Shown: in pieces, positions 1 to 64,000 of the stretch | Layout of the letters: each line of letters begins with the position of its first letter | Numbering within the stretch: position 1 is the first letter of the stretch | DNA from: Saprospirales bacterium GYS_P2D | GTDB lineage: Bacteria > Bacteroidota > Bacteroidia > Chitinophagales > Saprospiraceae | Assembly (NCBI GenBank): GCA_009833045.1 | Contig: WUUP01000001.1 | Coordinates: 985,586 to 1,049,585, forward strand | Length of the DNA: 64,000 nt | Direction of reading: 5' to 3' | Position numbers and translations under genes: made by a program | Notes under the pieces: generated by a model | Database searches by the model: none | What the model was told of the DNA's origin: nothing | What the model saw: only the letters and a program-made list of their open reading frames with translations

Positions 1-2117
1 ACGAGTCCGTGTCTGTCATAGTTAGGATAGTATTCTTTGATACTGCTACATGCTATCGGAGTGATATCTCCACATGCTCCGGCGTATGCCTCCATGATGA
101 TCTCATCTACACCACCATCCACTTTGAATGATTCTACATAGACATTTCCAGATCTTGGCACCTCTACCTCAAACCATATGTCTTTAGCATTGTCAGTACG
201 TCCGCAGACAGCTTTGTTACTTGGATATCCTGATGCCGTAGCTCCGAAGTTATGATACACTTTAGCAGAGCAGTTAGTATTCACCGCTAATGGTACAGCT
301 GTCGCACAAGTATTATTTTGTAAAGCCACTTGGCTCAAGCAAATCGTGAAGGTGCCCTCATCTTCTACTGCTTTATTAAACACTCTGAAATAAAGCTCCT
401 CTCCTGGTATCAAGTCAGTCATCTCAAGTGTAGATGCTACTGTATTGTTAGCACATGTTAGTTTTCCATTTCTCATGTAGTATACCTCGATCACAGGATT
501 AGCTGTAGCTCCTGATGTTCTGATCGCTTTGATCTCCATACCACTCTGCTCAGGAGCCATCGTCTTAAACCATACGTCCGCTCTCGTGCTGTAGTCTGAG
601 CAGCTGAGGTAGCTTGCTTGATTAGCTGTAGCACTATTCAGTACATAGCTCTCTTCAAAACAGTCGATCCCGAAGCTTAAGTCAAATGCGCCTTCCATTT
701 CATCGTTTTCTGGAGTCTCACATTTTCTGATGATAGACATCACTCTTCCTGCGAGTTGCTTTTCTGTGTAGACTTCTTGATATGGATCCCAGCACTGTAC
801 ATATAGATTGTAGATGTCTACATCAGTATATCTACCAGAGTTGTGAGCTACTTGTCTCTTAGCCAGTTCATTTTTAGCGATTACTTCAGCAGTTTCACCT
901 CTATTCTCCATTACCCAAGTGAATAGTGTCAATCCACCGCCTGATCCATCTGCACTGTAAGCCGATGGGTACCATTTAGTCTGATAGTCGAGGAAATTAA
1001 TCTCTCCGTGACAATCCATCACTGCGAACTCAAAAAGTGATGAGTTAGCCTCGAATGTTCTACATGTCGTATTATATAAGTCTCTGTCTTCATTACCTCT
1101 TTTGAATGAAGTACTGAGTCCTTTTCTTTCTGTTTCTAAGACTTTCTGCATAGTCATAGCCTGCTCCTCTGTGAACATCAACTTGGCACAGTCAGCAGAG
1201 TAGTCCATATAGTTAAAGATATTGTCCACTGATCCACAAGACTGTGGGATCTCAGCGCTACCACAAGAGTAAAAACGCTGATCAGACTGAGGATACGTAT
1301 CTGTGAACCCATCATCTGCACCACATCCACGGCCATTGATATCACCATTGACATGAGGTAGACCGAGCCAGTGACCGATCTCATGAGATAGTACGCTACC
1401 TCTGTTGTATAGAGAGTTAGGGTTTTTACCTGGGATCACGATGTTCCAGTTGATCGTCACTCCATCATCATCAGAGTTAGCTTGTCCATAAAGTGGTGGT
1501 ATGCTTGATGCTACACCGAGGTATCCAGACTTGAGATCTGTGATATAGATGTTTAGATAGTCATTAGGATCATTATCACTACCTACTCCTGATCCTCCAG
1601 GGAGGCACTGGTGCAAAGTGTTGTGCAGTGCTCCTTTATTCCAATAAGGACAGTCGTTTGTATTGATTCTATTGATTTTGCCGATAGCAAACTGGATACA
1701 TGTATGTCCAGACTCAAAAGAATTGAACTCTCCAGTGATCTGATCTTTAAGTGCAGAGTAGCCGCTGAAATCAGCGTTGAGTCTATCTACTACCATCCGA
1801 AGATCATCTCGAGAGAAGTTTTTGCCAGTACCAATAGCATCACCATTATGAAAGACATTGAATGCGATAGGTATGATAGTGAGACCATTAGGACATGTCT
1901 CATTGTCTCCAGCGCTTTTGCGAGCTTTGAGCGCTCTTACATTCTTAGCGATGAATGCATTATACTTAGTAAGCCTTTTGCTATACTCTTCAGGACTATT
2001 CTTTTGATATTCCTCTATAGCGTGTGTCACTCCACAAGAGTGCGCTTGTGCTGTCGCCATATTCCATCCGGCGAGACATAGCACTACCAAGGCTAAAACC
2101 TTAGTTTTCATTTCCAT
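1..2117 (-). CDS. Secreted M43-like (pappalysin-type) zinc metalloprotease, truncated by window edge
   Basis: The frame is open from the start at 2117 to base 1, giving at least 705 residues with the C-terminus outside the window. An N-terminal signal peptide (MKTKVLALVVLCLAG followed by an Ala-rich cleavage region) points to export. The zinc motif HEIGHWLGLPH lies at 1353-1385 (about residues 245-255) and a Met-turn-like NYMDYS follows about 50 residues later, as in metzincins of the pappalysin group. Beyond the catalytic domain come Cys-containing beta-rich segments, probably adhesion or sorting modules. In-frame ATGs also exist at 2111 and 2138; 2117 or 2111 place the signal peptide best. 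Family assignment is from the motif; the substrate is unknown. Confidence 0.85.
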   Translation of the reverse strand, partial: MEMKTKVLALVVLCLAGWNMATAQAHSCGVTHAIEEYQKNSPEEYSKRLTKYNAFIAKNVRALKARKSAGDNETCPNGLTIIPIAFNVFHNGDAIGTGKNFSRDDLRMVVDRLNADFSGYSALKDQITGEFNSFESGHTCIQFAIGKINRINTNDCPYWNKGALHNTLHQCLPGGSGVGSDNDPNDYLNIYITDLKSGYLGVASSIPPLYGQANSDDDGVTINWNIVIPGKNPNSLYNRGSVLSHEIGHWLGLPHVNGDINGRGCGADDGFTDTYPQSDQRFYSCGSAEIPQSCGSVDNIFNYMDYSADCAKLMFTEEQAMTMQKVLETERKGLSTSFKRGNEDRDLYNTTCRTFEANSSLFEFAVMDCHGEINFLDYQTKWYPSAYSADGSGGGLTLFTWVMENRGETAEVIAKNELAKRQVAHNSGRYTDVDIYNLYVQCWDPYQEVYTEKQLAGRVMSIIRKCETPENDEMEGAFDLSFGIDCFEESYVLNSATANQASYLSCSDYSTRADVWFKTMAPEQSGMEIKAIRTSGATANPVIEVYYMRNGKLTCANNTVASTLEMTDLIPGEELYFRVFNKAVEDEGTFTICLSQVALQNNTCATAVPLAVNTNCSAKVYHNFGATASGYPSNKAVCGRTDNAKDIWFEVEVPRSGNVYVESFKVDGGVDEIIMEAYAGACGDITPIACSSIKEYYPNYDRHGL

Positions 2118-2138
2118 TTTCCAATTATTGATTCCCAT

Positions 2139-2709
2139 TTCGTTATATTTTATACCACAAGATTATTTCGAAATGAGGCTGTACTTGGCCGAGATTAGTG
2201 TAATGGAGTTGATTTCAAGGTTTTCTGTCGCTTTTACCCGTTTTTGTATTTTTATTAATAAATCGCTTTTTTGGTTTGATCTTGATGCAGGCACATAGAT
2301 GTCTTGGGCTATCCCATGACGTGATAACAATGGTTTCATTGGAGTTTGGTTATGTGGTTGAAGAATCTCAACTAAGTCCACGAAGAACCCAGATCGACTC
2401 TCTAAAAATGATGTGGAAAGACTACTCGATGAGAACCACACAATACTGTATGGTCAATATGAAATACTAGAAGATGACACCATTTACAGGGATTTCACTT
2501 ATTTATTCACTTAAAATTCAATGAATTGGTAAAATAGCTGTCTATATGATATCTGAAACCAAATGTATAAGTATAGGGACCATAGTGATGACTCTATAGC
2601 TCCTACATGATTTTACACTGCGTCTACTTGTGGCCAACAATTGTGCCTACACACCCATCATCTGCCTCCATTAATGCAAAATGGCCGACATTTCGGAATT
2701 GAATATTTT
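2139..2709. other. Intergenic stretch without a convincing gene
   Basis: About 570 bases lie between the divergent metalloprotease promoter side and the end of the radical SAM gene. Short open frames occur on both strands but none has a recognisable domain, a signal peptide or a clear translation start. The upstream control region of the metalloprotease is presumably at the left end. No repeat copy or RNA gene was recognised. Confidence 0.5.
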
Positions 2710-3771
2710 CTAAAATAACTTGAGCTGTCTATCACGATATTGATAATAGAGCTCAGTATTGTATGCGGGCATCATCCGATCGGCGTAGTATCGCTCTCTG
2801 GCTATCTTCCCCTGTTGGCTGAGTATCTCTGCTATATTACCGTCTCCTCTCATTCTTTTGCCAAATCTGCTATCATTGAGCCGTCCGCCATGACAGCTCT
2901 CGATCTGATGGATCACTCTGTCATGCCGATCAGGATAGTTTTTGCGCAGCCAGTCTTGGAATATTTCTGCGATCTGCCCATTGAGCCGGACCACGATATG
3001 ATTAAACCGTCTCGCCCCTGCCGCTGCTCCACGCTCAGCGATATCAAAGAACTCCATGTCATTGATACTCGGGATCACTGGAGCAAACATCACACTCACA
3101 GGCACTCCTGCAGCTGATAGTCGCTCCACGACCTTCATTCGCTTTTGCCCAGAGGCGGCCCGGGGCTCCAGTCGCTGGCGGACCTCTTCATTCATAGAGG
3201 TGATCGAGACGGCGACATGCACGAGATTTTCTCCAGCCATCCGCTCCAGTAGATCTATATCTCGCAGGATCAGCGCACTCTTAGTGATGATGCCTACGGG
3301 ATGCCGATACTCCCAGAGTATCTCCAGCAGACGGCGAGTCAGCTTGTATTTTCGCTCTGCCGGCTGATAGCAGTCAGTATTACCCGATAGCATGATGGGC
3401 TTTGGCTCCCAGTTTTTATGAGTGATCTTCTTCTTGAGTAGATGGGGAGCAGATTCTTTGACGAGTATCTTTTGCTCAAACTCAATACCTGCACTATAAC
3501 CCCAGTAGGTATGACTATTGCGAGCATAGCAGTATACACAGCCATGCTCACAGCCCTGATAGGGATTCATGGAGTAGCCATGAGGGATATCGGGACTATC
3601 TACCTTATTGATGATCGTCTTTGGGTAGACAGATATATAGTCGGTCTTCTTTTGCTGGCGCATCTCATCCTCATCATGCCAGTGGAGCCCCGTATGATCA
3701 TAGTTATTAGTATCAAAAGGATTATTAGGATTGATTTGGGCACCTCGGCCTTGGATATATTCTTCGTTCAT
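2710..3771 (-). CDS. PA0069-family radical SAM protein
   Basis: 353 residues. The radical SAM cluster motif CxxxCxxC is at C74, C78 and C81 within QGCEHGCVYCYAR, the pattern of the PA0069/Rv2578c group, distant relatives of spore photoproduct lyase. Such proteins bind a 4Fe-4S cluster and S-adenosylmethionine; the substrate of this group is not established. The ATG begins one base after the TAA of the dnaE2-type gene, so the two are almost certainly translated from one message. That places it as the last gene of the mutagenesis block and suggests, by inference only, a role with damaged DNA. The gene end is followed by a long non-coding stretch. Confidence 0.85.
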   Translation of the reverse strand: MNEEYIQGRGAQINPNNPFDTNNYDHTGLHWHDEDEMRQQKKTDYISVYPKTIINKVDSPDIPHGYSMNPYQGCEHGCVYCYARNSHTYWGYSAGIEFEQKILVKESAPHLLKKKITHKNWEPKPIMLSGNTDCYQPAERKYKLTRRLLEILWEYRHPVGIITKSALILRDIDLLERMAGENLVHVAVSITSMNEEVRQRLEPRAASGQKRMKVVERLSAAGVPVSVMFAPVIPSINDMEFFDIAERGAAAGARRFNHIVVRLNGQIAEIFQDWLRKNYPDRHDRVIHQIESCHGGRLNDSRFGKRMRGDGNIAEILSQQGKIARERYYADRMMPAYNTELYYQYRDRQLKLF

Positions 3772-3772
3772 T

Positions 3773-6700
3773 TTATCTGGCTTTTAGGGTTTTGCGGCGA
3801 CGACTGCTAAACTGTCGCCCATTGATATTGTATGACTTCTCGTTAAACCTTGGGTCGGTGATATAGCCCAGCTTTTGCATAGCACTCACCTCCATCGTAT
3901 AAAATCCAAACTCCTGGACTACCTTGCCCGTGATCAGATACATACCCTTTCCCCGAAAGGGGTACTGTCGTGCGACTGGTGGAAAATGCACCGTATCAAT
4001 AAAATGGCCCTGCCGATCTATGAAAGTTCCAAAATTCATCCGATCACCTTTCTTAGTCTTCGTTTCCTTGACCGTGATCAAATAGCCGACCATGGATATC
4101 GTACGACCATCATAGCGCTCCATATCTCGAGCCATAATCTCAGAGCTCGGCTCCTCAGGGTCGATCAGCTCAAATGGGCTACATAGCGGAAATCCCAATA
4201 ACTCTATCTGATCAAAGGCCTCTTCATTTTGCTCCAGCTCGAGTGTCGGCAGCTGATATTCTTTTGGCTGTGGCCGAAATAGTCGAGCCTGCTCCACTTT
4301 GGGCTTCTGGGTCTTATTGAGTAGCTGATGGGCTTTCCAGAGTAGTTCTTTTTTGGACATACCGGTGAATCGGAAAGCATTGACCCGGATCAGTGTGCAG
4401 AGCTGCTCCAGCCCAATCCTCGTCCGCTCGACGAAATCGATCAGATCCGCATATACTCCTCTGAATCCTCGCTCCCTCACCATCCGATGCGCAAAGTCCG
4501 ACTCCACACCATGGACAAAGCCTAATCCTATATAGATATCTCGCCCCTTGATATAGCAGGTATAGTCACTGGTATTGACACAGGGAGCATGGATCGTAGC
4601 ACCACACATGCGAGCCTCATGGATATAAAGCTCCGGCCGATAAAATCCACCTCCATTATTGATCGTAGCGACCATATACTCGAGTGGATAGTGAGCCTTC
4701 AGATAGAGACTCTGATAGCTCTCTACGGCATAAGACGCCGAGTGCCCCTTAGCGAAAGCATAGCCAGCAAAGCTCTCGATCTGTCGCCAGACCTCCGAGG
4801 CCAGCTTGTCCGTGTAGCCTTTCTGCTTACAGTTGCTAAAAAATTTATCTCGGACTCGATCAAACTCCTCTCTCGAGCGATACTTACCCGACATGCCTCG
4901 GCGCAGCACATCGGCCTCGCCCAGCGTCAGTCCAGCGAAGTAGTGCGCCACCTTGATCACATCCTCCTGATAGACCATGATGCCATAGGTGTCAGGCATG
5001 ATATCCCAGAGCACAGGATGGGCATCCCGCCTCCGCTCCGGCTGCCGCTCTCGGATGATATACTCCCGCATCATACCTGACTGTGCCACACCAGGGCGTA
5101 TGATCGAGCTGGCTGCTACGAGTCCGAGATAGTGATCTACCCGTAGCTTGCGCAAGAGCATCCGCATCGCAGGCGACTCTACATAAAAGCAGCCTATGGC
5201 CTTACCTTCTCGCAGTAGCTCCTTGACTCGCTCATCCTGTTTAAATCGCTTGAGGTCATGGATATCGATCGGCTCATCGGTAGGATTGTTTTCTCGGACT
5301 AGACGGATACCATCTTTGATCTTCGCCAGTCCTCGCTGACCCAGTATGTCAAACTTGTACAGGCCCACATCCTCCGCCACTACCATATCAAACTGTGTCG
5401 TAGGAAAACCCTTAGGCGGGACAAAGGTGGCGGTGTAGTACTGCAGCGGTCGCTCAGAGATCACGATACCTCCAGCATGTACGCTCAGGTGACTCGGTAG
5501 TCCCTGCAATAGACTGGCATACTTCAGCACCAGCTTAGACAGACTATCCAGCTGACTGAATACGGGCTTACCTCGAGTCAGCATATCGAGTTCTTCTTTG
5601 GGTAGTCCAAATACCTTACCCAGCTCTCGGACTGCCGCACGATACTGAAAGGTATTGTAAGTGGCCAGCAACGCTGTATGCGGAAAACGATCAAAGATAT
5701 ACTGCGTGACATCCTGCCGATCCTTCCATGAGAAGTCAATATCAAAGTCAGGAGGATTCTCCCGATAGAGATTGATGAATCGCTCAAAGTAGAGGTCCAG
5801 CTCGATAGGGTCCACATCAGTGATCTGCAGGAGGTAGGCCACGATACTATTGGCCCCACTACCTCGCCCTACGTAGAAATAACCTCGGGTCCGAGCGTAG
5901 CTCGTGATATCCCAATTGATCAAAAAATAAGAGACAAAGCCCTTTTCTATGATGATTTTAAGCTCTTTCTCGATACGAGTGACGATCTCATCGGTCGGCT
6001 CTGGGTACCGATATCGGAGATTGTCTCGACAGAGCCTACGCAGCAGTTTGACATCTTTCGTCACCGATCCTGTGAAGGTCTCTTGATTCTTTGGCCGGCT
6101 ACTATCAAAGTCAAACTCTATACTACAGCTATCCAGTAGTCGCTGGGTATTCTCGATGATCGCAGGCCAGCCATCATAGCTCTCGAGCAGCTCCTCTCGA
6201 GATAGATAGAGATCATCCGCCTGCGCATAGTCATCAGGCGTGACCTTAGTATATATCGTGTTGAGATCGATGGCTCGGAGGAGTTTGTGAAGATTATAAT
6301 CATCTCGATGCCTGAAGCTGCCAGAGCGCAGCATCACGAGACGATCCTCAGGTAGATCTGTACGCAGCTTGATACGATTGAGATCCGTATGGCGTATGCC
6401 GATATACTCATAGTCCAGCAGCTCTCGATCAGGCATCCTATCCAGCGGATAGATCACATAGCAGTGCTCCCATCGTGGCGGCTCTACTGGTAGCTCCCGC
6501 TGCTCCTGAGTCAGGTGCTCACTGAGATGCTCATTCATCTCCTCAAAGCCCTCATTATTGCGAGCGATAGCCACATAGTACTGATCGATCCCCTTACGGA
6601 AATCTATACCTATGATAGGCCGTATACCATACTTCGACGCCAGCCTCACGAAGTTGAGACAGCCAGAAGTATTATTAATATCTGTGAGTACTGCCTGCTC

Positions 6701-6790
6701 ATAGCCCAGACCCTGGTAGAGCTCGAGCAGCTCCTTAGGTCGGATCAGGCCATAGCGCAGGCTATAACAACTATGTGCGTTGAGATACAT
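3773..6790 (-). CDS. dnaE2: DnaE2-type (error-prone) DNA polymerase III alpha subunit
   Basis: 1005 residues from the ATG at 6790, giving MYLNAHSCYSLRYG, the usual start for this family; an upstream in-frame ATG at 6802 is less likely. Order of domains: PHP domain (about 1-210), polymerase core with GRGSGANS and the PDFDIDF catalytic aspartates (about 310-365), tandem HhH and OB-fold at the C-terminus. The PHP site reads TDINNTSG instead of the metal-binding TDHG of replicative DnaE, so proofreading/phosphoesterase metal binding is probably lost. It is shorter than replicative DnaE (about 1150 residues). With the adjacent Y-family polymerase it resembles the ImuB/DnaE2 mutasome used for damage-induced mutagenesis. 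No imuA homologue is visible nearby. Confidence 0.9.
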   Translation of the reverse strand: MYLNAHSCYSLRYGLIRPKELLELYQGLGYEQAVLTDINNTSGCLNFVRLASKYGIRPIIGIDFRKGIDQYYVAIARNNEGFEEMNEHLSEHLTQEQRELPVEPPRWEHCYVIYPLDRMPDRELLDYEYIGIRHTDLNRIKLRTDLPEDRLVMLRSGSFRHRDDYNLHKLLRAIDLNTIYTKVTPDDYAQADDLYLSREELLESYDGWPAIIENTQRLLDSCSIEFDFDSSRPKNQETFTGSVTKDVKLLRRLCRDNLRYRYPEPTDEIVTRIEKELKIIIEKGFVSYFLINWDITSYARTRGYFYVGRGSGANSIVAYLLQITDVDPIELDLYFERFINLYRENPPDFDIDFSWKDRQDVTQYIFDRFPHTALLATYNTFQYRAAVRELGKVFGLPKEELDMLTRGKPVFSQLDSLSKLVLKYASLLQGLPSHLSVHAGGIVISERPLQYYTATFVPPKGFPTTQFDMVVAEDVGLYKFDILGQRGLAKIKDGIRLVRENNPTDEPIDIHDLKRFKQDERVKELLREGKAIGCFYVESPAMRMLLRKLRVDHYLGLVAASSIIRPGVAQSGMMREYIIRERQPERRRDAHPVLWDIMPDTYGIMVYQEDVIKVAHYFAGLTLGEADVLRRGMSGKYRSREEFDRVRDKFFSNCKQKGYTDKLASEVWRQIESFAGYAFAKGHSASYAVESYQSLYLKAHYPLEYMVATINNGGGFYRPELYIHEARMCGATIHAPCVNTSDYTCYIKGRDIYIGLGFVHGVESDFAHRMVRERGFRGVYADLIDFVERTRIGLEQLCTLIRVNAFRFTGMSKKELLWKAHQLLNKTQKPKVEQARLFRPQPKEYQLPTLELEQNEEAFDQIELLGFPLCSPFELIDPEEPSSEIMARDMERYDGRTISMVGYLITVKETKTKKGDRMNFGTFIDRQGHFIDTVHFPPVARQYPFRGKGMYLITGKVVQEFGFYTMEVSAMQKLGYITDPRFNEKSYNINGRQFSSRRRKTLKAR

Positions 6791-6832
6791 GAATAGAATC
6801 ACTACTTTATTTAGAAAAAATGGCTTCGGTCA

Positions 6833-6852
6833 TTTTCCCCTTAGCGGGAAAA
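6833..6852. other. Perfect hairpin upstream of dnaE2
   Basis: TTTTCCC and GGGAAAA form a perfect 7-bp stem around a six-base loop, about 40 bases upstream of the dnaE2 start and 65 bases after the SRAP stop. No T-run follows on the minus strand, so it is not a classical terminator; it may attenuate or separate the two genes. The loop contains TTAGC, the half-site seen at the S24 repressor, which may be chance. Confidence 0.4.
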
Positions 6853-6916
6853 GTAGATACGGCTACTACTGGTGTGGACTATCTCTCATACTTATGCTTA
6901 GGTTTATTGGTTTTTT

Positions 6917-7771
6917 TTAAAATAGTGTTCCTTGATTATTGGGTGGTTTTGATTCGTTGTTCTTGCGTTTTCGGGCTTGTGTCATGCCCATACCTTCGAG
7001 CTTGAGATCCTGATATAGCTCATAGTCATACTCTGGATATATCCGTTCTCCCATTGGTTCGAGCAGTAACGGGTCTTTATTCTTAGAGCTTTTGATCCTC
7101 GGCGATATGGGATAGGCGTTCATCTCCTCAGCGGGATACGGCCGCAGCAGTGAGGTGACATCGCCGAGCGGCAGCTCTGGATCGAGCCACTCCTGCTCAT
7201 GCTGCTCGGAGAGGACAACCGGTGATCTATGATGGCCGATCTCTCGGAGCAGCGCATTGGCTGTGGTCGTGATGATCGCATAGCTACTTATGACCTCGCC
7301 AGTATCTTTATTCGTCCAGCTATCCCAGATGCCTGCCAGAGCGAATGGGCGCTCTCCATCTCGCATATATACCAGATAGGGTTTGCTGAGTCGCTCTTTC
7401 TTAGGCCCCTCGATGAAAGCATCTACTATCACCAGGCATCGCTTGCGACGTATCGTATGTCGAAAAGCTGGCTTATTGATGATGCCCATCGTGCCGTGAT
7501 ACTGAGGGCTATCCTCTTTATTATGATCGCCCTCCGATCGAGCATTGAATAAATACATCGGCTTCTTTGCCCAAAAGGGTGTCAAGCCAAACTTCAATAA
7601 CTGCAGCTGATCCGGAAACTCACTGGTGATCACCGGCGCATAGTCACCGATAGATACATTCGTATTGGGCCCAAAAGCGGCGGGATCAAATAATCCCTCG
7701 GGCATTGGCTTTGTCCGAAAGCGCTTTTCTATTTTTTTCAGTTTTGATATGACTACGTATCGTCCGCACAT
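6917..7771 (-). CDS. SOS response-associated peptidase (SRAP/HMCES/YedK family)
   Basis: 284 residues starting MCGRYV. Cys2 becomes N-terminal after Met removal and, in the family, forms a thiazolidine crosslink with abasic sites in single-stranded DNA, shielding them from error-prone processing. The conserved Asn (FNARSEG) and the His region (GHHRSPVVLS) that complete the SRAP active site are visible. It lies between the Y-family and DnaE2-type polymerases in the same orientation, a typical SOS context. It is followed by 126 bases before dnaE2, with a hairpin in the gap. Expression is probably damage-induced with its neighbours (inference). Confidence 0.93.
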   Translation of the reverse strand: MCGRYVVISKLKKIEKRFRTKPMPEGLFDPAAFGPNTNVSIGDYAPVITSEFPDQLQLLKFGLTPFWAKKPMYLFNARSEGDHNKEDSPQYHGTMGIINKPAFRHTIRRKRCLVIVDAFIEGPKKERLSKPYLVYMRDGERPFALAGIWDSWTNKDTGEVISSYAIITTTANALLREIGHHRSPVVLSEQHEQEWLDPELPLGDVTSLLRPYPAEEMNAYPISPRIKSSKNKDPLLLEPMGERIYPEYDYELYQDLKLEGMGMTQARKRKNNESKPPNNQGTLF

Positions 7772-7778
7772 AGATTAA

Positions 7779-8213
7779 GAGTATTGAGAGGTGAGTAAAG
7801 AGTATCGAGTCAGGAAATCGATTTGATTAATCCTCGAATCATTTTTGATATTTCTTCCGCTTGGGAGCGAAGTTGCTCAGTAACTTCCGCCTCTATATAA
7901 TTTAACCTCTCAGCGAGATATAGCATTGACTTCACTTCCGCTGCTGATCCTTTAGCGATATAGAGCATTCGGATAAAATCCTTATTAGTGCTACGCTCAA
8001 AGCCTTCTGCAATATTATTAGAAATCGATACTGTCGCTCGGCAGATCTGATCTTTGAAAGAAAAATCTTTTAACCCTCCGAATAACTGATATGACTGAAC
8101 AGCCAGCTCCTGAGCCTTCTGCCAGACTAATAGATCCTCAAACTTCCTGACTTTCATACTTCTCAATTTAATCAATAACTATCACACAACTCGCTACTCT
8201 GCTCTCAATACTC
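7779..8213. repeat. Unit bounded by perfect 12-bp inverted repeats around four-helix-bundle gene
   Basis: GAGTATTGAGAG at 7779-7790 and its exact reverse complement CTCTCAATACTC at 8202-8213 enclose the small four-helix-bundle gene. Both flanks are made of degenerate TACTC-like short repeats pointing in opposite directions. The unit sits between the SRAP and Y-family polymerase genes. This looks like an inserted cassette, although no target duplication was identified and the gene encodes no transposase. Confidence 0.55.
7810..8157 (-). CDS. Four-helix bundle protein (S23/intervening-sequence type)
   Basis: 115 residues from the ATG at 8157 (MKVRKFEDLLVWQKAQ); an upstream ATG at 8175 adds six residues. 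FEDLLVWQKA at the start and FSFKDQICRATVSISNNIAEG in the middle are diagnostic for the small S23-like four-helix bundle family, common in Bacteroidota genomes and in 23S rRNA intervening sequences. Proteins of this fold pentamerise in diversity-generating retroelements (Avd), but no reverse transcriptase is present here. The molecular role is unknown. It lies inside the inverted-repeat unit and interrupts the mutagenesis block. Confidence 0.85.
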   Translation of the reverse strand: MKVRKFEDLLVWQKAQELAVQSYQLFGGLKDFSFKDQICRATVSISNNIAEGFERSTNKDFIRMLYIAKGSAAEVKSMLYLAERLNYIEAEVTEQLRSQAEEISKMIRGLIKSIS

Positions 8214-8222
8214 GCTACTCCA

Positions 8223-9440
8223 TTACATATGCCTATGCGCCAGCAGTGGTGGTGGCTCTCCGGTGAAAGGATTACTGCGACCGATAGTGCGGGCATTCAT
8301 CCCTTCGGCACGCATGACGGCACGATCGCCAAAGCGATTTCGAATACGGTCCATGGCCTGATAGAGACTGATGATCTCCTCCGAATCTTCGAATAAATCC
8401 ATCTGATAATTGCCCCCGACCAGTCCACTGAATCGGACCCCGACCAACCGAACAAGCATCCGACGATTGTATAGTTTCTTGAATAGCTCTTTGACTTTAG
8501 GGATGATGACATGATCGGCAGAGGTGTAGGGCACTCGACTCTGCAGTGTCTGTGTCTGAAAGTCAGAATATCGTAGCTTAATCGTGATACAAGAGCACAG
8601 GCGCTCGCCTCGACGCAGCTGAAAAGCTAGATTCTCAGCCATAGCGACGAGGATCGACTGCAGCTTGGACACATCGATCGTATCCTTATCAAAAGTCCGC
8701 TCCGTAGAGATAGATTTTCGCTCATTGTAAGGGACCACAGGCGTATTATCGATGCCGTTAGATTTTTTCCAGATAGTGATACCATTCTTGCCAAAGACAT
8801 TCTCCATCATCTCGATCGGCATCTCCTGTATCGTCCCGATCTGCTTGAGCCCCATATGACAGAGCATCTGATAGGTCTTATCTCCGACCATCGGGATCTT
8901 ACGCACCGACAGTGGAGCGAGGAAAGGTTTTTCGCCACCCTGTACGACTTGTAGTTCGTTATTCGGTTTTGCTAATCCTGTAGCCACTTTGGATACGGTC
9001 TTATTGACCGATAGCCCAAAGGACAGTGGCAGGTGGGTCTCTTTGAGGATGCGCTGTCGCAGTTCACTCGCATACTTCATACAGCCAAAGTAACGGTCCA
9101 TGCCACTCAGGTCAAGATAAAATTCGTCAATGGAAGACTTCTCATAGACGGGGACATACTCCTTGATGATCTCTGTCACCATCTGCGAAAACTTGGTATA
9201 GGTGCCACTATTGCCTCGGATGATCACGGCGTCGGGGCAGAGCTGTCGGGCCAGCCGCATAGGCATCGCTGAGCGCACCCCAAAGGTCCTCGCCTCATAG
9301 CTACAGGACGCTACGACGCCTCGGTCGCTCGTGCCACCGATCAGTACGGGCCGCCCCTTTAGCCGACTATCGAGGAGCCGCTCACACGACACAAAAAAAG
9401 TGTCCAAGTCAATATGTACTATGCTCCGTTGTTGGGTCAT
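8223..9440 (-). CDS. Y-family DNA polymerase (DinB/UmuC-like)
   Basis: 405 residues from the ATG at 9440 (MTQQRSIVHIDLDTFF); a longer frame to 9548 enters the REP-like repeat and is unlikely. The catalytic carboxylates are in HIDLDTFF (D11, D13) and SSIDEFYLDL (about residues 102-110). A helix-hairpin-helix thumb (VRKIPMVGDK) and a little-finger domain follow. This is a translesion polymerase; whether it is catalytic DinB/UmuC or an ImuB-like adaptor cannot be fully settled, but the intact acidic residues favour an active enzyme. The genes on either side encode an S24-type repressor and an SRAP protein, so damage induction is likely. Confidence 0.93.
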   Translation of the reverse strand: MTQQRSIVHIDLDTFFVSCERLLDSRLKGRPVLIGGTSDRGVVASCSYEARTFGVRSAMPMRLARQLCPDAVIIRGNSGTYTKFSQMVTEIIKEYVPVYEKSSIDEFYLDLSGMDRYFGCMKYASELRQRILKETHLPLSFGLSVNKTVSKVATGLAKPNNELQVVQGGEKPFLAPLSVRKIPMVGDKTYQMLCHMGLKQIGTIQEMPIEMMENVFGKNGITIWKKSNGIDNTPVVPYNERKSISTERTFDKDTIDVSKLQSILVAMAENLAFQLRRGERLCSCITIKLRYSDFQTQTLQSRVPYTSADHVIIPKVKELFKKLYNRRMLVRLVGVRFSGLVGGNYQMDLFEDSEEIISLYQAMDRIRNRFGDRAVMRAEGMNARTIGRSNPFTGEPPPLLAHRHM

Positions 9441-9548
9441 ATTGGTCGTTTTATCATTTTCAGTTTTTCGGTTGGTATTGATACAGGTTTCAGTATTGGT
9501 GAGGCCGAGAGAGCGAGTCATGCAAAAGATGGATTCTCTCAAGGACAA

Positions 9549-9616
9549 CCCTGAAAGGGTGACATTACTATAGTAAATCGGATCGTATAACTAAGTAAAC
9601 CCTGAAGGGGTGACAT
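9549..9616 (+). repeat. REP-like palindromes, left flank of transposase
   Basis: Two copies of CCCTGAAAGGGTGACAT-like sequence (9549-9565 exact, 9600-9616 with GGGG) stand next to the transposase gene. CCCTGAAAGGG folds into a small hairpin with GAA loop. Inverted copies occur on the other side of the gene. Confidence 0.75.
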
Positions 9617-9624
9617 AAGCATTG

Positions 9625-10071
9625 CTACACATAGCGCTCATCATATGATATATCAAAATGCTCTAACAGACCCAGGTACTCTTCTTTAAAACTATACTTC
9701 TGATGATGAAGCTCTTGATCCTGTATATAGCGATACACTTTCGGCAATTGAGAATGACTATAAGTGAAAGCGCCATAACCCGATTGCCATTCAAAGCGCT
9801 CTCGTAGCCATTTCTTCTCATTGAGAAACTTAGACGAGTTACTTTTGATATCACGGACGAGCTCTGATAGGGCGACAGATGGCTTCATACCTAATAGAAT
9901 ATGTACATGATCTGCTACTCCATTTACGATGATTGATTTATGCCCTTTTGCAGAGACAATACCAGACACATAGCTGAACAGCTCACTTCTCCATTCAGAA
10001 GATAAAAGTGCTCGCCTACCCTTTACCGAAAAAATGATGTGTATATATAGCTGTGTATATGCCCCTGCCAT
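9625..10071 (-). CDS. REP-associated tyrosine transposase (IS200/IS605-like, Y1 HUH family)
   Basis: 148 residues from the ATG at 10071 (MAGAYTQLYIHI). The HUH motif is visible as DHVHILLG with H55 and H57, and the probable nucleophile is Y115 in YRYIQDQELHH. Length and motif order match single-domain TnpA-REP/RAYT proteins, which cut and join single-stranded DNA at REP hairpins. The gene is intact and flanked on both sides by inverted copies of CCCTGAAAGGG palindromes, its likely substrates. It separates the S24 repressor gene from the polymerase gene, so it seems to have entered an older operon. Confidence 0.9.
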   Translation of the reverse strand: MAGAYTQLYIHIIFSVKGRRALLSSEWRSELFSYVSGIVSAKGHKSIIVNGVADHVHILLGMKPSVALSELVRDIKSNSSKFLNEKKWLRERFEWQSGYGAFTYSHSQLPKVYRYIQDQELHHQKYSFKEEYLGLLEHFDISYDERYV

Positions 10072-10087
10072 AATCACTGATTTTATA

Positions 10088-10150
10088 TCACCCTTTCAGG
10101 GTTTTTTGCTTTTATACTGGTCTATCTATAATAATGTCATCCCTTCAGGA
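10088..10150 (-). repeat. REP-like palindromes, right flank of transposase
   Basis: ATCACCCTTTCAGGG at 10087-10101 and ATGTCATCCCTTCAGGA at 10134-10150 are reverse complements of the copies on the left of the transposase. Pairs on each side with opposite orientation form a REP/BIME-like arrangement. Confidence 0.75.
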
Positions 10151-10263
10151 TTCTTTAGTCTCGATATGAATCCACGACTACTCGTGAGATATCATTCTCC
10201 GTCATTTTATTCATCATTTACTCTGGCTCTTTATATGACTATTCTTTGCGTCCTCTGCGTCTA

Positions 10264-11046
10264 CTACTTCTTCTTTAGGCTATCCACATCGGCTTTGAGC
10301 TGCATGACGATCTGACTGAGCTGCTGGATATCCGACTCCTGTCGCTCCTCCTGATCGGGTAGCGTAAAGCTGATATAGGCTAAACTCCGCCATGCCTCAA
10401 CCAGCTCATGTACTGGTAGCGTATAGGGCTCATAGAGTACATTATCCGACTTGAGCAGGAGCTCTCCCTCCTCCTCTCGCCAGACTCGTTTATAGACGAG
10501 GCCCTGTGACTGTGTGATGAGGATGTGACTCTCTCCCTCTTTCATCTCTTGCCAATTGTCCACATACTCACAGATCACATAGCTCCCATCAGGGATCGGC
10601 AGCATACTGTCTCCCTCTATCTGAAAGAGGCGATAGCTCTTATCCGGATATAGCTCTGGAATCGGCAGGGTGAATTTTGGCAAATCTCGTATATAATCAG
10701 GGTCAGCATATCCATGCGTATAGCCAGCACGTGCACTGACAGGTACGATGGATATCTGCTCCTGATCCTGTTGGTCTATTACGATGGGTAGGATGCGGAG
10801 TGTCTTACCAACCACGTCGACACTCGGCGCATCAATACCCTTTCTCAGGTCCTGATTAATCATCTGGTCTAAGGATAGCTCAAAGAGATAGGCCAGCTTT
10901 TGGATGGTCTCGATCTTGGGCTCTGCCCGCTGCTCCTCATAGGCACCTATGATGGATCGAGTCACACCGATACGCTCCGCCAGCTCCGCCTGCGTATATC
11001 CTTTTTGCTTCCTCAGATGCTTTATATTCTGATTGAGATAACTCAT
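10264..11046 (-). CDS. XRE-family repressor with S24 (LexA-like) autoprotease domain
   Basis: 260 residues. An N-terminal helix-turn-helix (about 6-60, LRKQKGYTQAELAERIGVTR) is followed by an S24 peptidase domain. The probable self-cleavage site is A107-G108 (SARAGY), the nucleophile Ser147 in EGDSMLP and the general base Lys186 in LVYKRVW. RecA-stimulated cleavage of such CI/LexA-type repressors derepresses damage genes. It is the first gene of the block holding the Y-family polymerase, SRAP and dnaE2 genes and is divergent from the oxidoreductase gene. Repeated TTAGC/GCTAA dyads in its upstream region are likely operators, which suggests autoregulation. A short coiled-coil-like tail ends the protein. 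Confidence 0.92.
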   Translation of the reverse strand: MSYLNQNIKHLRKQKGYTQAELAERIGVTRSIIGAYEEQRAEPKIETIQKLAYLFELSLDQMINQDLRKGIDAPSVDVVGKTLRILPIVIDQQDQEQISIVPVSARAGYTHGYADPDYIRDLPKFTLPIPELYPDKSYRLFQIEGDSMLPIPDGSYVICEYVDNWQEMKEGESHILITQSQGLVYKRVWREEEGELLLKSDNVLYEPYTLPVHELVEAWRSLAYISFTLPDQEERQESDIQQLSQIVMQLKADVDSLKKK

Positions 11047-11071
11047 AAGACGAATATATATCTAATTTTAT

Positions 11072-11113
11072 TAGCATGCTATTATTTTTAGCATTGAGCT
11101 AATTAAATTAGCT
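11072..11113. promoter_or_regulatory. Cluster of TTAGC/GCTAA dyads, probable operators of the S24 repressor
   Basis: Three overlapping or adjacent palindromes lie 25-70 bases upstream of the repressor ATG: TAGCATGCTA (11072-11081), TTAGCATTGAGCTAA (11088-11102) and GCTAATTAAATTAGC (11098-11112). All use the half-site TTAGC or its complement, two with five-base spacers. Position and dyad symmetry suggest binding sites for the dimeric XRE repressor. Confidence 0.6.
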
Positions 11114-11187
11114 TTTGGCCTAAGTCAATATTTGATTAATCATAAATCAAAAAGCTCAAACTTGTTTTTGCTCATATCTGGGATACC

Positions 11188-11210
11188 TTTAGCATGCCGA
11201 ACAGGCTAAA
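11188..11210. promoter_or_regulatory. Fourth TTTAGC...GCTAAA dyad in the divergent region
   Basis: TTTAGC and GCTAAA are separated by 11 bases, about 60 bases upstream of the oxidoreductase start at 11270. It shares half-sites with the cluster at 11072-11113, so the same repressor could control the divergent gene. Spacing differs, which lowers confidence. Confidence 0.4.
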
Positions 11211-11269
11211 AGAACGATCCGTTTTCACAAGCTTCTATCCGCCTATTTTGAATAGGTATAAAACACATC

Positions 11270-12289
11270 ATGATACAGCGACAAGTCTATCGCCTCAAAG
11301 CAGGTAATATTAACAGATTAAAAATCACATCAGAAGATCTGCCGGAGCCAGCAGAAGACGAAGTCCAAATAAAAATTCACGCCATAGGGCTCAACTTCGC
11401 CGATGTATTCGCCATATTAGGACTGTATAGTGCTACACCAGACGGGCCATTCATCCCTGGATTAGAGTATGCGGGTGAGATCATCGCCACTGGTAGTCAG
11501 GTGACAGCTCATCAGATCGGTGACCGTATCATGGGCGTCACACGATTTGGAGCCTATACGACTCATCTGAATATCAATCCCTCATATATACTGCCACTAC
11601 CTGATGACTGGTGCTATGCTGATGGGGCCTCCTACTTAGTACAAGTCCTCACGGCCTACTATGGACTCAGAACTCTGGGAAATTTGCAACCAAAACATAC
11701 TATACTGATACACTCTGCGGCTGGCGGCGTAGGTATCTGGGCCAATCGAATCTGCAAAGCCGTAGGCGCATATACCATTGGCACCATAGGAGGCGCACAA
11801 AAAATCAAGCTACTCGAAGCAGAAAAGTATAATGACTATATCGTCCGTGATCCTAAAACATTCAAAACTCAACTAAACACTAAATTACAAGGAAGAGGGC
11901 TGGATATCATCATGGAGTGCATAGGTGGAAAGGTCATGAAGATTGGATTTGAAGCATTAGCCCCGATGGGTAGGCATGTCGTATATGGCTCAGCGCACTA
12001 TGGTAATACCGCCAGCCGGCCGAACTACCTAAAACTAATCCCAAAATATCTCACTCGCCCACGACTGGATCCACAAAATATGATCAAACAAAACAAGTCT
12101 GTGATGGCTTTTAATCTGATCTATCTTTTTGAGAATGTAGATATAATGCATGAACTCCTGACAGAACTCAAGGCGCTACATCTCGGAAAACCAATCATCG
12201 GGCATCAATACAGCTACACAGAGCTCCCCAAGGCCATACGAGAGTTTCAATCTGGAAAGACAATGGGGAAGGTGATAATTAATGTCTAA
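11270..12289 (+). CDS. MDR-family quinone oxidoreductase / zinc-type alcohol dehydrogenase-like protein
   Basis: 339 residues of the medium-chain dehydrogenase/reductase superfamily. An N-terminal GroES-like domain (GLNFADVFAILGLY) is followed by a Rossmann fold with the NADPH-binding pattern SAAGGVGIWANRICKAVGA near residue 150. Zinc-ligand cysteines are not evident, so it fits the zinc-independent quinone reductase/VAT-1-like branch. It probably reduces quinones or reactive enones with NADPH in the cytoplasm. It is divergent from the S24 repressor gene, sharing an operator-rich intergenic region, and is followed about 60 bases later by the thioredoxin-like gene. Confidence 0.85.
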   Translation: MIQRQVYRLKAGNINRLKITSEDLPEPAEDEVQIKIHAIGLNFADVFAILGLYSATPDGPFIPGLEYAGEIIATGSQVTAHQIGDRIMGVTRFGAYTTHLNINPSYILPLPDDWCYADGASYLVQVLTAYYGLRTLGNLQPKHTILIHSAAGGVGIWANRICKAVGAYTIGTIGGAQKIKLLEAEKYNDYIVRDPKTFKTQLNTKLQGRGLDIIMECIGGKVMKIGFEALAPMGRHVVYGSAHYGNTASRPNYLKLIPKYLTRPRLDPQNMIKQNKSVMAFNLIYLFENVDIMHELLTELKALHLGKPIIGHQYSYTELPKAIREFQSGKTMGKVIINV

Positions 12290-12351
12290 GCTGACAACTT
12301 CAAACTATTACACAGTGTTTGTATCATTGTAATCGAAAAAAGACAACAAAA

Positions 12352-12903
12352 ATGGCACTCACAGAATCTAACATGCTACCGATAGGCACTAAGGCTCCTA
12401 ACTTTCATATCCGAGATGTGATCAGCAATAACTACTATAGCCTTGATGATCTCAAGTCGGACAAAGCTACGGTGATCATGTTCATCTGCAATCACTGCCC
12501 ATTCGTCATACATGTCAATCCTGAGATCGTACGCATCGCCAATGAGTACAAGAATAAAGGCGTATCGTTCATCGCTATCAGCTCCAATGATGTGGAAAAC
12601 TATCCAGAGGATGCTCCTGACAAAATGAGCATTGTCGCTAAGGTCCTGCGATTTCCGTTCCCCTATCTATATGACAAGTATCAGGAAGTGGCTAAGGCCT
12701 ATGATGCTGCCTGTACGCCTGATTTCTATGTATTCGACGGAGAGATGCAGCTCAGCTATCGAGGTCGTCTTGACTCTTCTCGCCCTGGCAATGACATCCC
12801 ACTCACAGGAGAAGATCTACGTAATGCCATAGATAAGACACTCGCTGGAGAAGCTATAGATCCTCAGTACCCAAGCGCAGGGTGCAATATTAAGTGGAAG
12901 TGA
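12352..12903 (+). CDS. Thioredoxin-like (AhpC/TSA-fold) protein
   Basis: 183 residues from the ATG at 12352 (MALTESNMLP); an upstream in-frame ATG at 12319 is less likely because this one starts the conserved region. The fold is peroxiredoxin/thioredoxin-like with a CNHC motif (C46, C49) after the second beta strand and a TPDFYVFD cis-proline segment. The redox partner is unknown; cytoplasmic location is likely as no signal peptide is seen. It follows the quinone oxidoreductase gene in the same direction. Confidence 0.85.
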   Translation: MALTESNMLPIGTKAPNFHIRDVISNNYYSLDDLKSDKATVIMFICNHCPFVIHVNPEIVRIANEYKNKGVSFIAISSNDVENYPEDAPDKMSIVAKVLRFPFPYLYDKYQEVAKAYDAACTPDFYVFDGEMQLSYRGRLDSSRPGNDIPLTGEDLRNAIDKTLAGEAIDPQYPSAGCNIKWK

Positions 12904-12923
12904 TAGAGGCAATACACAAAATT

Positions 12924-13157
12924 TTATCGACTAATAAACCACTTTACTAATCGCAGCCCTCCCAACAACACTAAAGTAATTCCTGCTATAAGGCACAGCC
13001 AATAAGTAAAACTTACTCCCCACCAATCTTCATAATAGTCAGCTCCAGGAGCACTGACGATATGGTAAGTGTCTTGGACTGACCAATGAACGAAAAGACA
13101 AATAGCTCCCAAAATGAGACTCATCAGTGCCTTCTCGAGCTCAGTAGCATACCTCAC
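12924..13157 (-). CDS. Small membrane protein, function unknown
   Basis: 77 residues with two clear hydrophobic segments (LMSLILGAICLFVHW and LCLIAGITLVLLGGLRLV). The start overlaps the stop of the upstream TspO-like gene by four bases, indicating translational coupling. No family was recognised. Confidence 0.6.
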   Translation of the reverse strand: MRYATELEKALMSLILGAICLFVHWSVQDTYHIVSAPGADYYEDWWGVSFTYWLCLIAGITLVLLGGLRLVKWFISR

Positions 13158-13900
13158 CCTTTCTTCACACTTACTCCTACTATCAGCCCTACGAACATCA
13201 CTACTACGCCGATAGCTGTATAGGCGATCATCGGGATCTCTCCCCAGTGTCGTATGGTCAGCGCCACGAATGCCCAGACGACGACTGCTGCATAGGGTCG
13301 ATCACTCTTGTGCCAAGCTACATGACCTGCTATAGCGGCTGCTACCAGAGACATTACTACTGTCCAGATCTCTTGGCTCAGCGGGCCTCCGGTCCAGCCA
13401 TAGTAGAGCAGAGCACTGGCCACATTGAGCACAGTAGCGAGTGTGATCCAGGCGAAATACACACTGAATACTGCTCGCTCTACCCAATATTGTCTGATAC
13501 CGTCTACTCTACTGATCGCTCTCAGCTCAGCATGGATGATCATCAGACTGATCAGCATCAGCACGATGACTCCTACAGATAAGATCAGCCAGTCATAGGA
13601 CGCACAGACGAGCCAGAGTCCATTGCAGACGACATTGATGGCATACCACAGGTGCACTTTGGACCAATGAACGTGCTGTGCTATCGGAGGACGAAAGAAA
13701 TGATAAATCGGAAACACAATCAATCCCAGATAGATGATACTCCATATCGCAAAAGCATATGGCTCAGGTACGATCAGAGGATTGATATCGGTACCTGTAT
13801 TCCCGACAGGATTAGGGCCCATGTATCCGAGACTCGTGAGGCCATAGAGTATGAGCATGACCATCATGGCCAGTAGTGAGATGTTGATTGTTCGCTTCAT
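13154..13900 (-). CDS. TspO/MBR-like tryptophan-rich membrane protein
   Basis: 248 residues, six or seven hydrophobic helices and many Trp residues. NPLIVPEPYAFAIWSIIY near residue 45 matches the Bacteroidota branch annotated as tryptophan-rich sensory protein, with the TspO-like P-x-x-x-F-x-x-W pattern. It is longer than the five-helix TspO (about 160 residues). The ligand is unknown; relatives bind tetrapyrroles or sterols. It is followed with a four-base overlap by the 77-residue membrane protein, and the GH109-like gene lies just upstream on the same strand. Confidence 0.75.
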   Translation of the reverse strand: MKRTINISLLAMMVMLILYGLTSLGYMGPNPVGNTGTDINPLIVPEPYAFAIWSIIYLGLIVFPIYHFFRPPIAQHVHWSKVHLWYAINVVCNGLWLVCASYDWLILSVGVIVLMLISLMIIHAELRAISRVDGIRQYWVERAVFSVYFAWITLATVLNVASALLYYGWTGGPLSQEIWTVVMSLVAAAIAGHVAWHKSDRPYAAVVVWAFVALTIRHWGEIPMIAYTAIGVVVMFVGLIVGVSVKKG

Positions 13901-13907
13901 ATCTATA

Positions 13908-15302
13908 CTAACCCGTGATGACCTCGGTTGTTCCTGCTCCTCGCAGCGATATGTCTACAGGGCTATTGCTACGCCATGCTCCACGGGTGAAATCCGGGAT
14001 ATCTATTGACCTCGATCGGTCGGCTACCGAGCGCTCACTGAGTGGTGCGATGGCACTCCAGAGTGCAGCGTCATACACATCTTGATCCAGCGATAGACCA
14101 TGTCGCAGGCAGTCGATCAGACGCCAGTCCATGATGAAATCCATACCTCCATGTCCGCCAATCTGTTTAGCGAGATCACCGACCTTTTGGACAATCTCTG
14201 GTGTGTACTCTTTTTTGAGCTGCTCCATTTCTTCTTCTGTTTTCCACTTATGCTCGGTGGCGATACGAGATGGACTTGGGTATTTGCGAGCGATACCTTT
14301 AGTACCGCTGAGCAGGTGGATACGGGAGTAGGGACGGATCGTACTGACATCATGTTGTATCATGATGGTTTTTCCTTTTTCGGTTTTAACCATGGTAGTA
14401 TTCATATTTCCTCGATAGTGCTCGTAGGCATATCGATTGAAGGTAGCATCCTCTCCAGCTAAGCGGATCGCCTCTGGCCGCATCGAGAAGTCCGCAGATG
14501 AAATAGAGGTCAAAAAGTCCATCCGATCTCCCCGATTGATATTCATCGCCCAGCAGACCGGCCCCAGGCCATGTGTGGGATATAGATTACCGTTTCGATT
14601 GGCATTTTCATCCAGCCGCCAAAAGCCCTGATAGCCACCATCTGCCTCTTTCATGAAGTTGAGCCAGACCAGATCATGTATATAGGCACACTCCGCATGC
14701 ACGAGCTCACCGAAGTATCCCTGTCGGGCCATATTGATCGTTTGTAGCTCAAAGAAGTCATAGCAGCAGTTCTCGAGCATCATACAGTGTCGCTCAGTTC
14801 GCTCAGAGGTTTCTACCAGCTGCCAGCACTCATCGATAGTGACCGCAGCGGGCACTTCCGTCGCAGCATGTTTATCATGCTCCATCGCATAGACAGCCAT
14901 TGGGGTATGCCAGTTCCACGGAGTACAGATATAGATGAGATCGATATCCTCTCGCTCACAAACTTTCTTCCACTCCATTGATCCTCCGTAGTATAGATCA
15001 GGATCATGAGAAGTGCCCGCCAGTATTTCTTTAGCCTCCTTAGCTTTTTCTTCACGCAGATCGCAGAGGGCTTTGATCTCTACTCCTTGGATTTTGCTGA
15101 GACGCTTTACGGCACCCGGACCTCGCATCCCGAGACCGATGATCCCGATACGTACCACATTCATGGCCGGGGCAGCATATCCAGACATATTTTGCTGTGG
15201 CGAATGTGCTACATCACTACCATTGGCGAAAGCCACTCCTGTACTCATAGCAGCGATGCCGACCGCTCCTGTCTTCTTGATGAATGATCTCCGACTGTCC
15301 AT
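13908..15302 (-). CDS. Gfo/Idh/MocA-family protein, glycosyl hydrolase 109-like, Tat-exported
   Basis: 464 residues. A Tat signal (RRSFIKKTGAVG) begins the protein. The Rossmann NAD-binding motif GIIGLGMRGPGAV follows, then EVPAAVTIDECW and THGLGPVCWAMNINRGDR, which are characteristic of the GH109 branch that cleaves alpha-N-acetylgalactosaminides through an NAD-dependent redox mechanism. The length matches that branch. Export through Tat fits folding around NAD before secretion. The exact sugar substrate cannot be read from sequence. The TspO-like gene follows after a seven-base gap. Confidence 0.85.
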   Translation of the reverse strand: MDSRRSFIKKTGAVGIAAMSTGVAFANGSDVAHSPQQNMSGYAAPAMNVVRIGIIGLGMRGPGAVKRLSKIQGVEIKALCDLREEKAKEAKEILAGTSHDPDLYYGGSMEWKKVCEREDIDLIYICTPWNWHTPMAVYAMEHDKHAATEVPAAVTIDECWQLVETSERTERHCMMLENCCYDFFELQTINMARQGYFGELVHAECAYIHDLVWLNFMKEADGGYQGFWRLDENANRNGNLYPTHGLGPVCWAMNINRGDRMDFLTSISSADFSMRPEAIRLAGEDATFNRYAYEHYRGNMNTTMVKTEKGKTIMIQHDVSTIRPYSRIHLLSGTKGIARKYPSPSRIATEHKWKTEEEMEQLKKEYTPEIVQKVGDLAKQIGGHGGMDFIMDWRLIDCLRHGLSLDQDVYDAALWSAIAPLSERSVADRSRSIDIPDFTRGAWRSNSPVDISLRGAGTTEVITG

Positions 15303-15347
15303 ATCGTATTTTATTTAGTGAGTAGTAAGATAATGGTTTCGAGCAGT

Positions 15348-15824
15348 TTAGTCCCTATCCAGTGTTTTTGCTAAAGCTTCAAATAGACTTCCCTTGCTGA
15401 TTTGGCAGCCTTGCTCGAGCATTTTGTAGATTTCTGCTTCACGACTCGGGTGATAGGCCTTACTCGTGCGATAGATTTCCAGATCTTTAGGTGGATCATT
15501 TTTAGCACGCTCCACACCTGTGGGTGTACTTAGGTCGGCATCTGGGCTGGCCGTATCCATAGCGATCAGGGTGATCTTCTCTGCATCACATTTGAATGTC
15601 TTGACCGATGTCCGGCTATAGTGATCGATATACTGGATATCTCGCAGGATCTTCTCAAATACTACATCGCTGAATAGCTCCGTCATTTTCTCTGCTTTCT
15701 CCACATCTGCTGACTTCATTTTCTCCCAGTCCTCTCCAGTGATCCCATTGATGATGAGAAAGTCTATGAATTCCTTCTCCATGGATTCTAATTCATCTTT
15801 TGTCAGCTTGCGATACTTAGCCAT
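15348..15824 (-). CDS. DUF6495-family conserved protein
   Basis: 158 residues, soluble and charged, beginning MAKYRKLTKDELESMEKEF and including GITGEDWEKM. I recognise this as the Bacteroidota-specific family annotated DUF6495, function unknown. No catalytic motif is evident. It lies upstream of the GH109-like gene on the same strand with a 45-base gap. Confidence 0.7.
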   Translation of the reverse strand: MAKYRKLTKDELESMEKEFIDFLIINGITGEDWEKMKSADVEKAEKMTELFSDVVFEKILRDIQYIDHYSRTSVKTFKCDAEKITLIAMDTASPDADLSTPTGVERAKNDPPKDLEIYRTSKAYHPSREAEIYKMLEQGCQISKGSLFEALAKTLDRD

Positions 15825-15910
15825 TTATTCCTTCGTTTTAATGCCGCCTAACTTAGGATTTTATTTCAGATCGATGGTAACATGTCGATCCTCATTTTCG
15901 TTATTGCACC

Positions 15911-16438
15911 ATGCGATTATTGCTTTTCACACTTGGTTTATTTTCACTATGCTGCTCATGGTCATCTTGCGTCACAGAGGGCGGAGAGGTTCTATTTGAT
16001 GTAGATATCGAGGCAGACTTTGATATCGCTCCTGCGCTCAACACCTTTGAGACCTTCTATTTTCCAATTAATCGGGTACCTACTAATATTAGCGCTTTCG
16101 TCGGGACTACACAGCGAGATGCTATCGGTCGTATACTACCTGCGAGGGCTGATGTGACGGCAGTATTTACGGATATCGACTGGAGTATCGTGCAAGAAGT
16201 ATCAGTGTGGATGATCTCTACTCAGGATCCAGATCGACGTGCTGAGATATTTTATCAGGATCAGATTAGTTTAAATAATCAAAATGAGTTAAGATTGTTT
16301 AGCTCTAATAGTGAAGTGAGTGATATGATCTTTGAAGAAGCGGTCAATCTCGAGGTGCGCTTCAGATTTAGAAATATCACTCCAGGAGAGATTAGGAGCC
16401 GATTACAAATGAAATTTTTGGCCTTTGGAACAGAATGA
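15911..16438 (+). CDS. Putative lipoprotein, function unknown
   Basis: 175 residues with a lipoprotein-type signal: MRLLLFTLGLFSLCC followed by SWSSC with probable lipidated Cys20. The mature part is beta-rich with no recognised family. The next gene begins within or just after its end, so the two are probably co-transcribed. Confidence 0.6.
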   Translation: MRLLLFTLGLFSLCCSWSSCVTEGGEVLFDVDIEADFDIAPALNTFETFYFPINRVPTNISAFVGTTQRDAIGRILPARADVTAVFTDIDWSIVQEVSVWMISTQDPDRRAEIFYQDQISLNNQNELRLFSSNSEVSDMIFEEAVNLEVRFRFRNITPGEIRSRLQMKFLAFGTE

Positions 16439-16457
16439 ATCACAAGTATATCAGTAC

Positions 16458-16736
16458 ATGGTCGAGTTTGATGTGCCTCCACTCACAGAGGAGCTCATCC
16501 AGTTGATACCTGATCAGCGACATGAGATCGATAGATTATTCGTCGAGGGTAAACTGCTGTCCTATGCAGTATCTGAAGATCGTAGCAGAATATGGGCGGT
16601 GATGATGACTACGGACGAAGATGACCTCTTAGACTGTATATCTTCACTACCTATGTCTATATACATGGAGTATTATTATGAGGAGTTGATGTTTCACAAT
16701 AGTGTCCATCTCGTTCCTTCTATGTCATTGAATTAA
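16458..16736 (+). CDS. Muconolactone isomerase-like ferredoxin-fold small protein
   Basis: 92 residues from the ATG at 16458 (MVEFDVPPLTEELI); the frame could also start at a TTG at 16425, inside the preceding gene. The pattern of a first beta strand, DQRHEIDRLFVEGKLLSYAV and a final acidic strand resembles the muconolactone delta-isomerase/YCII-like dimeric alpha-beta fold. An enzymatic role is not shown. Confidence 0.6.
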   Translation: MVEFDVPPLTEELIQLIPDQRHEIDRLFVEGKLLSYAVSEDRSRIWAVMMTTDEDDLLDCISSLPMSIYMEYYYEELMFHNSVHLVPSMSLN

Positions 16737-16743
16737 TCTTCCC

Positions 16744-18213
16744 TTACTTTTCAAATTTTATCACCTTAGCTTCACGCTCAGCACTCTGAGGAGTCCGTAG
16801 ATTGTCCACATAGTACCAGGTCATCGATCCACCTGAAGCCCCCAGTCGTAGGACAGCGTAGCCATGATCACTGAGATTGATATAGTTGATATGTTGATTA
16901 GCCTGTATGAAGGCAGACTCGGCTATACTGACTGTATCCATACTTGTGTATTCGCTATAGTTAGCGCTGGTGATACTCGTCGTGCCAAACTCCCAAGCTC
17001 GCTGCTCTCCAGACTCATCATCAATGTCAAAGGCCCAAGAGCTATGCGTATCACCTGTCAAGAATATATTCTGATCCAGTTCTTGCTTAGCGAAAAAGTC
17101 GAGTATCTCCGCTTTCTCTGAGGGATATCCATCCCAAGCGTCGAGATTGACCTTACTATTAGTGTAAACGGCACTGACATCGAGATCAGCGAATATGACT
17201 TGATTGCCGATGACATTCCACTTAGCATCAGTGGTCAGTTCTTTTTTCAACCATGAGAGCTGCTCCGCTCCGAGCATTTTTTGATCATCAGAGATCTCCT
17301 CATAGGTCGCTGCTGGCTCTGTCCTCCCTTCTAATCTTTCATCCAGCATGATCACATTCGCCAGATCACCATAGCGAAAACTGCGATAGTGATGACCATC
17401 ATGCTCTCGGATAGGTATCCACTCATAGTAAACTTGCTTGGCCATGTCACGACGTTTGTAGAAGTCTCCTTCATCCTCCTGATGATTTTGAGCGCCATCA
17501 GTGTATACATTATTAGATACTTCATGATCGTCCCAGATACAGATCATCGGATGTGCCTGATGTACAGCCTGCAGATCAGGATCGAGTCGATACTGGCTAT
17601 ATCGTGTACGATAGTCCTCCAGCGTGATGATCTCATGAGGAGGCTCATGGATCCGCCCGATGGTCGTATCTCCATATCCTCCCGGCTCATACTCATAGAT
17701 ATAGTCTCCGAGATGGAGTACCATATCTACATCTCGCTCTGCCAAGTGTCTATAAGCATTGAAATAGCCCCACTCATAGTTACTACAGCTCACTACTGCC
17801 AGGCTCAGGCTATCCATGCCCTCCTCAGGTAGTGTCTGGGTATGACCTATCGGCGATGAGGCACCCAGTGCGTCAAACTGGTAATAATACTCCGTACCAG
17901 GCAGAAGATCAGTGACGTCGACTTTGACAGTATAGTTATTAGTGCTATCGACGAGGAGCTGACCGTCATACAGGGTATTGCTCATATCTGCTCGATCGGA
18001 CACTCGCCAGACGACATTGACAGCATGATGATGCGCAGGTGTCACCTTAGTCCATATGATCACTCGATCCTGTAGCGGATCACCTGAGGCTATACCATGA
18101 TAAAATGGCGCCAAGTCGGCATCATAGCCTGGATTCATCGGTAGCATTCCCTTCTCTTGGTCTTGACATGAGAGAAGCAGGACTAGGCAGCATGCACTTA
18201 GAAAATACTTCAT
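16744..18213 (-). CDS. phoD: PhoD-family alkaline phosphatase/phosphodiesterase, lipoprotein
   Basis: 489 residues. A lipoprotein signal (LVLLLSCQDQ, Cys16) anchors it in the envelope. The N-terminal PhoD domain includes HGIASGDPLQDRVIIWTK; metal-binding motifs follow in VVSCSNYEWG, HLGDYIYEY, WDDHEVSNN, GNQVIF and TGDTHSSW. These bind iron and calcium in characterised PhoD enzymes, which hydrolyse phosphate mono- and diesters outside the cell. No Pho-box-like site was identified. It is convergent with the small isomerase-like gene. Confidence 0.92.
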   Translation of the reverse strand: MKYFLSACCLVLLLSCQDQEKGMLPMNPGYDADLAPFYHGIASGDPLQDRVIIWTKVTPAHHHAVNVVWRVSDRADMSNTLYDGQLLVDSTNNYTVKVDVTDLLPGTEYYYQFDALGASSPIGHTQTLPEEGMDSLSLAVVSCSNYEWGYFNAYRHLAERDVDMVLHLGDYIYEYEPGGYGDTTIGRIHEPPHEIITLEDYRTRYSQYRLDPDLQAVHQAHPMICIWDDHEVSNNVYTDGAQNHQEDEGDFYKRRDMAKQVYYEWIPIREHDGHHYRSFRYGDLANVIMLDERLEGRTEPAATYEEISDDQKMLGAEQLSWLKKELTTDAKWNVIGNQVIFADLDVSAVYTNSKVNLDAWDGYPSEKAEILDFFAKQELDQNIFLTGDTHSSWAFDIDDESGEQRAWEFGTTSITSANYSEYTSMDTVSIAESAFIQANQHINYINLSDHGYAVLRLGASGGSMTWYYVDNLRTPQSAEREAKVIKFEK

Positions 18214-18318
18214 GGACTATATTTTATTTAGCTCCAGCTAAAGCTAATAGATAAATAGAAATCGATCGTATCTTTCTGATCTATAGGTATTAAGGAAAGT
18301 AAAAATGAGCTGAATATT

Positions 18319-18924
18319 TTGAAGACAGAACAGCTACTGAGTTATCTAATCGTTATATCGGTGATCTGCTATGGTATCGCCTCGATTATCGCTGGCCAAT
18401 TCAATGAAAAGGTCATCATCGCTAATAGCAAGCATGCCAGCTACTCCGCCTGGTATCAAGCGAAAAGTATCAAACAGGGTGTGATAGAATCTGAGCTCTC
18501 CATGCTCCGTAGCATACGAGAAACGCTACCCCTCGAAAATAAATCTGTCTTTGATAACAAGATCAACTATCTCAAAGACGAGGTCAATCGATATGAAAAG
18601 GAAAAAACTGAAATATTAGCTGGCTCAAAAAATATCCTCGAAAAAGACTGGACACAAGATCTGGGCGGAAAGATGGGAGCCATCACAGGTATGACTGAAT
18701 GGGAAGAACAAATACTGACCTATGAACGTGCTCAGCGAAAACTCAATACGAGTGAGCTCTTTTGTCAACTCTCAGTAGTATTTCTCCTCCTCTGTTTTCT
18801 TTTGCAAGAAAGTCAGTGGCTCAAGCAATCCTTTTATTGGCTGGGTATCATGGGGCTACTGATTGGGCTAATTTTCTTAGTACAAGGATATAGTCAGGGG
18901 ATGGGCTTCCTGGAACTCTCATGA
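18319..18924 (+). CDS. DUF4337-like membrane protein
   Basis: 201 residues starting at TTG 18319; no in-frame ATG gives an N-terminus before the first hydrophobic helix. One helix is at the N-terminus (YLIVISVICYGIASIIAG), followed by the DUF4337 hallmark YSAWYQAKSIKQ, a coiled-coil central region, and two C-terminal helices. Function unknown. The last ~140 bases are matched by a decayed copy about 1 kb downstream (19838-19973). Confidence 0.7.
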   Translation: MKTEQLLSYLIVISVICYGIASIIAGQFNEKVIIANSKHASYSAWYQAKSIKQGVIESELSMLRSIRETLPLENKSVFDNKINYLKDEVNRYEKEKTEILAGSKNILEKDWTQDLGGKMGAITGMTEWEEQILTYERAQRKLNTSELFCQLSVVFLLLCFLLQESQWLKQSFYWLGIMGLLIGLIFLVQGYSQGMGFLELS

Positions 18925-18947
18925 CCATTCTCTAAAAAGCTGGAAGC

Positions 18948-19751
18948 CTATTTCGCTTCCCACACTTGTCCATTAGCCTTGCCGTCTGCAGGTGGATTAA
19001 AAACTTCGATAGCCATGACCTGATATGTAGGGTCATCACTGGCGTCAAAATTATTCATATCAGGAATAATCCAGCCGCTCTGTTCCCATGCTTTGACGTG
19101 GTCTGCAAAAATTATTTTCTCCTCCGTCCCTAATTTATAAGGCTCCTCTGGCACACTCCAATACTGATAAAAAGTAGATGTACTATTGATAGAGGGTTTT
19201 TCAGTGCGTATTGTTCTGTAGGTTGTGTACTTCGTACCATTGCTCATAAACTCTACGCCCAGTGTCCCGCTCTTACTGGGATGGTGGGTCCATCGCTGCA
19301 AAATGTAGTATTCTACCAGATGTGCCGGGTCGTCTTTCGGCATTGTTTTATCATAGCCCCAACCATAAAGTGTTAAGTAATTTGCACCTGCATCTTCGTC
19401 AAATCTGAAGCCGATCACTCTATCTCTGTCACCGTAATGCCAACCTGGGCCACCTACATAATTGTAGCCACCACCTTCCCATTCAACTTCAAAATTACCC
19501 TCTAAGTCCATATCCAACGAGGCTGATCCCCCATCTTTCCAGTGAGTAAAAAAGTACGTACCCACATGTCCTGTGGCATGACTTAGAGTGATTTTCGTCG
19601 GCTCTTTATACTGTTTTTGGTAAGCTTTATACTTTTCAATACCAGTGACATCAGCCTGCATTGAGTTGTCTTTCAACGCTTGATTAGAGCAAGCTGCCAG
19701 TAGGGATAAGGCTAAAATACCAATCAGAGAATAATACTTTCTTACTTTCAT
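18948..19751 (-). CDS. GH11 endo-1,4-beta-xylanase, lipoprotein
   Basis: 267 residues. The signal ends LLAAC with lipidated Cys21, so the enzyme is anchored to the envelope. The beta-jelly-roll of family GH11 is recognisable from EWEGGGYNYVGGPGWHYGD, LTLYGWG, FYQYWSVPEEP and HVKAWEQSG. The catalytic pair is E147 in LVEYYIL (nucleophile) and E249 in YQVMAIEV (acid/base). It cleaves xylan internally. A GH10 xylanase lies elsewhere in the window (48796-49956), so two unrelated xylanase folds serve the cell. No SusC/SusD genes adjoin it. Confidence 0.93.
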   Translation of the reverse strand: MKVRKYYSLIGILALSLLAACSNQALKDNSMQADVTGIEKYKAYQKQYKEPTKITLSHATGHVGTYFFTHWKDGGSASLDMDLEGNFEVEWEGGGYNYVGGPGWHYGDRDRVIGFRFDEDAGANYLTLYGWGYDKTMPKDDPAHLVEYYILQRWTHHPSKSGTLGVEFMSNGTKYTTYRTIRTEKPSINSTSTFYQYWSVPEEPYKLGTEEKIIFADHVKAWEQSGWIIPDMNNFDASDDPTYQVMAIEVFNPPADGKANGQVWEAK

Positions 19752-19837
19752 ATGACATATTTAGCTAAAAATTTGAACGCATTTTAAACCAATACTACGT
19801 CATAACAGATAGACAAATTCTTTATTCCACATAGTGG

Positions 19838-19973
19838 TCAGTAGTATCTCTTCCGAGAAAGGCAGTAACTGAATAATCCATTTTATGGGCTGGGTATAGT
19901 AGCTATTATCATAAGAGTTTTCTTTTTAGTATTAGGCTATAGTCAAGGTTAGGGCTTGCTTGATCTCTTATAA
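19838..19973 (+). pseudogene. Decayed C-terminal fragment of a DUF4337 paralogue
   Basis: Read in frame up to the TAA at 19971, the peptide FYGLGIVAIII and FFLVLGYSQG aligns with FYWLGIMGLLI and IFLVQGYSQG at the end of the intact gene at 18319-18924. Two stop codons interrupt it: TAA at 19866 replacing a Trp, and TAG at 19950 replacing a Met. A deletion of about 15 bases lies near 19855. No start or upstream part was found. Confidence 0.8.
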
Positions 19974-20007
19974 TCGCCGTACTTTTGCAGGCTAACCAAG
20001 CAATAGG

Positions 20008-21348
20008 ATGGCGACACCACAGACGGTAGCTTTTCATACATTAGGCTGTAAGCTAAATTTTTCGGAGACTTCTTCGATACGTAGAAAGTTTGAGGATCAT
20101 GGATTCTCGACCGTAGACTTCTCTGATGTCGCTGACATCTATGTACTCAATACTTGCTCTGTCACTGACTTCGCTGATAAGAAATGTAGATCTGCTGTAC
20201 GCAAGGTCCTCCGCCAATCTCCTGAAGCGAAAGTGGTCGTGATCGGCTGCTATGCACAGCTCAAGCCTAAAGAGATCGCTGCTATCCCAGGAGTGGATCT
20301 CGTACTCGGTGCCGCTGAGAAGTTTAACATACTCAACTATGTAGATACGCTCTCTCAAAATGTCGATAAAGGATTAGTGCAAGCTGGAGAAGTGAGTCAG
20401 GCCAATACTTTTGAAGAGGCATTCTCCTATGGTGATCGTACTCGATCATTTCTCAAAGTGCAAGACGGCTGTGACTACAAGTGTTCTTTCTGTACCATCC
20501 CTCAGGCTCGAGGCAAAAGCCGTAGCGATACGGTCGAAAATGTAATAGCAAATGCACAGAAGATAGCTGACCTGGGAGTCAAAGAGATCGTATTGACTGG
20601 GGTCAATCTGGGTGATTTTGGTAATGGTACAGCTGTCATCGAGGGTGTCCGCCCGAGGAAAGAAGCCTTGTTCGCTGATCTCATCAAGGAGCTGGATGAG
20701 ATCCAATGCATCGAGCGATACCGTATATCGTCTATCGAGCCTAATCTGCTCACAGAAGAGATTATCAAGTTTGTAGCGCAGTCTGAGCGATTCATGCCAC
20801 ATTTTCACGTACCGCTGCAGTCAGGATCTGACCGTATACTCAAGCTCATGCGCCGTCGCTATCAGCGAGATCTCTATGCTGAGCGAGTGCGCCTCATCAA
20901 ATCAGCTATGCCTCATGCCTGTATAGGTGTCGATGTGATCGTAGGATTTCCAGGTGAGACTGATCAAGACTTTCAGGATACATTTGATTTCATCAGTGGG
21001 CTGGATGTGAGCTATCTTCATGTATTCACCTACTCAGAGCGAGCTAATACTCCTGCCGCTGAGATGGGCGAGATAGTCTCTATGCAGATCCGTCGCCAGC
21101 GCAATGAAGCTCTGAGAAATCTATCTCTCAAGAAAAAACAAAATTTTTATCGTCAACACATAGGATCTCAGCGGACTGTCTTATTTGAGAAGTCAAAGAA
21201 AGCAGACATGATGACAGGTTTCACGGATAACTATGTGAAGATCGAGATGCCCTACGATGAGAGCTGGATCAATACCCTCAGACAGGTTTCACTCTCTGAG
21301 ATGCACTCGACAGATAGTGTATGGGCTACTGCTTTTGAGATGGCTTAA
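20008..21348 (+). CDS. mtaB: tRNA t6A37 methylthiotransferase MtaB
   Basis: 446 residues. The enzyme adds a methylthio group to N6-threonylcarbamoyladenosine at tRNA position 37 using two 4Fe-4S clusters. The N-terminal MTTase domain has C14, C50 and C81 (HTLGCKLNFSE, LNTCSVTD, IGCYAQ). The radical SAM motif is CDYKCSFC at C155, C159 and C162. A TRAM-like tail ends the protein. HTLGCKLN and the spacing fit MtaB rather than MiaB. The start ATG at 20008 leaves no missing conserved residues. lgt follows 77 bases downstream. Confidence 0.95.
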   Translation: MATPQTVAFHTLGCKLNFSETSSIRRKFEDHGFSTVDFSDVADIYVLNTCSVTDFADKKCRSAVRKVLRQSPEAKVVVIGCYAQLKPKEIAAIPGVDLVLGAAEKFNILNYVDTLSQNVDKGLVQAGEVSQANTFEEAFSYGDRTRSFLKVQDGCDYKCSFCTIPQARGKSRSDTVENVIANAQKIADLGVKEIVLTGVNLGDFGNGTAVIEGVRPRKEALFADLIKELDEIQCIERYRISSIEPNLLTEEIIKFVAQSERFMPHFHVPLQSGSDRILKLMRRRYQRDLYAERVRLIKSAMPHACIGVDVIVGFPGETDQDFQDTFDFISGLDVSYLHVFTYSERANTPAAEMGEIVSMQIRRQRNEALRNLSLKKKQNFYRQHIGSQRTVLFEKSKKADMMTGFTDNYVKIEMPYDESWINTLRQVSLSEMHSTDSVWATAFEMA

Positions 21349-21425
21349 CATTGATTTATTACCTATAGTGTAGGCCTGCTTCTGGATAGAAGCTTACTTT
21401 TGTCTGTTAAGAGAATTCTACCGCT

Positions 21426-22595
21426 ATGTATCCTAATCTATCCTATTTATTTCACGATCTATTTGGCACTGCTCGAGACAATGGTCTTTCCGTGATTCAG
21501 ATGTTTGGCCTACTGATGGGGATCGCTTTTTTTGCACTTGGATACATCCTCTATCAAGAGCTCAAGCGAAAAGAAAAAAAAGGCATTCTTTCTCCTACGA
21601 TTGAACAGGTGTGGATCGGAAAAGGTGCTTCTGTAAAAGATATATTGGTCAATTCTCTTTTTGGATTTATCGTAGGCTTCAAGGTACCAGCGATCATTAC
21701 TAATTTTCCAGAATTCAAAGAAAACGCTGCGGGGTTTGTCTTCTCCGGTCGAGGAAACTGGCTTTTGGGCATTTTAGGCTTTTTCGCTTTTGCCGCCTAC
21801 TATTTTTGGGATGGCAATAAGAATAAACTACCTCAACCAAAGCAGATAAGCAAGACTACCCATCCACATGAGCGAGTTGGAGATATCATTGTATTAGCTG
21901 CTATTTTTGGGATTCTCGGAGCTCGACTATTCTCAATTATGGAGAATATGGATAGCTTTCTGAGAGATCCTATAGGACAATTGTTTTCAGGCAGTGGTCT
22001 GACGATATATGGTGGGTTTATATTGGCGACAGCCGCTATCACCTATTATGTCAAGAAGCATGGCATGCCCGCTATCCATGTGGCAGATGCTATTGCTCCT
22101 GCCTTGATATTGGGCTACGGTATAGGACGTATAGGCTGTCAAGTATCAGGCGATGGCGACTGGGGCATCATCAATGAGATGGCTAAGCCCGGATGGTTTT
22201 TCTTGCCAGAGTGGATGTGGGCCTATGACTATCCTCACAATGTGCTCAATGAGGGCGTCGCTATCGAGGGCTGTACCGATAAGTATTGCAGTAAGCTTTC
22301 GCCAAAAGTGTTTCCCACTCCGATTTATGAAGTCACCAGTAGTTTGATCATATTCTGTATCCTTTGGCTCAATCGAAAGCGTATTGAGCGTCCAGGCGTG
22401 ATGTTCAGCCTTTACCTGACATTGATGAGTGTAGCGAGATTTGCTGTAGAGCATATCCGTGTCAATCCGAGATACGACTTTCTCGGAGCCCAGCTATCAC
22501 AGGCTCAGTTGATATCTATGACTTTATTTATCCTCGGCCTGATAGGCTTGTGGTACTTTAAGAAAAACGATATCACTACTGCTCGATCTGCCTAA
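21426..22595 (+). CDS. lgt: Prolipoprotein diacylglyceryl transferase
   Basis: 389 residues, polytopic membrane enzyme that transfers diacylglycerol from phosphatidylglycerol to the lipobox Cys of prolipoproteins. GSGLTIYGGFILAT, the Arg in GYGIGRIGCQVSGDGDWG and a later VEHIRVNPR correspond to conserved Lgt segments. It is longer than the E. coli enzyme (about 290) because of an N-terminal and a central insertion, common in Bacteroidota. It serves the many lipoproteins predicted in this window. It converges on prfA with only six bases between. Confidence 0.93.
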   Translation: MYPNLSYLFHDLFGTARDNGLSVIQMFGLLMGIAFFALGYILYQELKRKEKKGILSPTIEQVWIGKGASVKDILVNSLFGFIVGFKVPAIITNFPEFKENAAGFVFSGRGNWLLGILGFFAFAAYYFWDGNKNKLPQPKQISKTTHPHERVGDIIVLAAIFGILGARLFSIMENMDSFLRDPIGQLFSGSGLTIYGGFILATAAITYYVKKHGMPAIHVADAIAPALILGYGIGRIGCQVSGDGDWGIINEMAKPGWFFLPEWMWAYDYPHNVLNEGVAIEGCTDKYCSKLSPKVFPTPIYEVTSSLIIFCILWLNRKRIERPGVMFSLYLTLMSVARFAVEHIRVNPRYDFLGAQLSQAQLISMTLFILGLIGLWYFKKNDITTARSA

Positions 22596-22601
22596 TCAGG
22601 T

Positions 22602-23672
22602 TTATAGCGTCTCTCCAGCTTTCATCTTTTCGGCATTCTCATAGACTTGCAATGCCTCTATAACTGGCTCGAGATCACCCTCGATGATCTTATCCAGACT
22701 GTAGAGTGTCAGGTTGATCCGATGATCTGTTACTCGGTTTTGGGGATAGTTGTAGGTGCGGATCTTATCTGATCGATCACCACTCCCTACCAGAGACTTA
22801 CGCTGTGCCTTTTGCTCAGAGTAGACTTTTTGTTCTTGTGCTTCTCGTACTTTGATATAGAGTCGAGTGAGTGCTATCTCTCGGTTTTTGTGCTGAGATC
22901 GGGAGTCTGTACTCTCCGATACGATACCAGTCGGTATGTGAGTGAATCTCACACCTGACTCTGTCTTATTGACGTGCTGTCCACCCGCTCCACTGGCTCT
23001 AAATGTGTCAGTCCTCAGTTCATCCTTTCGGATATCGATGTCCTCTACCTCAAACTTTGGTATCACAGCCACAGTAGCAGCAGATGTATGAACTCGACCC
23101 TGAGATTCTGTCTTAGGTACTCGCTGTACTCGATGGGCACCCGACTCAAATTTTAATTTTCCAAAGACATTGCTTCCTGTCACCTCGAGGACTATCTTAT
23201 TGTATCCACCAACTGTTCCTTCATTGACAGATACTACTTCAGATTTGAAGTCATTTGTCTCAAAATACTTAGAGTACATCCGATATAAATCTCCTGCGAA
23301 AATACTCGCCTCATCGCCTCCTGTACCTGATCTGATTTCAAAGATTACATCTTTGTCATCATCAGGATCCTTAGGTATGAGGAGTATTTTAATGTCCTCT
23401 TCCATCTTTTCCTTCTGCTCTACGAGCGACTCATACTCCATCTGAGCCATCTCTCTCATTTCTGGATCATTGTCCTTCATCATCTCCTCAGAGTTGGCGA
23501 TATTGTCGATGGTAGATTTGTACTCGTGGTAGTATTTTTCGAGTTCTTGGAGATCTTTATACTCCTTATTTAGCTTGGAGTACGCTTTCATATCTGACAT
23601 GATCTCTGGATCTGACAGCTTTTCTTCTATATCGAGATACCTCGAGTGTATAGACTCTAACTTATCTAGCAT
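22602..23672 (-). CDS. prfA: Peptide chain release factor 1
   Basis: 356 residues, class I release factor for UAA/UAG. The stop-codon recognition segment is RVPKTESQGR with PKT at 186-188, the RF1-type PxT motif, and the peptidyl-tRNA hydrolysis loop is GGQ at 230-232. No programmed frameshift is present, as expected for RF1 rather than RF2. It is the last gene of a minus-strand run starting at recA. Confidence 0.96.
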   Translation of the reverse strand: MLDKLESIHSRYLDIEEKLSDPEIMSDMKAYSKLNKEYKDLQELEKYYHEYKSTIDNIANSEEMMKDNDPEMREMAQMEYESLVEQKEKMEEDIKILLIPKDPDDDKDVIFEIRSGTGGDEASIFAGDLYRMYSKYFETNDFKSEVVSVNEGTVGGYNKIVLEVTGSNVFGKLKFESGAHRVQRVPKTESQGRVHTSAATVAVIPKFEVEDIDIRKDELRTDTFRASGAGGQHVNKTESGVRFTHIPTGIVSESTDSRSQHKNREIALTRLYIKVREAQEQKVYSEQKAQRKSLVGSGDRSDKIRTYNYPQNRVTDHRINLTLYSLDKIIEGDLEPVIEALQVYENAEKMKAGETL

Positions 23673-23726
23673 TTAGCAAGTACTAAGATGGATTAAACAA
23701 AAAGGGGTAGTATGTCTTGAGATGAG

Positions 23727-23957
23727 CTAACCGAGCTTTTGGCGGATAGAATTGATTAGGTCTTGAGATGCGCAAGGACGCTTCACGTTTTGCTTGACGA
23801 AGTCTCTGAAGGTTTTTTCTTTATTGAATACTTGTTGGCACTCATCATCTTCATTGACAGCAGCCATTAGGTGCTGTGAGCTCTCTTCATTAAGTCGATT
23901 ATCGAGATAAAGATTTACTTGATGTGAAAAGTAGTTGAGTAGGTTTTCGTGTGCCAT
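23727..23957 (-). CDS. Probable anti-sigma factor-like small protein
   Basis: 76 residues directly downstream of the ECF sigma gene. LNYFSHQVNLYLDNRLNEE and a pattern of charged helices resemble the small anti-sigma partner conserved beside this sigma factor in Bacteroidota. There is no CHC2 zinc motif, so assignment rests on position and composition. Confidence 0.6.
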   Translation of the reverse strand: MAHENLLNYFSHQVNLYLDNRLNEESSQHLMAAVNEDDECQQVFNKEKTFRDFVKQNVKRPCASQDLINSIRQKLG

Positions 23958-24036
23958 TCTTTTCGATATTATCCTTCAATAAAGTCCTTTCAAATCTAAT
24001 ACAGTTTAGCGATTCATTCAAGTGTTAAAATTTGCA

Positions 24037-24642
24037 TCACTCTTCTTCGCTTTTTTTGCTTTTTCGCTTTTGTCCCCGATAGTCCTTATATCCACGCTTT
24101 TCTGCGTAGTCTTTCAGCTTATCTTTCAGCATATTCCGTGCTCTGAATAATCGAGAGCGAACAGTGCCAATAGGAACATCGATGATCTTGGATATCTCCT
24201 CATAGGTGAATCCCTCCACATCACAAAGCAACAAAACTGTTCTAAAATCAATAGGTAGAGAATTGATCGCTATGGTGACCTCATCGCCCATCATATTATC
24301 AAAAATCTCCTCCCTCAGGTCCATATAGCCAGGCAACGTGTCATGATCCGCATCATGATAGCTGACTATATCTTCAAAATCGACTTTCGTCGGACGCTTA
24401 CTTTTCTTACGATACTCGTTGATGTAAGCGTTTTTCAATATTTTAAACAGCCATGCCTTTGCATTAGTTCCTGCATCATATTTATCTATGAATCTAAATG
24501 CCTTCATGTAGGTCTCTTGGACCAGATCATTAGCATCATCTTCATTGTACGATAGGTGATAGGCAAATGTCTTTAGTGCATCGATATGAGGTAAAAACTC
24601 ATTCTCAAAGACATCATCGTGTTGTTTATCTGTTTTGGACAA
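24037..24642 (-). CDS. ECF-type RNA polymerase sigma factor
   Basis: 201 residues. Region 2 (LVQETYMKAFRFIDKYDAGT, AWLFKILKNAYINEYRKK) and region 4 (VEGFTYEEISKIIDVPIGTV) are clear. A lysine-rich C-terminal extension (residues 180-201) is added. Sigma-70 family ECF proteins recognise stress promoters; the target regulon is not visible. Order recA, pdeM, sigma, anti-sigma and prfA on the same strand with small gaps suggests shared transcription. Confidence 0.93.
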   Translation of the reverse strand: MSKTDKQHDDVFENEFLPHIDALKTFAYHLSYNEDDANDLVQETYMKAFRFIDKYDAGTNAKAWLFKILKNAYINEYRKKSKRPTKVDFEDIVSYHDADHDTLPGYMDLREEIFDNMMGDEVTIAINSLPIDFRTVLLLCDVEGFTYEEISKIIDVPIGTVRSRLFRARNMLKDKLKDYAEKRGYKDYRGQKRKSKKSEEE

Positions 24643-24668
24643 GTGCGGAGTTTGCGCAAACTTAAGTT

Positions 24669-25310
24669 TTATTGACCAATTTTTATGACTTCGTCATCAG
24701 CTATCGCATAAATCTGATCGCCATCTCTACTTTCTATCGGATGCATCCCAGTGAAGCTGCCAAATGATGGTAAAATGCCCCCTCTCTCCCCGAAGTAAAA
24801 ACAGGGTAGTCGGAGCGACTGTCGACTGCGTCCTCGGATCCGAACACAGGGATGTATATGGCCACAGAGATTATACATATCTGACACCTCAGCAGGATGA
24901 TGCGTCAGTGCGAATGGGCCTATATCCAACCGCTCTGGATATACCGTGAGTCGATGCGCCTGATAGGAGGCCGGTGATAGGATGTCATGATTGCCCATGA
25001 TGAGTTCAAAATCCACTTCTGGAAAAGCATCTATGAATTCGCCCAAGCGCTGCCAGTCCCGATTGAGCCGACTATGAAATAAGTCTCCCAATATGACCAT
25101 GCGATCTGGCTCGATGGATAGTAACAGCTCCTGCAGTACATGAAAATTTTGCCAGCCTGCCTTGGACGGTACGGCGATGCCCGCCTTGCGAAAGTGATCC
25201 ACCTTGCCCAGATGGATATCAGCGATGAATAAAATACTACGCTTTGGCCAGTAGATCACTCTCTCTGGCCAAAGCTGTAGTCGCTCTTTTTCAAGCGTTA
25301 TCTCTATCAA
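24669..25310 (-). CDS. pdeM: Ligase-associated DNA damage response endonuclease PdeM
   Basis: 213 residues, calcineurin-like metallophosphoesterase with motifs DIHLGK, GDLFHS, GNHD and CGHIHP. PdeM proteins usually cluster with a DNA ligase, an exonuclease and a helicase; here it is alone beside recA, which still fits a DNA repair role. It starts 18 bases after the recA stop on the same strand. Confidence 0.88.
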   Translation of the reverse strand: MIEITLEKERLQLWPERVIYWPKRSILFIADIHLGKVDHFRKAGIAVPSKAGWQNFHVLQELLLSIEPDRMVILGDLFHSRLNRDWQRLGEFIDAFPEVDFELIMGNHDILSPASYQAHRLTVYPERLDIGPFALTHHPAEVSDMYNLCGHIHPCVRIRGRSRQSLRLPCFYFGERGGILPSFGSFTGMHPIESRDGDQIYAIADDEVIKIGQ

Positions 25311-25328
25311 CTTATCTGTGGATAAGGT

Positions 25329-26360
25329 TTATTCTGCAGGTTCAGCAGCGGGTGCTGGTTTCGGATTGTAGTGGTCTTTGATCTTCTGAGCGATCTCTTC
25401 TGCCACTTCTGGATTATCTTCGAGAAACTGCTTAGCAGATTCTTTACCCTGTGCGATCTTAGTATCTTGATAGGAGTACCATGAGCCACTCTTGCCGACT
25501 ATATCGAGATCTACACCGAGATCGATGATCTCTCCCAGACGTGATACTCCTTTACCAAAGGTGATCTCAAACATCGCCACACGAAACGGTGGTGCCAGTT
25601 TATTCTTGACGACCTTCACTTTGATCGGATTACCGATGACATTTCCTTCCTTATCTTTTATAGATGCTCCAGACTTACGGATATCGAGTCTGATCGATGC
25701 ATAAAACTTCAGTGCATTTCCTCCAGTAGTAGTCTCAGGATTACCAAACATCACACCGATCTTCTCACGGAGCTGATTGATGAATATACAGCAGCACCCA
25801 GTACGACCGATAGTCGCTGTCAGCTTGCGGAGTGCCTGCGACATGAGTCTCGCCTGGAGTCCCATTTTGCTATCACCCATCTCTCCTTCTATCTCACTAC
25901 GAGGAGTCAGCGCCGCTACGGAGTCTACTACGAGTATATCGATCGCACCTGATCGTATGAGATTCTCCGTGATCTCAAGTGCCTGCTCACCATTATCTGG
26001 CTGAGATATGAGGAGATTTTCGGTATCTACACCCAGGGCCTCGGCATATGTACGATCAAAAGCATGCTCCGCATCAATGAATGCGGCGATACCTCCCTGT
26101 TTTTGCGCCTCAGCGATGGCATGTATAGCAAGAGTCGTCTTACCGGATGACTCTGGACCATAGATCTCTACGATCCGTCCACGAGGAAATCCTCCTATAC
26201 CGAGTGCGATATCGAGAGTCAAAGATCCAGTAGGTATAGCGTCCACCTCCATGACTTGCTTGTCTCCAAGCTTCATGATGGCACCCTTACCATAGGTCTT
26301 TTCTAATTTATCAAGAGTGAGTTTTAGCGCCTTTTGTTTAGCATCTTTATCAGCGGCCAT
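25329..26360 (-). CDS. recA: Recombinase RecA
   Basis: 343 residues. Walker A GPESSGKT is at 68-75, loop L1/L2 and the [21 protein letters not shown] segment are present. RecA forms filaments on single-stranded DNA, drives homologous recombination and stimulates cleavage of LexA/S24 repressors such as the one at 10264-11046. The C-terminal tail is acidic and Pro/Ala-rich. No TTAGC dyad like that of the S24 gene was found upstream. Confidence 0.98.
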
Positions 26361-26479
26361 ATGTTTGAGTTAACCTTTTTAGACAATAAAAAACATGAGA
26401 AACAAATGTAATGTTTACTCATCATATTATCTACTCGAGAGTCAAGACAACTCAAGATGTGCCAAAGTAAAAGCTTTGC

Positions 26480-26731
26480 TTATTTTTCTTCGCTGTATTT
26501 CAGGATCGATTTGATCACTCCCCCTTTCGGGAAAAACTGAACCTTAGGCAAGAGATTGAAGGCTTCTTTGAGAGATTGGTATTTCTCTCTCCACTCTGGA
26601 GTATGCTCTACAGCGTATTCAGTCTCGATATGCTCGAGCGCATGCATTTCATTGTAGAGATATCTAATAATTTGATTAGAAGTGTAGCAATGCGTCATAG
26701 GGTCGTGTTGGTCAGTAAAATTATTGCCCAT
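26480..26731 (-). CDS. Small conserved-looking protein, function unknown
   Basis: 83 residues with DPMTHCYTSNQIIRYLYNEM at the N-terminus, then an alpha-helical body with many charged residues. It resembles small Bacteroidota proteins of unknown role; no motif supports a function. It stands alone between recA and the aminotransferase gene. Confidence 0.6.
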   Translation of the reverse strand: MGNNFTDQHDPMTHCYTSNQIIRYLYNEMHALEHIETEYAVEHTPEWREKYQSLKEAFNLLPKVQFFPKGGVIKSILKYSEEK

Positions 26732-26833
26732 AAATAACTTTCATTTCTCAGTAATTATTGTATCAGAGTACCTCATCCACAAGGTAATCGGCAAAGATTG
26801 ATCTACCTAACAGCAGCATGGGTAATTGTCCCA

Positions 26834-27733
26834 TTATAAGGGAATACAATATTTGGCTTTGACTGATTCAAAATGCTCATTGAGCGTGGGCAGGAGCACC
26901 TGTCCCGATCGATTTTCTACTCGACGTCCGTCTATGTGCGTGATCGGAGTCAGCTCGCCCATCGTCCCTGTACAAAAGACCTCATCAGCATTATACAGCT
27001 CTGTCAGAGATAGATTCTTTTCTGCTATCGCTATACCATGTTCTACGCAGAGCTCCATGATCAGTCCTCTCGTGATGCCATGTAGACAGGCGTCAGCATA
27101 CGGTGTGTACACTTTACCATTCTTAGTCATGAAGATATTCGTGCCATTGAGCTCCGCTGCAAATCCAAAATAATCCAACATCAATGCCGCATCTACTCCA
27201 GCTACATTAGCTTGGATTTTGGCCTGAATGTTATTTAGTAGATTGTTATGATGGATCTTAGAGTCTAAGAATGAAGGATTATTGCGTCGGATAGTCGATG
27301 TAATGACCTTGATACCGCTATCATTATTGTACACAGGAGGCTTCCACTCAGCTAATACGATGAGCGTACTTCCGCTCTGATTGAGCCGTGGGTCCATACC
27401 AGATGTGATCTTCCTACCTCTCGTGAGTGTGAGTCGGATATGTGTGTCTCGGGTCATATTATTCGCCTCGAGCGTCGCTTTAATAGCTGCTTTGATCTCA
27501 TCTACAGTCGGGATATCGACGAATGATAGAGCCTTAGCAGATTCGTACATGCGATTAAGATGACGATCCAGTAAGAATACCCCTTCTGGATAGACCCTAA
27601 GGCCTTCCCAGACAGCATCGCCGCCTTGCACTACACTATCAAAAACTGACACTCGAGCTTCATCACGGTCATAGAGCTGATCTCCCACCCAGACTTTTAT
27701 TTCCTTATTTCGAGGGTCAAATTTTTGTAACAT
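26834..27733 (-). CDS. Class IV (branched-chain-like) aminotransferase
   Basis: 299 residues. The fold-type IV PLP enzyme pattern is clear: the PLP lysine in SKIHHNNLLNNI and the glutamate in FAAELNGTNIF, with GTMGELTPITHIDGR near the end. Sequence similarity is to the D-amino-acid/branched-chain-type group found in plant BCAT-like proteins. Its ATG follows directly after the TAA of the upstream sulfotransferase-like gene, with no spacing, so translation is coupled. The amino acid substrate is not determined. Confidence 0.88.
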   Translation of the reverse strand: MLQKFDPRNKEIKVWVGDQLYDRDEARVSVFDSVVQGGDAVWEGLRVYPEGVFLLDRHLNRMYESAKALSFVDIPTVDEIKAAIKATLEANNMTRDTHIRLTLTRGRKITSGMDPRLNQSGSTLIVLAEWKPPVYNNDSGIKVITSTIRRNNPSFLDSKIHHNNLLNNIQAKIQANVAGVDAALMLDYFGFAAELNGTNIFMTKNGKVYTPYADACLHGITRGLIMELCVEHGIAIAEKNLSLTELYNADEVFCTGTMGELTPITHIDGRRVENRSGQVLLPTLNEHFESVKAKYCIPL

Positions 27734-28459
27734 TTAAATAGTTTTTAGCGCATATTCATAAAGATGATCATAATACACCTGAGCCTCCTCTAAAAGTCCG
27801 CTCAGATGATCTGGAAAGTCCCGCTGTGAGCTGCGTTGTGGCGCAAATCCTGTAGACTTCCATACATTCTCATACCAATATCGTGCCCAAACTCCATCAC
27901 AAGACCTTGGACCTGCCGTCCACTGCAACATCTCCTCCGAGAAGGGAATATCTATTCTCCGGCATAGCTCTCTGAGATAAGACTCAGGGTCCTGCAGTAG
28001 CTCTCCTGAGTCTATGACTATAGGATTTTGGCCTCGAGCCAGCAGATACTCATATAGCTCCCACTCATGTCGGAGCCCGATATCCTGTAGCGTAGGCGGA
28101 TCGATGACTTGCGCAAAAGAGGCAATCAATCGCCTGGGCTCTCGGATTAAAAAAACATTATCAAAATGAGTCATGAAGCTAAGGTCCTCTATACCATGAT
28201 AATGATGCGCCATGCCCTTGATAAAGAGATAGTCCGACTCATATTCTGCCATTAATATCTCCTCGACCACCACATCTATAGACCTCGGCAGCGCCTCGAG
28301 GACGTCCTCACGCCCTGGATGTATGATACCTGTATGATCGAGATAGTAAGCGTACATAGGCTCATCAATAGCGACCGTATCTGATCTATGGTCAAAAGAA
28401 TACATGAGCGCTGTCGAGATATTTCTCGGACCGGATATTAGGTTTATACGTTTTTTCAT
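27734..28459 (-). CDS. Sulfotransferase-like P-loop protein
   Basis: 241 residues. The N-terminal ISGPRNISTALMYSF is the phosphosulfate-binding-loop type P-loop, and FLIREPRRLIASFAQ fits the 3'-phosphate-binding region. In plants the same domain is fused to a class IV aminotransferase, and here the two genes abut, so a shared pathway is likely. The acceptor is unknown. The start overlaps the stop of the ATL gene by four bases. Confidence 0.8.
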   Translation of the reverse strand: MKKRINLISGPRNISTALMYSFDHRSDTVAIDEPMYAYYLDHTGIIHPGREDVLEALPRSIDVVVEEILMAEYESDYLFIKGMAHHYHGIEDLSFMTHFDNVFLIREPRRLIASFAQVIDPPTLQDIGLRHEWELYEYLLARGQNPIVIDSGELLQDPESYLRELCRRIDIPFSEEMLQWTAGPRSCDGVWARYWYENVWKSTGFAPQRSSQRDFPDHLSGLLEEAQVYYDHLYEYALKTI

Positions 28460-28797
28460 GATTCATCGAGTTCTTCTGGATGCCATCTTAGCTCTTTGAA
28501 GTTTTGAACCTTGTCATTTTTGACCAGGACTCCTTCGGCCTCGAGCCGCTCCTGCATGAGTGTAGGAGTCGCAAAATTATGCCGTCCTGATAGCTCGCCT
28601 TTACTATTGACCACACGATGGGCCGGGACGTCACCGACACCTGCCCGATTGGACTGAGTGAGTGCCCATCCGACCATCCGAGCAGAGCCAAGTGATAAAT
28701 AGTCTGCGATATCTCCGTAAGTGGATACACGTCCGAGAGGTATCTTTTGTGTGATGTAATAGACTAAGTCGTAGTAACTTTGCTCGCTCAAAATCAA
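28456..28797 (-). CDS. Alkyltransferase-like (ATL) protein, MGMT family without catalytic Cys
   Basis: 113 residues, the DNA-binding domain of O6-alkylguanine-DNA alkyltransferases. VSTYGDIA, SARMVGWAL and VPAHRVVNSKGELSGR are conserved, but the acceptor Cys of the PCHR motif is replaced by Ala59 (PAHR). ATL proteins flip and bind O6-alkylguanine and hand it to nucleotide excision repair rather than repairing it themselves. First gene of a three-gene coupled operon with the sulfotransferase-like and aminotransferase genes. Confidence 0.9.
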   Translation of the reverse strand: MILSEQSYYDLVYYITQKIPLGRVSTYGDIADYLSLGSARMVGWALTQSNRAGVGDVPAHRVVNSKGELSGRHNFATPTLMQERLEAEGVLVKNDKVQNFKELRWHPEELDES

Positions 28798-28811
28798 TAA
28801 AGCTCTAATAC

Positions 28812-29264
28812 GTGAAGAAAAAAGTAATCGCTTCGAATATAAAAAACTTAACTGACGCTCGATACTTTGCTGCCCAGGGAGTGGACTATCTTCTTTTTGA
28901 TCTATCTGAGATCAGTGTAGCTGATGTCATCGCATTCAAAGAGTGGATCAGCGGACCTGAATTGTTGGTAGTATTTGATGAGAATAGCGAAGAGGATATC
29001 GACGAAGCGATGCTCAAAATAGAGCCCGCCGCTATAGCACATAAAAGCGATAACACTCGTATCGAATATCTGAGTACTCACTACCCAATCTTCAACTACA
29101 GCGAAGCCGATGGACATTTATCGGTCACTATGGGCGATGACGAGTATCAAGACAGCTGGTTAGATAATGTCGCTGGCATCATCGTCCAAGGTAGTGATGA
29201 GACTAAGGTGGGGTTCAAATCATTTGATGAGTTGGACGAAATATTTGATAGAATCCACGAATAA
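28812..29264 (+). CDS. Shortened phosphoribosylanthranilate isomerase-like protein
   Basis: 150 residues; true TrpF is about 205. The N-terminus NIKNLTDARYFAAQGVDYLL resembles the TrpF first strand and helix, and the tail GIIVQGSDETKVGFKSFDEL resembles the last TrpF strand and phosphate-binding turn. The catalytic Cys of the KxCGI motif is replaced (IASN), and the segment that carries the catalytic Asp is missing or unrecognisable. It is likely a non-catalytic derivative. Divergent from the ATL gene with a 14-base gap. Confidence 0.6.
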   Translation: MKKKVIASNIKNLTDARYFAAQGVDYLLFDLSEISVADVIAFKEWISGPELLVVFDENSEEDIDEAMLKIEPAAIAHKSDNTRIEYLSTHYPIFNYSEADGHLSVTMGDDEYQDSWLDNVAGIIVQGSDETKVGFKSFDELDEIFDRIHE

Positions 29265-29278
29265 CGAAAAATCATCCA

Positions 29279-29360
29279 ATTGATATATCAATAAAATTGA
29301 AAAGCCCAATATTCCGCTATTTTAACTACTTGGTGGCACCTTAATTGATGTATCAATTAA
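29279..29360. repeat. Two related palindromes between convergent genes
   Basis: ATTGATATATCAAT (29279-29292) is a perfect palindrome, and TTAATTGAT with ATCAATTAA two bases later (29341-29360) is a second, sharing the ATTGAT/ATCAAT arms. The second runs into the stop codon of the sulfotransferase gene. They may act as a bidirectional terminator or a protein site. Confidence 0.45.
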
Positions 29361-30589
29361 TCCTTTTGCAGGTAGGATTCGTACTTGTTTAAGTATTCTG
29401 TGAACTCCGCATTCACCTGATCAGGTGTCAGGCCATAGTTGCTTAGGTCATAGACGTGTTTCCCAAATTTATTTTTACGATGTACCTCACAAAAATCTTT
29501 GGTCATCTGAGCATGTCGGTCCGTCCACTCGAGTCCTAAGTGAGCATATATTGCTGAGGCCACTTTCACCGGATCCGCCACGAGATCATGATATGCTATA
29601 TCATAAAACTGATCGTCATGAGTCTCACGGTACTTCATACAGTGATTGACTAATCTCGCATCTTTTTTCAGCCAATACTCTCCTACTTTATGAGGATCGG
29701 CTGATGGAGAGAAAAGCTTCTTGCCAAAATGGACCATACTACAGTATGAGGCAAGCGTTTTGACAGGATTTCGATGTGTCTGGATGATCTTAGTATCTGG
29801 AAATACAGTCATGAACATATCCATATACTCCATATGATGTGGACTCTTCAGGAGGAAAAACTGCTCTGCAGGTTTCCGCCAATTGAGTAGCTGCAGCCAC
29901 ATATTGAGATCCTCATAGTATCGAGTCTGGTCTTGCTGCTCCAGCCATTTAGCATAGTTAGGTACATTTAGCGCAGCTTGTGTCGCCGTACTAACGAAGG
30001 CATGATCCATAATCACTACTTCTTCCTCGAGGCTATCGTGCTTTACAGAATGTATGGATTTAAATTCTGGGTTAATATAGTTCAGCGCTACATGGGCCAT
30101 CTTGGCTTGGTGCATGCCGTAATAGTTCTTCTTTTTTGAAGTCGGTACGGGATTCACGATCTCCCAAGATATCACACCTCTAAACTCTGGTAGATTACCC
30201 AATAGCCGCTGTAGAAAGGTCGTCCCAGTACGCTGGAGTCCGGTGATGAGGACTTTAGGAGGTAGAGGATTGAGAATCTCTGGTTCTTGCTTGATCCAAT
30301 ATTGGGCCCATAGTCGATTGACCAGATTGATCTTGATTTTATTTCTGATCAAGAAAGCTCCTAATGCGTGAAACTCCGTGCTTGCATTAGCATCATCTAC
30401 TAATCTCCTCAAAGGAATAATAAAAAACTCATCTCCAAAGTCGGTAAGGCCCGCTTTTTTCTGTGCCTGCTCTAATAGCTGATCGACATCTATTGGTTGC
30501 TTCGCAAAAGAGCTAAACATACTATTCGCCAATCTGACACCTAATGGAAAATTGAACCTATTTGACTTATATCTCGCCTCTCCGGCCAT
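29357..30589 (-). CDS. Sulfotransferase family protein
   Basis: 410 residues. LITGLQRTGTTFLQRLLG is the 5'-phosphosulfate-binding P-loop and IQTHRNPVKTLASYCSM the 3'-phosphate-binding motif, typical of PAPS-dependent sulfotransferases in the large Sulfotransfer_3 group. SPHHMEYMD holds a candidate catalytic His. The acceptor is unknown. The gene is not part of the ATL operon, but it is the second sulfotransferase-fold gene within 3 kb. Confidence 0.85.
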   Translation of the reverse strand: MAGEARYKSNRFNFPLGVRLANSMFSSFAKQPIDVDQLLEQAQKKAGLTDFGDEFFIIPLRRLVDDANASTEFHALGAFLIRNKIKINLVNRLWAQYWIKQEPEILNPLPPKVLITGLQRTGTTFLQRLLGNLPEFRGVISWEIVNPVPTSKKKNYYGMHQAKMAHVALNYINPEFKSIHSVKHDSLEEEVVIMDHAFVSTATQAALNVPNYAKWLEQQDQTRYYEDLNMWLQLLNWRKPAEQFFLLKSPHHMEYMDMFMTVFPDTKIIQTHRNPVKTLASYCSMVHFGKKLFSPSADPHKVGEYWLKKDARLVNHCMKYRETHDDQFYDIAYHDLVADPVKVASAIYAHLGLEWTDRHAQMTKDFCEVHRKNKFGKHVYDLSNYGLTPDQVNAEFTEYLNKYESYLQKD

Positions 30590-30660
30590 ATACTATTTCA
30601 AAATTAGCGGGCGAAGGTAAGAACTCTCTGACTAATAATAGGTATCCGCCATGCCGCAGA

Positions 30661-31326
30661 CTATAGGAGCACTATGCGATAAGCTATGATCATCGACATG
30701 AACCCTACTAAATAGCCTCCATATATATCAACTGGCCTATGAGCTCCTAATAAGAGTCGACTCGTACCTACCATACCTGCTATCAATACTGATATCATGA
30801 GTACCATCAGAGGGGCGATAGTATATATGCCCAATCCTCCAAAATCAATAATCAGTCTCGGCGCTGCATAGCTCAATAGTAAAATCACCATGCCTGTCAA
30901 AAAGGCCCCAGCTCCCGTAGCATGAAGGCTGATTTTACTGAAGTTATTAATAAAAAAAGCCAAACAAAGCGAAATGGCACCTCCCAAGCCTATAATGGAT
31001 AGCTGCTCAGGCAACGTAGGATTCTGATAGATATTAACATAAAACCATACATAACAGATGATCGTGGCAATCATCGGACCGATACGCTCCGTTTTGTCTT
31101 CTGTATGGATCGACTTGATCAGACCGAGACCTCGCATCATGAGGGTAGCAATAATTGGCAAGATCACCAAAATCACTAAAGCCATAACCATGAACACCAC
31201 TTTATCCTTGTGCTCCGTCACCCTGAAGGCAAATGGATTAACCCAGTATACCATCAGGATCAGATAATAAAACAAAAACAAAGGATGAAAAACGTAAGAG
31301 ACTGCCTGTGCCAGATATCTTGTCAT
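30661..31326 (-). CDS. PAP2-like membrane phosphatase family protein
   Basis: 221 residues, about six membrane helices. DKTERIGP, SLHATGAGAF and SRLLLGAHRPVDIYGG correspond to the three PAP2/phosphatidate phosphatase motifs, though the first two are weakened (no KxxxxxxRP, SLH instead of SGH). Catalysis is therefore uncertain. The Bacteroidota branch with this sequence is annotated as PAP2 family. Confidence 0.75.
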   Translation of the reverse strand: MTRYLAQAVSYVFHPLFLFYYLILMVYWVNPFAFRVTEHKDKVVFMVMALVILVILPIIATLMMRGLGLIKSIHTEDKTERIGPMIATIICYVWFYVNIYQNPTLPEQLSIIGLGGAISLCLAFFINNFSKISLHATGAGAFLTGMVILLLSYAAPRLIIDFGGLGIYTIAPLMVLMISVLIAGMVGTSRLLLGAHRPVDIYGGYLVGFMSMIIAYRIVLL

Positions 31327-31428
31327 GAAGCAAAGATATGATGACCACAGATTAGTTAAAGCATTCTAAAAAGAATATGCATAGATAGTCAAGTGAGCAT
31401 CGTTATAATGACAGTACACAGCATATAA

Positions 31429-32097
31429 ATGGAGAAGAAACATCTCACAATAGTATTTATCTTATTTTCTCTAATTGGGTCATACGCCCAATCCATAGAA
31501 GACTCCACCCTATCTAAACTCCATCAGATTAATATAATAGATGAAGAGCCCGATAGCCTACACCGACTCATGATCGACGGGCAGGTCGTATCAGCTCTGA
31601 TCAATGGCACAGATACTATCGTGGTAGCCGAGATAGACAATGTCAATATCTCATCGCCCAGATCATTTGAAAACAGAGATGACTATCTGCGCTATCTCAA
31701 GTATAAGCGATACGCAGCCAAAGTATACCCATATGCCAAGGAAGCCATCCGAATTTTTAAAGAAGCAGAGCACGTCTCATCTACTATGAAAAAGCGTAAG
31801 GCGAAGAAATACATGAAAAAACTGGCCAAGGAACTGGAACAGGAATTTGAAGAGCCATTAAAACGACTCTCTAAAACCCAAGGTAAAATACTGGTCAAAA
31901 TGATCGAGCGTGAACTTGAGACCCCAATGTTTGATTTAATAAAAATGACAAGAGGAAAGCTCAAAGCCTTTTATTGGAATCAATCGAGCAAGCTCTATGG
32001 ATATCGACTAAAGGATGGCTACGAAAAAGGACAAAATCCTATCTTGGACGTTGTTTTACAAGACTTTGATATATCTCACGAGGTAGATAAAAACTAA
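31429..32097 (+). CDS. DUF4294-domain exported protein
   Basis: 222 residues with a signal peptide (IVFILFSLIGSYAQ). The DUF4294 core is LKYKRYAAKVYPYAKEA to LIKMTRGKLKAFYWNQ, with a Lys-rich coiled segment between. This Bacteroidota-specific envelope family has no known role. It precedes the mvaD gene with seven bases between, so co-transcription is likely. Confidence 0.85.
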   Translation: MEKKHLTIVFILFSLIGSYAQSIEDSTLSKLHQINIIDEEPDSLHRLMIDGQVVSALINGTDTIVVAEIDNVNISSPRSFENRDDYLRYLKYKRYAAKVYPYAKEAIRIFKEAEHVSSTMKKRKAKKYMKKLAKELEQEFEEPLKRLSKTQGKILVKMIERELETPMFDLIKMTRGKLKAFYWNQSSKLYGYRLKDGYEKGQNPILDVVLQDFDISHEVDKN

Positions 32098-32104
32098 TAC
32101 TACA

Positions 32105-33190
32105 TTGAACAATCATCATTTTGACAATCCTGATCTGATACTGTCTCATGGGCACAGCAATAATGGCGTGAGCTCATGGCAGTCTCCCTCTAATATCGCC
32201 CTGATCAAATACTGGGGAAAATCAACTGGCCAAATACCAAAGAATCCCTCGATCAGTATGACTTTGTCAGAAGCACATACTTATACTACAGTAAAATATC
32301 AGCCTCGAGGATCACAAGATGAGTGGATTAAGTTCACATTTGAAGGAGCAGAGGCTCCATCTTTTGCTGCTCGGATTGAGAAGTTTTTGGGATCTCTCTC
32401 GAGTATTTTTCCATTTTTGAAAGAACTGAGCTTAGCTATATCCAGCGAAAACAGTTTTCCACACTCATCGGGTATCGCCTCATCTGCATCAAGCATGAGC
32501 GCTTTAGCGCTATGTCTTTGTGATATAGAGCGAGCCTTGTTTGGCACCTTGTCGGATGACTCAGCTTTTTTAGCGAAAGCTTCGTTCATATCGAGGCTCG
32601 GCAGTGGTAGCGCCTGTAGATCAGTATATCCACATCTGGCTCTGTGGGGTAAGTATGGACCTTTAGACGAGTCATCAGACTACTATGCAGTACCATGGCA
32701 GGGACAGGAGGTCTTCAATTCGTTTCATGATGATGTAGTGATCGTCAGTGGTGAGAAAAAATCAGTGTCTTCTTCTGCAGGTCATGCCCTGATGGATACT
32801 AATCCATTCGCCGCTACTCGATACCAGCAGGCTCAGGACAACATGACATCCATACTGGAGTGTATGCAGACTGGCGACCTGATGAGATGGGGAGAGATCG
32901 TCGAGGATGAGGCCATGACTCTTCATGCACTGATGATGTGCTCACATCCATCCTATATACTCATGAAGCCTGGGACATTGATATGTATCGATCGTATACG
33001 AGCATTTCGCCAAGAGACAGGATTGCCGCTATTCTTCACATTGGATGCTGGACCTAATGTCCATATTCTATACCCTGATAGCATTGCCGACAAGGCTCAA
33101 GACTTCATCAAATCGGAGATCATGCCACTTGCTGAAAATGGTCGTATCATACCAGATCAAGTAGGTATCGGCGCAAAACAAATGGTATGA
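32105..33190 (+). CDS. mvaD: Diphosphomevalonate decarboxylase
   Basis: 361 residues from a TTG at 32105; no nearby upstream ATG is available. SPSNIALIKYWGK and SSGIASSASSMSALALCL are the substrate and ATP-binding motifs of GHMP kinases in the decarboxylase branch, and SRLGSGSACRS follows. The enzyme makes isopentenyl diphosphate from mevalonate diphosphate, so this organism uses the mevalonate route. The rhodanese gene overlaps its stop by four bases. Confidence 0.93.
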   Translation: MNNHHFDNPDLILSHGHSNNGVSSWQSPSNIALIKYWGKSTGQIPKNPSISMTLSEAHTYTTVKYQPRGSQDEWIKFTFEGAEAPSFAARIEKFLGSLSSIFPFLKELSLAISSENSFPHSSGIASSASSMSALALCLCDIERALFGTLSDDSAFLAKASFISRLGSGSACRSVYPHLALWGKYGPLDESSDYYAVPWQGQEVFNSFHDDVVIVSGEKKSVSSSAGHALMDTNPFAATRYQQAQDNMTSILECMQTGDLMRWGEIVEDEAMTLHALMMCSHPSYILMKPGTLICIDRIRAFRQETGLPLFFTLDAGPNVHILYPDSIADKAQDFIKSEIMPLAENGRIIPDQVGIGAKQMV

Positions 33191-33699
33191 CATCAAGAAT
33201 CCTCCTAATTATCAGTTTGATAGTGTCTGTACTTACCAAGGGCAGCGCTCAAGAAGTAAAAAATGAAGAATTTCAGCAGAAACTACAGCGTCTCTTGTCT
33301 TTTTCTGTACCGACGATAGATGTGGATGAGGCATATGAGCATCAAGCTGACTATATATTTTTAGATGCACGAGAACAATCAGAATTTGACGTAAGTCATA
33401 TCCCTGAGGCGAGATATATCGGATACAAAGACTTTGATATAAACGCCCTAAAAGATATAAGTCTCGATCAAGCGCTCATCATATACTGCTCAGTAGGATA
33501 TCGGAGCGAGAAAATCGCCGAAAAACTCCAAAAGGGAGGATACAATAATGTCTATAATCTCTATGGAAGTCTATTCGAGTGGGTAAATCAAGGCTACCCA
33601 ATAGAGAATGTAGAAGGGGTACAAACACAAGCGGTACACACCTACAATCGTAAGTGGAGTAAATGGGTGAATAACCCGTCGATTAAGAAAAAGTGGTAA
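33187..33699 (+). CDS. Exported rhodanese-like domain protein
   Basis: 170 residues with a signal peptide (LLIISLIVSVLTKGSAQ). The rhodanese domain has FLDARE and the active-site loop IYCSVGYRSEKIA with catalytic Cys. A C-terminal extension of about 25 basic residues follows NLYGSLFEWVNQGYPI. The sulfur acceptor is unknown. It is translationally coupled to mvaD. Confidence 0.85.
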   Translation: MTSRILLIISLIVSVLTKGSAQEVKNEEFQQKLQRLLSFSVPTIDVDEAYEHQADYIFLDAREQSEFDVSHIPEARYIGYKDFDINALKDISLDQALIIYCSVGYRSEKIAEKLQKGGYNNVYNLYGSLFEWVNQGYPIENVEGVQTQAVHTYNRKWSKWVNNPSIKKKW

Positions 33700-33712
33700 T
33701 AGAGAGAAAAAA

Positions 33713-33919
33713 CTAAGACTTAGGAGAATCTTCTATCTCCTTCATGCTTTCTTTGATCTCGCCTTCGATATTAGCTTTGGCACTATTGAATTCTCTAATG
33801 CCCTTTCCTAATCCTTTCATGAGCTCAGGTAGCTTCTTACCACCGAAGAGTAACAACACTATGAAAGCGATGATGATTAACTCTTGACCTCCGAGGAATG
33901 CTAAAAAAGTATATGTCAT
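33713..33919 (-). CDS. tatA: Twin-arginine translocase subunit TatA/E
   Basis: 68 residues: one N-terminal membrane helix ([15 protein letters not shown]), the GGKKLPEL hinge, an amphipathic helix ([12 protein letters not shown]) and an acidic tail. It forms the pore-like component of Tat export and would serve the Tat-type signal of the GH109-like protein. No tatC is in the window. Confidence 0.9.
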
Positions 33920-34056
33920 GATGTAGTATATTAATGATAATAGGATGAATCCTGTCTGATACCTGACTCATCGAGTCCAACAAAGTAAGGACATTCCGAT
34001 GATACCTACAATCATTATTAGATTAGTTTTTACTTTTGCCGCAAAGTTGAAAAAAC

Positions 34057-34971
34057 ATGAGTTTACTTACTGTAGGGACAGTCGCATTTGACACACTATA
34101 TACTCCACATGGCGATGCCGAGATGGTAGTAGGAGGATCAAGTCAGTATAGCAGCTATGCTGCGAGCTACTTCACAGATGATATCAATCTTGTATCTATC
34201 ATCGGAGATGACTTCCCACAGTCAGAGCTCGATGATCTCCAATCAAGAGGGGTCTCACTTGACGGTCTCAAGACTGTAGCTGGGGGCAAATCATTCTTTT
34301 GGGCGGGTAGATATCTGGACAATATGAATGACCGTGTGACCATCACCACAGATCTCAATGTCCTCGCAGACTTTGATCCAGTACTACCTGATAGCTATAA
34401 GCAGTCAAAGTATATCCTACTGGGCAATCTCACTCCTGATATCCAGATCAGTGTGATCAATCAACTCACAGAAAAACCAAAGCTCGTAGTACTCGACACG
34501 ATGAACTTCTGGATAGACAATACTTACGACAAGCTCATCGAAGCCATCAAGCTATGTGATGTCCTCACGATCAACGATGAAGAGGCTCGTATGCTCAGTG
34601 GAGAGCACTCATTAGTATTGGCTGCTGCCAAAATTTTTGAACTCGGACCTAAGTATCTCATCATCAAGAAGGGTGAGCATGGGTGTCTACTTTTTGATCG
34701 CAATAGTGTATTCTTCGCTCCGGCACTACCGCTTGAGAAAGTAGTAGACCCTACTGGAGCAGGGGACTGTTTTGCTGGAGGATTCCTCGGCTATATCGCT
34801 AAGACTGAAGACACGTCATTTGAAAATATGAAAAGAGCGATCATCTATGGCTCTGCTTTAGCATCTTTCGTCGTAGAGGACTTCTCTAACTATCGAGTGA
34901 AGTCACTCACTGAGCAAGAGATTAAAGATCGAGTACAGCAGTTTGTCGACTTGACGCACTTTCAGCTGTAG
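34057..34971 (+). CDS. PfkB-family sugar/nucleoside kinase
   Basis: 304 residues of the ribokinase-like fold. GGSSQYSSYAASYF at the N-terminus and VDPTGAGDCFAGGFLGY with catalytic Asp near the C-terminus are the two PfkB signatures. The related Bacteroidota branch is annotated only as sugar kinase; the substrate is not evident. No metabolic neighbour helps. Confidence 0.88.
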   Translation: MSLLTVGTVAFDTLYTPHGDAEMVVGGSSQYSSYAASYFTDDINLVSIIGDDFPQSELDDLQSRGVSLDGLKTVAGGKSFFWAGRYLDNMNDRVTITTDLNVLADFDPVLPDSYKQSKYILLGNLTPDIQISVINQLTEKPKLVVLDTMNFWIDNTYDKLIEAIKLCDVLTINDEEARMLSGEHSLVLAAAKIFELGPKYLIIKKGEHGCLLFDRNSVFFAPALPLEKVVDPTGAGDCFAGGFLGYIAKTEDTSFENMKRAIIYGSALASFVVEDFSNYRVKSLTEQEIKDRVQQFVDLTHFQL

Positions 34972-35011
34972 ATTTAGATTAGACATTTAGGGAGACTGGT
35001 GGCACTTTATG

Positions 35012-35162
35012 CTGTCATCTCGACCTAAAGGAGAGATACTGAGACATGCGGAGGGCATGCGCCATACATCTGTCAAGCCTACCCTGAGCTAAATCATCAA
35101 ACTCTGGAACATCAAAACCTGTCTCCGATATATGAAGATTTATCTCTGGCGTTCGAAATGAC
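35012..35162 (+). repeat. Dispersed ~150-bp repeat, copy 1
   Basis: Begins CTGTCATCTCGACC and ends GTTCGAAATGACC. The ends are imperfect inverted repeats of one another (GTCATCTCGACC vs GTCATTTCGAAC). The interior has the conserved CCTGAGCTAAATCATCAA and CTCCGATATATGAAGATTT. Other copies lie at 43.4-44.0, 45.5-45.9, 60.8, 61.6 and 62.9 kb. Confidence 0.8.
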
Positions 35163-35185
35163 CGTTAGTTGAACTAAATACACGA

Positions 35186-36112
35186 TCAGCTTCTCGGTAT
35201 CTTGACTTGGTAAGTGTTTTTGATTACAGTGATATGATTATCTCTTAGCCAAGGATTATATCGCTTGAGCTCACGATAGGTAGTACCATGTTCATGTGCG
35301 AAGTCTCCCCAGTTATTGACAGTCTTATCTACAGTGACCTCGTAGTAGTCATCCAGTGGCATGTATAGCTCCTGCGGATCTACATAAAATCCAAAGTTTT
35401 CTGGTTGACTCATGATTTCCTTGAGCGCTATAAGACGGAAGACATATCGAGCTGTCTCCTGATTGAGATTCATATCGTAGAAGCTCTCCTCTCGCTGAGT
35501 GGTGCGTTCTTTTTTATAATTAGTCGGTCCGACATTATAGGCAGCTGCGGCGTCCGTCCAGGTACCAAACTTGCCTTTGAGCCAGAGTAGATATTTACAG
35601 GCGGCTCGAGTCGATTTCTCTACATGGTAGCGCTCGTCGACTTCAGAGTTGACCTCGAGACCATACTCTTTAGCAGCGAGTTTTCTGAACTGCCAAAATC
35701 CGCAGGCATCTGCATAAGATCGAGCATGACGGAGTCCACTTTCGGCTACAGCCAAATACTTAAAGTCATCTGGCACTCCATACTCACGAAGGATGCTCTC
35801 TATCATAGGAAAATATCGATTGGACAGTTTAATCACCTGCAGCGTACTGGAGTGGTAATAAGAGTTGACCATGAGCTCCTTATCCAGACGCTCACGAGCA
35901 TCAGCTGTGAATGGTACCATCTCTCCTGCCCAGTCAAACTGACGATTGATATCTGGAGCACGGACTAATTGGGGTAGATTATTAGCTGTAGCAGCATCAT
36001 CGAGCGGCTCCTCAGTCGCATAAGATATGAATACTAAAAAAGAAAAAATACATCCTCCTATGAGGCCAAAACGGGCAAATAATCTATCTCTCATATTAGC
36101 TATATTAATCAT
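35186..36112 (-). CDS. MltD-like lytic transglycosylase
   Basis: 308 residues with an N-terminal membrane or signal helix. The SLT domain carries the catalytic Glu in AVAESGLRHARSYADACGFW and the AAYNVGP motif. A C-terminal LysM-like segment (YRELKRYNPWL...) should bind peptidoglycan. The enzyme cuts murein glycan strands with formation of 1,6-anhydromuramic ends. It acts in the periplasm. Confidence 0.9.
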   Translation of the reverse strand: MINIANMRDRLFARFGLIGGCIFSFLVFISYATEEPLDDAATANNLPQLVRAPDINRQFDWAGEMVPFTADARERLDKELMVNSYYHSSTLQVIKLSNRYFPMIESILREYGVPDDFKYLAVAESGLRHARSYADACGFWQFRKLAAKEYGLEVNSEVDERYHVEKSTRAACKYLLWLKGKFGTWTDAAAAYNVGPTNYKKERTTQREESFYDMNLNQETARYVFRLIALKEIMSQPENFGFYVDPQELYMPLDDYYEVTVDKTVNNWGDFAHEHGTTYRELKRYNPWLRDNHITVIKNTYQVKIPRS

Positions 36113-36192
36113 CTAAAGATAACCAACAAACGTACCAAGATCAATATCTGGATACGATATCCTGAGAGAAAACGTGATGATGCAGAGACTTA

Positions 36193-36711
36193 TTAGCTCT
36201 TCACTCGAGGTTTTTTGTAGATCGGCACGGTGGAGCAGGGCTCCCCATACATGATACTTTTAGCCAGCGGACGTAGCAATGTCGTGAGCTGAGCATAGGC
36301 CGCTGGAGGTACGGGTCTATCACTGCATCCCTTGATGACGACTCGCTCATCAGCATAGATGGACAGGTCCAAATCCGATAGATATTGCTGATAATATGTC
36401 TTGAGATATTCGCCCTGTGTCCCTTGAAAAATTACCGATGCATATGGCTCTGCATATGCACTCACCAGCATATAAGCCCATACAGGGATAATGGCATCGG
36501 TAGAGCAATATACGAGTAGAATTTTATCTTCATACTTCGTCCAGTCATGCTCCTTGAGCGCCGTCCGAAAGTCTTTCTCCTTTAGTATGAGGCCATGAAA
36601 TAGATAATCTTTCAGGTCAAAATCTACCATCTCTGCCTGTGGGTAAAATGCCTCCAGATTAATCGTCTTAAGACTGCTCTGGGCTACTTTGTTTATCAGT
36701 GGTTTGTCCAT
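36193..36711 (-). CDS. DUF2480-family protein
   Basis: 172 residues. INKVAQSSLKTINLEAFYP, GLILKEKDFR and STDAIIPVWAYMLV are hallmarks of DUF2480, a Bacteroidota cytosolic family of unknown role. Its start lies inside the upstream scpB gene, overlapping by 44 bases in another frame, which indicates tight coupling. Confidence 0.85.
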   Translation of the reverse strand: MDKPLINKVAQSSLKTINLEAFYPQAEMVDFDLKDYLFHGLILKEKDFRTALKEHDWTKYEDKILLVYCSTDAIIPVWAYMLVSAYAEPYASVIFQGTQGEYLKTYYQQYLSDLDLSIYADERVVIKGCSDRPVPPAAYAQLTTLLRPLAKSIMYGEPCSTVPIYKKPRVKS

Positions 36712-37297
36712 TCTCCTCTTCTATTATGCTCGGTTCGTCGCCGATGCTGTTTTCAACAGTTTCAAACTCTTTTAGGTTCGGCAGCTCCTTAGTATCCTTG
36801 ATGCCAAAGTGGTCTAAAAACTTGACAGTGGTACCATAGAGCAATGGTCTGCCTGGACCATCATGTCTTCCTTTGATCTCTACGAGTTCTTTCTCGAGGA
36901 GTTTTTGGATGGTGTAGTCACAGCCTACCCCTCTGATACTCTCCATCTCCGACTTAGTGATCGGCTGCTTATATGCGACTATTGAGAGCGTCTCCAGAGC
37001 TGACTTTGAGAGGCGCTTCTTTTCATTTTGACGTAGGTAGTCTCCGATGACTTTATGATACTGCGGCTTAGTCATGAACATATAGCCTCCTGCGATCGGT
37101 ACTAACTGTAAAGCGAGCTCCTCCTGATCATACTTTGCTCTGATCTTAGCGATCTGCTCATCGACATAGGCGATCTTAAATGATTGATCAAAACTGACAT
37201 TGATGGCATTGCGAATATCAGTCTCCGACAGCGCATGCTCCGCAGCGAATAATAATGCCTCAATGTATAGGTCTATGCGATCTGTTCCTTCACTCAT
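36668..37297 (-). CDS. scpB: Segregation and condensation protein B
   Basis: 209 residues with two winged-helix domains. ALSETDIRNAI, RLSKSALETLSIVAYKQP and ESIRGVGCDYTIQKLLEKEL are typical of ScpB, the partner of ScpA and SMC in chromosome organisation. The last 30 residues are acidic, low complexity, and read over the start of the DUF2480 gene. scpA and smc are not in the window. Confidence 0.95.
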   Translation of the reverse strand: MSEGTDRIDLYIEALLFAAEHALSETDIRNAINVSFDQSFKIAYVDEQIAKIRAKYDQEELALQLVPIAGGYMFMTKPQYHKVIGDYLRQNEKKRLSKSALETLSIVAYKQPITKSEMESIRGVGCDYTIQKLLEKELVEIKGRHDGPGRPLLYGTTVKFLDHFGIKDTKELPNLKEFETVENSIGDEPSIIEEENGQTTDKQSSPEQS

Positions 37298-37557
37298 CTA
37301 TAGTCCGAGTCTATTAGTTTATTATAGTGGAGCAAAAGTACGGAGTATGTAGGAATTGGCCTGATGCAATATCAAATGGGCCCTTATCGGAAACCATATA
37401 CTTGAACAGCTCACCGATTTCTTTTATGTATGAAAATTCGTCTGAAGCGCTCTCTCACATGGTGCCCGAGGCATAATAAAGAAACAATTGTGTCAATAGT
37501 ACACCTTGTCAAAAAGCTTATATTTAAATAACATTCTTCTTATTGAGAAACAACCCA

Positions 37558-39972
37558 ATGAATAAAGGAATAAAATACTTCTTATACGTTCTCATCGGAA
37601 TTGTTCTTTTAGTCATACTTATTGGATTAGGGGGCTTCTTATACCTGAGAGCGAATATTTTTTCTTTTGAAACTGAAAAGAACCCTATCCACATCGATCA
37701 GCTCGATGACAATGGATATACCTACTATGATAGGAACAATAATGGCCAGCTCGACGTATATGAAGACAGCAGGAGATCTACAGAGGATAGAGTAGCTGAC
37801 CTACTCAGCCAAATGACTACAGAAGAAAAAATACACATCCTGAAGGGGTCAGGATTAGCCTCCGCTATAGGAATGGTGAATGAGGACGAAGGAGGGATCC
37901 CAGGTGTAGTCGGGACTATAGTGCCCACTGCCCGACTTGGCCTACCTGCTATCAATCTATCGGATGGACCAGCAGGATTACGTATCGAATCTCACAGAGA
38001 AAATGACGAGAGCACTTATTTCTGCACCGCTTTCCCTATAGGATCACTACTCTCCTCTACTTGGAATAAAGAGTTAGTAAATCAAGTAGGCTACGCTATG
38101 GGTACCGAGGCAAAAGAGTATGGCATAGATGTCATATTGGGACCCGGTGCTAATATCCACCGGCACCCTCTCTGTGGTAGAAACTTTGAGTATTACTCCG
38201 AGGATCCAGTCCTCACTGGCGACATCGGAGCTGCTATGGTCAATGGCATAGAATCTAATGGCATAGGGACAGCGGTAAAACATTTCGTCGCCAATAATCA
38301 AGAAACCAATAGAAACAGAAACAGCGTAGAGGTATCAGAGAGGGCTATGAGAGAGATCTATCTCAAAGGATTTGAGCGAATAGTGAAACAATCACAGCCA
38401 TGGAGTCTTATGTCCTCCTACAATAAGGTAAATGGCACTTATGTACCAGAGAGTCACTACTATCTTACAGAAGTACTCCGTGACGAATGGGGATTTGAGG
38501 GCTTGGTTATGACTGATTGGTTTGGTGGTGATAACGCTAAAGCTATGATCAAAGCCGGCAATGATTTATTAGAGCCCGGAACTAACAATCAATGGAAGGC
38601 ACTCAAAAAGGCAGCTAAAAACGAAGATCTGTCGAGCGCCGATATCGACAAATCCGCCGCCCGAATCCTGAAAATGATCATCGAGTCTAAAAAAATGCAA
38701 GGCTATGAATATAGTAATCAGCCTGACCTAAAAGCTCATGCGATGATCACTCGCCAATCAGCCAGTGAAGGTCTCGTCCTACTAAAAAATGAAGCAGCAC
38801 TCCCGATAGCGGGCACTCCGACCGTGGGACTGATAGGCATGTCTTCTTTCAATTTTATCGCAGGAGGTACAGGATCAGGAGACGTCAATGAAAAATATAT
38901 CATCTCCTTAGATCAGGGGATCACTAATGTAGGACTAAAAATCAATGAGGAGGCACAGTCAATATTTGATCGGCACAAGGAAGCTCACAAAGAAGAATTC
39001 AAACAGAAAGATGCCATCCAAACAATGCTCAATCCAAATCAACCTCCAGAGATCTCCTACACGCCTGAGCAAATAGAAAATATATCAAAAGGATCAGATC
39101 TGGCGATCATCACCATAGGTCGCAATAGCGGTGAAGGTGGGGACAGAGTAGAGCAGGATGATTTTCTACTGACGGCTACGGAGCAAGAACTGATAAAACA
39201 AACCTGCGAAATTTTTCATCGTCAAGACAAAAAAGTAATCGTAGTATTGAATATTGGAGGAGTGATCGAGACCGCATCGTGGAGAGACTTACCTGATGCC
39301 ATATTGTTAGCTTGGCAAGGAGGTCAAGAAGGAGGCAATGCGGTAGCGGACGTACTTACCGGCCGTGTCAATCCAAGTGGAAAACTACCTATGACATTTC
39401 CAATACACCTCAATGATCATGCATCCAATGCGAATTTTCCACTGGATGGATCAAAAATGGATCCCATACAGATGCTCATCGATCAGATCATAGAGCCTAA
39501 TGATGCTGATATCAAAAATGTAGGCTATACCGACTATGCAGAAGGTATCTATGTGGGGTACCGCCATTTTGACAAGCAACATATGACCGTGTCTTATCCT
39601 TTCGGCTATGGCTTGTCCTACAGCGAGTTTGCTCTATCAGACTATACTGTAAAGATCACTGATGATACGATCAGCGTCCAGCTCATAGTGAGTAATACGG
39701 GTAAAGTGGTAGGTAAAGAAGTGGTACAAGTTTACTCTGCGATGCCAGAAAGTAAAATCGATAGACCCATCAATGAATTAAGGAGCTTTGAAAAAACGAA
39801 GCTCTTAGCGCCAGGAGAATCTCAGCAGCTCAAGCTAACTTTTTTAAAATCCGACTTAGCCTATTGGGATGAGCAAAAGGATTCTTGGGTTATAGAGCCA
39901 GGTCAGTACTTGATCAAAGCCGGCAGATCATCTCGAGATCTTGAGATGTCTGATACCATCAGTATACTATGA
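37558..39972 (+). CDS. Membrane-anchored GH3 beta-glucosidase/beta-xylosidase-type enzyme
   Basis: 804 residues from the ATG at 37558; a TTG at 37543 would add five. An N-terminal helix (FLYVLIGIVLLVILIGLGGF) serves as membrane anchor. An EF-hand-like calcium motif DRNNNGQLDVYED follows near residue 65. The GH3 TIM-barrel has the nucleophile Asp in GLVMTDWFGG, then the alpha/beta sandwich with GGQEGGNAVADVLTG and a C-terminal fibronectin III-like domain. GH3 enzymes release terminal glucose or xylose; with GH10 and GH11 xylanases in the window, xylo-oligosaccharides are plausible substrates. Confidence 0.92.
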   Translation: MNKGIKYFLYVLIGIVLLVILIGLGGFLYLRANIFSFETEKNPIHIDQLDDNGYTYYDRNNNGQLDVYEDSRRSTEDRVADLLSQMTTEEKIHILKGSGLASAIGMVNEDEGGIPGVVGTIVPTARLGLPAINLSDGPAGLRIESHRENDESTYFCTAFPIGSLLSSTWNKELVNQVGYAMGTEAKEYGIDVILGPGANIHRHPLCGRNFEYYSEDPVLTGDIGAAMVNGIESNGIGTAVKHFVANNQETNRNRNSVEVSERAMREIYLKGFERIVKQSQPWSLMSSYNKVNGTYVPESHYYLTEVLRDEWGFEGLVMTDWFGGDNAKAMIKAGNDLLEPGTNNQWKALKKAAKNEDLSSADIDKSAARILKMIIESKKMQGYEYSNQPDLKAHAMITRQSASEGLVLLKNEAALPIAGTPTVGLIGMSSFNFIAGGTGSGDVNEKYIISLDQGITNVGLKINEEAQSIFDRHKEAHKEEFKQKDAIQTMLNPNQPPEISYTPEQIENISKGSDLAIITIGRNSGEGGDRVEQDDFLLTATEQELIKQTCEIFHRQDKKVIVVLNIGGVIETASWRDLPDAILLAWQGGQEGGNAVADVLTGRVNPSGKLPMTFPIHLNDHASNANFPLDGSKMDPIQMLIDQIIEPNDADIKNVGYTDYAEGIYVGYRHFDKQHMTVSYPFGYGLSYSEFALSDYTVKITDDTISVQLIVSNTGKVVGKEVVQVYSAMPESKIDRPINELRSFEKTKLLAPGESQQLKLTFLKSDLAYWDEQKDSWVIEPGQYLIKAGRSSRDLEMSDTISIL

Positions 39973-40046
39973 TCTAAGACTAATAGAAAGGATAGCTTGC
40001 CTATCAAGGGACGCTACCTTTGCTATGAAGTAAGATCGTATCTTTT

Positions 40047-40343
40047 TTAAGAAAATGCTCCAGAGAATAGCCGCTTGAGCCGCACATAGGTAGATGGTGC
40101 AGCATCAACTCGCTTACCTTCAAACTGATAGTTAAACCCTGTGCCTGATTTATTAAGATTGAGTTTGACCATGGCCTGATTGACCATGATGCTATAGCTT
40201 TTTGACTGATGTACCATGAAGTCTATCAGCACTACCTGCTCATTGAGGTATATCATCACATGTCCCGACTCGTCGCCATGGTACAAACCTAAAGTTTGAG
40301 TACCTTGGATGGGATCGTAAAAGGTCCATCTACATTGACTCAT
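40047..40343 (-). CDS. Small conserved protein, function unknown
   Basis: 98 residues, predicted mostly beta-strand, no signal peptide. No motif was recognised. It lies in the gap between the GH3 gene and the DksA-like gene, divergent from the latter with about 45 bases between starts. Confidence 0.6.
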   Translation of the reverse strand: MSQCRWTFYDPIQGTQTLGLYHGDESGHVMIYLNEQVVLIDFMVHQSKSYSIMVNQAMVKLNLNKSGTGFNYQFEGKRVDAAPSTYVRLKRLFSGAFS

Positions 40344-40390
40344 AGTAAGAGGGTTGGTATAAGTGTTTGAAAATTAACAATTTAGATCGA

Positions 40391-40720
40391 ATGAAACAAG
40401 AAGAGCTGAAAAATCTCAAGAAAGAAATCAAGCAAAAGATCAAAAACCTCCAATTTGAAATCGAGCAACTCGAAGAAAGCACCGCTCCTGTCGCTCCCGA
40501 AAACTCAATCGGAAGGATCAGCCGCATGGATGCGATCAATAATAAAAGTGTCATAGAAGCCAGTCTACGCAATCGAAAAAAGAAGCTCTCTCGACTCCAG
40601 CTTGCTCTGTCCAAAGTGGATCAGCCAGGATTCGGACTATGTAGTAACTGCAAAAAACCCATCAATCCTAAACGTCTCGTCCTCATGCCAGAAAGTAGTA
40701 AGTGTATCAGATGTGCCTAA
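40391..40720 (+). CDS. TraR/DksA-type zinc-finger protein
   Basis: 109 residues from the ATG at 40391; the frame also extends to a TTG at 40367. Long N-terminal coiled-coil helices carry the C4 zinc finger C84-C87 and C105-C108 (CSNCKKP, SKCIRCA). It resembles the DksA/TraR group that enters the RNA polymerase secondary channel and modulates transcription. The DxxDxA acidic tip is not clearly kept. A hairpin follows the stop by nine bases. Confidence 0.85.
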   Translation: MKQEELKNLKKEIKQKIKNLQFEIEQLEESTAPVAPENSIGRISRMDAINNKSVIEASLRNRKKKLSRLQLALSKVDQPGFGLCSNCKKPINPKRLVLMPESSKCIRCA

Positions 40721-40728
40721 AACAAAAA

Positions 40729-40748
40729 CAGGGTACATCTGTACCCTG
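40729..40748. terminator. Perfect hairpin after the DksA-like gene
   Basis: CAGGGTACA and TGTACCCTG pair perfectly around a two-base loop. On the plus strand no T-run follows, while on the minus strand it is followed by TTTTTGTTTT, so it would terminate best in the reverse direction, where no gene is reading. It probably ends the DksA-like message or stabilises its 3' end. Confidence 0.45.
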
Positions 40749-40937
40749 CATAACCCCAAAAAACCAATTGAAAACAATCTATCTTTAAAGTAATCTTTAT
40801 CTATGTAGTATCGTCCGTGCTATTAAACTTTATAAAGCGATGGACATTCTTAAGACGACCCTCTTTTCGAAAGCCACAATTTTTATGTGAAAATAATTAA
40901 AAAAAACCTAAAAATCGAGTTTTAACAAATACACTAC

Positions 40938-42305
40938 ATGGCAAAAACAAAAGCTATACACATCTGCAGCAACTGTGGCGCCAAGTCTGTCAGATGGGAA
41001 GGGAAGTGTCCATCCTGTGGTGAATGGAATACCCTCGAAAAACATATCGAACAGAAAAATACCAACCCCAGCATCAGCCATAAACTCAATACTGAGACCA
41101 AGCCAAAGCCTATCAATCTCCACAAAATACAGGCTCCCAGTAATGAGCGTATAGCTATCAAAAATGATACAGAGCTGCTCCGAGTACTCGGCGGTGGCAT
41201 CGTACCAGGATCGATCATCCTCATCGGTGGACAGCCCGGCATCGGCAAGTCTACGCTCATGCTACAGCTCGCCTGTCAGGCCAATCATAAAGTGCTCTAT
41301 GTGTCTGGAGAAGAAAGCCCCTACCAAATCAAGATGAGAGCCGATCGGATCGGTGCTCACAATCCCAGCTGCGCTATCCTAGCCGAGACTAATGTCGATC
41401 AGATACTCTCTGAGGCTAAGCGCATATCTCCTGACATCCTCATGATCGACTCCATCCAGACTATATATACTCCAGAGATCGATAGTACCCCAGGGACAGT
41501 GAGTCAGATCCGAGAGTCTACCTCTCGACTCCAGCAATATGCTAAATCAAGCAATATCCCCGTATTCATCATCGGGCATATCACTAAGGAGGGGAGCATA
41601 GCTGGACCTAAGATCCTCGAGCATATCGTAGATGTGGTCCTACAGTTTGAGGGAGATCGCAACTATCTATATCGTATCCTCCGCTCTATTAAAAACAGAT
41701 TTGGCTCGACCGATGAGCTCGGTATCTACGAGATGGTCAAAGAAGGTCTCCGCCCTATCGGCAATCCCTCCGAGCTACTACTATCACAGTCTACTGAAAA
41801 TCTCTCTGGTAGCACTGTCTCTTGTACTATTGAGGGGATTCGTCCGCTGATGGTGGAGACACAGGCGCTTGTGTCGACTGCCATTTTCGGTACGCCACAG
41901 CGCTCGGCCACGGGATTTGATCTCCGTAGACTCAGCATGCTCCTCGCCATCCTCGAAAAGAAATGTGGGCTTTACTTTAGTCAAAATGATGTATTCCTCA
42001 ATATTGCTGGAGGTATCAAGGTCAATGATCCCGCAATCGACCTATCGATATTAGCAGCGCTGATCTCATCACTTCAGGACATCCCGATAGATAAGAAGAT
42101 CTGCTTTGCGGCAGAGGTAGGGCTCACCGGAGAGGTACGCTCGGTCAATCGTATCGATCAGCGTATACAGGAAGCCGCCAGATTAGGCTTCGAACAAATA
42201 ATCATTTCTAAATATCACAAGAAAGACGCCTTCAAATCAATAAAAGGTATCGAGATCAAAACACTCGGCAAAGTAGAAGAACTTTTAACAGAACTATTCT
42301 CATGA
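40938..42305 (+). CDS. radA: DNA repair protein RadA
   Basis: 455 residues. An N-terminal zinc finger (C10, C13, C24, C27), a RecA-like ATPase with GGQPGIGKSTL Walker A, the RadA-specific KNRFGSTDELG motif and a C-terminal Lon-like S5 domain are all visible. RadA drives branch migration during recombination repair. The DCC-family gene overlaps its stop by four bases. Confidence 0.97.
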   Translation: MAKTKAIHICSNCGAKSVRWEGKCPSCGEWNTLEKHIEQKNTNPSISHKLNTETKPKPINLHKIQAPSNERIAIKNDTELLRVLGGGIVPGSIILIGGQPGIGKSTLMLQLACQANHKVLYVSGEESPYQIKMRADRIGAHNPSCAILAETNVDQILSEAKRISPDILMIDSIQTIYTPEIDSTPGTVSQIRESTSRLQQYAKSSNIPVFIIGHITKEGSIAGPKILEHIVDVVLQFEGDRNYLYRILRSIKNRFGSTDELGIYEMVKEGLRPIGNPSELLLSQSTENLSGSTVSCTIEGIRPLMVETQALVSTAIFGTPQRSATGFDLRRLSMLLAILEKKCGLYFSQNDVFLNIAGGIKVNDPAIDLSILAALISSLQDIPIDKKICFAAEVGLTGEVRSVNRIDQRIQEAARLGFEQIIISKYHKKDAFKSIKGIEIKTLGKVEELLTELFS

Positions 42306-42733
42306 TCAGCAGCACAGAGGCGATATCTCTATCGCAGGAGCGTCCTATCCTATACTATGATGGGGTCTGTCATCTGTGCAACTACTGGGTGCGGCGTATC
42401 TCACATGATGAGCATGGTCAGCAGTATCTATTCGTCGCCCTACAGAGCTCATCAGGACAGGAGATGCTGGAGTATCTATCGCTACCCACTGACATTTATC
42501 AGAGTGTCATCTTAGTATATCTTGGACAGATCTATCAGCGATCGGATGTGCCTATCATGATAGCAGATACCCTTGACGGGAAATGGAAACTCCTCAAGCT
42601 ACTAAAAATCATCCCGAAAACACTGAGAGACTGGGGATATGAGCTTGTGGCTCGCTATCGATACCAATGGTTTGGTCAGTCAGAGACCTGCGAACTGCCG
42701 CCTATGGATCAGCGAGATCAGTTTATTATTTAG
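42302..42733 (+). CDS. DCC-family (DUF393) thiol-disulfide oxidoreductase-like protein
   Basis: 143 residues. The signature DGVCHLCNYWVRRI places it in the DCC family, a thioredoxin-like group with a CxxC motif whose role is largely unknown. It is coupled to radA by an ATGA overlap and converges with the kinase-like gene, overlapping it by eight bases. Confidence 0.88.
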   Translation: MISSTEAISLSQERPILYYDGVCHLCNYWVRRISHDEHGQQYLFVALQSSSGQEMLEYLSLPTDIYQSVILVYLGQIYQRSDVPIMIADTLDGKWKLLKLLKIIPKTLRDWGYELVARYRYQWFGQSETCELPPMDQRDQFII

Positions 42734-43286
42734 CAGGCCCGTCACCGTAGTAGAAAGACATCCCATCCTGGATCATCTCGACGATCTCATCGGGGGTCAG
42801 ATAGCTCGAGTCGATCACCTGATCATAGTTAGCCAGATCCATATAATCCACCTCATATTTAGCTAAGAATCTGCGCTTTTCACTCTGTCTGCGATCTTGG
42901 ATTTTGTCAAGTAGCTGCATGACATTCTGCGTCTCTTCATCAGAGACACGATTATCATCATTGAATATTCGCTTAGCGGCGATCTCATTTTCGCAGAGTA
43001 AGAACACCTTGTAGGAGCTCGGGATGAAGTGCCACGCCAATCTCGAGTCTACGATATAATCTTCGTCTGATCCATCGAGCGCTCTGGTATAGCTATCGAT
43101 TTTCTTATCAATCGACGGATCTGTCTCACTGAGGAGATTGAGCTCGAGTGTTGTCATATTCATCTCTTCAGCGATTTTGCGCTGTATCGCTCCTGTAGAC
43201 AGATAGCTATAGCCTAATTTTTTCTGTAGTAGCTTGCCACATGTACTCTTTCCGCTGCCTATATCTCCTGAGATAGTGATGATCAT
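42726..43286 (-). CDS. Cytidylate kinase-like P-loop protein
   Basis: 186 residues. The P-loop ISGDIGSGKSTCGKLLQKKL and the VDSRLAWHF region resemble the cytidylate kinase-like group. Length is below that of true Cmk (about 225), and the CMP-binding insert is not recognised, so substrate is uncertain. The 3' end overlaps the convergent DCC gene. Confidence 0.75.
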   Translation of the reverse strand: MIITISGDIGSGKSTCGKLLQKKLGYSYLSTGAIQRKIAEEMNMTTLELNLLSETDPSIDKKIDSYTRALDGSDEDYIVDSRLAWHFIPSSYKVFLLCENEIAAKRIFNDDNRVSDEETQNVMQLLDKIQDRRQSEKRRFLAKYEVDYMDLANYDQVIDSSYLTPDEIVEMIQDGMSFYYGDGPAK

Positions 43287-43370
43287 ATCCGCTGATTATC
43301 TGATAGTCTATTTGATAAAAAGATCGCAAAGATATAGGATTCAGGATTGTATTTTAGTCTTGTATCATAG

Positions 43371-43442
43371 GTCATCTCGACCATCGGGAGAACTCCATGT
43401 ATGCAGAACGTTTCGCCATGATTCTGTTAACCTTTGCATCAG
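43371..43442 (+). repeat. Dispersed repeat, truncated copy 2
   Basis: Starts GTCATCTCGACCATCGGGAG and keeps only the first half of the unit; the right end is lost where the next copy begins. Confidence 0.6.
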
Positions 43443-43455
43443 TCTCTTTCTTTTC

Positions 43456-43605
43456 CTGTCTTCTCGACCACAGGAGAAATACTGTGACATACGAAGGGCA
43501 TACCCCATACACCTATGAAACCTCACCTGAGCTGAATCCATTGAGGTCTTGGCTTATATTCCGCTCTCCGATGTATGAAGATTTCTCTCTAATATTCGAA
43601 ATGAC
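43456..43605 (+). repeat. Dispersed ~150-bp repeat, copy 3
   Basis: Complete unit from CTGTCTTCTCGACC to ATTCGAAATGAC with the shared interior CACCTGAGCTGAATCCATTG and CTCCGATGTATGAAGATTTC. Confidence 0.8.
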
Positions 43606-43637
43606 GAAAACATTCAAGTTTTGTATCTTTTTTACTC

Positions 43638-43786
43638 CTGTCATCTCGACTATCGGGAGAGATCTGTGATATACAGAGGATAAGCGCCATAATTCTGTAA
43701 AACCTACCCTGGGCTCAATCATTGAGGTGTTAGGTTAACCTTCTCCCCCCGACGAATGAAGATTTCTCTCTGACGTTCGAAATGAC
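43638..43786 (+). repeat. Dispersed ~150-bp repeat, copy 4
   Basis: Complete unit from CTGTCATCTCGACTATCGGG to GACGTTCGAAATGAC, head-to-tail with copy 3. The stretch 43287-43968 holds only these repeats and no convincing gene. Confidence 0.8.
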
Positions 43787-43819
43787 AAAAACAAACAATT
43801 ATAGCATCTCTTTTTGCTC

Positions 43820-43966
43820 CTGTCTTCTCGACCATCGGGAGAGATATTGTGACATACAGAGAGCTTACGCCATACTCCTGTCAAACCTACACTTAGCTGA
43901 ATCATTGAGGTGTTGGTTTAGATTTTGCCCTCCCCCCTGAGCTGAATTATATCCCTCCGATGAATG
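43820..43966 (+). repeat. Dispersed repeat, copy 5, right end missing
   Basis: Starts CTGTCTTCTCGACCATCGGG; ends near the CCTCCGATGAATG motif immediately before the stop codon of the erythromycin-esterase gene. The terminal GTTCGAAATGAC is missing. Confidence 0.7.
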
Positions 43967-43968
43967 CT

Positions 43969-45318
43969 CTATTGACTCAATAATCGACTGTGATTAGACT
44001 CTTCAAAGTGGATGACATAGTCAAAGTGATCTGACATTGGAAGTGGATAATATGAATACCAAGCTGGCCATTCATAATCAAATCCGGCACCAACCACGAT
44101 ATAGGGAGCCGTTTCTCTCATCCATTTGGATAAGGCTATATCCGATTGAAGTGTTTTCAAGACAAAATTATCATATTGGGTTAGTTGAAAGTACCACTGA
44201 GTAGACCCATCGATCGGGTCAGTAGTGATCTCTGCAGGCTGCATGACACCATCTACTCTGGCTGTAAACGAACCTTTAGAAAAAGAAAAACCGATAATTT
44301 GATAATTATTTCCGTGGTTTTGTTTTAAGTACCAACCTTGTGAACCAAATTCTCTGTATGCATCATCAGCAGCTACATGTGCATTGTGTGCCCATAGTAC
44401 GATCTTAGCATCCATACCCAAATAGTCTAAATACCATGAAGAATTTTCTGCCATGAATAAGTCTCTTTTATAGGTATTCGAGATGGTGATAGCATCATAA
44501 GCTACCTCTTCATTTTGAATGATGTTTCTCATAAGTCTTTTAGCCAGCATCGCTTTCTGAAGACTCAGATTGCTTTCGACACTTTCAGATAGATTGTCAA
44601 CAATGAATTTTATTTGTCGGATTTCTTCTTTTACTATTTGACTTACAGAATCTACATCATTGTTTCGATAGACTTCTTTTACATTCATATAGTTTTGACT
44701 CAGTCCCAAGATTTCATCTGCCGCTGATTGATCCACTTGAGCTATTATGTCTGCCAGAGCATTTACATTATAAGTACCGAATTGGCAATCCACACCGTAA
44801 AAACCAATCATCTCAGAGGTGGACTTATCATCATTATACTCTCTCATCCATATCAGTAGCTCTCGGACTTCTTCGGTTTTCCAGACAGTGAAGTTCATTT
44901 TTTCGACCATTAGAGTCGTCAAATCCTCATCAGACCGATGCTGCACCCAATCGTTAAATAGTAATGCCTCACCCATGTCAATTTCAAAGACAAATGCCTT
45001 AAAACCATGATTTTCTACGAGATATCTGAACATGCGGTGTTTCATCTGAAAGAACTCTCGAGTACCGTGGGTCGCTTCTCCAAATGCTACAATCTTAGTA
45101 TTCTTAAGATCATCTAAAAACGAAATTTCTTGATCTGCCATTTCCAAAGGCTTATCGCTGAGGGGCATAATGACTTCATCTAAAGCTGCTATCAAAGCCA
45201 CTGTCTCCGAGATGGGTTCTTCCATCATTTCTTCTGGCATTATTAATTCATCACTACAGCTTGAAATGGAGAGTATTAAAAACAACCAAGCCAAATAAAA
45301 TATGGAAAAGCTCCTCAT
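43969..45318 (-). CDS. Erythromycin esterase-family lipoprotein
   Basis: 449 residues with a lipoprotein signal (FLILSISSC, Cys21). The EreA/EreB-type fold is indicated by VAFGEATHGTREFFQMKHR, FVFEIDMGEALLFNDWV and LWAHNAHVAADD, which hold the conserved Glu and His of the active site. Family members hydrolyse macrolide lactones or other esters; resistance is not proven for this branch. The gene is visibly richer in A/T than neighbouring housekeeping genes and lies between two groups of the dispersed repeat, consistent with acquisition. Confidence 0.85.
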   Translation of the reverse strand: MRSFSIFYLAWLFLILSISSCSDELIMPEEMMEEPISETVALIAALDEVIMPLSDKPLEMADQEISFLDDLKNTKIVAFGEATHGTREFFQMKHRMFRYLVENHGFKAFVFEIDMGEALLFNDWVQHRSDEDLTTLMVEKMNFTVWKTEEVRELLIWMREYNDDKSTSEMIGFYGVDCQFGTYNVNALADIIAQVDQSAADEILGLSQNYMNVKEVYRNNDVDSVSQIVKEEIRQIKFIVDNLSESVESNLSLQKAMLAKRLMRNIIQNEEVAYDAITISNTYKRDLFMAENSSWYLDYLGMDAKIVLWAHNAHVAADDAYREFGSQGWYLKQNHGNNYQIIGFSFSKGSFTARVDGVMQPAEITTDPIDGSTQWYFQLTQYDNFVLKTLQSDIALSKWMRETAPYIVVGAGFDYEWPAWYSYYPLPMSDHFDYVIHFEESNHSRLLSQ

Positions 45319-45511
45319 AACGTTTATATTGTTTTTAAATTATTTATACACAGGAGTGTTTTTGTTGGAAAATCGAACGAGATAGCAGATCAAATTAGTA
45401 CAGTCAGAAGATACTTTTTCAGATTCATTCTAAAACGACGCACTCTTCTGCTACTTAGCTTCGATCTATGGAGATTACAAATCGGGGTATATCATCAGTG
45501 GTAATATACCA

Positions 45512-45550
45512 GTGATGTATGATTATTTCTCTCTCACGTTCAAAATGACA
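45512..45550 (+). repeat. Dispersed repeat, right-end remnant
   Basis: Only the terminal GTGATGTATGATTATTTCTC through TTCAAAATGAC is kept, next to copy 6. The rest of 45319-45511 holds the promoter side of the esterase gene and nothing else recognised. Confidence 0.55.
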
Positions 45551-45581
45551 AGAAAAACAAGTTTCGTATCTCTTTTTTCTC

Positions 45582-45733
45582 CTGTCATCTCGACCCATAG
45601 GGAGAGATACTTTGACATACGGAGAGCATACGCCATACTCCTGTCAAAACTTCCCTGAGCTAAATCATCAATTCCATGGAGCCTTACACTTCCCTCCGAT
45701 GTATCAATATTTCTCTCTCACGTTCGAAATGAC
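45582..45733 (+). repeat. Dispersed ~150-bp repeat, copy 6
   Basis: Complete unit from CTGTCATCTCGACCCATAGG to CGTTCGAAATGAC, with the interior CCCTGAGCTAAATCATCAAT nearly identical to copy 1. Confidence 0.8.
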
Positions 45734-45776
45734 AAAAACTGTCAAGTTTCAGTATTACACTTTTACCTGTCATCTC

Positions 45777-45915
45777 GACCATCGGGAGAGATCTTCATTC
45801 TTACACGGTGTATCGCTATGAGTCTGTCAACCGCAGCATCAGCTAAATCATCAATTCCATGAAGCCTCACACCCCCTCCGATGTATCAGGATTTCTCTCT
45901 GGCGTTCGAAATGAC
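45777..45915 (+). repeat. Dispersed ~150-bp repeat, copy 7
   Basis: Complete unit from CTGTCATCTCGACCATCGGG to GGCGTTCGAAATGAC, head-to-tail with copy 6, about 50 bases before the stop codon of the metalloprotease gene. Confidence 0.8.
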
Positions 45916-45963
45916 AAAAACAATCAAGTTTAGTATTACACTTTTCCTGTCCTCACTCTGATA

Positions 45964-48357
45964 TCAATGCCCATCACAGCCAATCGGCGAGCCCGGAGGC
46001 ATCTCTGCTACTGGCGGTAGACTGATCGACTCTGGATGAAGTTCCGCCTGTCGGATGAGCTTCTTGAGATAAAGCTGCTGTGCAGATGGCGATCCATCTG
46101 TGAGATAGTCATTTTGTATCTGCTGGACAGCCGCATAGGCAGCAGCACCTACAGCCATATCTACCTCACTGCTGAATGCTAAATCGACCAATCGGCTCGT
46201 GTATATCGACTGGACTAACTCGGCTAATGTCTGCTCATAGTCATCCTGCGTACTCACAGAGAATAGACTACTACTGATCTGAGAAAGTAGCTCATCGAGC
46301 TGAAGTGGAGACATCCCGGTCACTCCCTGTCGATGTACTCGAGCGAGACGCTGACGATGGAGTAAAAAGTCAAAGGTCATCCCAATATGACTCTCCGCCG
46401 TAGCGATGGGGTCAAATGTGAGATTAGTACTACCGCTAAAGGTCTCTCGACTCCTCGGATAGCCAAATGCTGGTGGAGCAATAGACTTGAGCAGAGACTC
46501 TGGCAGTCGGAGCTCTTTCGGGGCCAAGGTATTGAGCAGAGCTTGTACTGCCTCTCCCTGTATCTTATGATCGACAGCCTTGAGCTCGTGGTCATAGGCA
46601 TCACCCTTGACGTAATATTGGTATTCTGTGCCACCGATGAGCTTAGAGACGGCATCGACCTGATAGCGATGGAGGAGATATACAGGTACGAGTACTTTTT
46701 CCAGTTCGCTGAGGGGTGTACCAGTAGTGATGGATGCCTCACCCATCTGTCCGAGTGCTTTGGCACGTATCTTCATGAGCTTATAGAGCTCTGTGACAGT
46801 ACTCTCTCCATTGTCCCAGAGATGTGCATGCGGATGAGCCCCGCCGGCTGGACGAGCATCTTGATCAGTGATGTATAGTGATCCCGCTGACTGCTGCTCA
46901 CTGATCATCTTTGTGAGAGCTTCTTCTTCATCGACATTATCAGGGAAGTCCATATAGCCATAGGTGATAGTGAACTTATCCCAATCTCCGATCTTGTCAT
47001 CATAGACATCATCAAATGAAATACTACCATCCTCGTCCATCGAGACTAATGGATGCGGATAGTCCATCACTGATGCTCTATCATTGACGCTTGCCGCAAA
47101 ATTGTGCGCTAAGCCTATGGTGTGCCCTACCTCGTGAGCTGCGAGTTGTCGCAGTCTGGCCAGGGCTAACTGTAGCATAGGGTCATGATTGTCATCAGAT
47201 TCTCCATAAGGGGATAATAATCCCTGAGCGATCAAAAAGTCCTGACGTACTCTGAGTGATCCAAGTGATACATGCCCCTTGAGGATCTCTCCTGTACGGG
47301 GATCAGAAACACTTGCCCCATATGACCAACCACGAGTACTACGATGTACCCACTGGATGACATTGTATCTGACATCCATCATATCGGCTCCTGCAGGTAG
47401 CTCTTTGACCTGGAATGTACCAGGTGCATATCCTGCTGCCTGAAATGCCTGATCCCACCATGCGGCACCCTCCATGAGCGCAGTCTTTACAGGATCTGGA
47501 CAGCCCGGATCCATGTAGTATATGATGGGCTCCACTGCCTCGCTGACAGCTGCACGAGGGTTTTTCTTCTCCAGTCGGTGACGGTAGATATACCTCCGCT
47601 CGAGGCTCTCCTCGATAGGTACTGCATAGTCATAGTAGCTCATCGGGAAGTAGCCACTGTATGGGTGAAAAATTCTCGGCTCATACTGATCATCTGGTAG
47701 CTTGATGAAGGAGTGATGCTGATGTACGGTGACAGCATCTGAGCTCGGTGTGACGCTACGTATCCATCCTCCCTCAGCCTGACCAGAGAAGGTCAGGATA
47801 GCATCCATCTCAGTATTTTCTGGGAAGGCCTTCGTCCGCTCCATCCAGATAGCAGAGCGGCCTTTGTCGAGTTTATAGCTGCCTTGCTTGGATCGCTTGA
47901 GTTGCTGCGAGACACCATGCGCATCTCTCAGAAGAAAATCTGTCAGATCGATCACTAATGTACCATCCTCAGAGGCATCGTTGTCTATCTCAAATCCCCA
48001 TAGGATTGATTTGGCGAAAGCCTCCTCTACAGATCGTCGCTCCAGCTCATTGTCACTGACAGCTCGATAGTCGAGATTGGGCTGGAGGAGCATGAGTTTA
48101 TTTCCTGTCTTGACAAATTTGACCACTCTTTCATCTCCAAGCTGGCCTCTATCGAGCCCAATATCATTGGATCCGATACCTGCCGATAGCGAATTGACAT
48201 AGAGGAACTCCTCTCCGATAAATTCAGTGTCAATATGTGCCATGAGCTTACCTGTAGACTCATCATATGAGAGATCTACATATCCATCAAGTAGATCCTG
48301 TGCAGTGAGCGATACCATCATCGCTATACTCAATAATGTAGCAATCAGAAGACGCAT
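45964..48357 (-). CDS. Exported zinc-dependent metalloprotease (DUF5117/DUF4953 type)
   Basis: 797 residues with a signal peptide (IATLLSIAMMVSLTAQ). The zinc motif HEVGHTIGLAHNFAAS lies near residue 415 (HExxHxxGxxH), preceded by an N-terminal DUF5117-type domain and followed by a helical C-terminal domain. This large Bacteroidota family is annotated as zinc-dependent metalloprotease; substrates are unknown. The ATG overlaps the TAA of the upstream TMEM220-like gene by one base (TAATG). Confidence 0.9.
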   Translation of the reverse strand: MRLLIATLLSIAMMVSLTAQDLLDGYVDLSYDESTGKLMAHIDTEFIGEEFLYVNSLSAGIGSNDIGLDRGQLGDERVVKFVKTGNKLMLLQPNLDYRAVSDNELERRSVEEAFAKSILWGFEIDNDASEDGTLVIDLTDFLLRDAHGVSQQLKRSKQGSYKLDKGRSAIWMERTKAFPENTEMDAILTFSGQAEGGWIRSVTPSSDAVTVHQHHSFIKLPDDQYEPRIFHPYSGYFPMSYYDYAVPIEESLERRYIYRHRLEKKNPRAAVSEAVEPIIYYMDPGCPDPVKTALMEGAAWWDQAFQAAGYAPGTFQVKELPAGADMMDVRYNVIQWVHRSTRGWSYGASVSDPRTGEILKGHVSLGSLRVRQDFLIAQGLLSPYGESDDNHDPMLQLALARLRQLAAHEVGHTIGLAHNFAASVNDRASVMDYPHPLVSMDEDGSISFDDVYDDKIGDWDKFTITYGYMDFPDNVDEEEALTKMISEQQSAGSLYITDQDARPAGGAHPHAHLWDNGESTVTELYKLMKIRAKALGQMGEASITTGTPLSELEKVLVPVYLLHRYQVDAVSKLIGGTEYQYYVKGDAYDHELKAVDHKIQGEAVQALLNTLAPKELRLPESLLKSIAPPAFGYPRSRETFSGSTNLTFDPIATAESHIGMTFDFLLHRQRLARVHRQGVTGMSPLQLDELLSQISSSLFSVSTQDDYEQTLAELVQSIYTSRLVDLAFSSEVDMAVGAAAYAAVQQIQNDYLTDGSPSAQQLYLKKLIRQAELHPESISLPPVAEMPPGSPIGCDGH

Positions 48358-48725
48358 TAGTTTTTGTTTTTAGTAGCTAAATAAAAATAGTAGATAGTCG
48401 CTATCAGACAGAGTAGCAGTCCAAAAAACTCTCTGGATAGCTCAATATAAGGAGATTCTGCTTTCATACTACCTGTGATAGTGGGCATCCCATCAGATAG
48501 CCAGTCTCTCATGTGCGGCAGATAGGGCACCATCCATATGACAAATAGGATAATCAACAATCCTGTCCAGAGTCGATAGTAGCGCTCACGTCCAGCCTGT
48601 AGGGCTATATAAGACATGATGAGGTAGGGTGGCATCCACTTCATATAGTCCGGATCATTCCACTGGACCAGTGCAAAGAGCAAGAAAAGTACAGCAATGA
48701 TGTAATGAATGCTCTTTTTGATCAT
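48357..48725 (-). CDS. TMEM220-family membrane protein
   Basis: 122 residues with four hydrophobic helices; LFALVQWNDPDYMKWMPPY is the family signature. Function unknown. Coupled with the metalloprotease gene by a TAATG overlap, and divergent from the GH10 gene. Confidence 0.85.
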   Translation of the reverse strand: MIKKSIHYIIAVLFLLFALVQWNDPDYMKWMPPYLIMSYIALQAGRERYYRLWTGLLIILFVIWMVPYLPHMRDWLSDGMPTITGSMKAESPYIELSREFFGLLLCLIATIYYFYLATKNKN

Positions 48726-48795
48726 AAGACGAAGCTTTGAAGAGTCGCCAAATCTAATAAAAAGAGGAGCTATGAGCTACCTTTCTCTCCACTAA

Positions 48796-49956
48796 ATGGA
48801 CATCATGAGATCGATACTACTTTTCAGCACTTTTATCTTCATTTATTCTTGTGCCTCTTCTCAAAAAGGAACTGCTCCGACATCAATGACTAAAAGTCTC
48901 AAGGAGGCTTACGCCGAAGCATTCTTGCTGGGGACAGCGCTCAATGAAGAGATTGTCTCTGGTGTAGATCGGCGGTCTCAAGAGGTAGTCCTCAGAGAAT
49001 TTAATACCATCACGGCTGAGAATGTCATGAAAGCCGAAGAGGTCAATCCAGAACCTGGCGTATATCACTGGCAACCAGCGGATGATTTGGTCAAGTTTGG
49101 CGAAGAACATGACATGTATATCATCGGCCATACATTAGTCTGGCACAATCAGACTCCGGCTTGGTTTTTTACTAATGATAAAGGAGAACCAAACAGTCCA
49201 GCAGAACAAATCGAACGAATGCGCTCTCACATAGCTGCCGTAGCGGGTAGATATGCTGGTAGAGTAGATGCCTGGGATGTAGTGAATGAAGTCATCGACA
49301 ATGATGGATCCTATCGCCCCACCACTTGGGTCAATGGGGTCGGTGATGGAGATACTATGGTCAAAAATGCTTTCCGATTTGCCAGCGAATATGCCCCTGA
49401 CACCGAGCTCTATTATAATGACTTCAACGCCTGGCGACCTACTAAGCGAGATGGTATCATGCGTATGGTCAGGATGCTGCAGCGAGAGGGTATCCGCATC
49501 GACGGCATCGGCATACAGGGCCACTGGGGCCTCAATTATCCTAAGAATGAATACATCACGGCTGCGATTGATTCATTCGCTTCTCTGGGCGTCAAGGTCA
49601 TGATCACAGAACTCGATGTAGACGTACTCCCTCTGACGAAGGAGGGCCAAATCATCGGTACGGGTATGCTTCATCCGCAGTATCAGCTGGAAGAATTCAA
49701 AGAGTATCTTGATCCCTATGCGGATGGTCTACCAGCGGATATGCATCAGGCTTTATCAGATCGATATGCAGAGCTATTCGAGATATTTTACAGTCGAAGA
49801 GATAAGATCGATCGAGTCACCTTATGGGGTGTCCATGACGGTATGTCATGGAAAAATGGCTATCCTATCGCAGACAGGACAAACTATACACTACTCTTTG
49901 ATAGAGATCGTCAACCAAAACCAGCTTATGATGCTGTGCTGAGCGTGCCAAGGTAG
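48796..49956 (+). CDS. GH10 endo-1,4-beta-xylanase, lipoprotein
   Basis: 386 residues (383 from a second ATG at 48805). A lipoprotein signal (STFIFIYSC) precedes a TIM-barrel of family GH10. NTITAENVMKAE and GHTLVWHNQTPAWF are substrate-binding segments; the acid/base Glu is in WDVVNEVIDN and the nucleophile Glu in MITELDVDVLP; LWGVHDGMSWKNG closes the barrel. It cleaves xylan internally, complementing the GH11 enzyme. It stands alone on the plus strand. Confidence 0.95.
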   Translation: MDIMRSILLFSTFIFIYSCASSQKGTAPTSMTKSLKEAYAEAFLLGTALNEEIVSGVDRRSQEVVLREFNTITAENVMKAEEVNPEPGVYHWQPADDLVKFGEEHDMYIIGHTLVWHNQTPAWFFTNDKGEPNSPAEQIERMRSHIAAVAGRYAGRVDAWDVVNEVIDNDGSYRPTTWVNGVGDGDTMVKNAFRFASEYAPDTELYYNDFNAWRPTKRDGIMRMVRMLQREGIRIDGIGIQGHWGLNYPKNEYITAAIDSFASLGVKVMITELDVDVLPLTKEGQIIGTGMLHPQYQLEEFKEYLDPYADGLPADMHQALSDRYAELFEIFYSRRDKIDRVTLWGVHDGMSWKNGYPIADRTNYTLLFDRDRQPKPAYDAVLSVPR

Positions 49957-49978
49957 TAGTCAGTAAGACCTCTGTCTA

Positions 49979-52900
49979 TTAGCTCTCCTGTATATCATCC
50001 TCGTCCTGCTCGACACGATCGAGATGGATGAATTCATTGTCTACAAAATTGCACCAATGGCAGTGCTCATCCCCGCAGCCCTTGCTGAATTCGTGCTGAT
50101 GGATCTTGTCCCAGACCTCCTGTATCTGTCCCTGTACAGTCTCTATATCATCTGGAGACACGACGAATTTTTGGGAAGTAAATGCTCCTGTCTTACGATC
50201 TGGCTCTATAAAGTCCATCTCTCCTGAGGTCATCGTCCAGCCGTGCTTCTTGTCAGAGTCCAGTAGTAGCTTGTAGAATACGATCTGACGCCAGTAGTCA
50301 CCACCCTGCTCATCACGAGGATTGGGCCCTTTGAGCTTCGCCTTGGTGGTGGATTTAAATCCATCACCTGTCTTATAGTCTACCACATAGACGTGATCCT
50401 TATGTATTTCTACTTTGTCTAATACTCCTTTGATCGGCACACCACCGTTTTCGGCATTTTCGATCTTGATCTCTAGGCCATAGGAAGCTACATCATGCAC
50501 ATTTTGGAGTTTCTCAGCATGATAGGCCGTCAAGATCTGCTCACCGTAGGCAGTCATCTTTTCGTATTCATCTGCTGTGAAGTGGGAGCGGTGATCGACC
50601 ATCGCATCATGGAAATGTCTCAGCAGTGTTTTCGCATTTACTTCTTTCCCCTTATTCACGTCTAAGTGATAATCCTCTAATGCCTTGTGCACAGCACGAC
50701 CAAAGCCCATATACTTAGTACGAGCAGTAGGTACCTGTAGGATACTCTCAAAGTAGAAAGTCAATGGACACTTCAGATATTTATTGAGTCCAGTGACGCT
50801 GAGCTTATAGCCCTGTAGCACCTGATCGATACGGTCGTGATCGATGAGCTGTATCTCTCTATCCTGCTTCATGAGGATATGATATTGAAAATCATTGACC
50901 ACATCCTCCGAGACAGTCTGTGGCTGCACCTGGAGTCCGGTAGCCCCGACGATCTCATCGATGAACTGGCTGGAGCCTAATATCTTCCCATTTTCTCGAG
51001 CGCCAGGATAGCTGATCAGGAGCTCTCGTCTGGCCCTCGTGATCGCTACATAAAACAGTCTGCGCTCATCCTCGATATTAGTCTCGACATCCTCATTGAC
51101 ATTATCGGGATATTTAAACTGATAAAAGTTTCTCATATTGGTATCCCAGACATCCTTGGACACACCTGGGATGATGACCTTCTCATACTCGAGCCCCTTA
51201 GCACTATGCGCTGTGATGAAGTGCACGCCCGACTCCGCATGTACGATCTTATTGATCGCCAGGGGCAGATTATTCTGTCGCATCTTCTCGATCATATCGA
51301 GGAAGTGATGAATCCCCACCGTCGGATCTTTAGCCATTTCCTCCTTGATGAGGTCAAATACGGTACTGACGATCTGCAGATGCCAAGTCTTCTCGGCACT
51401 GCTGAGGATGCGCTGTAGGATACGACCCTCGTTGAGGATATTTTCAAATAGGACTTGCAAGGTCACATTCTTGATATCATTGATCCACTTATCGATCAGA
51501 TCACTCAGCATCGTGATCTCATCTATGGTACTGATCTCGAGGTCGATGAGCAGCTTCCTGTTGCTGATGACCTCTTTGAATGTTCTCGACTTGCCCCCAC
51601 TCGCTTTGTAGGAGGTGGCCATCGACACCTTAGCGATATCATAGCTATTGATCCCAAAGAAGTCATAATGCATGATCTCAAATAGGAGATCATCGGACTG
51701 ATTTGGTTTCTCATACTCATTGCGCAGATAGGTCATCAGGGTCAGTATATTGCGCACCAGCGTGAGCTGTAGGACATCTACTCTTCGCTTGATATTGAGC
51801 GGCACTCCTCTTTTTTCGAGTACGGATACGAGTTTTTCTACCTGGCTATGCTTACGATAGATCACGGCGATCTCCCCAAGGTCAGTCCCTTGCTCATGTA
51901 GCTCTGTGAGATAGTCTGCCAGTGCTGCTTGCTCATGAGAGACATTGTGATAAGAGTAGATCCGAGGGTCGTCAGGGAGATCCATCACGGCAGGGTTGGA
52001 CCCGATGAGCTGCTTACTCAGATCAGGCTCATCCTTGAGGATTCGTTCTTGGTTAAACTGTATCAAGTCTTGCGCTACATCGAGGATGCGCTGACTGGAG
52101 CGATAGTTTTGCTCCAGCACCACCATCTGTGGACGATATTTACGCTTCATCTCATAGATATTAGACATGTTCGCCCCCTGAAACTTGTAGATCGCCTGAT
52201 CATCATCCCCTACCACAAAGACATTAGGGCTCTCTTCCCAAAAAGAGATCAACTGCTCGAGGATGGCTTTTTGGGCACCATTAGTATCCTGAAACTCATC
52301 TACCAAAAAGAACTGATAGCGCTCCTGATAGCTCGCCAGTAGCTCATCATCGGACTCAAAAGCTCTGAGCACCCACAGGATCATATCCTGATAGTCATAG
52401 CGTGCTCGCTCATCCATCATCTGAACATAAGTGTCATAGAGCCGGACACCTGCTCGGAGCTCATCCATGCGCTGCGTCAGCTCTTGCCATTTCTTAGGCT
52501 TTATATCTCCTTTTTGATACTCTTTATACTTGCGATGATAAAATAGCTCATCACCAGGTTTGTACTCTTTCTTATCCTCGAGATACTCGTCGATCCGCTG
52601 CAGCATGATGGCCTCTGAGAGATTCTCTTTTTTCATCATGTCAAATAGGTTTTGCAGTCGCTTAGCCTCGTAGGTGGGATCTCCCTTGAGTCGCTTGAGC
52701 GGATGATCATTGGGCAGCGCATTGATAAGGTCCTGATAGAGATCTACTCGCTCCAGATCGGTGATCGGCTCCAGCTGCCGATAGTTGCCAAAAATGGCCA
52801 GATTCTCCTGAATGACCTGATTACAAAATGCATGAAAGGTATAGATGTGCACTTGATGCGCTGCTGGACCTATGATCTGTACCAGTCGTCTACGCATAGC

Positions 52901-53152
52901 GATGGTCGCTGCATCGGTGAATGTCAGACAGAGAATATTGTGCGCCTGAGCATCTGTCTCCTGTAGTATCCTCGCCACTCTGACGGCCAGTATCTGCGTT
53001 TTGCCCGTGCCGGGACCTGCGATCACCATGACAGGTCCATAGATGGCATCCACAGCAGCTCGCTGTGCAGGATTGAGCATGGAGTAGGCCTCTTGATAGG
53101 TCTTTAGGCTCTGTTGTCTGATTCTTTCGTTAGCGAAGAGTTCTGTCTGCAT
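49979..53152 (-). CDS. UvrD-type helicase fused to PD-(D/E)XK nuclease (AddB/AdnB-like)
   Basis: 1057 residues. Walker A AGPGTGKT is at 45-52; FLVDEFQDTN, VGDDDQAIYKFQGAN and VAITRARREL are superfamily 1A helicase motifs. The C-terminal nuclease has GVLDKVEIHKD followed by VVDYKTGDGF (about residues 925-945), and Cys residues in KCPLTFYFE and CGDEHCHWC probably hold a 4Fe-4S cluster, as in AddB/AdnA/Cas4 nucleases. It probably resects double-strand breaks. No second subunit gene adjoins it. Confidence 0.92.
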   Translation of the reverse strand: MQTELFANERIRQQSLKTYQEAYSMLNPAQRAAVDAIYGPVMVIAGPGTGKTQILAVRVARILQETDAQAHNILCLTFTDAATIAMRRRLVQIIGPAAHQVHIYTFHAFCNQVIQENLAIFGNYRQLEPITDLERVDLYQDLINALPNDHPLKRLKGDPTYEAKRLQNLFDMMKKENLSEAIMLQRIDEYLEDKKEYKPGDELFYHRKYKEYQKGDIKPKKWQELTQRMDELRAGVRLYDTYVQMMDERARYDYQDMILWVLRAFESDDELLASYQERYQFFLVDEFQDTNGAQKAILEQLISFWEESPNVFVVGDDDQAIYKFQGANMSNIYEMKRKYRPQMVVLEQNYRSSQRILDVAQDLIQFNQERILKDEPDLSKQLIGSNPAVMDLPDDPRIYSYHNVSHEQAALADYLTELHEQGTDLGEIAVIYRKHSQVEKLVSVLEKRGVPLNIKRRVDVLQLTLVRNILTLMTYLRNEYEKPNQSDDLLFEIMHYDFFGINSYDIAKVSMATSYKASGGKSRTFKEVISNRKLLIDLEISTIDEITMLSDLIDKWINDIKNVTLQVLFENILNEGRILQRILSSAEKTWHLQIVSTVFDLIKEEMAKDPTVGIHHFLDMIEKMRQNNLPLAINKIVHAESGVHFITAHSAKGLEYEKVIIPGVSKDVWDTNMRNFYQFKYPDNVNEDVETNIEDERRLFYVAITRARRELLISYPGARENGKILGSSQFIDEIVGATGLQVQPQTVSEDVVNDFQYHILMKQDREIQLIDHDRIDQVLQGYKLSVTGLNKYLKCPLTFYFESILQVPTARTKYMGFGRAVHKALEDYHLDVNKGKEVNAKTLLRHFHDAMVDHRSHFTADEYEKMTAYGEQILTAYHAEKLQNVHDVASYGLEIKIENAENGGVPIKGVLDKVEIHKDHVYVVDYKTGDGFKSTTKAKLKGPNPRDEQGGDYWRQIVFYKLLLDSDKKHGWTMTSGEMDFIEPDRKTGAFTSQKFVVSPDDIETVQGQIQEVWDKIHQHEFSKGCGDEHCHWCNFVDNEFIHLDRVEQDEDDIQES

Positions 53153-53269
53153 ACAATGATTCTGTTGTGGAATTTAGTATATAGTACGTAAGGTGTTTTT
53201 TTAAAAACACATTGTGTTCTTAGTATAATTTAATATCAATTATTATATATTAATCGTTTGCTTAGTATA

Positions 53270-54625
53270 ATGCGGTCAATTTTAACAAATATTCCCTTTT
53301 TCATCTTTTTGACTTTGTCAAATCTTCAGTGGGTGCAGTTTGGGAATAATATTAATGGAGAATTTGAAGGTGACCGATTTGGTTACTCTGTAAGTATGTC
53401 TAGCGATGGAAAAGTAATAGCAATAGGAGCAATACTAAGTGATGGCAACGGAGACGACTCTGGGCAAGTTCGGGTATTCAAATGGATAAATAATCAATGG
53501 GTGCAGCTTGGAGATGATATCAATGGTGAATCTGAAGGTGACCGATCTGGTTATTCAGTTAGTTTATCTAATGATGGGAAAATAATAGCTATAGGAGCTG
53601 TCTTAAATGATGGAAATGGGATTGATTCTGGACACGTACGAATATATAAGTGGAATGGTAATCAATGGATTCAACTTGGTGATGATATTAACGGTGAAGC
53701 TGCGTATGATGGATTTGGACATTCTTTGGATATTTCATCTGATGGCAACACAATAATTATTGGGGCTCCTGGAAATGGAGATAATGGACAATATTCTGGA
53801 CACGTACGAATATATAAGTGGAATGGTAATCAATGGATTCAACTTGGCGATGATATCAATGGTAGAGCTGTAAATGATCTTTTAGGTGGCAGTGTCAGCA
53901 TGTCCGCAGATGGAAACATTATAGCTATAGGGGCAGTTTTCAATGATGATAATGGTACAAATTCTGGACATGTTCGAACATTCGAATGGAATGGTTTTGA
54001 ATGGATTCAATTTGGCGATGATATCAAGGGTGAGGTTCCTTTTCAACTCCTCGGAGGATCAGTTAGTTTATCGGCAAATGGCAATATAATGGCAATTGGA
54101 GCTACAGGTTATAAATTAAATGGCGAAAATTCTGGAATCGTTCAAGTATTTAACTGGGACGGAAATGTTTGGAGTCAAGTAGGAAATGGTATTTACGGAG
54201 AGGCTATGAATGATTTATTTGGATATAAAGTTAGTTTATCTAGTAATGGTAAAATTCTATGTATCAGCTCTCCTTTCAACGATAATAATAAAGTGAACTC
54301 TGGAGTAGTCCAGGTTTATAGATGGGAAGAAATTGATTGGATTCAACTTGGAAATCGAATTTTAGGAGAATCTACAAATGATCAATTCGGGCGATCTATT
54401 GGTTTGTCAGATGACGGTAGCAAATTAGTTATTGGAACAGATCTTAAAAATGGGAATGGTGAAATTTCAGGCCAAGTACGTACATATTTTATTCATGATA
54501 ATATTCTAAATGTAGCTAAAAATATTCCTACATTAAACCAATGGTCAGTTATCATTCTGGGTATAATGTTATGTATAATTAGTTTTAGGTATTTGAAATC
54601 ATCTAAGCTTTTAATTAAGAATTAG
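53270..54625 (+). CDS. Seven-repeat beta-propeller-like surface protein with IPTL-CTERM sorting signal
   Basis: 451 residues from the ATG at 53270. Seven repeats of about 55 residues follow the pattern W-x-Q-x-G ... G-x-S-x-S-x-D-G ... SG-x-V-x-x-Y-x-W, suggesting a seven-bladed propeller (FG-GAP/kelch-like). The C-terminus is IPTLNQWSVIILG followed by a hydrophobic helix and a basic tail, an IPTL-CTERM exosortase signal. The N-terminal hydrophobic segment (IPFFIFLTLSNLQ) should act as export signal. The DNA is strikingly richer in A/T than dnaX next to it. Two repeats share a 55-base identical stretch. Confidence 0.85.
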   Translation: MRSILTNIPFFIFLTLSNLQWVQFGNNINGEFEGDRFGYSVSMSSDGKVIAIGAILSDGNGDDSGQVRVFKWINNQWVQLGDDINGESEGDRSGYSVSLSNDGKIIAIGAVLNDGNGIDSGHVRIYKWNGNQWIQLGDDINGEAAYDGFGHSLDISSDGNTIIIGAPGNGDNGQYSGHVRIYKWNGNQWIQLGDDINGRAVNDLLGGSVSMSADGNIIAIGAVFNDDNGTNSGHVRTFEWNGFEWIQFGDDIKGEVPFQLLGGSVSLSANGNIMAIGATGYKLNGENSGIVQVFNWDGNVWSQVGNGIYGEAMNDLFGYKVSLSSNGKILCISSPFNDNNKVNSGVVQVYRWEEIDWIQLGNRILGESTNDQFGRSIGLSDDGSKLVIGTDLKNGNGEISGQVRTYFIHDNILNVAKNIPTLNQWSVIILGIMLCIISFRYLKSSKLLIKN

Positions 54626-54752
54626 TAATGATTATTTCGCTGCAGCTGTAAAACTTTATTTGTTTCATAATCTTTTTGTAATCAAAGGTTACCTTATAAT
54701 CAAGGCTCATGTTCTCACATGTCTGCTAAATAATTCATAATATCGCAGCTCA

Positions 54753-56555
54753 ATGAGCTATATCGTATCAGCACGAAAGTACAGGCCTCAGCGCTTTGAG
54801 GATGTCGTCGGTCAGGAGCATATCACCAGTACGCTGAAGAATGCCCTTCTGACAGATAAGCTCGCTCATGCCTTCTTGTTTTGTGGTCCCCGAGGGGTGG
54901 GCAAGACCACCTGTGCGAGACTCCTCGCCAAGGTCATCAATATGCCTGACCCCAAAGCGGCTGTGCAAGACGGTAGCTATGCAGAGACAGATATCGATAT
55001 CTCGATGAATATCGTCGAGCTCGATGCTGCGTCCAATAACTCAGTAGAGCACATGCGGACGCTCATCGAGCAGGTGAGATTTCAGCCACAGCAGGGCAAG
55101 TATAAGGTATTCATCATCGATGAGGTCCATATGCTCTCTACGGCAGCATTCAATGCTTTTTTGAAGACATTGGAAGAGCCACCACCTTATGCGATTTTCA
55201 TATTAGCCACTACGGAGAAACATAAGATCCTACCGACGATCATGAGTCGCTGTCAGCTCTATGACTTCAGACGTATACAGGTGCCGGATATCATCCAGCA
55301 GCTGGAGTCGATCGCCCAGCAGGAGGGAGTCACCGCAGAGCATGACGCACTATATACCATCGCTGAGAAAGCTGATGGAGCCATGAGAGACGCTCTATCT
55401 ATCTATGATCGGATCTCCAGTGCTACAGATCGAGAGATCAGCTATAAGTCTGTCGTGGACAATCTTAATCTCCTCGACTATGACTACTTCTTCAGAGCTG
55501 TAGACCTGATCGTGAAAGAGGACGGACCGGGGTTGCTACTCTTATTAGAGGAGATCCTGGCCAATGGATTTGAGGGAGATACCTTCATGAATGGCCTGGC
55601 CAAACATCTGCGAAATCTGATGTACTGTAAGCAGGAGCCGACACTACACCTCCTACAGCTGAGTGATGCGCTGAAAGAGAAGTTTCTCAATCAGTCTCAG
55701 ACCATCTCCTATGGGACTATCCTGACCACGCTGTCACTGGCTAATCGGGGAGACATAGACTATCCACGTGCTAAGGATAAGAGACTCCACATAGAGATCA
55801 CACTGCTCAAGATCTGCTACGCTAATCGAGCTCATACTATAGCTGACGGGACGCCTCCTGCCAGCGAAAAAAAAAAACTAACTAATCCCACCGCACCAGC
55901 AGCCACTCCGAGGACCGCACAGCCACCAGCATCTCCAGCTCCCGCTCCGAGTACTCCCAGAGCGACTACTCCACCAGATATCGCTCCACCACCTGCCGTG
56001 ACTCCGAGCCCAGCAGCTACCACACCGAGCCCGCCTGCACAGGATCCTACGCCAGCTGTGCCCAAAGCTACACCCACTCCTCGAGCTAAATCTAAAATAT
56101 CAGGCCCTTCAATATCCTCTATCGACGACCTGCTGAGTCAAGCTAAAGAAGAGGTCAACTCAAAGGCCAACGAAGCGAAAGAACTCACTCTCGAAGAGCT
56201 ACTGACCATCTGGAATGAATACGCTGAGTCCATCAGCTCTCCGACCACTCAGGCCATTGTCAAAAATATACAGCTCAAGATCGTGGAGAATAAGGTAGTC
56301 GGTGCCGTACCCTCCTCTATTGCTAAAGAAGAGATCCAGCAAGAGACCGATCTATATACTAAGATCAGAGACTACTTCAATCAAAATGATCTGATGATCG
56401 AGATAGAGGTGGATCGAGAGCTATTCCCAGATGCTATCGAGGAGCCTACTCGCAAGCTGTATACCTCCAAAGAAAAATATGACCACCTCGTGACAGTTAA
56501 TCCCGATTTGGATGCATTTATTGATACTTTGGACCTGAAGCCAGATCAAGATTGA
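54753..56555 (+). CDS. dnaX: DNA polymerase III subunit gamma/tau
   Basis: 600 residues. The clamp-loader AAA+ core has Walker A GPRGVGKT at 45-52, IIDEVHML and the sensor MSRCQLYDF. Domain III ends near residue 365. A Pro/Ala/Thr-rich linker (about 376-450) leads to the tau-specific C-terminus that contacts polymerase and helicase. Residues 372-375 are encoded by GA(A)11, a probable slippage site for the short gamma form. The usual four-Cys zinc module between the Walker A and B regions is missing; the segment reads VINMPDPKAAVQDGSYAETD. Confidence 0.96.
   Translation: MSYIVSARKYRPQRFEDVVGQEHITSTLKNALLTDKLAHAFLFCGPRGVGKTTCARLLAKVINMPDPKAAVQDGSYAETDIDISMNIVELDAASNNSVEHMRTLIEQVRFQPQQGKYKVFIIDEVHMLSTAAFNAFLKTLEEPPPYAIFILATTEKHKILPTIMSRCQLYDFRRIQVPDIIQQLESIAQQEGVTAEHDALYTIAEKADGAMRDALSIYDRISSATDREISYKSVVDNLNLLDYDYFFRAVDLIVKEDGPGLLLLLEEILANGFEGDTFMNGLAKHLRNLMYCKQEPTLHLLQLSDALKEKFLNQSQTISYGTILTTLSLANRGDIDYPRAKDKRLHIEITLLKICYANRAHTIADGTPPASEKKKLTNPTAPAATPRTAQPPASPAPAPSTPRATTPPDIAPPPAVTPSPAATTPSPPAQDPTPAVPKATPTPRAKSKISGPSISSIDDLLSQAKEEVNSKANEAKELTLEELLTIWNEYAESISSPTTQAIVKNIQLKIVENKVVGAVPSSIAKEEIQQETDLYTKIRDYFNQNDLMIEIEVDRELFPDAIEEPTRKLYTSKEKYDHLVTVNPDLDAFIDTLDLKPDQD
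55867..55877 (+). promoter_or_regulatory. A11 slippage site in dnaX, probable gamma-form frameshift
   Basis: Eleven consecutive A follow the G of codon 372 and are followed by CTAACTAA. In the normal frame this reads Glu-Lys-Lys-Lys-Leu-Thr-Asn. One extra A (or a -1 ribosomal shift) reads Thr-Asn-stop, and one missing A reads Asn-stop. Both alternative frames therefore end at once, giving a protein of about 375 residues that stops right after the clamp-loader collar domain. Confidence 0.75.
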
Positions 56556-56606
56556 TCCTTTTTTCGTTATTTTCCTTACTACTATCAGTCAACAGTACAT
56601 ATCTAC

Positions 56607-57299
56607 ATGGCACAGTCTAATCTCTGGTACCTCGAAAACATCGATGCGGAGGGCATTTTTTGCCCTCAGAAGATCGGCCAACCGATGGATAATCATAAGG
56701 TGTATAACTATAAGAAGGGGGATCATGTATTCACCCCGAGGCAAAAAGCCGACACGATCTACTTCATCTCTCAGGGACGAGTCAAGATCGTCTCTGATAG
56801 CCCAGAGGAGAAGACCATCACTAAAGCCATATTAGGGGCTGGAGAGATATTCGGTGAGCTGGCGATGGTCGGTGAGGATGTCAGGAGGGATTATGCCATT
56901 GCCATGGAAAATGCAGAAATCTGCCAGATCTCACGAGCCTCTATGACGGAGCTATTCAGAGAGCGACATCCGATATATATATTCATCATGAATCTCATAG
57001 GCAGTCGAGCCATACGTATGGAGAAGCGTCTCGAGGCACTGGTATTCAAGGATTCTCGGAGTCGTATCGTAGAGTTTTTAGTAGACCTCAATGAGCAGAA
57101 AGGACAGCGAGCCGGCTATGAGTGGATAGTGAGAAATTTTATCACTCATCAGGAGATCGCTAATCTCACTGCTACCAGTCGGCAGACGGTCACGACAGTG
57201 CTCAATGAGCTGAAGAATAAAAATATCATCACTTTTAATCGAAAGAGATTGCTCATCAGAGACCTCGATCTACTAAAAGATGAGATCTTAGCGGCATAA
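56607..57299 (+). CDS. Crp/Fnr-family transcription regulator
   Basis: 230 residues. A cyclic-nucleotide-binding-type beta barrel (VFTPRQKADTIYFISQGRVK, GAGEIFGELAMVGE) is joined to a winged helix with recognition helix THQEIANLTATSRQTVTTVL. No FNR-type iron-sulfur Cys set is present, though C19 occurs near the N-terminus. The effector is unknown. It lies between dnaX and pyrD on the same strand with short gaps. Confidence 0.92.
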   Translation: MAQSNLWYLENIDAEGIFCPQKIGQPMDNHKVYNYKKGDHVFTPRQKADTIYFISQGRVKIVSDSPEEKTITKAILGAGEIFGELAMVGEDVRRDYAIAMENAEICQISRASMTELFRERHPIYIFIMNLIGSRAIRMEKRLEALVFKDSRSRIVEFLVDLNEQKGQRAGYEWIVRNFITHQEIANLTATSRQTVTTVLNELKNKNIITFNRKRLLIRDLDLLKDEILAA

Positions 57300-57318
57300 T
57301 TTATTTATTGCCCGAGCT

Positions 57319-58347
57319 ATGTACTCTCTATTACGACCACTACTCTTTAGATATTCTGCTGAGCAGGCCCATCACCTGACTAATCGTTTATTCGGATTCG
57401 CCCAGGGAGTGCCGATCGTCTCTCAGCTGCTCAATCGTTCACTCCGCTACTCTCATCCATCGCTGGAGCGACAGCTCTGGGGTCTCACTTTTCCTAACCC
57501 CGTAGGACTGGCAGCAGGATTTGACAAGGATGGGAAGTATATCAAGACCATGTCCAAGCTGGGTTTTGGATTCATCGAGGTAGGCACTGTGACCCCTTTG
57601 GCGCAAGCCGGAAATCCTCAACCTCGACTCTTCAGACTCATCCCCGATCGTGCAGTGATCAATCGCATGGGATTTAACAATGATGGAGTAGATAGCCTCG
57701 TAGCTAATCTCAAAAAGCTCCCTGCTAAACGGGACTATATCATAGGAGGTAATATCGGTAAGAATAAAGTCACCCCCAATGCTGAAGCCTGGCGAGACTA
57801 CCTCATCTGCTTTCAGAAGCTGTATGACTATGTAGATTATTTCGTCGTCAATCTCAGCTCACCCAATACACCAGGCCTGCGAGAGCTACAGGACAAGGAG
57901 CCACTACGAAAGATCCTCTCGACACTACTTACTGAGCGTGAGCAGCACGAGATCCAGCGGCCCATACTGCTCAAGATCGCTCCCGATCTCACAGATGGTC
58001 AGATAGATGATGTCGTCGAGATCTGCGAGGAGCTGGATATAGAGGGCCTCATCGCTACCAATACTACCATCGATAGAAGTGGGCTCAGCACGAGTCAGGA
58101 GACTATAGAGACTATCGGCAATGGTGGCCTCAGTGGACGTCCAGTATATGAACGGTCTAATCAGGTAGTGCGCTATATCCATGATAAAGCTCCTGATCTA
58201 CCGATCATCGGAGTAGGTGGTATCGAGAGTCCTGAGACTGCTCAGGGCAAACTCAATGCTGGCGCCTCACTCATACAGGTCTATAGTGGCATGATCTACG
58301 CTGGCCCCTATCTGGTCAAGCAGATCAAAAAAGCCCTCGTCGGGTAG
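57319..58347 (+). CDS. pyrD: Quinone-dependent dihydroorotate dehydrogenase
   Basis: 342 residues, class 2. An N-terminal helical extension (LLRPLLFRYSAEQAHHLTNR) reaches the membrane quinone. GLAAGFDKDGKY, INRMGFNNDGVD, VNLSSPNTPGLREL (with the class 2 catalytic Ser) and the phosphate-binding GVGGIESPETAQ bind FMN and orotate. It catalyses the fourth step of pyrimidine synthesis. It follows the Crp/Fnr gene by 19 bases. Confidence 0.96.
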   Translation: MYSLLRPLLFRYSAEQAHHLTNRLFGFAQGVPIVSQLLNRSLRYSHPSLERQLWGLTFPNPVGLAAGFDKDGKYIKTMSKLGFGFIEVGTVTPLAQAGNPQPRLFRLIPDRAVINRMGFNNDGVDSLVANLKKLPAKRDYIIGGNIGKNKVTPNAEAWRDYLICFQKLYDYVDYFVVNLSSPNTPGLRELQDKEPLRKILSTLLTEREQHEIQRPILLKIAPDLTDGQIDDVVEICEELDIEGLIATNTTIDRSGLSTSQETIETIGNGGLSGRPVYERSNQVVRYIHDKAPDLPIIGVGGIESPETAQGKLNAGASLIQVYSGMIYAGPYLVKQIKKALVG

Positions 58348-58537
58348 CCGTCTAAATAAAAGTGGTATTTTAATAATTATTCTGAAGGTCACTTTAGTCA
58401 GATAAGCCATACGTCACATATTATAATCGCTCATTATCAGTAAGTTATGCATGGTCTAAAAAACTGATGCTCATCCCTACCTATAATCAGTTACGCCTGT
58501 GGTATACATCACACATTAGGAAAAAATGCTATGGCAT

Positions 58538-58594
58538 CGTTTTGGTTTCTCTCTTAGCACATCACATAATGATGATGTGACCAAAACCAAAACG
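58538..58594. other. Long nested inverted repeat
   Basis: CGTTTTGGTTT (58538-58548) pairs with AAACCAAAACG (58584-58594), and inside it CACATCA (58558-58564) pairs with TGATGTG (58573-58579). The result is an 18-bp two-part stem. No T-run follows. It lies about 190 bases after pyrD. It may be a 3' RNA structure, a terminator or a protein site. The rest of 58348-58689 holds no recognised gene. Confidence 0.55.
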
Positions 58595-58689
58595 ACACGC
58601 TATGGCTAAAGAGCAGAGCGAATTTTACAACAACGTTTATTCAATGCTTATGGTGAACATTTTACAAACTCATAACCAAACACTCACAA

Positions 58690-58794
58690 ATGATTCACGA
58701 CAATCAAAGCATGTACAGAGATACTCGCTTTTGGCTGGCGATGACATTTCTGTGTGCACTACTCATCTTTTTAATAATAACCTACCCTCATTGA
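58690..58794 (+). CDS. Candidate 34-residue membrane peptide
   Basis: A short frame from ATG 58690 to TGA 58792 encodes MIHDNQSMYRDTRF followed by a single hydrophobic helix (WLAMTFLCALLIFLIITY) and PH. The polar N-terminus plus one helix looks like a real small membrane protein. It ends exactly beside the convergent nadC stop. A longer, overlapping frame at 58602-58805 lacks such features. Confidence 0.4.
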   Translation: MIHDNQSMYRDTRFWLAMTFLCALLIFLIITYPH

Positions 58795-59652
58795 TCACTT
58801 TATGATCTTGAGGCTGATATCCAGGCTTTGAGCTGAATGTGTCAAGGCGCCGACGGAGATAAAATCTACTCCCGTAGCCGCCACTTCTTTGACATTATTC
58901 AGCTTGATGCCACCGGATGCCTCTACTTCTATCCGCTTATCTATCAGCTGTACTGCCCGCTCCATCTCTGCAGTGCTAAAGTTGTCCAGCATCACTCTCG
59001 GATTCACCCCTTTCAGGGTTAAGACTTCCTCCAGTTCTTCAAAATTTCGGACCTCTATGGTCATCTCCAGCTGTTTGTTTTTACTCTTGAGATAGTCTTT
59101 GACTCTATCTACAGCTGCGGTGATGCTGCCAGCGGCATCTACATGGTTGTCTTTAATCATGATACGATCATAGAGGCCATCACGATAGTTAGTACATCCT
59201 CCGACTTCTACCGCCCACTTCTCGAGAAATCTCAATAGCGGCGTCGTCTTACGAGTGTCGAGGATAGTGACAGGATAATCCGCCACCTCATCAGCGAATG
59301 CTCTACTGAGTGTCGCTACTCCACTGAGTCGCTGCATGGCATTGAGCGCCAGTCGCTCACCCATGAGGAGCGCCTGAGATCGGCAGGTCACATAGGCCAC
59401 CTCATCACCATACTCCACAGCACTACCATCTGGCATGCGGATATCGATCTGCGCATCTGGATCGAGATGAGAGAATATCGCTTCAGCGATAGCGATCCCT
59501 GCGACTACTCCTTTATCCTTGATCAAAAATCGAGCTTTACTCACCTGTTCCGCAGGGATACATGCCAGAGAGGTATGATCTCCGTCCTGGATATCCTCAT
59601 GCAGCCCCTCGATGATAAACTTTTGTAATTTCTCTTTGTCTAATACATTCAT
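58795..59652 (-). CDS. nadC: Nicotinate-nucleotide pyrophosphorylase (carboxylating)
   Basis: 285 residues. The quinolinate phosphoribosyltransferase makes nicotinate mononucleotide in NAD synthesis. GDHTSLACIP, LDTRKTTPLLRFLEKWAV, GGCTNYRDGLYDRIMIKDNH, VEVRNFEE-type strand and ASGGIKLNNV are all diagnostic. nadA and nadB are not in the window. Confidence 0.96.
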   Translation of the reverse strand: MNVLDKEKLQKFIIEGLHEDIQDGDHTSLACIPAEQVSKARFLIKDKGVVAGIAIAEAIFSHLDPDAQIDIRMPDGSAVEYGDEVAYVTCRSQALLMGERLALNAMQRLSGVATLSRAFADEVADYPVTILDTRKTTPLLRFLEKWAVEVGGCTNYRDGLYDRIMIKDNHVDAAGSITAAVDRVKDYLKSKNKQLEMTIEVRNFEELEEVLTLKGVNPRVMLDNFSTAEMERAVQLIDKRIEVEASGGIKLNNVKEVAATGVDFISVGALTHSAQSLDISLKIIK

Positions 59653-59695
59653 GCTGTGATAATATATGGTCTCCTATGATTGAGACGTTTTGATA

Positions 59696-60763
59696 ATGCA
59701 ATACGCCACAATATATATGCAAGAATACTTAAAACCGATAGGCTATCTACTGATTGCTACTATAATCTTATGTAGTGGATGTGGATCGGAGTCCAATACT
59801 ACTGCCATAGCTCCCGTCGCTCCCACCATTGAGGCTGACATCACCAGATATGAGAAGCGACTCATAGAGGTCGGCACTCAGACGGTCGCAGAGCACATCG
59901 CTCAGCTCAAAGAGGACTATCCAGCATTCAGCGATATCTACTTTCATCAGATCCTCAGTATCCCAGACAAGGATGAGATACTCCCAGGCGAAGTCGAGCA
60001 TATGATCACCGATACCGGCTACCAAAAGCTATTAGTCGATGTAGCGCAGGAGTATTATGAGTTTGATACAGTCGCTGCTGAGATCAGCCAAACCTTGGAG
60101 AATTATCAGGAGATCTTTGATGTGGCTGAGACGCCAAATGTCTACACTTTCGTATCAGGATTCACCTATCAGTGTTTTCTATTTGATGATTTGGATCGAG
60201 AGGGTATAGGGTTGGGGCTCGATATGTTTTTAGGAGCGGATTTTCCATATGAGAAGATTAATCCGAGCAATCCTGCATTCTCCGCTTACCTGACCCGATT
60301 TTATGATCGGGAGCATATCGCTAAAAAGGTCGCAGAAGTACTCGTAGAAGACAAGCTGCCACCACCAAGTCGCTCTGACTTCCTCTCACTGATGATCTGG
60401 GGTGGCAAGAAGCTATATATCATGGATCAGCTATTAGACTTTAAAGAGGATCATGTCGTGATCGAGTATACTCCTGAGCAACTACGGTGGTGTCGAGAAA
60501 ACGAAGTTCAGATCTGGGATTTCTTCTTTGAGAAAGACCTGTTTTATGAGACTGACTTGAGGAAGTTTAATAAACTCGTGGGCCCAGCACCGACTACTCC
60601 AGGCATGCCGCCAGAGTCTCCAGGCCGCACTGCGAATTATATCGGCTGGCAGATCATCCGAGCATACGTCGATCGACATCCTGAGACCACCATAGCGGAC
60701 CTAATACAGCTCACTGACGCCCAGCTCATACTCGATGAGTCAAGGTACAAGCCGAGTCGGTAG
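59696..60763 (+). CDS. gldB: GldB-like lipoprotein
   Basis: 355 residues from the ATG at 59696. A lipoprotein signal (LIATIILCSGC) precedes a helical domain that matches GldB of the Bacteroidota gliding/T9SS set: FVSGFTYQCFLFDD, LGLDMFLGADFPYEKINP and TPGMPPESPGRTANYIGW are typical. GldB is required for gliding in Flavobacterium but its biochemical role is unknown. Other gld genes are not in the window, so gliding cannot be inferred. Confidence 0.85.
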   Translation: MQYATIYMQEYLKPIGYLLIATIILCSGCGSESNTTAIAPVAPTIEADITRYEKRLIEVGTQTVAEHIAQLKEDYPAFSDIYFHQILSIPDKDEILPGEVEHMITDTGYQKLLVDVAQEYYEFDTVAAEISQTLENYQEIFDVAETPNVYTFVSGFTYQCFLFDDLDREGIGLGLDMFLGADFPYEKINPSNPAFSAYLTRFYDREHIAKKVAEVLVEDKLPPPSRSDFLSLMIWGGKKLYIMDQLLDFKEDHVVIEYTPEQLRWCRENEVQIWDFFFEKDLFYETDLRKFNKLVGPAPTTPGMPPESPGRTANYIGWQIIRAYVDRHPETTIADLIQLTDAQLILDESRYKPSR

Positions 60764-60780
60764 TATTTTTGATTTGGACG

Positions 60781-60890
60781 ATGAGATATGAAGTCAGCGA
60801 ATTGGTAATTTAGCTCAGGGAAGGTTTGACAGGTGAATGGCGTATAGGCTCCGTATGTCATAATATCTCTCCCGATAGTCGAGATGACAG
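60781..60890 (-). repeat. Dispersed repeat, copy 8, one end missing
   Basis: Reverse orientation: TTTAGCTCAGGGAAGGTTTG and CTCCCGATAGTCGAGATGACAG match the interior and the CTGTCATCTCGAC end of the family. The GTTCGAAATGAC end is missing beside the gldB stop. Confidence 0.7.
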
Positions 60891-60937
60891 CAAGGTCCTT
60901 ACACGCTTTTACTTACTGTCGTGAGAATACAACTCTT

Positions 60938-61192
60938 TTAATAGTGGTACCTACAGCCAACTATTAATAATTCTTCTTCTGTATAACTGTACACTAATCG
61001 ATGTTCTTTATCGATCCGTCTTGACCAATAGCCTTGCAATTCATGCTTTAAAGGCTCAGGATTACCGATGCCCTCAAATGGATCACGCAGGGATTCTTTG
61101 ATGAGTGTATTTATTCTTTTTAGCTTTTTCTTATCTATTTTCTGCCAATGCAAGTAATCATTCCAAGCTCTACTTGACCAAGCTAATTTCAT
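60938..61192 (-). CDS. yoeB: YoeB-type mRNA interferase toxin
   Basis: 84 residues, the same length as E. coli YoeB. The catalytic residues are kept at identical positions: E46 (NPEPL), R65 (EHRLVY) and H83-Y84 at the C-terminus (RYHY). The toxin cuts mRNA at the ribosomal A site. It overlaps the upstream antitoxin gene by four bases. Confidence 0.95.
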   Translation of the reverse strand: MKLAWSSRAWNDYLHWQKIDKKKLKRINTLIKESLRDPFEGIGNPEPLKHELQGYWSRRIDKEHRLVYSYTEEELLIVGCRYHY

Positions 61193-61440
61193 TCTTCTAT
61201 TATATCCTTGTACTCCTTATTTCCTTTCTTCACTTCTGCAATCGACTCTAACAACACATCTCGATTCTTGCCAGATAACAAGTAATTCGTCTCTACTAAC
61301 GAGTTATATTCTTCGAGCGAGATAAGCACCAAGTCCTTTTGATCTTTGCGCTTTATGATCACTTCTTCTACATCATCAATAACGGAGTTTAACCAGTATT
61401 TTAGGTTTAGTCTTAGCTCTGTATAATTTACTACCTTCAT
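61189..61440 (-). CDS. yefM: YefM-type antitoxin (Phd/YefM family)
   Basis: 83 residues. The N-terminal MKVVNYTELRLNLKYWLN is the Phd/YefM DNA-binding fold and the acidic C-terminus should block YoeB. It precedes the toxin gene, as required for autoregulated toxin-antitoxin operons. The pair lies between two copies of the dispersed repeat. Confidence 0.93.
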   Translation of the reverse strand: MKVVNYTELRLNLKYWLNSVIDDVEEVIIKRKDQKDLVLISLEEYNSLVETNYLLSGKNRDVLLESIAEVKKGNKEYKDIIEE

Positions 61441-61598
61441 GATATAAAGTTACTGATTAAGTACGTAAATAAAAACGTTTTGAATCTGTCATTTGTTTCC
61501 CCGTTTCAATGTGATTGGCGAAATTCTATTTTTCCTGTAATGGAGCATACAATTGTACTGAGGACAACAAAAAAGAGATACTATACTTGATTTTTCTT

Positions 61599-61752
61599 GT
61601 CATTTCGAACATCAGTGAGAAATCTTCATTCATCAGAGGTAGCACGCAAATGGCTCAAGCGAATTGATGATTCAGCTCATAGTAGGTTTCACAGGTGCAT
61701 GGCGCAGACCTCCGCATGCATGGAGATCTCTCCCGGTTGGTCGAGATGACAG
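61599..61752 (-). repeat. Dispersed ~150-bp repeat, copy 9
   Basis: Complete, reverse orientation: GTCATTTCGAACATCAGTGA to GGTCGAGATGACAG. The remaining stretch to the AEC start (61753-61939) holds a short block CGGGCTTCATATTGG (61824-61856) that recurs at 63066-63098 with two mismatches in 33 bases. No gene is visible in 61441-61939. Confidence 0.8.
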
Positions 61753-61939
61753 GGAACAGAGACAACAAGGGCGTTTGCACCACGCTATCTGAAGCTTGTA
61801 ACTTCAGCATCTTACCTCATGTTCGGGCTTCATATTGGTTCGAAATCACAGACATTGTATCAGCGATCGCCTATGTCAAATCCACTACTTGCCACATCTT
61901 TTTGATATCCTCTACTGATTGTTATTTACCTTCAGCTCT

Positions 61940-62863
61940 ATGGAAACTCTCGCTCCTAAAATCATACCTATTATTGCTATCCTCATACTGGGTATACTTC
62001 TCCAAAGAAGTAAATCAATAGGTGATCAAGTCATTCAGGGGTTGAAGTACCTAATACTTAACGTTTCGCTCCCTGCTATCCTCTTAATTGCATTCTCTCA
62101 AGCACCACTCAGTTGGAACAATTCTTTACTTTTCTTTTTTGTATTTGCCTATTGTTTTGTTCTCCTATTCATAGGTAGATGGATAGGTGGCAGAATGGGC
62201 AAAGAGTATTTTGGTGAGTATTTTACGGGATTTGAGTTTGGCATGTTAGGCGTTGCATTACTCAGTTCATTTTGGGGTGCCGATAGTTTAGCGACTATAG
62301 CGCTGGTTGCTTTAGGTCACGAAATCTTCATATGGTTTGTCTATGCTCCACTTTTAGAAAATAGAAGAGATCAACATCAGTCATTAATGACCACTATTAA
62401 GTCATTTTTGAGCTCCCCGATCATCTTAGCAATAGCGGCTGGTATACTGATTAACTCTTTACAGCTATATTCTTTATTGGATGAAAATATAATCGGACAA
62501 AGTATTCTTAACCTATGCGATCAATTGTCTCAACTGGCAGCACCATTGATTTTAATCGTGGTAGGCTACTCTTTACGATTTACAAATATCAACTGGACAA
62601 ATACCCTCAAGGATGTATTGCTAAGATTTGGTTTTGTTTTAGCACTTGGATATTCACTGCTGATACTCATGCAAAAGTATATTGCAGATTTAGATCCTAT
62701 TTTCTCTCATGTCTGGGTCATATTTATTTTGCTTCCACCACCTTTCATACTGCCGATCTTCATGGATAAAAAACATCCAGAACTTATAGAAGTCAGCAAC
62801 ACCATTATCGTATATACGATAGTTTCGTTAGTAGCTATATTGAGTTATGTTGCGATGCTATAG
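61940..62863 (+). CDS. AEC-family (auxin efflux carrier-like) transporter
   Basis: 307 residues from the ATG at 61940; a TTG at 61919 would add seven. About ten hydrophobic helices in the five-plus-five arrangement of AEC permeases. The substrate may be a small organic acid, malate-like in some relatives. It lies between two same-orientation copies of the dispersed repeat and is visibly richer in A/T than the housekeeping genes. Confidence 0.82.
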   Translation: METLAPKIIPIIAILILGILLQRSKSIGDQVIQGLKYLILNVSLPAILLIAFSQAPLSWNNSLLFFFVFAYCFVLLFIGRWIGGRMGKEYFGEYFTGFEFGMLGVALLSSFWGADSLATIALVALGHEIFIWFVYAPLLENRRDQHQSLMTTIKSFLSSPIILAIAAGILINSLQLYSLLDENIIGQSILNLCDQLSQLAAPLILIVVGYSLRFTNINWTNTLKDVLLRFGFVLALGYSLLILMQKYIADLDPIFSHVWVIFILLPPPFILPIFMDKKHPELIEVSNTIIVYTIVSLVAILSYVAML

Positions 62864-62907
62864 AGCGATCACAGTGAAAATGAGAACCTCTAAACATGAT
62901 TGTTTTG

Positions 62908-63060
62908 GTCATTTCGAATGATAGAGAGAAATCTTCATACATCAGAGTTTGGCCGCAAATGGCTACAGCGAATTGATGATTTAGCTGATGCGAAGTTTCA
63001 CAGAATCATAGCCGTACACTACGTAAGCATGAAGATCTCTCCCGATGGTCGAGAGGACAG
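62908..63060 (-). repeat. Dispersed ~150-bp repeat, copy 10
   Basis: Complete, reverse orientation: GTCATTTCGAATGATAGAGA to GATGGTCGAGAGGACAG. It is followed at 63066-63098 by the same flanking block found after copy 9. No gene is visible in 62864-63245. Confidence 0.8.
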
Positions 63061-63245
63061 TTTCTCGGGCTTCATATGGGTTCGAAGTCACAGACATTCG
63101 AACAGCGAGGACAGAGAAATGTGAGAATGCTCATCTTGTCAAGTAGTATTTATATACCAAGACCTCGTTGATTCAGCTAACCGTAGAGCGAATAAGCAAT
63201 GACGTTTTTTACTCAAGTATCACGATTTTGGCTTATGTTTTTATC

Positions 63246-64000
63246 CTATTTCTTCTCTGTCGACTCTCTCGATACATTTGCTGAAGAATTACTAATGGAT
63301 GAACTACCAAATAGCTCACACTCCATTGCCGTGACGTACCTATAGACCTCTCCTGAACAAGGATTAGTAATATCTGTAGCATATTCTCCGCTCAAATTCA
63401 CAAATGAAACCTCGCCTGTAACAACATCGTAGGTAACAATTAAATCATCAGTACAAAAACCCACTAAACGACAAGAGCTTTGATTACCCACACACTCTAT
63501 ACCATCTATTATTGCTAATATCTCATTCGTACATACAGCTAAACCTTCGGTAGATTCGTTCAATGCAACTGAGAGTATTTGCTGATCATCATGTATATAG
63601 GTCACTACATCACAAGTCCCATCTCCTCCGGCATCAGCAGTACATTGTGTGATGCACTCGGAGCATGGTTTTGCCCGATTATACTCAGTGCTATACTCTC
63701 TGATTAGTGCATCGTAACCACAATCTCCATAAGGCTGATCACAATCAGTTCGTGTGCCTACTATATACATTTCTCCGATTTGAGTCTCTCCACTCGACGA
63801 CTCCAAAAAGATCTCAACTAATGTACATTCTCCGGATCCATATAGATCAACATAGCATTGTAGACTATTAGGACATCCAACATCAGGATTAGGCAAGCAT
63901 GGATTTAGGGGATACGTATCTTGACAATCATCTATACCATCACCATCCGAATCTAAATCAGCATCACAAGCCCTATCAGGTGAGTAAGGAAGCGAACAAG
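63246..64000 (-). CDS. C-terminal part of a TSP3-repeat, Cys-rich exported protein
   Basis: The frame stays open to the window edge, so the true start is beyond base 64000; at least 251 residues are visible. Near the edge is a thrombospondin type 3-like calcium repeat (DLDSDGDGIDDCQDTYP), followed by a Cys-rich region without recognised domain. The protein ends in a Ser/Asn-rich tail without a T9SS sorting domain. Probably surface exposed. Confidence 0.75.
   Translation of the reverse strand, partial: CSLPYSPDRACDADLDSDGDGIDDCQDTYPLNPCLPNPDVGCPNSLQCYVDLYGSGECTLVEIFLESSSGETQIGEMYIVGTRTDCDQPYGDCGYDALIREYSTEYNRAKPCSECITQCTADAGGDGTCDVVTYIHDDQQILSVALNESTEGLAVCTNEILAIIDGIECVGNQSSCRLVGFCTDDLIVTYDVVTGEVSFVNLSGEYATDITNPCSGEVYRYVTAMECELFGSSSISNSSANVSRESTEKK

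Follow-up and report, generated by a model that had tools for sequence, protein, structure and literature searches.

We identified, in the 223-bp intergenic region (positions 11047-11269; 31% GC) of a 64,000-nucleotide stretch of the Saprospirales bacterium GYS_P2D genome (hereafter, the window), what is in all likelihood the autoregulatory promoter of a non-canonical LexA, that is, an S24 repressor with a phage-CI-type helix-turn-helix (HTH) domain, equipped with three CTAA-N5-TTAG operators. This reading draws on the motif, its layout and conservation, the catalytic residues of the repressor and the composition of the operon, all of which were observed in the analysis. Judging from the DNA, the array very probably comprises three predicted binding sites of a LexA-like DNA-damage repressor that would control itself and a set of error-prone polymerases.

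The CTAA-N5-TTAG array

The first-pass annotation had described four dyads in this region, TAGCATGCTA (11072-11081), TTAGCATTGAGCTAA (11088-11102), GCTAATTAAATTAGC (11098-11112) and TTTAGCATGCCGAACAGGCTAAA (11188-11210), all of which are present at these coordinates, and had taken them for operators that the neighbouring S24 repressor uses in a damage response. By our sequence comparisons, such a role in a damage-response operon is very probable for the array. The recognition sequence that the first-pass annotation proposed, TTAGC-N5-GCTAA, is out of register with the actual unit, CTAA-N5-TTAG, and consists of the facing half-sites of neighbouring copies, with TTAG of the middle copy opposite CTAA of the distal copy. 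The strongest repeat in the intergenic region is a family of 16-nt direct repeats that start at 11062, 11079 and 11099 (steps of 17 and 20 bp), and each copy corresponds to a CTAA-N5-TTAG palindrome, perfect in the first and third and with one mismatch in the second. These are the predicted proximal operator (11062-11074), located 16-28 bp before the S24 start codon, the weak middle operator (11079-11091), with its mismatch in the half-site that faces the proximal operator, and the distal operator (11099-11111); the first two had been missed in the earlier annotation. The 5-bp spacers differ in sequence among the sites. TTAGC and GCTAA together occur six times in the intergenic region, a total matched by 15 of 20,000 dinucleotide shuffles, and two perfect CTAA-N5-TTAG copies were found in none of 20,000 shuffles of the same region.

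Scanned across the genome, TTAGC-N5-GCTAA occurs at four places, one of them in the window intergenic region, and within 150 bp of the repressor start it is limited to 2 of 13 orthologous promoters, with no occurrence among 80 more distant homologues. CTAA-N5-TTAG is perfect in 12 of the 13 orthologous promoters (window included) and in 55 of the 80 named homologues from across Bacteroidota (the best 80 among 570, with a bias to close relatives and many Pedobacter near-copies), with no perfect site in the other 25; in homologues with a single site, that site is CTAA-N5-TTAG. The reversed-pattern control was matched in 0/13 and 0/80 within 150 bp and in 1/80 within 250 bp. The 13 orthologues, window included, combine 8 of 30 loci (≥53% identity) with five from a second genome sample, and two homologues at 44% identity were left out, one (G079) without a site and the other (G140) with several sites at other spacings.

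The layout of the array is also shared among the orthologues. A counterpart of the proximal site is present in all 13 promoters (eight perfect, three with one mismatch and two with two mismatches), and, counted from it, a second site (up to two mismatches allowed) is located at -17 in 13/13 and a third at -37 in 8/13, with any other offset from -60 to -13 represented in at most one genome each. The distal site is perfect in eight orthologues and lost in five. Wherever the distal site is perfect (eight promoters), the middle one is degenerate and deviates in its TTAG half. Across all 13 orthologues, the middle site retains CTAA in 12 and TTAG in two, the right half-site being other than TTAG in 11. 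One orthologue (G177) has only mismatched sites and is the sole one of the 13 without a perfect site. Among the 80 homologues, the order perfect, one-mismatch, perfect within 130 bp recurs in 31, with the mismatch in the right half in 30; the steps are mostly 39-43 and 23 bp (41 and 17 in L139). These 31 are nearly all from Sphingobacteriaceae, many of them near-copies, and thus represent few independent events.

We tentatively propose that selection has acted on the strong-weak-strong triple operator as an element of control: occupancy of the weak middle site would require cooperativity, and a leaderless SOS module limited to the mutasome would thereby respond to damage above a sharp threshold. 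Under this proposal, the logic would be kept in distant clades with differing spacing (20/17 in the window family and mostly 43/23 in those clades), and the module would travel with dnaE2 or the radical-SAM gene upon break-up of the operon.

Core promoter and predicted leaderless transcript

The S24 gene is preceded by a candidate promoter -7 box, TATATTCG (11051-11058, minus strand), which lies between the proximal operator and the ATG, 3 bp from the former and 4 bp from the latter. A TAnnTTYG box is found 2-4 bp past the proximal site in 13/13 orthologues (a gap of 3 in 10, of 2 in two and of 4 in one), compared with a shuffle mean of 0.34 and a maximum of 3 of 13, and the distance from the end of the box to the start codon is 4-8 bp in these promoters. 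This sequence is close to TAnnTTTG, reported as the -7 element of the Bacteroidetes sigma factor. In this layout, the proximal operator would lie inside the core promoter. A -33 promoter element was not identified in the S24 promoters.

In Flavobacterium psychrophilum, the -7 box is reported at -12 to -5, and the window box is located at exactly -12 to -5 counted from the S24 ATG; the transcript should therefore be leaderless, and we predict that it is leaderless or nearly so. Leaderless mRNAs are reported to be uncommon in the phylum, amounting to 5.5% in F. psychrophilum, and about 3.7% of the 5' UTRs of B. thetaiotaomicron are reported to be shorter than 10 nt.

The S24 repressor

The S24 gene (10264-11046, minus strand) encodes a 260-aa protein assigned to the non-canonical LexA type by profile matches, alignments and a structural model. 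The matches to HTH_3 (PF01381-type; E 5.5e-15) and Peptidase_S24 (E 4.8e-8) are both above the Pfam cut-off, and this is the sole S24 protein over that cut-off in the 99.35%-complete genome. Canonical LexA (winged HTH PF01726 fused to S24) was not matched in the genome, with PF01726 detected only below the cut-off and away from the S24 gene. The scissile Ala107-Gly108, Ser147 and Lys186 are invariant in 12/12 rows of the family alignment (window included) and in 32/32 rows across the phylum. The AlphaFold2 model (mean pLDDT 79, pTM 0.55) suggests five N-terminal helices that would form the HTH, a C-terminal domain rich in beta structure and a terminal helix spanning residues 239-259. Compared with VIA-align, model residues 96-228 are similar to LexA (3k2z_A; Z 14.2, 120 aligned, rmsd 2.3) and residues 1-66 to the P22 c2 repressor (2r1j_L; Z 11.7, 66 aligned, rmsd 1.7).

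The model also gave a structural match to lambda CI (3bdn_A). At OR1-OR3, lambda CI, with a CI-type HTH and an S24 domain, binds three unequal operators that overlap the promoter, as predicted here. Unlike lambda CI, the window system has no phage switch, shows a spacing of 17/20 bp and belongs to a chromosomal repair operon.

The non-canonical LexA proteins of Bacteroidetes have been divided into two groups, and CTAA-N5-TTAG is the gel-shift-tested site of one of these; in Pontibacter actiniarum, altering either half-site or the spacer length abolishes binding (PMC8565304). Mitomycin induction has been published for relatives (PMC8565304), two or more sites are reported in several promoters and a terminal helix is mentioned (Sanchez-Osuna et al. 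2021, PMC8565304). The available text of PMC8565304 contains no occurrence of 'cooperativ' or 'Saprospir', and among the titles and abstract openings returned by a literature search, we found no other paper naming a CTAA-N5-TTAG site. With this group, as described there, the window repressor shares an HTH_3-type N-terminal domain, an S24 C-terminal domain, the Ala-Gly and Ser-Lys residues, the terminal helix (239-259 in the model), a site before its own gene and control of error-prone polymerases, which in our case is indicated by position, namely, by the same-strand operon with dinB and dnaE2 and by arrays before moved dnaE2 genes. It differs in that its regulon apparently consists of mutasome genes only, without recA; a wide regulon including recA is reported as typical of several non-canonical LexA clades, without defining them (PMC8565304). 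The array itself, with three sites in steps of 17 and 20 bp abutting the -7 box, differs from most Sphingobacteriaceae promoters, with their steps of 23 and 39-43 bp. HdiR (Streptococcaceae) and UmuDAb (Moraxellaceae) are comparable by their description in PMC8565304, as non-LexA S24 repressors with a minimal error-prone-polymerase regulon, and belong to lineages other than that of the window repressor.

In a quick protein tree with weak deep forks, the window repressor falls outside a 19-row site-free clade (99*), among site-bearing rows that include Pontibacter, although not the assayed P. actiniarum protein. Orthologues are uncommon, with a match at E ≤1e-60 in 15 of 398 sampled family genomes; most of the others have more distant S24 proteins. 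S24 paralogues of the same family have no CTAA-N5-TTAG in their upstream regions (L032, L039, L042, L044 and L046). For the 20 rows denoted group B, the count of 0/20 for this motif holds by construction, the group being defined as the loci below 50% identity minus L030 and L035, which have perfect sites. CGA-N5-TCG is present within 150 bp in five of these 20 loci (shuffle mean 0.29, maximum 2) and is perhaps a further, diverged operator type; an earlier look for other palindromes in group B gave no clear winner.

Operon and relocated genes

Downstream of the S24 gene, on the same minus strand, are genes for an IS200/IS605-type Y1 transposase (9625-10077), the Y-family polymerase DinB (8223-9548), a four-helix 23S rRNA-intervening-sequence (IVP-type) protein (7810-8175), an SRAP/HMCES-type SOS-associated peptidase (6917-7771), a dnaE2-like error-prone polymerase III alpha (3773-6802) and a PA0069-family, SplB-like radical SAM protein (2710-3771). 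The S24 orthologue has dinB in its vicinity in 10 of the 11 relative contexts compared, dnaE2 in eight (one a fragment at a contig end), the SRAP gene in seven and the radical-SAM gene in five; the transposase, which in the window lies between the repressor and dinB, is present in none.

A dnaE2 gene was sought in 10 of the 13 genomes and is present in nine, in five of which (G317, G083, G267, G228 and G004) it is not downstream of the repressor. In three of these five, dnaE2 is preceded by a pair of sites spaced by 17 bp: in G317 and G083, the pair consists of a perfect and a one-mismatch copy, each followed by a TAnnTTYG box, and in G267, of two one-mismatch copies. The dnaE2 of G228 has an isolated one-mismatch copy only, and no site was found before that of G004. 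A perfect site of its own precedes the radical-SAM gene of G177. Short of experiment, these arrays before the relocated dnaE2 and radical-SAM genes are the best evidence that the array may control them.

Two of these genomes show further variation. In G004, the array-bearing repressor (L080) is followed by PDDEXK-like and RmuC-like genes, with no dinB, and dinB and dnaE2 cluster on a separate contig, close to another S24 gene (gene names assigned by eye). In G267 (L082:14789-14818; G267:C124:31561-31585, L230), in addition to the array before dnaE2, the repressor's own promoter region contains an opposite-strand site with a promoter box, so that this region may fire both ways.

Extent of the regulon

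Two perfect sites within 30 bp occur once in the genome, at the window array (reversed control, 0), and a search for the tight array that tolerated up to two mismatches likewise matched the window array only (reversed control, two matches on one strand). Genome-wide, neither the bare 8-base motif (73 vs 107 in the reversed control) nor the motif with A/T spacers (10 vs 10) is enriched. Six of the eight other A/T-spacer sites are in reading frames, one is between convergent gene ends and one is directly before a lipoprotein-like gene, with no recognisable repair gene downstream of any of the eight. No broader regulon was found in the genome, with part of the 73 bare-motif sites inspected; additional members with a single site may exist.

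Across the 13 genomes, 28 matches to a site-plus-box pattern were listed, of which eight are S24 promoters and two precede dnaE2; among the other 18, of which part were inspected in detail, no recurring repair gene was recognised, and the reversed control gave about as many matches in most relatives. One match in the GYS_P2D genome (L208:1501-1523) combines a perfect CTAA-N5-TTAG with a TATATTTG box immediately after it, and pheT (phenylalanyl-tRNA synthetase beta-like, named by eye) follows 62 bp downstream; we treated it as a chance occurrence because pheT is absent among the matches in 12 related genomes.

The earlier remark that clear dyads are missing upstream of recA holds, with only one-mismatch copies at 26370-26382, near the recA start, and 26667-26679, neither of which is present in two congeners. 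No array and no perfect site were found at recA in 13/13 genomes, on which ground recA was rejected as a regulon member. By eye, a TACATTTG box with no operator is common to the recA promoters of the window (26361-26833), the congeners and g83 genomes (L086-L092), which points to unregulated recA. The damage response is most likely autoregulated and confined to the mutasome.

The divergent neighbour of the S24 gene encodes a quinone oxidoreductase of the ADH family (11270-12289, plus strand), which the first-pass annotation had suggested as a regulon member, with the fourth dyad counted among the operators. This suggestion is not supported: of the 11 relative contexts, only those of the two congeners have the gene next to S24, so that the adjacency is confined to the window genus, and the fourth dyad, TTTAGC-N11-GCTAAA (11188-11210), departs from CTAA-N5-TTAG and has no counterpart in the 89- and 111-bp intergenic regions of the congeners. 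Its pattern, TTAG-N13-CTAA, was found in 0/13 and 0/80 promoters within 150 bp, the window's own copy lying just beyond that range. At least one inverted repeat of the same quality is present in 11.65% of 2,000 shuffles of 11120-11269, the real stretch holding three such register positions. On motif, conservation and chance, the fourth dyad was rejected as an operator. The distance from the operators to the oxidoreductase start is 171-208 bp in the window and 53-93 bp in the two congeners, where co-repression is plausible given this proximity; overall, we regard control of the oxidoreductase by the array as doubtful.

Proposed mechanism and alternatives

We propose that repressor dimers would occupy the three CTAA-N5-TTAG operators in the order strong, weak, strong. 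The proximal operator, just upstream of the -7 box within the core promoter, would block RNA polymerase, and the middle and distal operators would stabilise binding. Upon DNA damage, the Ser147-Lys186 dyad, triggered by RecA filaments, would cleave the Ala107-Gly108 bond and repressor levels would fall; the predicted leaderless transcript would then yield new repressor together with the products of dinB, the SRAP gene, dnaE2 and the radical-SAM gene. For the window protein, we infer binding, RecA-stimulated cleavage and cooperativity. Counted against the operator reading are the 25 of 80 homologues and G177 without a perfect site, the two homologues at 44% identity (G079 and G140), the location of the G004 repressor away from dinB and dnaE2, the absence of a site before the G004 dnaE2, the isolated copy before the G228 dnaE2, the failure to identify a -33 element and the genome-wide lack of enrichment of the bare motif.

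A repressor that reads TTAGC-N5-GCTAA, with the fourth dyad as a further operator adding the oxidoreductase to the regulon, would account for TTAGCATTGAGCTAA, which is indeed present, for the shared half-sites and for the plausible co-repression of the oxidoreductase in the two congeners (operators 53-93 bp from its start). We consider it very improbable, given the scarcity of TTAGC-N5-GCTAA (2/13 and 0/80) and of TTAG-N13-CTAA (0/13 and 0/80) within 150 bp, the CTAA-N5-TTAG form of the lone sites of homologues and the adjacency of the oxidoreductase in 2 of 11 relative contexts only; moreover, mutagenesis in a relative maps CTAA-N5-TTAG (PMC8565304). The phage-CI-like fold predicted for the HTH and the three operators, reminiscent of lambda OR, could also point to a resident or decayed prophage as the source of a CI-like repressor, with operators resembling SOS boxes by chance. 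To this possibility we give almost no credence, because the named flanking genes are dinB, SRAP, dnaE2 and the radical-SAM gene, an association that recurs in other genera (for dinB, 10 of 11 contexts), and the family has been described as a chromosomal SOS regulator (PMC8565304).

An improbable alternative is that the repressor has a wide SOS regulon, controlling recA and other repair genes via single or degenerate sites. The P. actiniarum homologue binds the recA promoter (PMC8565304), and there are the one-mismatch copies upstream of the window recA. However, recA has no array or perfect site in any of the 13 genomes, the one-mismatch copies are absent in the congeners, and none of the eight other A/T-spacer sites precedes a recognisable repair gene (with part of the 73 bare-motif sites inspected). 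The preferred reading thus remains an autoregulated operon with three CTAA-N5-TTAG operators.

Implications

These results fix the sequence that the damage repressor of the window lineage likely recognises and lead to a testable prediction, namely, that damage induces the mutagenesis operon only, and not recA. Sites of the CTAA-N5-TTAG type have already been published, so the point worth testing is the fixed strong-weak-strong layout in the window family. Unequal sites fixed against a predicted leaderless promoter would make it feasible to study how the strength and spacing of operators determine the threshold of induced mutagenesis.
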